Assembly (NCBI GenBank): GCA_024413465.1
Contig: JAKSVU010000016.1
Coordinates: 1-38,159 of the forward strand
Length of the DNA: 38,159 bases
Direction: 5' to 3'
Source of the DNA: Alphaproteobacteria bacterium
GTDB lineage: Bacteria; Pseudomonadota; Alphaproteobacteria; CAAGCB01; CAG-977
The number at the start of each line of letters is the position of its first letter. Position 1 is the stretch's first letter. A model generated the notes under the pieces. The model saw only the letters and a program-made list of their open reading frames with translations, did not search any database and was not told the origin of the DNA. A program made the position numbers and the translations under genes. This document shows positions 1 to 38,159 of the stretch, piece by piece.

Positions 1-45
1 TTTGTGATATAAGTTTTAGAAACAGTTTTAAATAAGGTTTTTTTA

Positions 46-1134
46 ATGGCTGCGATTATAAAAAGAACTGACGTTTTGAGGATAGATTTATCTGGGACTT
101 GTACATCCGATTTTCCTGATGGAATATCAGTCAAAGGACTAAAAGGAATTGAAGTTCATAACGTTGAAATTAAAGATTGGAACAGTTTAACTGTTGCTTT
201 TATTGTCGATTTGTTAAAACAAGCAAAAAAAGAAAATATCCCCTATTCCATCGATGAATTACCCAAAGGGATGGTCGGCTTAATTGATTTAGCCTTGCGT
301 GATGGAAATAAAACGACGCCAAAAGAACGTGAAAAAGTTCTTCCATTAGTTGACCGTTTTGGATGTTTATTTTTGTCTTGTTGTAAAAAAACGAAAAGCG
401 TTTTTGCTTTTATGCGAGAAACTCATTTAAATATGTTGAACGTGTTATCTGGCAAATCAGTTATGCGCGCTTGTGATTTTTGGTGGCAAGTCGAAGAAGT
501 TGGGCCAAACTCACTCGCAATCGTCTCCCTAATTTGCTTTATGGTTGGATTGATTGTTGCTTTCGTTGGTTCCATTCAATTAAAATTATTTGGTGCAGAA
601 ATTTTTGTTGCAAGCTTGGTTGGGATTGCCATCACGCGTATTATGGGGGCCATTATGGCTGGCATTATTATGGCTGGCAGGACGGGAGCTTCTTTTGCTG
701 CAACTATCGGCACAATGCAAGTCAACGAAGAAGTTGATGCTTTAAAAACAATGGGAATATCTCCATTTGAATTTTTAATTGCTCCGCGTGTTCTTGCTTT
801 ATCTGTCGTAATGCCTTTACTCACTTTGTATGCAGATATTATGGGTATGCTTGGTGGGGCTTTCGTTGGCGTATTTTTATTAAACATTTCACCGGCAGAA
901 TATTTTACGGCAACAATAAAAGCCTTAAAAGCAAATCAAGTTCTTATCGGTGTTTTACATGGAACCGTTTATGGATACATCATTGCTATCTGTGGTTGTT
1001 ATCAAGGTTTTCATTGTGCCAGAAATGCGGCAGCCGTCGGTCATTCAACCACTTCAGCCGTTGTTAATTCGATTGTTTGGATGACGATAGCAACGTCCAT
1101 CATGACAATTATTTTCAGCATTATAGGTGTATAA
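46..1134 (+). CDS. mlaE: MlaE-family lipid ABC transporter permease with N-terminal STAS-like domain
   Basis: Inner-membrane permease of the Mla phospholipid transport complex, which keeps the outer membrane asymmetric by moving phospholipids between inner membrane and periplasm. The 362-residue product has a soluble STAS-like region over about residues 1-110, followed by the MlaE permease fold with hydrophobic helices from about residue 155 to the end. It includes the conserved stretch around AGRTGASFAATIGTMQVNEE. The longer STAS-fused form is usual in alphaproteobacteria, whereas E. coli keeps STAS as separate MlaB. ATG is preceded by a weak AAGG. It is the first gene of mlaE-mlaF-mlaD-lipoprotein, with 1 nt between its stop and the mlaF ATG. 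The promoter lies outside the window or in its first 45 nt. Confidence 0.93.
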   Translation: MAAIIKRTDVLRIDLSGTCTSDFPDGISVKGLKGIEVHNVEIKDWNSLTVAFIVDLLKQAKKENIPYSIDELPKGMVGLIDLALRDGNKTTPKEREKVLPLVDRFGCLFLSCCKKTKSVFAFMRETHLNMLNVLSGKSVMRACDFWWQVEEVGPNSLAIVSLICFMVGLIVAFVGSIQLKLFGAEIFVASLVGIAITRIMGAIMAGIIMAGRTGASFAATIGTMQVNEEVDALKTMGISPFEFLIAPRVLALSVVMPLLTLYADIMGMLGGAFVGVFLLNISPAEYFTATIKALKANQVLIGVLHGTVYGYIIAICGCYQGFHCARNAAAVGHSTTSAVVNSIVWMTIATSIMTIIFSIIGV

Positions 1135-1135
1135 T

Positions 1136-1879
1136 ATGGCTGCCATTATTGCGAAGGATTTGACGATTGCTTACGACCAACACGTGATTATGCACGACGT
1201 TTCATTTGAAATAAATGAGGCTGATATCTTCATTATTATGGGGGGAAGTGGCTGCGGGAAAAGTACTCTTTTATCCGTTTTGACAGGGTTAAAAAAACCA
1301 AATAAAGGTTCTATTATTTTTGATGGAATTGATTTTTGGCCAGGTTCCCCAGAACAGCGTGATGAAGCTATGAGAAGAGCCGGCATTTTGTATCAAAGCG
1401 GGGCTTTATGGACTTCGATGACTTTGGCAGAAAACATTGCCCTACCAATGAGGCTTTATACCAAACGCAGTGAAGATGAAATTCAAAAATTAGTTTCATA
1501 CAAACTTGATTTAGTCGGTTTAACAGGATTTGAAGATTATTATCCATCTGAAATCAGTGGAGGGATGAAAAAACGTGCAGGTCTTGCTCGAGCTTTATCA
1601 CTTGATCCAAAAATCGTTTTTTTTGATGAACCTAGTGCTGGTCTTGACCCTATCAGTTCTAAAAACTTAGATGAATTAATCGTAGAAATTAAAGAAAACT
1701 TACATACGACTGTCGTTATGGTTACCCATGAATTACCATCATTGTTGTCAGTTGGTACGAATTCTATTTTTATTGATGCTCAACAAAAAATGGTCACTGC
1801 TCGTGGAGCTCCAAAAGATTTATATAACAATCCGCCAAATGATGCGGTAAGACACTTTTTAACAAGAGGAGAAAAATAA
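1136..1879 (+). CDS. mlaF: MlaF-family ABC transporter ATPase
   Basis: Cytoplasmic ATPase that powers the MlaE permease. It has a complete ABC domain: Walker A GGSGCGKST near residue 37, signature ISGGMKKR, Walker B IVFFDEPSAGLDP and the H-loop VTHE. A GTG start 9 nt earlier is possible, but I chose the ATG at 1136. The AGGTG near 1125 sits at ribosome-binding distance from it, and the protein then begins MAAIIAKDL, as relatives do. It follows mlaE by 1 nt and precedes mlaD by 1 nt, which implies one transcript and translational coupling. The length (247 residues) is normal for the family. Confidence 0.95.
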   Translation: MAAIIAKDLTIAYDQHVIMHDVSFEINEADIFIIMGGSGCGKSTLLSVLTGLKKPNKGSIIFDGIDFWPGSPEQRDEAMRRAGILYQSGALWTSMTLAENIALPMRLYTKRSEDEIQKLVSYKLDLVGLTGFEDYYPSEISGGMKKRAGLARALSLDPKIVFFDEPSAGLDPISSKNLDELIVEIKENLHTTVVMVTHELPSLLSVGTNSIFIDAQQKMVTARGAPKDLYNNPPNDAVRHFLTRGEK

Positions 1880-1880
1880 A

Positions 1881-2711
1881 ATGTCTCAAACACCTAATCC
1901 CCGAAAGATAGGGTTATTTATGATTGTGGCATTTTTAATTGCCATTGGTGGATTTTTCACACTCCACTGGAATTCAATTTTTCCACGCACCATGAAATAC
2001 ATTATGTTTTTCGATGGTTCCGTTCAAGGATTGACCGTCAGCTCACCTGTTATTTTTAACGGTGTTCCCATCGGTAAAGTAACAAAAATTACCTTAATTT
2101 ACAATGGTGAAGCAACTTTCTACGAAACCGCTGTAACAGTTGACGTTCAACTAGATTCTTTTTCAGTATTAGATGAAGAAACACAGACGAACGACGTTCT
2201 CAATTTTGAGGAATCAAAGAAATACAGTAAAATTTTAATTGACGCTGGATTGCGTGCAACGCTTGTTACACAAAGTTTATTAACAGGACAAAAAGCAATT
2301 GATTTACGCCTTCATCCCGGCACACCTGTCAATTTGAAAAACAGAAAAATGAGTCAAAAAGTAATTGAACTTCCAACTTTGACCTCTTTTACCGAAGAAT
2401 TAAACAAGATATTAAAAAATTTACCACTTGAAAAAACTTTTGAAAAAGTAACTAGTCTGTTGAATGAATTGAATTTAATGGCAAAAGATTTAAATGACAG
2501 TGGATTTTCAAATAAAGTTGACAGAGTTGCTGCCTCCATTGCAGAAATAACCGAGAAAGCAAACAGAATTATTCAAAACTTTGACGTTGATTCAAAATCA
2601 ATGAATGAAATCAACCAAATCGTTCATAACTTGAATGAGACTTCTACTTCTCTCAAAAATTTAGTTGATTTTCTCGAACGTCATCCTGAAGCCTTATTGA
2701 AAGGAAAATAA
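1881..2711 (+). CDS. mlaD: MlaD-family MCE-domain protein
   Basis: Membrane-anchored MCE protein; in the family it forms a periplasmic hexameric ring that shuttles phospholipid between MlaEF and MlaC. An N-terminal transmembrane helix lies at about residues 11-28. A single MCE domain runs from about residue 37, with FDGSVQGLTVSSPVIFNGV followed by PIGKVTKI. A helical tail to residue 276 has heptad-like spacing. At 276 residues it is longer than E. coli MlaD (about 183), as is common for alphaproteobacterial single-MCE proteins. An AGGAG lies upstream of the ATG inside the end of mlaF. The downstream lipoprotein gene starts 4 nt after the stop. Confidence 0.93.
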   Translation: MSQTPNPRKIGLFMIVAFLIAIGGFFTLHWNSIFPRTMKYIMFFDGSVQGLTVSSPVIFNGVPIGKVTKITLIYNGEATFYETAVTVDVQLDSFSVLDEETQTNDVLNFEESKKYSKILIDAGLRATLVTQSLLTGQKAIDLRLHPGTPVNLKNRKMSQKVIELPTLTSFTEELNKILKNLPLEKTFEKVTSLLNELNLMAKDLNDSGFSNKVDRVAASIAEITEKANRIIQNFDVDSKSMNEINQIVHNLNETSTSLKNLVDFLERHPEALLKGK

Positions 2712-2715
2712 AATT

Positions 2716-3273
2716 ATGAAAAAAACTTTTCTTTTACTCGTTTTTTTATTAACTGCCTGTGGCACAACACCTCGTTCAAATTTTTATACACTAGATGAAG
2801 AAGATCCTGTTCTGCCTCAAAAAATAGCAACACCTATTATTGGAATTAAAACTGTTCATTTACCTGCTTATATGGATAAGCCTCAAATTGTCTTGCACAA
2901 AAACAATCAAATCAAGGTTGATGAATATCACCGTTGGGCTGAAAGTTTGCGCGACAGCTTACCTAGAGTTTTATCTAACATGATTAACAAAAAAGCTGAC
3001 AAAACTTTAGCAAAACAAATCACTGTTGTTACATTAGATGACTTTGCATATAATTTGGATATTGAAATCAACAGATTTGGCGCAACAAAAGGAAAACAAG
3101 TTATTTTAGACGTATGGTGGACAATTTCAAAAAATCATGCTGTTGTTTCTCGTCAGCACAATTTATATAAATTGCCAGTCAGCAATGATTTTGATGACAT
3201 TATCAGTGCAAAAAAAGAATTGTTGAACAAACTAGCCTCAACGCTATTGCCACATATTCAAAAACTTAAATAA
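2716..3273 (+). CDS. ABC-type transport auxiliary lipoprotein (PqiC/YmbA-like)
   Basis: Outer-membrane-type lipoprotein of the ABC transport auxiliary family (DUF330, PqiC/YmbA), often encoded next to MCE transporters and thought to receive the MCE tunnel or needle at the outer membrane. A lipoprotein signal ends in LTAC, with lipidated Cys15. The family opening SNFYTLD follows, and then the conserved YHRWAESLRDSLPRVL. The product is 185 residues, normal for the family. It is the last gene of the mlaEFD operon and is followed directly by a strong terminator. A PqiC-like partner in an MlaE/F/D operon, with mlaC elsewhere, suggests a mixed Mla/Pqi architecture. Confidence 0.85.
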   Translation: MKKTFLLLVFLLTACGTTPRSNFYTLDEEDPVLPQKIATPIIGIKTVHLPAYMDKPQIVLHKNNQIKVDEYHRWAESLRDSLPRVLSNMINKKADKTLAKQITVVTLDDFAYNLDIEINRFGATKGKQVILDVWWTISKNHAVVSRQHNLYKLPVSNDFDDIISAKKELLNKLASTLLPHIQKLK

Positions 3274-3277
3274 TTTA

Positions 3278-3308
3278 AAAGGCCTCTTTCAAGAGGCCTT
3301 TTTTTTTA
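3278..3308. terminator. Bidirectional intrinsic terminator after the mla operon
   Basis: A perfect 11-bp inverted repeat, AAAGGCCTCTT / AAGAGGCCTTT, has a 2-nt centre and is followed by a run of T on the + strand and preceded by A. It ends the mlaEFD-lipoprotein transcript. It can also serve the convergent minus-strand gene that ends at 3306. Confidence 0.9.
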
Positions 3309-3845
3309 TTTATTTAATAAATTAAACAAAGCTTCTATATCTGCCCCATCGTAAGAAAATGCAACTTTTTCATCACTCATTTCAAAGCGTTCATGTAAAG
3401 CGTGAACGCGTTTCATAGCATCTTCTTCATTTTGTAAACTCGTCATCAAGACAAAAAATTCATCACTATTTTCTTCGCCATTACCGATAAGAACGTCATC
3501 GTGGAAAAACTTTTTTAAATGATCAACGAAATAATTCAAAGCTGTTGTATTAGCCTTTATACCAACCAAAGCTTTTAAATTTTTATTTTCAGGCAATGCT
3601 TTTTGAGCTTTTATCAAAAATACAGGGAATTTATACACACCTGTCTCTGAAGTTTTTTCTGCTGCATCAACAGATACTTGAATATTTTTCATAATCGCAT
3701 TTGCTTTGACGTGCTGGACTTTTATAGAATTTTCAAAACTACGCTGTCCGCAAATACACAACACAACGCAACACAATTCAAGAATATAAATAAGAATATA
3801 CTTATTGATATGTTTCATATCTTTTATGGAAAACTTAAAATTCAT
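3306..3845 (-). CDS. Membrane-anchored protein with possible eroded GGDEF-like domain
   Basis: I do not recognise this family by name. The 179-residue product has one N-terminal hydrophobic helix (about 16-34) and then a soluble region. Residues about 126-130 read NSDEF, followed by FVLM and a helix EDAMKRVHALHERF. This resembles the GGDEF core followed by the VLLP strand and ERIR helix of diguanylate cyclases, with both glycines lost, so it would be inactive. It looks like a shortened paralogue of the gene immediately upstream (3848-4555). I chose the second ATG (3845): the AGGAG at the end of the upstream gene is about 7 nt from it, but only about 1 nt from the ATG at 3851. The GGDEF reading is inference. 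Confidence 0.6.
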   Translation of the reverse strand: MNFKFSIKDMKHINKYILIYILELCCVVLCICGQRSFENSIKVQHVKANAIMKNIQVSVDAAEKTSETGVYKFPVFLIKAQKALPENKNLKALVGIKANTTALNYFVDHLKKFFHDDVLIGNGEENSDEFFVLMTSLQNEEDAMKRVHALHERFEMSDEKVAFSYDGADIEALFNLLNK

Positions 3846-3847
3846 TA

Positions 3848-4555
3848 TCATTCTCCTAAAAATGTTACACCAAAGCTACGATTTGATTTTTGAAACATAT
3901 CCTTAGCTTGTCTAAATTTAATTTGCAAAGCGTTAAAATCCATTCCTTTTCGAGGAACGTATGCACCTGTGATATATAAAGGTAAATCGGACACCATCAC
4001 AGAACTATTCAATGATACTGGGATTTTATTCCAAACTTTTTGTAATTCCATACATTTGTCAAAAAATGCCTTTTTATCAACGATTTTTGAAGTCATTACA
4101 AAAATATTTCCTTGTTCTCCTTTAGCATAAACAAATTCTTCTTCCGCAAAAACTTGTTGAAGTAATGACAAAAATTTCATTTCAGCTAAATGAGCATAAT
4201 AAAGCCCGTATTCTTTTTTAATTGTTTCATATCCATTTGTTTTTTCAAAAGAAAAGTTTACTAAAACCAGTTTTTCATTTTCATCTAACTTAACTTTCTT
4301 CTGATTAAACAACATCTTAAAAGCATCCATGGTATATGCTTTAATTTTATCACAATAAACTTCTTTTCTCAGACTTTCTTCATATTGCTTTTCAAGAACT
4401 TTAACATGGTTTCTCGCCCCAGCAAAAGTAATCCAAGAATTTACCATAAATAATACTGCCACTAAGGCAAATAAAGCACCACACAAAGCATAAAGCTTAC
4501 CCTTATTGGGGCATTGCTTATACCAAGCTATAGCCTTTTTATAATCTAATTTCAT
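3848..4555 (-). CDS. Membrane-anchored protein with possible degenerate GGDEF domain
   Basis: A 235-residue protein without a firm family match. One transmembrane helix lies at about residues 20-40, then a short coiled segment, then a domain whose landmarks follow the order of a GGDEF fold. LVLVNFSFEKTNGYETIKKEYG stands where LLLIDIDNFKxINDxYG is expected. GEQGN (146-150) stands at the GGDEF position, followed by IFVMTS and a long helix. The C-terminal FRQAKDMFQKSNRS recalls the family's ADxALYxAKxxGRN. The catalytic signature is gone, so it cannot be an ordinary diguanylate cyclase. A strong AGGAGG precedes the ATG. It sits 11 nt after the amino-acid binding protein and 2-5 nt before its shorter paralogue, so the three form an operon. 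Confidence 0.65.
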   Translation of the reverse strand: MKLDYKKAIAWYKQCPNKGKLYALCGALFALVAVLFMVNSWITFAGARNHVKVLEKQYEESLRKEVYCDKIKAYTMDAFKMLFNQKKVKLDENEKLVLVNFSFEKTNGYETIKKEYGLYYAHLAEMKFLSLLQQVFAEEEFVYAKGEQGNIFVMTSKIVDKKAFFDKCMELQKVWNKIPVSLNSSVMVSDLPLYITGAYVPRKGMDFNALQIKFRQAKDMFQKSNRSFGVTFLGE

Positions 4556-4566
4556 ACAATGCCTCC

Positions 4567-5580
4567 TTATTTATCTTTTTCCAAAGCGGGAGCGTCAATT
4601 AACCCTCCGTTTTGCCGTAATTTGTTATATTTTCTTACTATTTTCAAAGGTGATTTATCCCCTAAACCACGATCGATAATTTCACCATAATTTCCATGTT
4701 CGTAAATTGTCCGATATATCCATTGAGGATCTACCCCTAAATTGACGGCAATTTCTTTATTTTCAAACAAAATATCCTGAATTTCCGGATCTTGTGTATT
4801 CTGATAATCCTCAACTGTTTGGGCGGATATTCCCTTGCGTTCAGCAGCTATCAAGCTTCGAATAAGCCACCGAATTGCTTTAAACAATTCATCATCGCCC
4901 GCCTTGATTGCAGGACCAGTTGCAAATATTTTTACGATTTCTGGCAAAACAACAACGTCAACTTTATCAGGTAAATTTTTAAAATATGAAGATTGCAAAA
5001 TTTCCAATCTTTCCAAAATCATATCACAACGCCCCAAGAACAATAATTCCTTTGCGCGTTCTAAAGTAGGTAATTTCAAAATACGAAAGTCTAAACTGTA
5101 TTTTTTATTAAAAGCTTCAATCGCATCTGTCGTTAAGGATTGGTTATTCACACAAACTTTTTTACCTGCATAATCATTCATAGACGTTGCTTTTTCATCA
5201 TATTTGGCAAGAAAAGCTAAAATAGAATAGTAAAAAACTTCAGGAAATACCGTTTTTGTTTTTAATTCACGCTTCATTGACCAAGGATTTCCAGCTAATA
5301 ACACGTCAATTTTATCAGCCTGTAATAAAGCATCACCTTCATCGTTATTCACAGGAACATATTGCACTCCCGTTGTTCTGCCTGTTAAAGCAGTCGCAAT
5401 CACTTTACAAACTTCAGCATCTATTCCAACGGTATCATCTCCTGCTTTTGTAATAAATGCATTTGCAGTCGTGCGAACGCCACACCGAACAACACCGGTA
5501 TTTTTAATCCGATTTAAAACTTCACCAGCTTGTACTTCGAAAGAAATCAACAATACAAGCAACAAGAACAACTTTTTCAT
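4567..5580 (-). CDS. Periplasmic amino-acid-binding protein (AapJ/BztA-like), orphan
   Basis: Solute-binding protein of the general L-amino-acid ABC family. A signal peptide ends at about residue 18 (FEVQA). The mature start NRIKNTGVVRCGVRT, the central DVLLAGNPWSMKREL and the C-terminal HGNYGEIIDRGLGDKSP match the AapJ/BztA pattern, including the final GGLIDAP. The length of 337 is typical. No permease (AapQ/M) or ATPase (AapP) gene is adjacent. Instead two membrane-anchored GGDEF-like remnants follow. It may work with a transporter elsewhere or act as a periplasmic sensor for its neighbours (inference). The start is an ATG with AGGA about 11 nt upstream. Confidence 0.85.
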   Translation of the reverse strand: MKKLFLLLVLLISFEVQAGEVLNRIKNTGVVRCGVRTTANAFITKAGDDTVGIDAEVCKVIATALTGRTTGVQYVPVNNDEGDALLQADKIDVLLAGNPWSMKRELKTKTVFPEVFYYSILAFLAKYDEKATSMNDYAGKKVCVNNQSLTTDAIEAFNKKYSLDFRILKLPTLERAKELLFLGRCDMILERLEILQSSYFKNLPDKVDVVVLPEIVKIFATGPAIKAGDDELFKAIRWLIRSLIAAERKGISAQTVEDYQNTQDPEIQDILFENKEIAVNLGVDPQWIYRTIYEHGNYGEIIDRGLGDKSPLKIVRKYNKLRQNGGLIDAPALEKDK

Positions 5581-5599
5581 TTACAAAAGTTCCTGGATT

Positions 5600-5627
5600 T
5601 TGTTAAATGTAACAAATACATTATAAG
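5600..5627 (+). promoter_or_regulatory. Possible promoter for mlaC
   Basis: TTGTTA and TATAAG separated by 16 nt, with the mlaC ATG 39 nt downstream. The match is modest. The same 85-nt divergent gap also has TATAAT on the minus strand, facing the binding-protein gene, so the region probably holds both promoters. Confidence 0.3.
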
Positions 5628-5665
5628 ATAACATTGATAAAAAATGTATTAACAAGGGGTTTGAA

Positions 5666-6325
5666 ATGTATCGTTTTATTTTTGTCATTATTTTGCTTTT
5701 TTTTAAACCTGCCTTGGCAAAACAACAAACACCTGAACAATGGCTCTATAAACAGGGAGATGCTCTTATTGCAGCATTGTCAAATAAAGATGATTTACAA
5801 CGATACAATCAAGTTTTAGCCGTTGCAGAACAAGTTTTTCACAGAAATGAATTATCAAAACTCTCTCTTGGGAAATATTGGCAAACATTTTCCCCAGAAG
5901 AACAAAAAAAATATCGTTCTCTGTTTTTTGAATACTTCGTTGCCGAATATGCGAAAGATCCTATTCCTGTTCAAAGTGCTAAATTTAAAATTGTCGATAA
6001 AATCGAAGGAAAAGATATTTTGCTAAAAATTAGTCTTGATGGAACTCATTTTGTCAATGATCCTGCTTTAAAATACAAAACAGCCGAAGCATTAAACAAA
6101 CAAACTACTCATCAGGTTAATTTTGAAATGATTTTTGCTCTGCGTGCCAGAAACGATGGATATTATATTCGAGACGTTCAAATCGAAGGACAAAGTATGG
6201 TTATGTTTGTTCGTAATTTAATTGAACGACATTTAAAAAAAGTCGGATATATGCAAGATCAATTTCTTGAACAAATGGAACAAAAAATTAATTCCCGCAA
6301 ACAGCAGATAAATAAGCTCGACTAA
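5666..6325 (+). CDS. mlaC: MlaC-family periplasmic phospholipid-binding protein
   Basis: Periplasmic shuttle of the Mla system (Ttg2D/toluene-tolerance family), carrying phospholipid between outer-membrane and inner-membrane complexes. An 18-residue signal peptide ends in PALA. The body carries YNQVLAVAEQVFHRNELSKL and a C-terminal RDVQIEGQSMVMFVRN that matches the family's strand-helix ending. The length of 219 is typical. A clear AAGGGG lies 6-7 nt before the ATG. It is detached from mlaEFD by a three-gene block on the other strand. Its last 38 nt overlap the 3' end of the convergent anmK. Confidence 0.9.
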   Translation: MYRFIFVIILLFFKPALAKQQTPEQWLYKQGDALIAALSNKDDLQRYNQVLAVAEQVFHRNELSKLSLGKYWQTFSPEEQKKYRSLFFEYFVAEYAKDPIPVQSAKFKIVDKIEGKDILLKISLDGTHFVNDPALKYKTAEALNKQTTHQVNFEMIFALRARNDGYYIRDVQIEGQSMVMFVRNLIERHLKKVGYMQDQFLEQMEQKINSRKQQINKLD

Positions 6326-7568
6326 ATTGAACGGGATTTTGCTCAAATTGCTGAAGATAATCTAAAATCTTTGTGTTTTTCAAATGAGATGGTAAGCAAC
6401 ATATCCCCAAAATAGTCGGTTGTTTTACACCTGTAATCTCTGGTGTAGTAAATGGTATTCCCATAACTTTGCAGTAAGCTAAATCTGCAAAAATACGAGC
6501 TTCCATATATACACCGCTATACCCCAATTTTTGACTATCAGAAAACAAAGCGTTTTGCTTTATTTTTATTTTTTCAAATAAATCCTTATGTTCAGGTAAA
6601 ACAAATGCTTTTCTATTGATTAAATCTGTAAAATCAGAACAACATAAAGGATTGTGCCATCCTCCTCCAAAAGTCAAAAAAGCATCTATTTCAGGCATAT
6701 CAGTTGGCAAAAAGGACAAAGCATAAAACAGCGAATACGTTGCAAGAAACGTAGTCGTGCGCACCTGATCATAAATTGAAAAATTATTTTCAGGCATCTT
6801 ATACCAAGATGGATCTGATGATTTTGGAGGGCGTAATTCATAAAAATTTTCCCCCTTATCCGTTTTAGCACAGGTATTAAACAACAGACGCAATAAATCT
6901 GGCTGAAGTTTTCCCTGTTTTCCAATTTCACCATCAGCATCGAAAGGACGATTAAATTGTGTTCTTACGAGCATATCTGTTAAATGATTAAACGGACCTG
7001 CATCAAATCCCAAAACTTTTCCACCATAAATCGCAGATAAATTCCCTGTATTTCCACCATTTAAAAAGATAATCGATTGATATCCTTTTTGTTTTAAATC
7101 CGCGGATAAATGGGCATTGTGCATAGGAGCAAGAGGAGCCCCCTCTCCCCCATTCATTAAATCATCAGAACGAAAATCATAAATAACTGGCAAATCTGTC
7201 AATTCTGCTAATAACTTAGCATCAAAAACTTGAAGCGTATATGGTTTTTTAGAACCAGCAATAGAGGGAGGAAAATGATCGCAAGTCTGTCCATGTAATC
7301 CAATGGCGACAACGTCAGTTTTATCAAGTTGATTAATCGCTTTTGCAACTAGTTCCGTATATTTTTTTATCAAGTTAGGAAATTCATTTATTTCCGTTAC
7401 TTTTTTTATTTTAAGCTGGTTGCGAAATGATAAGAAATCCATTCTGAGTTGTTCAGGAAAAGGCAAACTAACACCATCTATATCTTTGATTTGATTTTGA
7501 TTAAAATCAGTCAAAACAACGTCAACCCCATCTAAAGAATTTCCCGTCATCACTCCAATAAATTTCAT
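6288..7568 (-). CDS. anmK: Anhydro-N-acetylmuramic acid kinase
   Basis: Phosphorylates and opens 1,6-anhydro-MurNAc released from the cell wall, giving MurNAc-6-phosphate for recycling. Landmarks in order: N-terminal GVMTGNSLDGVDVVL (family GTMSGTSLDGVD), GLHGQT, the phosphate-binding GGNTGNLS, GFDAGPFNHL containing the expected catalytic Asp, FNRPFDADGEIG, and C-terminal FGGGWHNPL. The product is 426 residues, slightly longer than the usual 370-390. Several motif positions deviate (Ser to Thr and Thr to Asn in the first), so it is a divergent branch. It overlaps mlaC tail-to-tail by 38 nt. No other recycling gene lies beside it. Confidence 0.88.
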   Translation of the reverse strand: MKFIGVMTGNSLDGVDVVLTDFNQNQIKDIDGVSLPFPEQLRMDFLSFRNQLKIKKVTEINEFPNLIKKYTELVAKAINQLDKTDVVAIGLHGQTCDHFPPSIAGSKKPYTLQVFDAKLLAELTDLPVIYDFRSDDLMNGGEGAPLAPMHNAHLSADLKQKGYQSIIFLNGGNTGNLSAIYGGKVLGFDAGPFNHLTDMLVRTQFNRPFDADGEIGKQGKLQPDLLRLLFNTCAKTDKGENFYELRPPKSSDPSWYKMPENNFSIYDQVRTTTFLATYSLFYALSFLPTDMPEIDAFLTFGGGWHNPLCCSDFTDLINRKAFVLPEHKDLFEKIKIKQNALFSDSQKLGYSGVYMEARIFADLAYCKVMGIPFTTPEITGVKQPTILGICCLPSHLKNTKILDYLQQFEQNPVQFSRAYLSAVCGN

Positions 7569-7642
7569 TTTTTATACTTTCTATTTTCTCAAAAATTTGT
7601 CATACTATCTGCAGTTTATAATATTCGAAAAGGAAAAGTCAA

Positions 7643-7963
7643 ATGTCAGATGAATTCGATGCAAAACAATTTGTAATCAATGGAATGACCTATTTAAAGA
7701 AAACTTTTCCAGAAAAAACAAGTCAAATGACGGACGATGAATTAAAAAATAAATTTATCGATCAAGCTGAATTTTTAATGACTTATGACTTTGACAAACA
7801 AGATGAATTGATGACGGTCGTCGATATTTTATGGCGTTTACCAAGTGATGCTTTAGAAAATCCATCATTCAAATGGTTGCGTGAAATCATTATGGATGAT
7901 AATGCCTCAACTGCTCAAAAAATTGAAAATCTCAATCAAGCGTGTTTTGCTTTTGAAATGTAA
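7643..7963 (+). CDS. Small acidic protein of unknown function
   Basis: A 106-residue, mostly helical, acidic protein that I cannot assign. No signal peptide, membrane segment or metal motif is visible. A good ribosome-binding site (AAGGA, 8 nt before the ATG) and a TTGTCA/TAATAT pair upstream at 7597-7624 support expression. It stands alone, divergent from anmK and convergent (17 nt) with the cysteine-rich protein. Confidence 0.65.
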   Translation: MSDEFDAKQFVINGMTYLKKTFPEKTSQMTDDELKNKFIDQAEFLMTYDFDKQDELMTVVDILWRLPSDALENPSFKWLREIIMDDNASTAQKIENLNQACFAFEM

Positions 7964-7980
7964 ACTTTATATCCAGTAGA

Positions 7981-9560
7981 TTATCGGCATTTGCCATTTT
8001 CATCTGGCAATTTTCCACCTTCGCATGTAATACATTTAGAAGAACTACGACATTCTACACATTTAGACAACGCTGCTTGACAAGGGCGACATAGTCCATC
8101 CTCAAGATAATATTCATCTGAATTACATTGCGTACAATGTTGATAATCCGTACATTTTGAACATCCTATTGGACATTTTTTACAAAATTCGCCTTTTGCA
8201 TATTCATCTGACTGACAAACAAGTGGATCACACTGACCATCATCAAATAAAATATATCCCGATTTACATTTATCGCATTTATCTACTGTTGAACAAGCTT
8301 CACAATTCGAAGGACATCTGGTTGGACGACAAACACCATCTATTAAAACATACCCCTCTATACACCCTAAACAGTATTCTTTATTACACTTATCACACCG
8401 TTCAACTGCACATTTCTGGCAATTATACTCTTCATCTTTATAATAACCAACGGGACATTTCTTTTCCAAACACATATTATTTTTGGGATCGAAATTATAC
8501 CCTTTTGCACATTTATTACATGATTTATCATCATCACAATCTAAGCAATTAGGAACACATGGTATACACAGTTGATCGCGGAAAAATGAAGCTTCTGGAC
8601 ATATGATTGGTTCGCATATCGTATCTGTTGCTTCATATCCGATATCACAGGTAATACATTTATCTTCATTTTCACAAGATGTACATCCTTCTGGACAAGG
8701 AACACAACGCCCTTTATCATTCAAATAAGTTCCGAAAGGACAAATGATTGGAATACATCTACCATCTTGAACACGATAACCAATTTCGCAAGATAAACAT
8801 CCTTTTTCATTACAGGTCAAACAAGAACCATCATTATGTAAAAGGGAACATTTCATACATTCACCTTCGAACAAACCAAAAGTATCTGCACATTTAGTGC
8901 ATTCTTTTGCAGAAGAACATCTGACACAGTTTTTAATCGCGTCTGAACAATTCGAACATTTATTTCCATCAACGTATGTTGACGGATGACATTCAAATTT
9001 TTCACATTTAGCTTTTGGTGTCCCAGGTGCATTGCATTGTGTTCCAGCAGGACAATCTGCATCTTCGTTACAAATGACACATTGTCCATTCGTATTAACT
9101 TTTAACCCTTCTGCACAACCACAATTTTCACCTTTAGAACATAACACACATTCGCCATGTCCATTCGCTTTATATCCAACGGCACAATTACATCTTGAAT
9201 CTTTTTCACAACTTTTACATTCACGAGGTTGATTAGCTTTAATGATACATTCTTCACCTTCATGACAAGAAGTCTCATTACAAGCACAATATGAGGTATG
9301 TAAAGATGAATCCGTCATACACAAAGGAGTTGTTCCATCACAAGCTTCCCCTGTAGAAGCAATATTCCCAAAGCAGTTATCTACACATTCATTATTTTGG
9401 CAAAAAAAGTCAACACCACATGATTTATCATTACGACAACCTAACTGGCATATTTTTTGAGAATTACAAAATTCCAAAGGACCACAATCACCATCTTCTT
9501 GGCAAGATTCAGCCCAAGCTTGTCCTGATAACAATAAGGTCAACATCAAAAATAATTTCA

Positions 9561-9564
<4 letters not shown>
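7981..9564 (-). CDS. Secreted cysteine-rich repeat protein (furin/VSP-like)
   Basis: A 527-residue exported protein with an 18-residue signal peptide (cut after GQAWA). I count 86 cysteines (about 16% of residues), nearly all in CxxC or CxC pairs. The second half repeats a unit of about 45 residues: C-P-x-G-C-x-x-C, four to six residues, C-x-x-C, two residues, G-Y, then C. This is the pattern of growth-factor-receptor/furin repeats and of Giardia variant surface proteins. With no membrane anchor visible, a disulfide-knotted periplasmic or surface protein is likely. Its ATG overlaps the stop of the phosphomannomutase gene by 4 nt (ATGA). A structural or adhesive role is a guess; no enzyme motif is seen. 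Confidence 0.85.
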
Positions 9565-12564
<3,000 letters not shown>

Positions 12565-12573
12565 TCACAAAAT

Positions 12574-12602
12574 AGGATACAAATTTAGGCACATAAAGTC
12601 AA
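12574..12602 (-). promoter_or_regulatory. Sigma-70-type promoter of the pgm operon
   Basis: Read on the minus strand: TTGACT, 17 nt, TATCCT, then about 33 nt to the pgm ATG. The spacing is ideal and the -35 box is one base off consensus. Confidence 0.65.
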
Positions 12603-12671
12603 TTATTTTAAAGAGTTACTCCTGACAAATTTCAGACTCAAATATGTTGAAATATGTGATAAAAAACTTAG

Positions 12672-14750
12672 TTAAAATTCTTTTAAATAACTTGAAAATT
12701 TAGATTTTAAATCAGTCCGAACTTTTTCCGATTGAACAGCACCGGTTGTTTTCTTTTCCAAATAAGCATAGACTTCTTTTGACGGATTATATTTTTTGGC
12801 ACAAAACAGAACGTTTGCATCCACAACAGCTCCGGCTTGTATCAACAGATCGAATATTTTTAAATTAAAATTATTTTTAGCAGCATACATTAACGCTGAA
12901 TTACCTGCTTGATCGACAGCTTTTACATTTGCACCAGCATTGAGTAATAATTCTACAACTTCTGGACTTTCATTAAATCCTGTTGCATACATCAATGCCG
13001 TTGTCTGCCCAGCACCAGTTCGATTAACGTCAAAATGACGGTCAATTAAAAATTTGACCACTTCTGGATTATCATTGAATCCTGCAGCATACATCAACAA
13101 TGAATTCGTGTAAAAAACTTTCGAACATGACAACATCAGATATTTTAAAACCTCGACATTTCCATTGAAAGCTGCGGCATAATCTAACGCTGTTTTTCCT
13201 CCGTGATCTTTTTGCGTCAAATCTCCACCACAAGCTAATAAAACCTTTAACACTTGCGGATTTCTGTTAAACTCGGCTGCATACATCAAAGCGTTCACTC
13301 CCAAACGCGTATTCAGAGAAACACTTGCCCCCATATTAATTAACAACTGAATTAAATCTGGATTTTCACTAAAACTGACAGCTTGCATCAGCACTGTTTT
13401 TCCAGTACTGTCGAATGCATTAATATCAATATGCAAACGCTCAATCATCGTTTTTAAAATTTGAGGATTATTGCGAGCTGCCCAAAAAATTGAAGTGGAT
13501 AAATTTGGCTTTTTACTTAACAAAAACTCTGCCATATCAAAATCACCAGCTTCAACAGCAGCAACAAGCGTTGTTTTGCCAGATGAATCAACTATATCTA
13601 AGTTTGCCCCTAATTCCGACAATTTATCTAACATCTGTAGTTGACACCCTTGAATTAAATCAAAAACAAAATCCTTCGGCATCATTTTCAATTTAAACAA
13701 TGCAATCAAAGCCTTTGTATTTTTTTCTTCAAGAAAAGAAACAACTATTTGATCTACATCAACATCTGAATTTAAAATCATTTTTGCCAAATCAAAATCG
13801 TTATATTCCAAAGCATCTAATAAAATATGTCGATAATCAGCTCCTAAATGAATTAAATCTGAAACAGCTTTTTCATCCTTTCGAAGTGAAGCAAGAATCA
13901 TTGCCTGATTAACTTTTGCCCCCATGCCAATCAATTGTTTACTAGCTTCTGGATCACTTGCTGTTTGTGATAAAATATTATTGATATCTACTCCTAACTC
14001 AAACAACAAGTGTAAGGAAACAACATCATTTTGTTTTAACAAATCGATGATGATTGATTCGCCATTTTTATCTGTCAAATCGATATTATATGGATGATAT
14101 TGATAAATTGTGCGAATAACATCTTCTTGACGCCTTTTAATCGCCTTCATTAAAACTGTTTCACCATCCGTATCACGAACGTTAATATCTTCCCCTGACT
14201 GAATTAAAAATTTTATCATTTCAGATGGATGTGAATTGTACAAAATTACGTTCATCAGTAAACTTTTTTTCCACCTATCAATGTAATTGACAGAAACGCC
14301 AGCACTGATCAACGTTTTAATACCAATAATTTCACCACGAACCAATTTGGCAATGGATGTAGATAAATCTACTTTTGCTTGCACCAATAATTTGACAACA
14401 TCTACAAAACCTTTTTTACATGCTAAATAAAGTGCTGTATTTGAATCTGCATCAACTGCATTCACATTAGCACCAGCCTTAAGTAATCTAGCAACAATTT
14501 TATCAAAACCATACTCTGCGGCATACATCAACGCCGTTTTTTGTTGTCTATCCGTACTAAAAACGGAAGCCCCCTGTTTTATCAAGAAATCTACAGCTTT
14601 TTCATTATTCGCTTGTACAGCTAAAAATAAAAGTGGTCTTCCATCATTCGATACAACGTTTACACTTGCACCTGCTTTCACAACTGTCTGAATTTTTTCA
14701 AGAGCAGTATGTTCAAAATCGATCTGAAGTAAAGCTGTTTTTTCTACCAT
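12672..14750 (-). CDS. Large ankyrin-repeat protein
   Basis: A 692-residue protein made almost wholly of ankyrin repeats (about 33-residue units such as DSNTALYLACKKGFVDVVKLL, split over residues 100-135, and TTALMYATGFNESPEVVELL). The repeats are sharper at both ends and eroded in the middle. No signal peptide or membrane helix is visible, so it is probably cytoplasmic. Ankyrin arrays bind proteins, and in alphaproteobacteria with hosts they are sometimes exported effectors. Here, however, the ATG lies 2 nt after the phosphatase stop in the STAS-phosphatase operon, which suggests a partner or target of that switch (inference). No clear terminator is seen after it. Confidence 0.9.
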   Translation of the reverse strand: MVEKTALLQIDFEHTALEKIQTVVKAGASVNVVSNDGRPLLFLAVQANNEKAVDFLIKQGASVFSTDRQQKTALMYAAEYGFDKIVARLLKAGANVNAVDADSNTALYLACKKGFVDVVKLLVQAKVDLSTSIAKLVRGEIIGIKTLISAGVSVNYIDRWKKSLLMNVILYNSHPSEMIKFLIQSGEDINVRDTDGETVLMKAIKRRQEDVIRTIYQYHPYNIDLTDKNGESIIIDLLKQNDVVSLHLLFELGVDINNILSQTASDPEASKQLIGMGAKVNQAMILASLRKDEKAVSDLIHLGADYRHILLDALEYNDFDLAKMILNSDVDVDQIVVSFLEEKNTKALIALFKLKMMPKDFVFDLIQGCQLQMLDKLSELGANLDIVDSSGKTTLVAAVEAGDFDMAEFLLSKKPNLSTSIFWAARNNPQILKTMIERLHIDINAFDSTGKTVLMQAVSFSENPDLIQLLINMGASVSLNTRLGVNALMYAAEFNRNPQVLKVLLACGGDLTQKDHGGKTALDYAAAFNGNVEVLKYLMLSCSKVFYTNSLLMYAAGFNDNPEVVKFLIDRHFDVNRTGAGQTTALMYATGFNESPEVVELLLNAGANVKAVDQAGNSALMYAAKNNFNLKIFDLLIQAGAVVDANVLFCAKKYNPSKEVYAYLEKKTTGAVQSEKVRTDLKSKFSSYLKEF

Positions 14751-14752
14751 TT

Positions 14753-17032
14753 TTATGCATCTTCAAAAGATTTTTGCATTGACAAAACATTACATCCATT
14801 TTCAAAAGAATATGTAATATTTGTCATAATTTTTTTCACAATAAATACCCCGAGCTTACCGATTTGTCTTTTTTCCAAAGGTAAAGTTATATCCGGGTCT
14901 TCAGCTTCCAAAGGGTTAAATTGTTTTCCACAATCAATAAAACGAAGCGTAACCATTTTATCGTGAACAGAACAACAAAGTTTTAATTTAGGTTCCTTAT
15001 TTGTATCCTGATAAGCATAATTGACAACATTAGATATAATTTCATCTAAAACGACACCAATTTGTGAAGCAATGGTAGCTGGACATTCATTTTCTTCTAA
15101 AATTTGGTCAACAAATTCAAAAAACTTACTATTATTTTCCATAACAGCAGGCAATTCCAAAGACTGAACGTTATATTTCAAAGATACCATTGTAATATCA
15201 TCAGACTGTTTTGCATCCTCTGAAAATTTTTTAACTTCAGAATAAACAGATGAAACGATTTCTTTCGGATTTTTAAATGAATTATCACTTAAAACTTTTT
15301 CAAGTGTATTTTTTCCAAAAAAGACGCCTTTTTCATTCAAAGCTTCTGTAACACCATCCGTATACAAGAATAAGCCTTCATTATACTTATAATATGCTTC
15401 ATTATCTTCAAAGTGGGCTTTTGGAATAGCACCCAAAACAGGTCCTGAATGACAATCTAACTCAACCCAGGAACCATCAGCCCGATGTAAATATGGTAAA
15501 TTATGTCCTGCATTCGCAAAAATCACATGTCCATCTGACAAATCAACAACAGCCACAAAAACCGTTACGAAAGTATATGTTGTATTTTTTTCTGATAATT
15601 CTGCATTAGCTTCATTCAAGGCTTCCGCAGGAGACAATCCAGCTAAAATCAAATTTTTAATCAACATTTTAGCAGACATCATAAATAATGCAGCAGGAAT
15701 CCCCTTGTCTGATACGTCTGCAATCAAATAACACAATTTCCCTTTATCTTTTCCAATAAAGAAGAAATCATAAAAGTCCCCTCCAATTTCCAAGGCTGGT
15801 TTCATCATAGCTTCAAGTGAAAAATCCGTTGATTTTTTTGTCACTGATTGAACTGATGGCAAAACACTGGCTTGAATTTCTTGAGCAAATTTAAATTCGC
15901 GCTGAATACGCTCTTCTCTATCAATCATCATTTGATGCAAAGCTTCTACCATCTGATTTATTCCATCAGATAACATCTTAAATTCTGGATTTGAATCAAC
16001 ATCAACTTTTTGGAATAAATCACCACTCGTAATTTGCTTTAGAGTTCGATTTGTGCGTGTAATTCCAGAAACAACGACTCTTTTTAACAAATGGGAAACA
16101 GAAAACAAAGAAACAACATACATAAACAGGAAGATAAAACCACACAATTTCAACATTGAATTTCTTTGAACGTACATTTCACTAAAGGGATAGACACCTA
16201 TCATCGTTGACCCTTTTGAAGAATTTATTTCCAAATGATAACACAATACCTTTCCATAATCCGTTAAATCTGCGACAAAAACACCTTTTTCTGGGAAATT
16301 TTCGGTATTAAATCCCAACTCACGTGGAAATTTTCCATCAAACCGTGGATAAGTTGATGCCAAAACACGACCACTTTTTCCACCAACAAACAATACAAAC
16401 CCTGTTTCAGCGATTTTAAATCCATTAATAAAACCACGCTTACGCTCTATGTCCATTTGTTCCAAAATCATATCAACTGGGCGACCGATAGTTAAAGTTC
16501 CATCTTTAAACGGGATACTCACAAAATACAATTTTTTATTGGAAATTTGGCTTTCGAAAACGTCTTTTTCTCCTAAATTATCCAAAAAGAAATCTTCAGA
16601 ATCTTCAAAATTAGGGAATTTAAAAGATGAACTACGAATTCGATCCTCCATTAAAGTTCCATTCAAATATTCATTAGAAGACGCTTTGACAACTCCATTT
16701 TTATCAACAATTGATACTTCGTCAAAATCAAGAACAGCTATTACCTTTTTTAACTGATTAATGTCCTTTAACTCTTTTTCTGATTTTTTTTCTAAAACAT
16801 TTTCCAACAAATTGATATGAGCAAGCGTATCAACCTGAAAATCTTGATAAACACCTTTAAGTTTAAACTTCATCGCATTAAAACTGCGCAAGGCATAATC
16901 CATACGCATTTCAAGCAAATCAAGCGCCTCTTCTTTACAATGGGAAGTAAAAATCACTCCAATTAACGTAAAAATAAAAGTAACGATAAGAAAAAATTCT
17001 ATGGATAGATAGCGACGAAATATCTTATACAT
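14753..17032 (-). CDS. Membrane SpoIIE/RsbU-type phosphatase fused to RsbW-like ATPase domain
   Basis: Sensor-regulator of a partner-switching pathway, 759 residues. TM1 lies at about 11-28, an extracytoplasmic sensor of about 265 residues follows, TM2 at about 295-314 and a HAMP region at about 316-370. A PP2C-like phosphatase domain (about 400-620) has GGDFYD (417-422), ADVSDKG, NAGHN, YTDGVTE and the late DD (611-612). A C-terminal GHKL/anti-sigma-type ATPase domain (about 632-755) has an N box with E664, N668 and N671, the DCG at 700-702 and GKLGVFIV. The phosphatase would dephosphorylate a STAS protein, and the ATPase domain could phosphorylate or bind it. The STAS gene lies 18 nt upstream. 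The start is the ATG at 17032. Confidence 0.93.
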   Translation of the reverse strand: MYKIFRRYLSIEFFLIVTFIFTLIGVIFTSHCKEEALDLLEMRMDYALRSFNAMKFKLKGVYQDFQVDTLAHINLLENVLEKKSEKELKDINQLKKVIAVLDFDEVSIVDKNGVVKASSNEYLNGTLMEDRIRSSSFKFPNFEDSEDFFLDNLGEKDVFESQISNKKLYFVSIPFKDGTLTIGRPVDMILEQMDIERKRGFINGFKIAETGFVLFVGGKSGRVLASTYPRFDGKFPRELGFNTENFPEKGVFVADLTDYGKVLCYHLEINSSKGSTMIGVYPFSEMYVQRNSMLKLCGFIFLFMYVVSLFSVSHLLKRVVVSGITRTNRTLKQITSGDLFQKVDVDSNPEFKMLSDGINQMVEALHQMMIDREERIQREFKFAQEIQASVLPSVQSVTKKSTDFSLEAMMKPALEIGGDFYDFFFIGKDKGKLCYLIADVSDKGIPAALFMMSAKMLIKNLILAGLSPAEALNEANAELSEKNTTYTFVTVFVAVVDLSDGHVIFANAGHNLPYLHRADGSWVELDCHSGPVLGAIPKAHFEDNEAYYKYNEGLFLYTDGVTEALNEKGVFFGKNTLEKVLSDNSFKNPKEIVSSVYSEVKKFSEDAKQSDDITMVSLKYNVQSLELPAVMENNSKFFEFVDQILEENECPATIASQIGVVLDEIISNVVNYAYQDTNKEPKLKLCCSVHDKMVTLRFIDCGKQFNPLEAEDPDITLPLEKRQIGKLGVFIVKKIMTNITYSFENGCNVLSMQKSFEDA

Positions 17033-17050
17033 TCATAAATTCCAACAATT

Positions 17051-17365
17051 TTACTGAATTGTCAAAAAAGTGGTCAATCCCATCATTTTTAAAACTTCCA
17101 AGACAACGTCGTTCAAATGGCGTAGAACAAGTTTACCTTGTTTTTGTTCAATTTTATTGTTGATGGTCAACAATAAACGAATCCCAGCTGATGCCATAAA
17201 ATCAACTCCTTGAAAATCTAAAGTCACACTATTTGATTTTTCAAGTTCTGAATTTACTGCTGTTTCAATTTTATCAACGACTGATGAAATAATTCTTCCG
17301 AACACGTGAACAACCGGAGCCCCGTCTTCAACACTTCTTTCAATTCTAATATCAGAATCAACCAT
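17051..17365 (-). CDS. STAS-domain anti-sigma-factor antagonist
   Basis: A 104-residue single STAS domain (SpoIIAA/RsbV type). The motif VDFMASAGIRLLL sits where SpoIIAA has MDSSGLGVIL. The phosphorylatable Ser is kept while its flanking Asp and second Ser are Ala. In the family, the dephosphorylated form releases a sigma factor or other partner from an RsbW-type kinase. It is the first gene of the operon with the phosphatase/ATPase fusion and the ankyrin protein. It has its own good promoter about 60-90 nt upstream and AGG about 9 nt before the ATG. No sigma factor gene is nearby. Confidence 0.9.
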   Translation of the reverse strand: MVDSDIRIERSVEDGAPVVHVFGRIISSVVDKIETAVNSELEKSNSVTLDFQGVDFMASAGIRLLLTINNKIEQKQGKLVLRHLNDVVLEVLKMMGLTTFLTIQ

Positions 17366-17424
17366 GGTAAAAAACCTATCAAAAAAAAACGATAACCGCC
17401 AAGTGTAACTACAGATAATTACAC

Positions 17425-17439
17425 AGATATTCTATCTGA
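17425..17439. promoter_or_regulatory. Palindromic operator candidate over the STAS-operon -10 box
   Basis: A perfect 6-bp palindrome with a 3-nt centre, CAGATA-TTC-TATCTG, covers the -10 hexamer. The same half-site CAGATA occurs again at 17412-17417. A second inverted repeat, GTGTAA...TTACAC with a 10-nt centre, lies next to it at 17403-17424. The placement suits a repressor or autoregulator; the binding protein is unknown. Confidence 0.4.
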
Positions 17440-17456
17440 ATTATTCCTTTTGTCAA
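17429..17456 (-). promoter_or_regulatory. Promoter of the STAS-phosphatase-ankyrin operon
   Basis: On the minus strand: TTGACA (exact consensus), 16 nt, TAGAAT (one base off TATAAT), followed by about 63 nt to the STAS ATG. The rest of the 17366-17601 gap is AT-rich, apart from the inverted repeats noted here and the tRNA promoter on the other strand. Confidence 0.7.
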
Positions 17457-17559
17457 ATTAAATACTTGATTTGTTTTTTATTTTTTTCATTCTATCCATT
17501 TGATTTTTAATCATTTTCTATTTTTGTAAAAAAAATATAAAAAATTTTACATTTTTCTC

Positions 17560-17588
17560 TTGATTTTTATTTTTTTTAGAAGTAAATA
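17560..17588 (+). promoter_or_regulatory. Promoter of the tRNA-Pro gene
   Basis: TTGATT, 17 nt, TAAATA, ending 13 nt before the mature 5' end of the tRNA. This is the distance expected for a short 5' leader removed by RNase P. Confidence 0.6.
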
Positions 17589-17601
17589 ATTCTCTGTCGT
17601 T

Positions 17602-17678
17602 CGGGGCGTGGCTCAGCCTGGTAGAGCGTCTGCTTTGGGAGCAGAATGTCGCGTGTTCAAATCTCGTCGCCCCGACCA
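17602..17678 (+). tRNA. tRNA-Pro (anticodon UGG)
   Basis: A 77-nt cloverleaf with a 7-bp acceptor CGGGGCG/CGCCCCG, D-stem GCTC/GAGC, anticodon stem TCTGC/GCAGA with loop TTTGGGA (anticodon TGG, G37), T-loop TTCAAAT, discriminator A and encoded CCA. It reads the proline codon CCA and probably other CCN codons. G36-G37 makes it a substrate for TrmD, which is encoded in this window. One oddity: the T-stem (GCGTG/CTCGT) has a T-T mismatch at its fourth pair. Confidence 0.97.
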
Positions 17679-17682
17679 ATTT

Positions 17683-17713
17683 AAAAGACTGCATAAGCAG
17701 TCTTTTTTTATTT
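17683..17713 (+). terminator. Intrinsic terminator of tRNA-Pro
   Basis: A perfect 10-bp stem, AAAAGACTGC / GCAGTCTTTT, with loop ATAA, directly followed by more T. It starts 5 nt after the CCA end. Confidence 0.9.
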
Positions 17714-17777
17714 TATTTTTAATAATTTGATTTAGACTTTTTTTCAAAGTCAAAGCAATATTTAAGGAAATGCAACT

Positions 17778-19028
17778 TTGCTAAAAAAAGACAGTCTTTG
17801 TTTTAAAATATTAATGGCTATTCCCCTAGGAATAATTACTGGGTTAATTTTACACAACGTTCCAAATAATTTTTTTAAAACTGAAATTTTAATAAATGAC
17901 CTTTTTACTTTACTTGGTCAAAGTTTTTTAAGTTTGATGCAAATGATTGTTATGCCACTTATGTTTTGTTCATTAATCTGTGGATGCTTATCTATCAATG
18001 ATTCACACTCAATGAAAGAAACAGCTCTAAAAATCATTTTATTTTTCATTATTTCATCGATTTTTGCCATTTTTTTAGGTATGTGTTTTGCTTGTATCTT
18101 TCAACCAGGAACTGGATTAGATCTTCATCTGAACAATCAAAATATAAATGAAGTTTCTCATCCCAAAATGACATTTATTACATTTGTTCTTTCTTTTATT
18201 CCTAAAAATCCTATCAAATCAATGAAAAACGGAGATTTACTTTCCCTAGTTATTTTTGCATTATTAATTGGAATTTCAGCATCAAAATGTACCAAAAAAG
18301 AATCTGTTTTTGTAACATTTCTTGAAAGAACTAATGAAATTTTAGCAAATTTAACAATGTCTATTATAAAAATAGCCCCTTACAGCATTTTTTGTTTACT
18401 CGCAAAAACATTTTCAAACACTGGATTTATTGCAATTATGTCCATCATAAAATATCTAAGTTGTACGCTAATTGCCATACTTATATATATGTTTGTTTTT
18501 TATCCAGCCTTACTGTTTTTTTCAACAAAATTAAATCCTGTAAAATTTTTAAAAAAATTTCTGCCAGCAATTTTATTTGCTTTTTCAACTGCAAGTTCAA
18601 ATGCTACAGTTCCAATTTCAATGGATACACTAGAAAAAAAGATTGGAATATCTAAAAAATTTTCATCATTTGCAATTCCCTTGGGAACAGCTATAAATTT
18701 AAATTCATTTTCAATAACTCTAGTAATAGCTACTATTTTCATAGCTCAAATTCATGGAATTCAACTTTCCTTTGTTAATTTATTAACATTATTTGTAATG
18801 TCAGGCGTTATTCCTATGGGAGCAGGAATTCCAGGTGCAACAGCAATGTTTCTTCCCGTTATCTTAAATGCTGTTCATTTACCTATTGAAGAAATTTCCT
18901 TAATCATAAGTGTTGATATAATTGCTGATATGTTTAGTACTGCAAGTAATGTCACTGGAAACGCAATTATAACAACTATTATTTCTGTAAAAGAGGATCA
19001 AATTGATTTGCAAAAGTATAATGACTAA
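17778..19028 (+). CDS. SLC1/DAACS-family symporter, diverged copy lacking canonical Na+ and substrate residues
   Basis: A 416-residue membrane transporter of the dicarboxylate/amino acid:cation symporter (GltP/SLC1) family, with eight helices and two hairpins by homology. The HP1 motif is TASSNATVP. The normally invariant NMDGT is NLNSF (307-311). The TM8 motif reads DIIADMFSTASNVTGN, so the positions matching GltPh D312, R397 and D405 are N309, S387 and N395, while D384, T388 and N391 are kept. The canonical acidic ligands of two Na+ sites and the Arg for the acidic side chain are therefore gone. Translation must start at TTG 17778 (AAGGA 9 nt upstream), because the nearby ATG at 17770 hits a stop after four codons. 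It is a tandem paralogue of the next gene. Confidence 0.92.
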   Translation: MLKKDSLCFKILMAIPLGIITGLILHNVPNNFFKTEILINDLFTLLGQSFLSLMQMIVMPLMFCSLICGCLSINDSHSMKETALKIILFFIISSIFAIFLGMCFACIFQPGTGLDLHLNNQNINEVSHPKMTFITFVLSFIPKNPIKSMKNGDLLSLVIFALLIGISASKCTKKESVFVTFLERTNEILANLTMSIIKIAPYSIFCLLAKTFSNTGFIAIMSIIKYLSCTLIAILIYMFVFYPALLFFSTKLNPVKFLKKFLPAILFAFSTASSNATVPISMDTLEKKIGISKKFSSFAIPLGTAINLNSFSITLVIATIFIAQIHGIQLSFVNLLTLFVMSGVIPMGAGIPGATAMFLPVILNAVHLPIEEISLIISVDIIADMFSTASNVTGNAIITTIISVKEDQIDLQKYND

Positions 19029-19103
19029 TATTTTTTTTATTTTATTTTCAACAAATTGATTTAAAATCTTTCTAAAATCACAACGTTTGTAAAGGATGGG
19101 ATT

Positions 19104-20360
19104 ATGTTCCAAAAAGATGACTTGTTTTTTAAAATTTTAATTGCTCTTCCATTGGGAATTATCACTGGATTAATTTTCTATTACTATATTCAAGATGGTT
19201 TTTTCAGAAATGATCTTTTGATAAATGGGCTTTTTACCTTAGTTGGTCAAACTTTTATTTGTTTAATGCAAATGATTGTCGTTCCTCTTATTTTTTGTTC
19301 TCTCGTTTGTGGAAGTATGTCTATTGGAAACTCTAAAACGATGGGGAAATTAGGGTTACAGGCATTTTTCTTTTTTTTCTTAACAACAATTGTTGCTACT
19401 TCACTTGCTTTGACATCTGCCTCACTTTTAAATCCAGGAACAAACTTAAATTTGGATTTGCAAGCACAAGATATAACTTCTCATGTTCAAAACAAGATGA
19501 GTATTGTCGAAATTCTTCTTTCATTTATTCCTAAAAACCCAATTAGTGCTATGGCAAATGGCGATATACTTCCAGTCATCGTTTTTGCTTTATGTATCGG
19601 TTTAGCAACAGCAAAATGTGAAAAAGATGAATCTACCTTTAAATCTTTAATGGAACAACTAAATGAAATTTTCCATGTGTTAACGACTATGATTTTAAAG
19701 TTGGCTCCTTATGGTACTTTTTCTTTACTCACAATAACGTTTTCCAATTCAGGGCTTACTGCTTTATTTCCAATCATAAAATTTGTAGGATGTGTACTAC
19801 TTACACTTTTTATACACATGTTTATTTTTTATCCAATTTTATTGTATCTTCTTACGAAATTAAGTCCTAAAAAATTTTTTAAGAAATTTTTTCCTGCAAT
19901 ATTATTTGCCTTTTCAACTTCTAGTTCAAATGCGACAATTCCTGTTTCAATGGATACGTTAGAAAAAAATCTTGGCGTATCTAAAAAAGTTTCATCCTTC
20001 ACAATTCCTTTGGGAGCAACCATAAATATGGATGGCACTTCAATTATGCAAGGAGTAGCCGTTATCTTCATTGCTCAAATTTATGGAATGGATTTAACTT
20101 TTACAGACTTTTTAACAATTATGGCTATGGTCACTGCAGCTTCAATTGGAACAGCAGGTATTCCAGGTGCAGGAATTATTATGCTCTCCATCATTTTAAC
20201 TTCTCTCAATTTACCTATTGAAGGAATTGCCTTAATCATTGGTATTGACAGAATTATTGATATGTTCAGAACAGCAGTCAATATTACCGGAGACGCAATT
20301 ATTACAACGATTATTTCCGAAAAAAATAACGCTTTCGATATACAAAAATATAATGAATAA
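19104..20360 (+). CDS. Dicarboxylate/amino acid:cation symporter (GltP/SLC1 family), canonical copy
   Basis: A 418-residue secondary transporter that brings in acidic amino acids or C4-dicarboxylates with Na+ or H+. All signature elements are intact: the serine-rich hairpin STSSSNATIP, NMDGT at 308-312, AGIPGAG in hairpin 2, and TM8 DRIIDMFRTAVNITGD. The latter keeps the residues equivalent to GltPh D394, R397, T398, N401 and D405 (here D386, R389, T390, N393 and D397). AAAGGA lies 7 nt before the ATG. It follows its diverged paralogue by 75 nt, and the two upstream regions are also alike, so the duplication included the leader. It ends at a bidirectional terminator shared with asd. Confidence 0.95.
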   Translation: MFQKDDLFFKILIALPLGIITGLIFYYYIQDGFFRNDLLINGLFTLVGQTFICLMQMIVVPLIFCSLVCGSMSIGNSKTMGKLGLQAFFFFFLTTIVATSLALTSASLLNPGTNLNLDLQAQDITSHVQNKMSIVEILLSFIPKNPISAMANGDILPVIVFALCIGLATAKCEKDESTFKSLMEQLNEIFHVLTTMILKLAPYGTFSLLTITFSNSGLTALFPIIKFVGCVLLTLFIHMFIFYPILLYLLTKLSPKKFFKKFFPAILFAFSTSSSNATIPVSMDTLEKNLGVSKKVSSFTIPLGATINMDGTSIMQGVAVIFIAQIYGMDLTFTDFLTIMAMVTAASIGTAGIPGAGIIMLSIILTSLNLPIEGIALIIGIDRIIDMFRTAVNITGDAIITTIISEKNNAFDIQKYNE

Positions 20361-20381
20361 CTTTTCTGCAAAAATCATTAG

Positions 20382-20412
20382 AAAAGGGGACGTTATCAAT
20401 ACGTCCCCTTTT
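20382..20412. terminator. Bidirectional terminator between symporter and asd
   Basis: A perfect 12-bp inverted repeat, AAAAGGGGACGT / ACGTCCCCTTTT, with a 7-nt loop. The flanking A and T runs let it work on both strands for the converging genes. Confidence 0.9.
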
Positions 20413-20432
20413 AAATTTCTGTGTAAAAAACT

Positions 20433-21452
20433 TTATTTTTTCAAATATTTCTCGACAAGAACTTCTGCGATTTGAACAGCATTTAATGCAGCTCCTTTAC
20501 GCAAATTATCACCAACACACCAAAAACTAATTCCATTTTTAACGGTATGATCTTGACGAATACGAGAAACAAAAATGTTATCTTCTCCTGCAATTTCGAC
20601 TTGTGTTGGATAACCACCATTTTCACGCGTATCCATAACTTCAACACCTGGTGTTTTTACTAAAATTGCACGAGCTGTATCATCTGTAATCTCTTTTTCC
20701 GTTTCAATATTAACGTATTCAGAATGGCTGATAAATACAGGAACTCGAGCACAATTTGCGTGCAACTGAATAGCTGGATCTAAAATCTTTTGAGTCTCAA
20801 CTGTCATTTTCCATTCTTCTTTTGTTGCGCCATCATCCATAAAGACGTCAATATGAGGAATAACGTTAAATGCAATCTGTTTTGTAAATTTATTTTGCGT
20901 TTCTTCGATATCTTTATTCCAATAGATACCCTTTGTTTGTTCAAACAATTCATCCATTGCTGCTTTACCAGCACCTGCAACAGACTGATAAGTAGAAACG
21001 ACAACACGCTGAACTTTGAAAGCTTTATGTAAAGCTGCCAAAGGAACAATCATTTGAATGGTTGAACAGTTTGGATTTGCAATAATTCCTTTTTTCGTAT
21101 ATCCAGCGATTGCTTCTGGATTAACTTCTGGAACAACCAAAGGAACATCTGGATCCATTCTCCACTGTGAAGAATTATCCACAACAACACATCCTGCTGC
21201 AGCAATTTTTGGTGCCCATTCAGCAGAAACAGACCCACCTGCACTCATTAAAGCGACATCTGCCTTTTTGAAATCAAACTTTGCTAAATCTTCAACAAAC
21301 AAGACTTTATCGCCAAAATCAACTTCTTTACCAACAGATTTCGAAGATGCAATTGCATAAACATTTTCAGCTGGGAAATTGCGCTCAGCTAAAATTTTTA
21401 ACATCTCGCGACCAACATTACCGGTTGCACCGACAACTGCTACATTAACCAT
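20433..21452 (-). CDS. asd: Aspartate-semialdehyde dehydrogenase
   Basis: Reduces aspartyl phosphate to aspartate semialdehyde, the branch point to lysine/diaminopimelate, threonine and methionine. The NADP fold motif GATGNVGREML is at the N-terminus, and the catalytic Cys129 lies in NPNCST. The substrate helix STYQSVAGAGKAAMDEL follows, and HxDxF is seen in PHIDVFMDDG. The length (339) is normal. A GGAG lies 6 nt before the ATG, only about 10 nt after the U-tract of the hairpin pair that separates it from rplS. Expression may therefore depend on read-through from the ribosomal operon. Confidence 0.95.
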   Translation of the reverse strand: MVNVAVVGATGNVGREMLKILAERNFPAENVYAIASSKSVGKEVDFGDKVLFVEDLAKFDFKKADVALMSAGGSVSAEWAPKIAAAGCVVVDNSSQWRMDPDVPLVVPEVNPEAIAGYTKKGIIANPNCSTIQMIVPLAALHKAFKVQRVVVSTYQSVAGAGKAAMDELFEQTKGIYWNKDIEETQNKFTKQIAFNVIPHIDVFMDDGATKEEWKMTVETQKILDPAIQLHANCARVPVFISHSEYVNIETEKEITDDTARAILVKTPGVEVMDTRENGGYPTQVEIAGEDNIFVSRIRQDHTVKNGISFWCVGDNLRKGAALNAVQIAEVLVEKYLKK

Positions 21453-21464
21453 TTATCTCTCCAT

Positions 21465-21512
21465 AAAAAAAACAACCCCCTTTAAGGCCGAAAGGGGAAA
21501 ATCCCTTTCGGC
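21465..21512 (-). terminator. Overlapping hairpins (terminator/possible attenuator) between rplS and asd
   Basis: On the minus strand two stems share the same bases. The first is GCCGAAAGGG / CCCTTTCGGC (10 bp, 21487-21512). The second is CCCCTTT / AAAGGGG (21477-21497), followed by GTTG and eight T, an intrinsic terminator. Forming the first stem blocks the second. It follows the rplS stop and precedes the asd ribosome-binding site. At minimum it is the terminator of the ribosomal operon. The alternative pairing could make asd expression conditional. Confidence 0.7.
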
Positions 21513-21536
21513 GCAAGAGGTCTACCTGAAACAAAA

Positions 21537-21899
21537 TTATTTTGCTTCAGCGTCTTCTGCAATACGAGCAGCTTTACCACGTAAGTTGCGGAGGTAATAC
21601 AACTTAGAACGAGCTACTTTACCGCGACGTGTAACTTCAACTTTTGCTACATTTGGAGAATAAACTGGGAATACTCTTTCTACGCCTTCACCAAATGAAA
21701 TTTTACGAACGGTAAATGTAGAATTCAAACCGTCGTTTTTACGAGCGATACAAACACCTTCATAAATTTGAATACGTTCACGTTCACCTTCAACTACTTT
21801 TGCGTGAACACGAACGGTATCGCCTGCTTTAAATTCAGGAAAATTAGCTTTTGCTAACTTAGCTACTTGCTCTTTTTCAAGTGTTTCAATTAAATTCAT
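21537..21899 (-). CDS. rplS: 50S ribosomal protein L19
   Basis: Large-subunit protein at the interface with the 30S subunit. The family core [20 protein letters not shown] is followed by IQIYEGV. The stretch [20 protein letters not shown] and the C-terminal [14 protein letters not shown] are classic L19. The length of 120 residues is usual. GAGG lies about 9 nt upstream of the ATG. It is last in the ffh-rpsP-rimM-trmD-rplS run, 4 nt after the trmD stop. Confidence 0.98.
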
Positions 21900-21903
21900 A
21901 ATT

Positions 21904-22611
21904 TTAATCCTCTTGCTTTACAGCTTGCTGATAAGTTTTCCACAAATCAGGTCGCCGTATCTTTGTTAATTCTTGCGACGCTTTTAAACGCCAATCTCTA
22001 ATTTTTTGATGATGACCAGAATTTAAAACTTCTGGCACCATACGCCCACGCCATTCAGCAGGACGCGTATATTGCGGATATTCTAATAAACCATTTGAAA
22101 AACTTTCTTCATCCAATGATTCACTAGACCCCATTACACCCGGTATCAATCTAACGATAGCGTCCAACATAGCTAAACAAGCTGGCTCACCACCTGATAA
22201 TACAAAATCCCCTAAACTGACTTCTTCGAAAGGATATTCTTCCAACAAGCGTTCATCTATCCCTTCAAATCTACCACATAAAAACGTTGCTGTTCCCTTA
22301 TCTTTTATTTCTTCAACCTTGCGTTGAGTCATTCTCTGACCACGAGGTGAAAAATAAATCAAAGGTTCTCCTTCATGATATACAGCGTCAATAGCTTTTC
22401 CCAAAACATCTGGACGCATAATCATTCCGGCACCACCACCAAAAGGAGTATCATCTACAGTCTTGTGTTTATCCGTTGCATAATCGCGAATATCCACAAC
22501 GTTCAAATTCCACATCCCTTTGTCAAGGGCTCTTCCGGCCAATGAAATTCCCAAATAACCAGGAAACATTTCCGGAAAAACTGTCAAAACATTGGCATCA
22601 AAGTTACTCAT
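21904..22611 (-). CDS. trmD: tRNA (guanine-37-N1)-methyltransferase
   Basis: Uses S-adenosylmethionine to make m1G37 in tRNAs with G36-G37, preventing +1 frameshifting. The tRNA-Pro in this window is such a target. The SPOUT trefoil-knot motifs are [28 protein letters not shown] and [22 protein letters not shown] start at the ATG 22611 ([18 protein letters not shown]), which gives 235 residues as in the family. The open frame extends 16 codons further upstream into rimM but has no homology there. It overlaps the rimM stop by 8 nt, so the two are translationally coupled. Confidence 0.97.
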
Positions 22612-23146
22612 CAACTCTTTCCACTGTTTTAACTTCAACGTAATCTGGCAAACGAACAATCAAAGTTTTATTTTCTAAATCAATTTCAGGAACTGTTTCG
22701 TTAGTAAATGATAAAAAATCAACATTTTCACCAATTTCCAACATATCACCTGCCCCAAAATTGTGAATTGCTTTGACCTGTCCTAAAATTTTACCATCCG
22801 TTGTCTTGGCCGTTAAACCAATTAAATCCGTATAATAAAATTCATTCTCTGCCAATTCAGGTAAAACGTTTCTATTTACGTATAACTTCACACCTCGCAT
22901 AGCTTCGGCAGTAGTTCTATCTTTAACCGTATCAAGCTGGACTAAAAATTGATCACCAATTTTACCGACCACCTTTACAGAAAACGTTCTTTTTCCATCA
23001 GACACTGCCCCATATTTGGCAAAATCTTCTGGATTTTTGGTGTAGCTCTTGACTTTAACTTGACCTTTGACCCCGTGAGCCGTTGTAATCATAGCAATGC
23101 AAACTGCCTTACCTGTTTTTACTTGGTCCCCGTTTTCTCCAGCCAT
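22604..23146 (-). CDS. rimM: Ribosome maturation factor RimM
   Basis: Assists maturation of the 30S head, acting with S19. It has an N-terminal beta-barrel with [17 protein letters not shown] and a C-terminal PRC-barrel with [22 protein letters not shown] and [10 protein letters not shown] chose the ATG at 23146 (MAGENGDQ). A TTG two codons earlier is in frame, but its AGGA would be only 4 nt away, against 10 nt for the ATG. The product is 180 residues, average for the family. It lies 19 nt after rpsP and overlaps trmD. Confidence 0.95.
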
Positions 23147-23165
23147 TGTCAAGATTTCCTAATTC

Positions 23166-23525
23166 TTATGCTTCTGCCTTTGCAGCTTCAGCAGCTTCAG
23201 CTTTTGCTTTTGCACGTTCAACAGCTTTAGCTTTTGGAGCTGATTTTTGTGGACGAGCATTTAATACTGGAGCACTGCATAAGCCCAATTTAGCCAACAA
23301 TTTTTGAACACGTTCTGTAGGTTGTGCACCAACGCTCAACCAATATTTAATGCGTTCTTCTTTAACGATAACACGCTTTGCGTCGTCTGCTGACAACAAT
23401 GGATTATATGTACCAACGCGTTCAATAAAACGACCATCACGTGGACAACGTTGATCTGCTACAACGATTTTGTGGAAAGGAGCACCTTTCGAACCACCGC
23501 GAGCAAGTCTAATACGTACTGACAT
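23166..23525 (-). CDS. rpsP: 30S ribosomal protein S16
   Basis: Small-subunit assembly protein. The core [40 protein letters not shown] and [20 protein letters not shown] is unmistakable. The C-terminal extension of about 30 residues is a low-complexity Ala/Lys/Glu tail, common in alphaproteobacterial S16. GAGG lies 9 nt before the ATG. It is the second gene after ffh, with a 40-nt gap. Confidence 0.98.
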
Positions 23526-23565
23526 TTTTAATTACCTCACTTGTAATAAATTAATACGATCTGTT

Positions 23566-24939
23566 TCAATGTGGAAAACCACCAAAAGGAGGAAATCCAC
23601 CACCAAGCATATTTGACAGACCACCAAACATGCCTCGTTTTCCCATTTTTTTCATCTTTTTCATCATATCTGCCATTTGTTCATATTGTTTCAACAATTT
23701 GTTGACATCTTGAACTGATTGCCCACATCCCGCAGCAATACGCTTTTTACGAGATGCTTTGATGATATCCGGATGACGGCGTTCATCAGGCGTCATGGAA
23801 AGAATAATCGCCTCTAGCCGTTTAAAAATATTGTTATCAATTTGAGCTGCATCGATTTGGGCTTTAAATTTTCCCATACCTGGCAACATTCCTAACAAAC
23901 CTTTTAAATCACCCATGTTTTGCATTTGTTTAAATTGGCTGAGCAAATCATTTAAATCAAAATGCCCATCCATCATTCTTTTAGCAACACGTTCTGCTTC
24001 TTCTTTATTAATTTTTTCAGCAGCATTTTCAACGAGAGAAACAACATCCCCCATATCTAAAATACGACCAGCTAAACGATCTGGATGAAATACTTCTAAT
24101 GGTTCAATTTTTTCACCATTACCTAAAAACTTAATTGGACGTCCTGTAATTTGGCGCATAGACAATGCTGCACCACCACGGCTATCACCGTCGATACGAG
24201 TTAAAATACTTCCCGTAATACCAATTTTTTCATTAAATTCTTTGGCGATATTTGCAGCGTCTTGACCTGCCAAGGCATCAACGACTAACAGAGTTTCTTT
24301 TGGATGAACGATATTTTTGATTTCAATCACTTCACCCATCATTTCCAAATCAATGTGCAAACGACCAGCCGTATCTAAAATAACGACGTCATAGCCCCCT
24401 AATTTAGCTTCACTCATTGCACGAAGAGCAATATTTTTTGGTTGTTCACCAACGATAATTGGCAAACTATCAACACCGATTTGTTTTCCTAAAATAGCTA
24501 ATTGTTCTTGAGCTGCAGGACGATAAATATCCAATGAAGCCAACAAAACACGCTTATTTTCTTTTTTTAACTTCAAAGCTAATTTAGCAGAAGAAGTCGT
24601 TTTACCTGAACCTTGTAAACCAACCATCATTACCGGTACGGGAGGAACTGCAGCTAAATCTAATTCGTTATTTTCAGCGCCAAGTGTTTCCACCAAAGCA
24701 TCGTGAACAATTTTAACAACCATTTGGCCTGGAGAAACTGATTTGATAACTTCTTGACCGACAGCACGTTCACGAACTGTTTCAACAAATGATTTAACGA
24801 CAGGTAAAGCAACATCCGCTTCTAATAAAGCTATTCTTATTTCACGCATTGCCGAATCGACATCAGATTCACTTAACACACCGCGACCTGTCAAGCGATT
24901 AAAAATGCCACTCAATTTTTCCGACAACGTGTCGAACAT
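23566..24939 (-). CDS. ffh: Signal recognition particle GTPase Ffh
   Basis: Binds signal sequences on the ribosome and, with 4.5S RNA and FtsY, delivers membrane proteins to SecYEG. It has an N domain; then a G domain with GLQGSGKTTSSAKLA, DTAGRLH and TRIDGDSRGG; then a Met-rich M domain (from about residue 300), with SMTPDERRHPDIIKASRKKR binding the SRP RNA and a Met/Gly-rich tail. The length is 457. AAGGA lies 8 nt before the ATG. It heads the ribosomal run, with its own consensus promoter and a structured leader of about 110 nt. A tiny open frame of eight codons (24941-24967) ends 1 nt before the ffh ATG. Confidence 0.98.
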   Translation of the reverse strand: MFDTLSEKLSGIFNRLTGRGVLSESDVDSAMREIRIALLEADVALPVVKSFVETVRERAVGQEVIKSVSPGQMVVKIVHDALVETLGAENNELDLAAVPPVPVMMVGLQGSGKTTSSAKLALKLKKENKRVLLASLDIYRPAAQEQLAILGKQIGVDSLPIIVGEQPKNIALRAMSEAKLGGYDVVILDTAGRLHIDLEMMGEVIEIKNIVHPKETLLVVDALAGQDAANIAKEFNEKIGITGSILTRIDGDSRGGAALSMRQITGRPIKFLGNGEKIEPLEVFHPDRLAGRILDMGDVVSLVENAAEKINKEEAERVAKRMMDGHFDLNDLLSQFKQMQNMGDLKGLLGMLPGMGKFKAQIDAAQIDNNIFKRLEAIILSMTPDERRHPDIIKASRKKRIAAGCGQSVQDVNKLLKQYEQMADMMKKMKKMGKRGMFGGLSNMLGGGFPPFGGFPH

Positions 24940-24958
24940 ACTATTTTTCCTTCATTTT

Positions 24959-25026
24959 ATTAGCCATAGACAAAAAGAGCGTCAGTGGGCGTAATCGCTG
25001 GCTGACGGACCCTCGCAAGGGCTAAC
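24959..25026 (-). ncRNA. Structured 5' leader RNA of ffh (candidate cis-regulatory element or sRNA)
   Basis: The segment is clearly richer in GC than its surroundings. Read as minus-strand RNA it folds into nested elements. GUUAGCC (25020-25026) can pair with GGCUAAU (24959-24965) and close a junction. Inside is a small hairpin CCCU-UGCG-AGGG (25010-25021). A longer one (24980-25007) has CGUCAG / CUGACG, a symmetric CCA/CCA internal loop, and GCG-AUUA-CGC. The long hairpin is followed by CUC and five U, so it could terminate. Whether this is an attenuator, a ligand-binding leader or a separate RNA of about 80 nt is unknown. It does not carry the SRP RNA domain IV signature. Confidence 0.5.
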
Positions 25027-25057
25027 GGATACAAAATCCTTGATAATTTAGGTCAAA

Positions 25058-25086
25058 TCTATACATTATTTGCATAATTTTGTCAA
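25058..25086 (-). promoter_or_regulatory. Consensus promoter of the ffh operon
   Basis: Minus strand: TTGACA (exact), 17 nt, TATAGA (one or two bases off). It lies directly downstream of the ugd terminator. The predicted transcript start near 25051 leaves a leader of about 110 nt containing the structured element. Confidence 0.8.
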
Positions 25087-25095
25087 TTCAAAAAC

Positions 25096-25129
25096 AAAAA
25101 AAAATCCCCACGAAACAACGTCGTGGGGA
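25096..25129 (-). terminator. Intrinsic terminator of ugd
   Basis: A 9-bp stem, TCCCCACGA / TCGTGGGGA, with a 7-nt loop, followed on the minus strand by nine T. It starts about 20 nt after the ugd stop. Confidence 0.92.
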
Positions 25130-25150
25130 AAATATAAAAATCAAAAAGAT

Positions 25151-26440
25151 CTATCTGCCTATTCCTGTAAACTTAAAACCGGCTGATTCAGCTTGTTCTT
25201 TACTAAAAGTATTTCTCAAATCAACCATCACTGGAGATTTCATATTTGCTTTTAATTTTGACAAATCTAAATCTTTAAAACAGGTCCATTCTGTTAAAAT
25301 TGCAACAGCATCCGCTCCTTGAACAGCATCATAAGCATCATTTGCGTATTCAATCTTATCACCAACCAAAGTCTTAGCAACCGTCATTGCCTTTGGATCA
25401 TATGCTTTAATTTGAGCCCCCTTTTCCAACAAAGCGTTTACAATTTCCATAGCTGGAGATTGACGGCAATCATCTGTACCACCTTTAAAAGCAAGACCCA
25501 ATACCGCGATATTTTTGCCATTTGTTGCTTTTAAAATTTTTTCAGCCATATCAAATTTACGAGCATCATTTTGTCTGATAGTTGTTTCAATCAAACTCAT
25601 TTCAACTCCGTACTTACGAGCCATAACTGCCATCGCATTTGTATCTTTCGGGAAACAAGATCCACCATAACCTGGGCCTGGATTTAAAAATTTAGGACCA
25701 ATACGAGTATCTAACCCCATTCCCTTAGCAACTTCATAAACGTCAGCTCCTGCTTTTTCACAGAAATTTGCCATTTCATTAATGTAATGGATTTTCATTG
25801 CCAAAAAAGCATTAGATGCATACTTAATCGTCTCACTAGACTTACGATTAACATAAACCATATTTGCCTTATCACCGAAAGGTTTATATAAATCTTCAAT
25901 GACCTTACGAGCTCTTTCCGTATTTGCCCCAACAATAATTCTGTCTGGATTGAAAAAGTCATGAACAGCAAAACCTTCACGCAAGAATTCCGGTAAAGAA
26001 ACTACGTCAAAATCCGCATTTGGATTAACTTCACGAATAATTTTTTCAACATCATCACCCGTTCCAACTGGAACCGTTGATTTATCAGCAACAACCGTAT
26101 AACCAGTGATATACTGAGCTAATTCTTTTGCTGCAGCATGAATATATTTCATATCAGCTTCTTTTGTCACAGGATGTGGAGGTGTACCAACAGCAATAAT
26201 AACAACGTCAGCACCCTCTACTCCTTCTTTCATAGAAGTTGTAAATTTAATCTTACCTGCTAATCTGTTTTTATTAAATAACTCTTCCAAACCATCTTCG
26301 TATAAAGTTATTTTTCCTGAATTTAAATCATCAATTTTTTGTTTAATTGCATCGATACAAACAACGTCATGCCCCAATTCTGCAAAACCAACTCCACTTG
26401 GTAACCCAACGTAGCCTGTTCCAATAATTCCAATTTTCAT
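25151..26440 (-). CDS. ugd: UDP-glucose 6-dehydrogenase
   Basis: Oxidises UDP-glucose twice with NAD to UDP-glucuronate, a precursor of capsule, exopolysaccharide and lipid A sugars. The Rossmann motif GTGYVGLPSGVGFAELGHDV opens the protein. The catalytic Cys lies in GYGGSCFPKDT near residue 260, and the C-terminal NAD/UDP half carries LGLAFKGGTDDCRQSPAM. The length of 429 is normal. AAGGA precedes the ATG. It stands as a single gene between its own terminator and the divergent ferredoxin. Its substrate can be supplied from the pgm product. Confidence 0.95.
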   Translation of the reverse strand: MKIGIIGTGYVGLPSGVGFAELGHDVVCIDAIKQKIDDLNSGKITLYEDGLEELFNKNRLAGKIKFTTSMKEGVEGADVVIIAVGTPPHPVTKEADMKYIHAAAKELAQYITGYTVVADKSTVPVGTGDDVEKIIREVNPNADFDVVSLPEFLREGFAVHDFFNPDRIIVGANTERARKVIEDLYKPFGDKANMVYVNRKSSETIKYASNAFLAMKIHYINEMANFCEKAGADVYEVAKGMGLDTRIGPKFLNPGPGYGGSCFPKDTNAMAVMARKYGVEMSLIETTIRQNDARKFDMAEKILKATNGKNIAVLGLAFKGGTDDCRQSPAMEIVNALLEKGAQIKAYDPKAMTVAKTLVGDKIEYANDAYDAVQGADAVAILTEWTCFKDLDLSKLKANMKSPVMVDLRNTFSKEQAESAGFKFTGIGR

Positions 26441-26515
26441 TTAAAATGTCCTTTAAATTATAAGAATTGTCCTTCCTTTTAGTTCAAAAAAAGCTATTTG
26501 TCTATTTAAAAACTC

Positions 26516-26543
26516 TTGAAAATAAAAATAAACCTTGTATCCT
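26516..26543 (+). promoter_or_regulatory. Promoter of the ferredoxin gene
   Basis: TTGAAA, 16 nt, TATCCT, ending 31 nt before the ATG, with AGGAG in the leader at 26563-26567. Confidence 0.55.
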
Positions 26544-26574
26544 ATCCTCACCATAACTTTTTAGGAGAAAAAAA

Positions 26575-26796
26575 ATGGCATCAGTAGTTAATGATTCTTG
26601 CGTTAAATGCTTAACATGTGTAGATGTTTGCCCAGTTGGTGCAATCAAAGAACGTGATACACAAGTTGTCGTCAACCCAGACGAATGCATTGATTGTGGC
26701 GTTTGCATTTCAGAATGCCCAAATGGTGCAATCACAACAGCAGATGAAGCTGATGAAAAATGGATTAAATTCAACGCTGACGAAGCTGCAAAATAA
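26575..26796 (+). CDS. 2[4Fe-4S] ferredoxin
   Basis: A 73-residue bacterial-type ferredoxin carrying electrons at low potential. Two Cx2Cx2Cx3CP clusters are seen: CVKCLTCVDVCP starting at Cys9, and CIDCGVCISECP near residues 38-49. The acidic C-terminal tail adds about 20 residues beyond a clostridial ferredoxin. A strong AGGAG and its own promoter and terminator make it a monocistronic, probably highly expressed gene. No obvious redox partner is adjacent. Its presence fits an anaerobic or microaerobic lifestyle. Confidence 0.95.
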   Translation: MASVVNDSCVKCLTCVDVCPVGAIKERDTQVVVNPDECIDCGVCISECPNGAITTADEADEKWIKFNADEAAK

Positions 26797-26812
26797 TTCA
26801 TTCATCAATGTA

Positions 26813-26846
26813 AAAAAAAGCCCCTTGAAAATTCAAGGGGTTTTTT
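26813..26846. terminator. Terminator after the ferredoxin (bidirectional)
   Basis: A 9-bp stem, CCCCTTGAA / TTCAAGGGG, with a 2-nt centre, flanked by eight A on one side and six T on the other. It ends the ferredoxin and also suits the convergent minus-strand operon that stops at 26858. Confidence 0.92.
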
Positions 26847-26857
26847 ATTATTTGATT

Positions 26858-27436
26858 TTAGTTTTTTTTGTTCAAGAAATCCTTTTTTATTCCTTTAAAA
26901 TACTTAACGTCTCTTTCTCCATTAATATTTATTTTTACGTCTATTCCATACGAAGAAAACGGGATTTCCAATAACTCAAAAATATGATCGAAACTATGTC
27001 TGAACAAACCTGGACGAATTTCTTGGTATTTGGCAAACGTTTTATTATCTTTAGTTGTAACAAGCATCTTAAAATGCGTGCATTTAGTATCTAATCTCTG
27101 CTGTCCACTTTTCTCTATATTTGCCTCAAATTCACATTTTTTAATTTGATTATATAAAAAAATTTCATCTGTTTGATTGAACAAGTGAACGATTAACGCC
27201 TTATCTTTAAATTCGATATAATTAATATCTTCCGCTTTATCCTTTTTGCGATATTTATAAAAACAATAAAGAGTAATAATCAGGAACGCACCAAAATAAC
27301 CTCCTATAAAATCCGTATTCGGAGATGTCGTTTTATCAAAGAATGAAATAAGTGGAATAAAGAAAACAGCGAGTACCACAATAACACCATACATTCTGGT
27401 ACTCATACGATTACTAATTTTTACTTTATTTTTCAT
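26858..27436 (-). CDS. Small membrane protein of unknown function
   Basis: A 192-residue protein that I cannot assign. It has two hydrophobic helices at about residues 15-32 and 45-60, a short basic loop, then a soluble domain with alternating strands (DINYIEFKDKALIVHLF, FKMLVTTKDNKTFAKY). This is reminiscent of small membrane-PH-like proteins; that is a fold impression only. I start at the ATG 27436; a TTG two codons earlier is in frame. It is last in the operon after gldA (9-nt gap) and is followed by a terminator. Confidence 0.65.
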   Translation of the reverse strand: MKNKVKISNRMSTRMYGVIVVLAVFFIPLISFFDKTTSPNTDFIGGYFGAFLIITLYCFYKYRKKDKAEDINYIEFKDKALIVHLFNQTDEIFLYNQIKKCEFEANIEKSGQQRLDTKCTHFKMLVTTKDNKTFAKYQEIRPGLFRHSFDHIFELLEIPFSSYGIDVKININGERDVKYFKGIKKDFLNKKN

Positions 27437-27445
27437 AATCAAAAA

Positions 27446-28597
27446 TCATTCAATAGAAGAAACAGCTAAAATTGATTCCCTAAATCTTTCCGCAGTCAAC
27501 TCATACCCATCTACGTGCCATCCTGGAACTTTAGTTGCCTTTTCAACTAACTTATCCAATTGATCTATGGACAAACCACAATCTGACATTTTTGTAGGCA
27601 AACCAATTTGCTTATAAAAATCGATTACCCGATGTAATTCGCTGATTTGATTATCATAATATAACAAGACAAGTACTCCATACGCCACCCAATATCCATG
27701 TAAATAATCATGATATGATGGCAAAACGGTTGCCCCATAATAAAAACAATGCGCAATATTCGTATTATAATAATATTCTTTACAAACAGTCATACAACTG
27801 ACTAAACCCGTTGTAATACAAATTGACATAACAACTTCTTTTAAAGCATCTGTTGCTTGACCTTTTTCACAACCACGCATTGCTTCAACACCATAATTTA
27901 ACAATGGCTCGGAACAGAATGCACATAATTTTACCCCCAAAGGCAATGTATCATGCAATTTGACATTTCTTAAAGCCAACAAAACTTCATGCTCTTTAGA
28001 CAGAGCATCACCAATTCCAGCTTGCAAAAATTTAATGGGAGCATGTGCAATAATATCCGTATTGATAAATACGTGTAAAGGAGGCCGTTTGGAATAATAA
28101 TTTCCTTTCATGCTACCATCTGCATTATACATAATTGCCAACGCTGTACATGGAGCACAATTTGATGCAATCGTCGGAAAAGTCATCAAGGGCTTATTAA
28201 TTTTCTCTGATAAAACTTTGCACGTATCACAACATTTACCACCGCCCATAGCTAAAATCATATCAGCATCTTGAACAGCCTTCTCTGTAGCACAACGATC
28301 AACATTTTCATAGGTTGCATCACCACCAAACCAAACTTGTCCAGTGACAATAACTCCATTTTTTTCCAAAGCTTTTGTCAATCGATCAGCCCCAACGCTC
28401 ATCGCTGTTTTACCACCAACAATGACTGCTTTTTTTCCATATTGAGGCAATATTTCACTTGCTTGCTGATAAACGTCTTCACCAATATAGAACTTTGCCA
28501 AAGGAATAGGTGATTCAGCAATAAGCTTATCCAAAACTATATTAAAATGTTTCGGACTTAAAAACTCATTAAATTCTTCAATATCTTCATTAGACAT
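27446..28597 (-). CDS. gldA: Glycerol dehydrogenase-like iron/zinc alcohol dehydrogenase
   Basis: NAD-dependent metal alcohol dehydrogenase of the GldA group, oxidising glycerol to dihydroxyacetone or a related polyol. The NAD loop MGGGKCCDTCK replaces the usual GGGKTLDTAK. PTIASNCAPCTALAIMY, GIGDALSKEHE (metal Asp), NIAHCFYYG and YLHGYWVAYG (metal His residues) follow in family order. The product is 383 residues, about 15 longer than E. coli GldA at the N-terminus. The cysteine-rich NAD loop and the Tyr in HGYWVA (usually HGE) are unusual, so the substrate may not be glycerol. It lies 9 nt after prfC in a five-gene operon. Confidence 0.85.
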   Translation of the reverse strand: MSNEDIEEFNEFLSPKHFNIVLDKLIAESPIPLAKFYIGEDVYQQASEILPQYGKKAVIVGGKTAMSVGADRLTKALEKNGVIVTGQVWFGGDATYENVDRCATEKAVQDADMILAMGGGKCCDTCKVLSEKINKPLMTFPTIASNCAPCTALAIMYNADGSMKGNYYSKRPPLHVFINTDIIAHAPIKFLQAGIGDALSKEHEVLLALRNVKLHDTLPLGVKLCAFCSEPLLNYGVEAMRGCEKGQATDALKEVVMSICITTGLVSCMTVCKEYYYNTNIAHCFYYGATVLPSYHDYLHGYWVAYGVLVLLYYDNQISELHRVIDFYKQIGLPTKMSDCGLSIDQLDKLVEKATKVPGWHVDGYELTAERFRESILAVSSIE

Positions 28598-28606
28598 AAA
28601 ATCACC

Positions 28607-30187
28607 TTAACAATTTGTTTTTGTTTCTAAAAATTTGATTTTAGGATTATCTTCTATCGTTTTATTCAAATGCCATGCATTACGAGCCAAGAACACCCAT
28701 TCATTATCATGATCTGTTCCAACTGATATTTTGTTAACGTTGACAAATTTTTCCAATTCATCATTATTTTCAGCTTTAATCCAACGAGCCGTATATAATG
28801 TTGTTGGCTCAAAAACGACAGGAATTTCATATTCTGTTCTAATACGATCAGCTAAAACGTCAAATTGCAAAGAACCAACTACACCGACAATCCAATCTGT
28901 CCCAATCATTGGGCGAAAAACGGATGCCCCACCTTCTTCTGCGATTTCTTGTAATGCTTTTCCTAAATGTTTTGCTTTTAAGGGATCTGTTGAACGAACT
29001 TTTTGTAACAATTCTGGAGCAAAACTTGGTATTCCTGTAAAGGTCAAGTTTTCACCTTCTGTCAAAGCATCACCAATACGCAAATTTCCATGATTAGGAA
29101 TACCAATAATATCACCTGGCAAAGCTTCTTCAGCTAATTCACGTTCCTGAGCCAAAAACATAATCGGATTATGCATTGGTAAATATTTTCCACTACGAAC
29201 GTGCAACAATTTCATTCCGCGTTCAAAATGACCTGAACACAAACGGACGAAAGCTATTCTATCTCTGTGCTTCGGATCCATATTTGCTTGAATCTTAAAT
29301 ACGAAACCAGTAACCTTATCTTCCGTAGGATCGATCTTACGATTAACTGCAGGTTGCTTGCGTGGAATTGGAGCATATTTTACCAATCCATCAATCAGCT
29401 GACGAACACCAAAGTTATTAATAGCACTACCAAAAAAGACAGGAGTCAAAGAGCCTTCTAAATAACGATCTATGTTAAATTCTTGACAAAGACCACGAAC
29501 CATTTCGACACCAGATCTTAAATCCGATACAGCATCGGCAGGCAACAAAGCATCTAATTTGCTATCGTTTAGCCCATTACAAACTTCACCTTCTTCTGTA
29601 GAACCACGTTCCATCAAAGCCAATCTATCATTCAATAAATCATAACAACCTTTAAAATCACGCCCTGAACCAATAGGCCAACTAACAGGAGCAACATCCA
29701 AAGCAAGAGTTTGTTCAATTTCTTCTAACAAAGCAAATGGATCTCTAGCATCTCTGTCCATTTTATTGATAAAAGTAATAATAGGAACGTCGCGTAAACG
29801 GCAAACTTCAAATAACTTACGAGTTCTAGCTTCAATACCCTTAGCAGCATCGATAACCATCACCGCAGAATCAACTGCCGTTAAAACACGATACGTATCT
29901 TCACTAAAATCTTCGTGCCCCGGTGTATCCAACAAATTAAAGGTGCATCCGGAATATTCAAAAGTCATCACAGATGATGCAACTGAAATTCCACGTTCGC
30001 GTTCAACTTTCATCCAGTCAGAATGAGCACGGCGTTGTTCACCACGAGCTTTCACTGCGCCAGCCATCTGAATAGCGCCACCAAATAACAACAATTTTTC
30101 TGTTAAAGTCGTTTTCCCTGCGTCAGGGTGTGAAATAATTGCAAAAGTTCTGCGCTTTGCAGTTTGCTCAGCTAAATTGGTAGGCAT
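28607..30187 (-). CDS. prfC: Peptide chain release factor 3
   Basis: Translational GTPase that removes RF1/RF2 from the ribosome after termination. The G1 motif SHPDAGKTTLTEKLL lies near residue 18. G3 is DTPGHEDFSEDTYR and G4 NKMDRDARDPF. The RF3-specific C-terminal domains include GSLQFDVLADRIRTEYEIPV, and the length is 526 as in E. coli. It lies between the DUF502 gene (9-nt gap) and gldA (9-nt gap). Confidence 0.97.
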   Translation of the reverse strand: MPTNLAEQTAKRRTFAIISHPDAGKTTLTEKLLLFGGAIQMAGAVKARGEQRRAHSDWMKVERERGISVASSVMTFEYSGCTFNLLDTPGHEDFSEDTYRVLTAVDSAVMVIDAAKGIEARTRKLFEVCRLRDVPIITFINKMDRDARDPFALLEEIEQTLALDVAPVSWPIGSGRDFKGCYDLLNDRLALMERGSTEEGEVCNGLNDSKLDALLPADAVSDLRSGVEMVRGLCQEFNIDRYLEGSLTPVFFGSAINNFGVRQLIDGLVKYAPIPRKQPAVNRKIDPTEDKVTGFVFKIQANMDPKHRDRIAFVRLCSGHFERGMKLLHVRSGKYLPMHNPIMFLAQERELAEEALPGDIIGIPNHGNLRIGDALTEGENLTFTGIPSFAPELLQKVRSTDPLKAKHLGKALQEIAEEGGASVFRPMIGTDWIVGVVGSLQFDVLADRIRTEYEIPVVFEPTTLYTARWIKAENNDELEKFVNVNKISVGTDHDNEWVFLARNAWHLNKTIEDNPKIKFLETKTNC

Positions 30188-30196
30188 ATTTTCCTC

Positions 30197-30847
30197 TTAT
30201 TTTTTCTTGGATACTATTCCCAAAGAAACAATCATTTTTAAACCATCTTCGACAGAAATATCCAAAGGTTTCACTTCACTTTTTGGATACATAACCCAAT
30301 ACCCAGAAGTTGGGTTTGGTGTTGTCGGAACATAAACGGAAACAAGTTCATCATTTTGTAAATTTTTTGAAACGACTTCTGGAGTATCTGAAGTCACAAA
30401 AGCCATTGTCCACGCATTTTTTCGTGGAAATTCAACTAAAACAACTTGTCTAAAAGCATTAGATTTTTGGGATAAAACTGTTTCAAACAACTGGCGAAAA
30501 GTCGAATAAATTCCTGAAACGAATGGGATTTTTTCCCATAATAAATTCCAAAATCTAACGAACAAATGACCAATATAACCTTTTGTAAAGACCCCCAAAC
30601 AAATTAAAAATATAACGACTGCAACAACACCAAGTCCAGGAATCGCAAAAGGCAAATATTTTTCTGGATTATATTCTGCTGGAATTAAATGGCGAACTTT
30701 TGTATCGACAAAATTTACAAACAAAACTGCCAAATAAATTGTTAGTGCAGGAGGGGCTGTTACCAACAATCCCGTAAAAAAATAACCACGCAACTTCCCC
30801 ATAAAAGTTGTTTTTGTAGGTGTTATTTGGGGAACATTTACATTCAT
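30197..30847 (-). CDS. DUF502 family membrane protein
   Basis: A 216-residue inner-membrane protein of the DUF502 family (related to plant LIKE-COV proteins), widespread in alphaproteobacteria with no settled function. The signature GYFFTGLLVTAPPALTIYLA in TM1 (about 22-45), TM2 around 66-90, and the family motif FGKIP-like WEKIPFVSGIYSTFRQLFE followed by VLVEFPR are all present. The C-terminal domain faces the cytoplasm. It is second in the operon, 4 nt after the 118-residue unknown and 9 nt before prfC. Confidence 0.9.
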   Translation of the reverse strand: MNVNVPQITPTKTTFMGKLRGYFFTGLLVTAPPALTIYLAVLFVNFVDTKVRHLIPAEYNPEKYLPFAIPGLGVVAVVIFLICLGVFTKGYIGHLFVRFWNLLWEKIPFVSGIYSTFRQLFETVLSQKSNAFRQVVLVEFPRKNAWTMAFVTSDTPEVVSKNLQNDELVSVYVPTTPNPTSGYWVMYPKSEVKPLDISVEDGLKMIVSLGIVSKKK

Positions 30848-30851
30848 TTGT

Positions 30852-31208
30852 TTAAACCAGTTCTAAATAACCTTTATCAATTGCTTTTAACATCACAGCA
30901 ACGTCGCGCCAACCAGGAACTGGTCTGCCATCATCCATAAATAAATCGATTCCTTTTCGGAAACAATACTCATAAATTTCTTCAGGATCAGCATCTAAAA
31001 CTTCTTCCCACAAACTTTCCATATCTGGATTTTCATAGTCTGGAATATCGCCAAAAATACCATACAAAACAGAATCACGATCATCTGGGAAAAGGAAACC
31101 ACTCATTGGATTATCTTTGAATTCTTCCGAACGTTTTTGTTTTTCTTCATCTGTTGGCACATACAAAGCAGCATGTATCAAATTTTCTTCGCTGTATTTA
31201 TTCGACAT
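30852..31208 (-). CDS. Acidic protein of unknown function
   Basis: A 118-residue strongly acidic soluble protein with no motif that I recognise. The segment DPEEIYEYCFRKGIDLFMDDGRPVPGW looks like a compact conserved core. AAGGAAG precedes the ATG at good distance. It is the first gene of the operon with DUF502, prfC, gldA and a membrane unknown, all separated by 4-9 nt. The tight spacing makes it a real gene. Confidence 0.7.
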   Translation of the reverse strand: MSNKYSEENLIHAALYVPTDEEKQKRSEEFKDNPMSGFLFPDDRDSVLYGIFGDIPDYENPDMESLWEEVLDADPEEIYEYCFRKGIDLFMDDGRPVPGWRDVAVMLKAIDKGYLELV

Positions 31209-31299
31209 AATCTTCCTTTCGGCGCGAAATTTTAACTTTCAACTAGATTAACAAATAACTGCCATGTTAATCAAGGTTTTTTTGAAAAATTTATTCATA

Positions 31300-31326
31300 A
31301 AAAAAAGGGCATCGAAATGCCCTTTT
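31300..31326 (-). terminator. Terminator of the HAD hydrolase gene
   Basis: A GGGCAT / ATGCCC stem with loop CGAA, extended by A/T pairs and followed on the minus strand by a run of eight or nine T. It begins about 20 nt after the stop of the hydrolase. Confidence 0.85.
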
Positions 31327-31345
31327 CTACAATCTTTATAAAACG

Positions 31346-32395
31346 TTATCTTGTTGCAGCAGCACGCTTTAATGCAGCAGCCTGAACTGCCATCTTTGTT
31401 TGTTCATTTGCTCTGATTTTTTCTGCAGAAGCAAATTGATAGTATTTTGGCAATTCTGTGAAACCTTTATACAAAGGTGTTGTCAATCTTTCATACTTAT
31501 CTGCAAGTTCTGGATCTTTTTCACGGAAACCATTCAATGTTCCCAAATGGCCTTCTGCACCCAACTTATAGTCTGACATTTCATTAATTTTGCCATACAT
31601 AACTTGTGTTGCTGGTTCGACTTCAGAACCATGAGCTTGCCATGCAAAGCTGACACCCATACGAACAATTCCACCGTCAGACTTCATGTTATCGCCAACC
31701 ATAACTGTTGTTTCTGGTGTAGCATCATGAGCTTTAATGATTTGTTCCATAACACCCAAGTTTGGTTTCCAAACTTCGCCACCGTTGATCATCAATTTGT
31801 CGCCCAATTTAGCAACAACTTGATCACGGTATTCAGAACAATCACTGCCTGTTACTTGCATAGGAGCTTTTTTGAATTGATATTTTCCATCAACCATTTC
31901 GGTTGTGCAATCAGCACGACATACTAACCCATCAATCATATCTATTGGGAAGTTCATATCTGCTAAACGAGCGATTGCACCTGAAGCTGGAGAATCGGTG
32001 TACATAACAAATTTAGCACCAGCTTGATGAATTTTATTAACTGTTTCGCGAACACCAAAATAGGTTTTATTACCTTTGTGGTAAATTTTTGAAACTTCAT
32101 GTTCTGCTTTTGCGTCTTCTTTTTCCAAACGCTTGCGTTCTTCAGCGGACAAACCTTCGTATGACAAAGCCGGTGTTTCTCTTTGAATATCATTGAAGTT
32201 ATGGAAACGAGCATAACCACTAGCATTGTCGCGAATTTCTTCATACAATTTATCTGGATCTAAACCACGGGAAGCAGCCATCATTTGGATTCCTTTATCC
32301 CAAGCTGTTGACCAATTGTCAAAATAATCAGAAATTGTATTATCAATATCGCTAACGACTAAAGATACTTGTTTTTTTTCTGGTTTATCTGTCAT
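31346..32395 (-). CDS. HAD-superfamily hydrolase
   Basis: Probably a phosphatase of the haloacid dehalogenase superfamily. Motif I VVSDIDNTISDYFDNW gives nucleophile and general acid as DxD near residue 14. Motif II is FVMYTDSP and motif III/IV is TVMVGDNMKSDGGIVRMG. A cap insert of about 100 residues lies between motifs I and II. The product is 349 residues, longer than a minimal HAD because of the cap and a C-terminal helical tail rich in Ala/Lys. I start at ATG 32395 (MTDKPEKK), which has AAGGA 8 nt upstream, rather than seven codons earlier. The substrate is unknown. Confidence 0.85.
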   Translation of the reverse strand: MTDKPEKKQVSLVVSDIDNTISDYFDNWSTAWDKGIQMMAASRGLDPDKLYEEIRDNASGYARFHNFNDIQRETPALSYEGLSAEERKRLEKEDAKAEHEVSKIYHKGNKTYFGVRETVNKIHQAGAKFVMYTDSPASGAIARLADMNFPIDMIDGLVCRADCTTEMVDGKYQFKKAPMQVTGSDCSEYRDQVVAKLGDKLMINGGEVWKPNLGVMEQIIKAHDATPETTVMVGDNMKSDGGIVRMGVSFAWQAHGSEVEPATQVMYGKINEMSDYKLGAEGHLGTLNGFREKDPELADKYERLTTPLYKGFTELPKYYQFASAEKIRANEQTKMAVQAAALKRAAATR

Positions 32396-32427
32396 GTTAA
32401 AAATCCTTTCATACATCCTTTACATAT

Positions 32428-32456
32428 TTTATACCTAATTTTTTTTCGTTTTTCAA
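32428..32456 (-). promoter_or_regulatory. Promoter of the HAD hydrolase gene
   Basis: Minus strand: TTGAAA, 17 nt, TATAAA, about 32 nt before the chosen ATG. Confidence 0.6.
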
Positions 32457-32601
32457 TCATTTTTTTGTCTAATTTTCATTTTTTTTCATTTTTTCCCATT
32501 TTTTTATAGACAAAATTGTTTTTTTTGAGCGTTGTTTGATTTTCTACACACTTTATTATATATATACAAGCACAAAAAAATATTTTTTATGGAATAGACA
32601 A

Positions 32602-33372
32602 ATGAAACCAATAGAACAGCTTCTATCAATCATGGAAAAACTTAGAAACAAAGAAACCGGTTGTCCTTGGGATAAGGAACAGACACCATCTTCAATTTCA
32701 AAGTATACACTAGAAGAGGCTTACGAAGTTTATGATGCCGTTGAACGCAATGATTATTCTGATTTAAAATCCGAACTTGGAGATTTACTCTTTCACGTTG
32801 TTTTTTATTCTCAAATGGCAAAAGAACATGGAAAATTCGATTTTGATGAAGTCGCTCAATCATCTTGCGATAAAATGATTCACAGACATCCTCATATTTT
32901 TGGAACAGACAAAGTTCCCCCAAATTGGGAAGAACTAAAAAAGGCAGAACGAGCTGAAAAAAATGAAACAGGAATTTTAGACGGGATTGCAAAAGCTTTA
33001 CCTGCAACAACACGTGCTTTAAAATTACAAGCTCGAGCTGCGACCGTTGGTTTTGATTGGGATAATCCTCTACTTGTTTTAAATAAAATATCTGAAGAAA
33101 TCGAAGAATTGAAAGCAGAAATCCTTGCTCAAAACCATGAAAAACAGCGATTAGATGAAATGGGAGACGTCTTATTTGCTTGTGTCAATCTTGCCAGAAA
33201 ACTGAACATTGACCCTGAAACAGCCCTTCGTCATACAAATCAAAAATTTGAATCTCGCTTTAACCATATTGAAAAATCATTAAAAGCCCAAAACAAAGAT
33301 ATAAAAAAAACATCATTAGAAGAAATGGAACGCCTTTGGATTGAAGCTAAAAACATTGAACGTCAAAAATAA
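32602..33372 (+). CDS. mazG: Nucleoside triphosphate pyrophosphohydrolase MazG
   Basis: Hydrolyses (d)NTPs to NMP and pyrophosphate, cleaning nucleotide pools. Two MazG domains are visible. The first has CPWDKEQT, LEEAYEVYDAVE and SELGDLLFHVVFYSQMA (about residues 20-80). The second has ISEEIEELKAEI and DEMGDVLFACVNLAR (about 170-215). Both carry the EExxE...ExxD metal pattern. I start at ATG 32602 (MKPIEQLL), giving 256 residues like the family. The open frame extends 22 codons upstream into unrelated Tyr/Ile-rich sequence. It ends at a strong terminator. Confidence 0.95.
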   Translation: MKPIEQLLSIMEKLRNKETGCPWDKEQTPSSISKYTLEEAYEVYDAVERNDYSDLKSELGDLLFHVVFYSQMAKEHGKFDFDEVAQSSCDKMIHRHPHIFGTDKVPPNWEELKKAERAEKNETGILDGIAKALPATTRALKLQARAATVGFDWDNPLLVLNKISEEIEELKAEILAQNHEKQRLDEMGDVLFACVNLARKLNIDPETALRHTNQKFESRFNHIEKSLKAQNKDIKKTSLEEMERLWIEAKNIERQK

Positions 33373-33398
33373 AAAAGGGGGAAATAAATCCCCCTTTT
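33373..33398. terminator. Bidirectional terminator after mazG
   Basis: A 9-bp stem, AAAAGGGGG / CCCCCTTTT, with an 8-nt loop. It lies between mazG and the convergent 40-residue peptide gene and has A and T runs for both directions. Confidence 0.88.
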
Positions 33399-33421
33399 CT
33401 GAAAATGTAGAATTCTTTTTA

Positions 33422-33544
33422 TTAACCATTTAGCACGTGAGCCCACATACCGAATAAAAGAACTATGTTCGCGGCAACCAAAGTTAATAAGGATGCCTGT
33501 TTTACCATAATTTGAGCCCGGCTCAACTTCTGTTTCTGTTTCAT
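33422..33544 (-). CDS. 40-residue single-span membrane peptide
   Basis: A short open frame on the minus strand encoding 40 residues. It has a basic N-terminus (MKQKQKLSRAQ), then one hydrophobic span at about 19-36 (LLTLVAANIVLLFGMW) and a short tail AHVLNG. AAGG lies about 9-10 nt before the ATG, and a bidirectional terminator follows the stop. Local GC is higher than in the flanking AT-rich spacer. Candidates are a small membrane-complex subunit or a type I toxin-like peptide; neither can be shown from sequence. Confidence 0.55.
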   Translation of the reverse strand: MKQKQKLSRAQIMVKQASLLTLVAANIVLLFGMWAHVLNG

Positions 33545-33683
33545 GACTTTAACCTTTCTGGTTTGTTAATACGAGTTCTTCAGTTACTATGGTATCATAA
33601 CTATGAAAAATTTTAAGAAAATTTTTACCAAAAAAGAATTTTGTTAAATAAAAAAAATATATCAATTTGTATTTTAAAGATTT

Positions 33684-33986
33684 TTATGAATCATCACCAA
33701 CTGATGATTTAAACGATTGAACACTTTTCATTAATTCTGAAATTTGATTTAAAACGTTTTCTCGATCACCAAAAGGATGTTCAACTTTCGCAAAATTATG
33801 GATTTTATCAATAATGTCAGCAGCCCCTGCATTTGAAAATTTTTTATCCATATTTTCGTTCATTTGTTCAACGACCAAACAAGCCTCTAAAGAACACTTA
33901 ATCAACTGTAACTTGTTTACAGTAGTTCTAACGTATTCGTCAAAATCTTCTTCTTTTTTTAAATTAAGTTTCTTTTTTACGGCCAT
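33684..33986 (-). CDS. Small helical protein of unknown function
   Basis: About 100 residues, all-helical in appearance, with no signal peptide and no motif I recognise. The frame also opens at a GTG at 34019 (111 residues), but no ribosome-binding site precedes it. I favour the ATG at 33986, which has GAG 6 nt upstream and TATAAA/TATAAT-like -10 boxes about 40-60 nt before it. It is isolated between the membrane peptide and the Dxs-like gene. Confidence 0.55.
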   Translation of the reverse strand: MAVKKKLNLKKEEDFDEYVRTTVNKLQLIKCSLEACLVVEQMNENMDKKFSNAGAADIIDKIHNFAKVEHPFGDRENVLNQISELMKSVQSFKSSVGDDS

Positions 33987-34167
33987 ACTGATCTCGGATA
34001 CTTTCTTGGATTCTTCCACGATTGATTTATACTATAAAAATTATAAATCACATAAACAATTTTTCACAACAACCAAATAACCATCTGAATAAAAATAATT
34101 TTTATTCTTTCTTGTATTCAATCTAATAAAACTTTCAAAAAGTATTTTGATGGACTCGAAAATCCGT

Positions 34168-35907
34168 TCAACATATCTTTAAAACGTCTTCGACAATCAA
34201 GTCTGGCATTAAACGATACTTTTTATACAAATCTTTCAAATCTGCACGATCAGAAAATTCTTTAAATGATCCGTAATTCAAAACTTTCATTTCTGAATTT
34301 CCGTAAAATCTTGCAATTTTTTCACCAAAACCACCATCAAGTTCACCATCTTCTAGCGTGATGACAACTTTATGATTTTTCTTTAGATTTTCTAATAACT
34401 CTGTATCAAGTCCTGTAATAAATTTAGGATTAATCAAGCTTGCGTTAATTCCTTTAATTTTCAATTCTTCTTTGACTTGTTTTCCCAATTGGAAGAAAGT
34501 CCCCAATCCCAAAATAGCAACTTGATTTCCTTGTTCTTCAATAACGTATTTATTTAAAACCGAATAATCAGTCATATCTTTTTTACCCGTTGAAACAAGT
34601 GGATTTTTCGGCACTCTGATTAAAACAGGGTAATTATTTTGTTGATAAGACCATTCAAGCATAGCTAGATATTCTTCTTTACAGGTTGGAGCCAAATATA
34701 CCAAATTTGGAATATTTGAAATCATAGCCATATCAAACGTACATAAATGCGTCATATCTGCCCCTGAAATTCCCCCCCAATAAACCAAAATCGTAACAGG
34801 AGAATTATTTAAACAAACGTCTTGAGATAATTGATCATACGTTCTTTGAATAAATGAACTAGTTAAGGCCACAATCGGTTTCGCACCATTTTTTGCTAAA
34901 CCAGAAGCAAACGCAATCGCGTGTTCTTCACTGATTGCAACGTCTGTATAATTTTTTCCCAAACTTTTTCTAAATTCTTTATCAAAACCAAAAACACCTG
35001 GTGTCGCAGCTGTAACAACGGCAACAGGATCATTTTTCTCCTTCTTGTTTAAAATAAAATCTTTAGTTATTGATTCATAAGTTTCTACGACTTCAGCATT
35101 TGTATTCTGTTGATTTAAGAATCCAGGCATTATCCAATGGAAACATTCTTTTTCAGTTTCTGCAGGTTTATATCCTTTTCCCTTTAAAGTATGAACGTGA
35201 ACAACAGCTGGCTTTTTAGAATCTTTGACCTGTTCAAAAATTTTAATCATTTTTTCGATATCATTACCTTCATCTTCATAAAAATAATCATATCCTAATG
35301 CTGTAAACATATTATTTTTAGCAGTGCCTTTGGTAGATCTTAAATCTTCCAAATTTTTATAAATTCCTCCTACGTTTTCAGGAATAGACATTTCATTATC
35401 ATTTAGAACAACAATAAAATTAGAATCCAAAACAGCCGCATTATTTAATCCCTCTAATGCCTCTCCACCAGACAAAGAACCGTCACCAATCAAAGCAATC
35501 ACGTTATAATTTTCACTTTTTAAATCTCTTGCTTTTGCTAAACCACAAGCAAGTGAAATTGAAGTTGAACAATGCCCAATAGCAAACATATCATGTTCAG
35601 ACTCTTTTGGATTTGTAAAACCGGAAATTTTCAAATCAATATCACCAACAAAACCTTGTTTTCTGCCTGTTAACATTTTATGCGGATAACATTGATGAGA
35701 CACGTCAAATACAAATTTATCTTTTGGAGAATCAAATACTTTATGTAAAGCAATCATCGTTTCGACAATTCCCAAATCTGGACCTAAATGTCCCCCAACT
35801 TTATTCACACGATTCATAATTCCTTGACGAATATCATCTGCAAGTTCTTTTAAATCCTGTGTATTTAAATTTTGAATATCCTTTGGGGAATTAATTTTCT
35901 CTAACAT
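34168..35907 (-). CDS. 1-deoxy-D-xylulose-5-phosphate synthase-like enzyme (short type)
   Basis: Thiamine-diphosphate enzyme of the Dxs group, which makes DXP from pyruvate and glyceraldehyde-3-phosphate for isoprenoids. Motifs: VGGHLGPDLGIVETMIALHKVF; HQCYPHKMLTGR; the TPP site GDGSLSGGEALEGLNN ... NDNEMSI; and the catalytic-Glu region AISEEHAIAFASGLA. The product is 579 residues, about 40-60 shorter than proteobacterial Dxs. The stretch WGGISGADMTHLCTFDMAMI differs from the usual RAGLVGADGPTHxGAFD. It resembles the short type that I associate with lactobacilli and clostridia, so it may be a second, horizontally acquired Dxs. AAGGA lies about 9 nt before the ATG. Confidence 0.82.
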   Translation of the reverse strand: MLEKINSPKDIQNLNTQDLKELADDIRQGIMNRVNKVGGHLGPDLGIVETMIALHKVFDSPKDKFVFDVSHQCYPHKMLTGRKQGFVGDIDLKISGFTNPKESEHDMFAIGHCSTSISLACGLAKARDLKSENYNVIALIGDGSLSGGEALEGLNNAAVLDSNFIVVLNDNEMSIPENVGGIYKNLEDLRSTKGTAKNNMFTALGYDYFYEDEGNDIEKMIKIFEQVKDSKKPAVVHVHTLKGKGYKPAETEKECFHWIMPGFLNQQNTNAEVVETYESITKDFILNKKEKNDPVAVVTAATPGVFGFDKEFRKSLGKNYTDVAISEEHAIAFASGLAKNGAKPIVALTSSFIQRTYDQLSQDVCLNNSPVTILVYWGGISGADMTHLCTFDMAMISNIPNLVYLAPTCKEEYLAMLEWSYQQNNYPVLIRVPKNPLVSTGKKDMTDYSVLNKYVIEEQGNQVAILGLGTFFQLGKQVKEELKIKGINASLINPKFITGLDTELLENLKKNHKVVITLEDGELDGGFGEKIARFYGNSEMKVLNYGSFKEFSDRADLKDLYKKYRLMPDLIVEDVLKIC

Positions 35908-35967
35908 ACGTTCATCCTTTATCTAATACTTTATCCAGACTTTTATGTAATGCTTTTCAAGCTAAAA

Positions 35968-36603
35968 TTATCGTAACACATTTGACCTTGAATAAATATA
36001 AAATAATTCTTGTGTATATGAATACCCTTTTTCCATGTGTTCAAAAGAACTATCAAATGCTTCAAAACCACTTTCATCAAGCTGATGAGCTGGACTTTCT
36101 ACGTATTTCCACGATTTATCTAAAAGAACATTTTCTTCTAACACCTTAACCATAAGTGCCACAGGATATACGTTTTCTTCTAAACATACGTTGTATCGTT
36201 TGCAGTTTTTAAATCCATAACAAGCATAGTTTTCTGGATTTCCCAAAATTACCACCGTATCATATCCCATTTTCTTCGCAACGTCTAATGAATGATTCAG
36301 CAGCTTTTTTCCATACCCTTTTCTCTGATAATCCGGATGAATTGTAAATGGTCCAAACGACAAAATTTCTTTTTGAGTACCATCATTTGCAACAAGTTTT
36401 GCCTTCACGTACATAATATGTCCGATAATTTTTCCATCTTCTTCTAAAACGAAATCCAGTTCCGGAATAAAATCCTCACTTTTTCTAACTTGATGTGCAA
36501 AATAATGTTCAGTACATCCCGGAACGTATAAATTCCAAAATGTCTTTTTTATCATTTCTTCTACAGTTCTATAATCGTCTTGTTTTTCATTTCTTATAAT
36601 CAT
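35968..36603 (-). CDS. GNAT family N-acetyltransferase (YhbS-like)
   Basis: A 211-residue acetyl-CoA-dependent acetyltransferase. Motif A, GPFTIHPDYQRKGYGKKLLNHSL, has the Q/RxxGxG/A loop. GNPENYACYGFKNC matches the YhbS-type C-terminus, and the N-terminal EEMIKKTFWNLYVPGCTEHY is characteristic of the same subgroup. The substrate is unknown; relatives act on small metabolites or proteins. It is separated from the upstream NrdD-like gene by a terminator and lies 60 nt before the Dxs-like gene, so the two may be co-transcribed. Confidence 0.88.
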   Translation of the reverse strand: MIIRNEKQDDYRTVEEMIKKTFWNLYVPGCTEHYFAHQVRKSEDFIPELDFVLEEDGKIIGHIMYVKAKLVANDGTQKEILSFGPFTIHPDYQRKGYGKKLLNHSLDVAKKMGYDTVVILGNPENYACYGFKNCKRYNVCLEENVYPVALMVKVLEENVLLDKSWKYVESPAHQLDESGFEAFDSSFEHMEKGYSYTQELFYIYSRSNVLR

Positions 36604-36624
36604 TTTTGCATTTTATCCTATAGT

Positions 36625-36648
36625 AAAAAAAAGCGGGATAAACCCGCT
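36625..36648 (-). terminator. Terminator of the NrdD-like small gene
   Basis: Stem AGCGGG / CCCGCT with a 5-nt loop and, on the minus strand, a following run of eight T. It begins 6 nt after the stop of the small gene. Confidence 0.85.
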
Positions 36649-36653
36649 ATTTT

Positions 36654-36833
36654 TTATTCTGCTGCCAAAACGACTGTTTTTTCCATCGCCTTTTTCTCAT
36701 TAAAGCAAACGCGTTCGGCATATTCTGATTTTTTACCAATGTTAAAAGCATCTACTGGACGGAAATATCCCATTACTCTTGTCCATACTTCACATGGTTG
36801 GCGTTCTTCATCTTTTAATACTATTTCTTCCAT
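36654..36833 (-). CDS. Stand-alone NrdD C-terminus-like small protein
   Basis: A 59-residue protein whose core, CEVWTRVMGYFRPVDAFNIG then KKSEYAERVCF, resembles the C-terminal segment seen in some anaerobic ribonucleotide reductases (CEVYSRVxGYxRPVxxWNxGKxxEFxxRxxF). Database entries often call such short proteins anaerobic ribonucleoside-triphosphate reductase. There is no catalytic domain or glycyl-radical site here, and no nrdD or nrdG nearby. I start at ATG 36833 (MEEIVLKDEE), with AGGGG about 8 nt upstream. The open frame continues 20 codons further from a TTG without a ribosome-binding site. The function of the free-standing form is unknown. Confidence 0.65.
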   Translation of the reverse strand: MEEIVLKDEERQPCEVWTRVMGYFRPVDAFNIGKKSEYAERVCFNEKKAMEKTVVLAAE

Positions 36834-37151
36834 AAATTTTCCCCTGAAAAAAGTAAAATCGATAATTAAATTTTTAGGCATATTACTTAACAAAAAGTTA
36901 AAAACAAGCCCTAAAAAAATTAGAAAAAAAAATTAAACGATAGACTCCTTTCTATTCTGCTATGTCAAGTTTTAAAAAATTTTTTTTGTAATTTTTATAT
37001 TGCAATTATTCTTTTTTCCATTTTTTGTTTTTTGGCGGATTTCCGTTGTTATTAACCATTATTAACGACTCTATTTTACCTCGAATCATTGATTATTTGC
37101 TATTGACTCGAATTCGTTAAACTAAACAAAAATTAACTCCGAAAGCCCTAT
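36834..37151. other. AT-rich stretch without a convincing gene
   Basis: 318 nt between the NrdD-like gene and the nucleotidyltransferase. It holds an exact TTGACA on the minus strand at 36963-36968 without a good -10 box at normal spacing. A direct repeat GTTAATAA occurs twice in tandem near 37050-37068 (minus strand). A possible 27-codon frame (37006-37089, minus) has no ribosome-binding site. I see no RNA gene. Confidence 0.5.
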
Positions 37152-37943
37152 TTATTTTTGAAACAAAACTTGTTTAATAAAATCATTCAGATAATCTTCA
37201 TCCGGCAATTTTTTTTCAGGAATTTCATATTTCTTTTCGATTTCTTCTTCAAAATATTTATCAAACACGTCTATATGAGGAATCTTATCCTTTTCCTTTC
37301 CAGAAGATTTAATCTGAATAACTTCACGTATTTTTTCATAAACATCATTTGGAATATATTGTTTCATTTTATCAACGGTATTTTTAAACGAAAGAGGAGG
37401 AACTTCATTAAAATGATAAACAAATTTAGCATTTAACAGTCCTCTGAAACAATATAAATACTTTTTATAAGTTATTTGCTCTTTTCCTAAAACATACCGA
37501 TTTCTCATCTTTGAAAACACCCCCCAATAATGAAAAAATAATCTCAGCTGTGAAAAGTTTTCATTTACGTATTTTTTTAAAGGAAGATCATTATTTCCAT
37601 AATAACAAATATGACTATTTAACCATTCAATCGCCGTTGGATTCGACGATTTGATTAAATGTAGATATTTAAAAATATCAAATCCTGACAAATCAAAAGT
37701 AGATCCATGAACTTCACAAGGGACCAAATTTTCTGTAAAAGCATAATTTAAAACTTCCTTAGGCTTTGAAAGTTTAAGATATTCTTCAAAATTTCTGTAA
37801 TAAACAAACCTGATATCAAAATCACTATTGGCACTCGCCATATCCCAAGCTCTTGAACCATTTTCTATGGCAAATAAAATTTTTATGCCATTTTCCCGTT
37901 CAATCTCTTTAAGTAATTTTACAATTTTTTCATTAACTGTCAT
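37152..37943 (-). CDS. RlaP-like nucleotidyltransferase (DNA polymerase beta superfamily)
   Basis: A 263-residue protein of the predicted nucleotidyltransferase family typified by phage RlaP/YcgL-type proteins. The motif ENGSRAWDMASANSDFDIRF (residues about 27-46) contains the G-S-R and D-x-D metal site. A long helical C-terminal half includes EVHGSTFDLSGFDIFKYLHL and KKYLYCFRGLLNAKFV, both typical of the family. GAGG lies before the ATG. Targets in this family are poorly known (nucleotides, tRNA or small molecules). It is transcribed in the same direction as, and 69 nt downstream of, the double-glycine peptide gene. Confidence 0.82.
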   Translation of the reverse strand: MTVNEKIVKLLKEIERENGIKILFAIENGSRAWDMASANSDFDIRFVYYRNFEEYLKLSKPKEVLNYAFTENLVPCEVHGSTFDLSGFDIFKYLHLIKSSNPTAIEWLNSHICYYGNNDLPLKKYVNENFSQLRLFFHYWGVFSKMRNRYVLGKEQITYKKYLYCFRGLLNAKFVYHFNEVPPLSFKNTVDKMKQYIPNDVYEKIREVIQIKSSGKEKDKIPHIDVFDKYFEEEIEKKYEIPEKKLPDEDYLNDFIKQVLFQK

Positions 37944-38012
37944 TTTATCCTCTTTGCTTTTGTTTTAATACAATGACAGTCTATTCTTTATTTGCAACAA
38001 AAAGTGTCGTAT

Positions 38013-38159
38013 TTATCTTAACGCAGGGGAATCAACAGCTCCACCATTATCTTTAGCTTTATTATTATCAAAAGCACCACCAACCACGTTTTCTAATTCA
38101 TTCTCTGTCAATTCCATAATTTCACTATCTTTTGTCTCTTGCTTTGTTTCTTTTTCCAT
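38013..38159 (-). CDS. Double-glycine-leader peptide (bacteriocin-type/RiPP-like precursor), at window edge
   Basis: An open frame of 48 residues whose ATG is the last codon in the window, so it could begin further upstream. After a charged stretch comes MELTENELENVVGG, which matches the double-glycine leader (LSxxELxxIxGG) recognised by C39 peptidase ABC exporters. Cleavage after Gly28 would release a 20-residue hydrophilic core, starting AFDNNKAKD and ending AVDSPALR, with no Cys and no Ser/Thr apart from one Ser. The core is unlike a pore-forming class II bacteriocin. An exporter or modifying enzyme would be expected beyond the window; none is visible inside it. Confidence 0.6.
   Translation of the reverse strand: MEKETKQETKDSEIMELTENELENVVGGAFDNNKAKDNGGAVDSPALR

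Follow-up and report, generated by a model that had tools for sequence, protein, structure and literature searches.

The closest described system to the element studied here is the ffh motif, a single bulged hairpin with two conserved cytosines that precedes ffh and whose transcript was detected in metatranscriptomes (Meyer et al. 2009, PMC2704228). We take Rfam family RF01793, which Rfam files under the type "Gene; sRNA", to be this motif. A year before, the candidate RNA sm5 had been predicted in the dapF/ffh gap of S. meliloti, with a sigma-70 promoter, a predicted Rho-independent terminator and a microarray signal (PMC2573895), and a list of sRNAs expressed in Bartonella includes an ffh leader RNA (PMC7717549). 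Meyer et al. remarked that control of Ffh at the transcriptional or translational level had not been described and, based on fewer genomes than are used here, reported the motif absent from Rhodospirillales (PMC2704228).

In the window, a 38,159-nucleotide stretch of an alphaproteobacterial contig, ffh on the minus strand is separated from a TTGACA promoter by a GC-rich leader (24959-25026). This is the known orphan leader first described in 2008-2009, in a branch that is divergent and structurally extended. GC content is 0.50-0.51 over 24950-25054; in the immediate flanks it is 0.27-0.34 on the upstream and 0.34 on the downstream side. The features of the locus are as follows.

25086-25081, minus strand: perfect -35 box TTGACA of the ffh promoter, from the sequence
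25063-25058, minus strand: -10 box TATAGA, matching 4/6 of the consensus after a 17 nt spacer, from the sequence
25026-25020, minus strand: 5′ arm GUUAGCC of the closing stem, 7 bp with GGCUAAU including one G-U, in the predicted fold
25021-25010, minus strand: small 5′ tetraloop hairpin CCCU-UGCG-AGGG, with a counterpart hairpin class-wide
25007-24980, minus strand: main hairpin CGUCAG-CCA-GCG-AUUA-CGC-CCA-CUGACG, supported by the leave-family-out model R2 and by covariation
24968..24976, minus strand: U-rich tail UUUUUGUCU, with U5 at 24976-24972; the class consensus is a U-rich stretch, then GUUUG
24967-24941, minus strand: eight-codon frame ATG..TAG, ending 1 nt before ffh
24965-24959, minus strand: 3′ arm GGCUAAU of the closing stem, from a pairing search and the predicted fold
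23566..24939, minus strand: ffh (SRP54; Pfam PF00448, PF02978, PF02881), the first gene behind the leader
21537..23525, minus strand: rpsP, rimM, trmD and rplS (Pfam PF00886, PF01782, PF01746, PF01245)

The promoter, GC island, stems, tetraloop, CCA/CCA loop, U5 and short frame of the original prediction were thus all confirmed, positions included. Judging from the promoter, transcription is expected to start near 25051. A consensus promoter scanner did not flag the ffh promoter, because it demands T as the last base of the second hexamer. Among 102 alphaproteobacterial ffh leaders, 87 have TTGAC at least 40 nt 5′ of the hairpin, compared with 6% of shuffled regions. The genes ffh-rpsP-rimM-trmD-rplS all run in one direction and probably form one operon. 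The upstream neighbour is a relative of UDP-glucose dehydrogenase, with a strong intrinsic terminator of its own (25129-25105, minus strand; 9-bp stem, 9 T) that separates it from the ffh unit.

The 72-nt element has a fold energy of -24.1 kcal/mol, compared with -15.4 (sd 3.0) for shuffled sequences (z -2.9), and 2 of 200 shuffles were equal or better. Bases 25021-25020 belong to both the closing stem and the tetraloop hairpin, so the two cannot both form at full length. In the minimum-energy fold a longer rod replaces the tetraloop hairpin, whose 3′ arm pairs with the U-run. The suggestion that the eight-codon frame couples translation to this fold did not survive comparison: the frame is confined to the window, the other family members have no like ATG frame there, and it has no Shine-Dalgarno sequence.

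At gathering scores, an Rfam scan of the full window returned tRNA only. A permissive scan of the leader aligned all 52 model positions of RF01793 ("ffh sRNA") to 25020-24972 at 24.4 bits (E 0.011); the Rfam search put forward with the original prediction therefore yielded a full-length alignment together with a score below the gathering score of 35. RF01793 matched none of four genomes drawn from the window's family. We gathered ffh upstream regions through ffh protein homology, disregarding RNA features, and built covariance model R1 from an alignment of 73 sequences and model R2 from 84 R1-positive sequences outside the window's family; the alignment register of R2 came from R1, which held four family sequences. 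R2, which contains no family sequence, detected the window at 47.2 bits (E 2.9e-10, 24967-25024) and all 12 of 12 family members. Because the R2 alignment includes RF01793-positive leaders (for example L019, L021, L023, L030 and L050), this detection establishes homology to the ffh motif. The leader also has the defining traits of the motif of Meyer et al. (2009), namely a position directly upstream of ffh, a bulged covarying hairpin and two conserved bulge cytosines. The statement that it matches no named family was consequently wrong: the leader is not unnamed, and the window's lineage scores under the database cut-off. We assign the window to a divergent branch of the ffh motif, filed apart from RF01793 hits proper. 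A dispersed GC-rich repeat was rejected, as DNA search and R2 both found a single genomic copy (second R2 match, E 3.3).

The main stem consists of 12 pairs around a C-C mismatch, and 11 of the 12 show changes on both sides; 95.7% of main-stem cells are paired. The whole-structure covariation score was 0.484, compared with 0.202 for shuffled alignments and at most 0.12 when the structure was slid, for sequences preselected for pairing, a step that dropped only 17 of 126 unique regions. A descriptor with the central C-C mismatch fits 109 of these 126 unique ffh upstream regions and 39 of 630 shuffles, and exchanging C-C for G-G, A-A or U-U left 11, 6 and 3 fits, respectively. The mismatch is C-C in 83 of 84 non-family leaders (the other being U-C) and in 12/12 family members; since R1 was trained on C-C sequences, the descriptor control is fairer evidence than the count in the 84. 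In the window the conserved mismatch is C25000.C24987, within the CCA/CCA internal loop. The U-A pair beside it has become C.A in 11 of 12 family members, enlarging the internal loop, which may explain the low RF01793 score. The original proposal that the ffh operon begins with a structured leader RNA therefore held up in a refutation test set beforehand: compensatory changes were found, and the element is present in all 12 genomes of the window's family.

The small 5′ hairpin occurs in 67% of alphaproteobacterial leaders, compared with 29% of shuffles, with double changes at 5/5 pairs. The closing stem is a clade-specific addition. Its score comes from a pairing search instead of column counts, because the differing registers of the arms defeated MAFFT alignments that included the 3′ arm. 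Scores of at least 14 were reached by 11 of 12 family members and 10% of shuffles; in other Alphaproteobacteria the stem is at chance level (16%, with 16.5% for shuffles), and we rejected it as a class-wide feature. Within the family, the window has GUUAGCC/GGCUAAU and most members have CCUUAUGC with arms such as GCAUAGGG or GUAUAAGG; L142 carries CCUUUUGU/GCAAAAGG, an A-U to U-A exchange, and L007 a weak CUUAC/GUAAG. Most family members' predicted folds contain the closing stem, and in many of them the small hairpin gives way to pairing between the U-run and upstream purines; two alternative states are thus possible on the modelled folds. Separately, in some Rhodospirillaceae-type and marine genomes (e.g. 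L048, L053, L058 and L070) the region between the promoter and the small hairpin seems to contain a third one, such as CCGCATCGATGGCCGATGCGG.

R1 matched 192 of 289 alphaproteobacterial genomes, nearly always once each, and the copy number of the element is practically one per genome. Roughly two thirds of Alphaproteobacteria, or more, thus keep the leader before the essential ffh gene. In the same 289 genomes RF01793 gave 74 matches at E 0.001, 58 of them above the cut-off. The Rfam model recovers about 40% of R1-matched genomes. Entire lineages escape it, some Rhodospirillales among them: Niveispirillum and Roseospira, for example, have the element, in contrast to the absence from this order stated in 2009. 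Its coverage of the ffh-motif family is poor. Among 200 Pseudomonadota genomes, R1 matched 0 of 149 outside Alphaproteobacteria and gave 47 matches, all in Alphaproteobacteria, with four more alphaproteobacterial genomes unmatched. In 14 control genomes, Caulobacter vibrioides among them, RF01793 gave no match. Of 59 located matches, 58 are placed directly before ffh in the same orientation; the remaining one comes ahead of an ffh start just beyond which the contig breaks off, making 59/59. Downstream, rpsP comes next after ffh in 71 of 73 element-bearing loci, the remaining two ending before or near its expected position. As side observations, 6 of 20 named ffh loci (L035-L080) pass the RF01793 cut-off, yet R1 detects nearly all of them, and L161, upstream of ffh in G037, has a hairpin CGUCGC..GUGACG at the right place that the model missed, possibly a degenerate copy.

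A U-rich stretch directly follows the stem, with a conserved (G)UUUG about 10 nt further on, where U occupies two central positions in 77 and 72 of 84 leaders. A tail with at least 5 T in 8 nt was found in 12/12 family members and 51 of 84 other leaders, and throughout the window's family the U-run has a length of 5-7. The (G)UUUG about 10 nt past the stem (alignment A4, columns 60-64) persists where the proximal U-run is missing, for example in the Rhizobiales-type leaders L063 and L069. Hairpin-stabilised pauses have a similar hairpin-to-U-rich spacing (~10-11 nt). Spacing varies less between the -35 box and the hairpin (median 86 nt, IQR 83-96, sd 13.7) than between the hairpin and the ATG (median 65 nt, IQR 55-82, sd 18.7, range 37-151), suggesting that the element is tied to the 5′ end of the RNA and not to the start codon.

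We favour, with a probability of roughly 0.5, a cis-acting reading in which the hairpin and U-tail pause or terminate RNA polymerase early. Transcription would start near 25051, and the small hairpin and the main C-C-mismatch hairpin would fold within the first ~75 nt; the U-rich tail would come next, with the extra stem enclosing both hairpins in the window's family. Polymerase would then pause or terminate soon after initiation, leaving a stable short RNA of ~80 nt and thereby setting the amount of ffh message, and a factor bound at the conserved mismatch (Ffh or another RNA-binding protein) could tune the output. The short transcripts already reported agree with the release of such an RNA. 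The original prediction had offered a transcription attenuator, a ligand-binding leader or a stand-alone RNA; the structured leader stands, and for this clade the element's position and its U-tail speak most for an early attenuator or pause. Against an attenuator, the U-run is itself engaged by upstream purines in extended folds. A terminator scanner did not flag the leader hairpin, probably owing to its internal loop and to the distance that separates it from the U-run. With 33 of 84 non-family leaders lacking 5 T in 8 nt, termination cannot be how the element works across the class, unless the tail serves as a pause site. A literature search for functional studies of the element found none among open-licence papers.

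The strongest competitor, a possible but less probable account, is a leader for autogenous control, in which Ffh, S16 or some other product would bind the C-C hairpin and lower the translation or stability of the operon mRNA, and no termination would be involved. A near-invariant mismatch in a stem that otherwise covaries freely resembles a recognition site, and the constancy of rpsP behind ffh (71/73) also speaks for this account. Distances of 37 to 151 nt between hairpin and ATG, however, sit poorly with a bound protein directly blocking the ribosome site. For Ffh itself, Meyer et al. saw no likeness to the Ffh-bound part of 4.5S RNA (PMC2704228), and RF00169 (bacterial small SRP RNA) gave no match to the leader at E 10. 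Gene order was discarded as a test between the two partners because rpsP follows ffh in every sufficiently long locus.

Combining pausing with feedback, one can picture a class-wide, Alphaproteobacteria-specific device in which the C-C-mismatch hairpin, held at near-constant distance from the promoter, makes pausing or termination answer to Ffh or SRP status. We regard this version as rather unlikely; if true, the leader would form a regulatory circuit acting directly on the signal recognition particle, and one clade would have added a closing stem to it.

That the element is an independent trans-acting small RNA merely sharing the ffh promoter region is doubtful. The Rfam type of RF01793 and the short transcripts reported from metatranscriptomes (PMC2704228) and Bartonella (PMC7717549) would suit such an RNA, but its confinement to ffh (59/59) in practically one copy per genome would not, the stem letters vary freely, and there is little conserved single-stranded sequence for a seed. 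It is similarly improbable that the hairpins have no part in regulation and serve only to shield the message or guide its processing by RNase: the element does lie near the 5′ end of the RNA at a fairly constant promoter distance, but simple stabilisation needs neither an invariant internal mismatch nor a fixed tail. Finally, we dismiss a terminator of the UDP-glucose dehydrogenase-like gene, to which a hairpin plus U-run might point, and a misplaced SRP RNA, the former contradicted by that gene's separate strong terminator at 25129-25105 with the ffh promoter in between, the latter by a 4.5S RNA gene elsewhere in the genome (G000:C120, 48.8 bits) and the lack of an RF00169 match.

The ffh element is now broader and better defined than on record. 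How bacteria set the level of Ffh is poorly understood, and a single-copy leader with a near-invariant mismatch is a sharp target for this question.

Early pausing or termination, the reading that we prefer, would place the ffh leader beside the his and trp leaders, which likewise have a hairpin early in the operon and then, in the manner of the U-rich GUUUG, a U-rich site ~10-11 nt on; unlike them, it has no leader peptide and no competing hairpin that is demonstrably conserved across the class. The Bartonella bacilliformis ffH leader RNA (PMC7717549) is likened to it by locus, not by sequence, as an ffh leader among expressed sRNAs. S. meliloti sm5 (PMC2573895) occupies the same place (dapF<, ffh>), with a sigma-70 promoter, a predicted Rho-independent terminator and a length of ~108-258 nt, but it is rhizobial, was defined as a candidate sRNA and not as a leader, and is matched by position and not residue by residue. 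Closest is the ffh motif (RF01793; PMC2704228), which shares the bulged hairpin upstream of ffh, the covarying stem, the two bulge cytosines, the alphaproteobacterial range and an alignment over all 52 positions. The window differs from it in scoring 24.4 bits, below 35, and in the C.A that replaces U-A beside C-C in 11/12 family members; and to the single hairpin of the published motif, which has no closing stem, the window's family adds both such a stem and a longer U-run.
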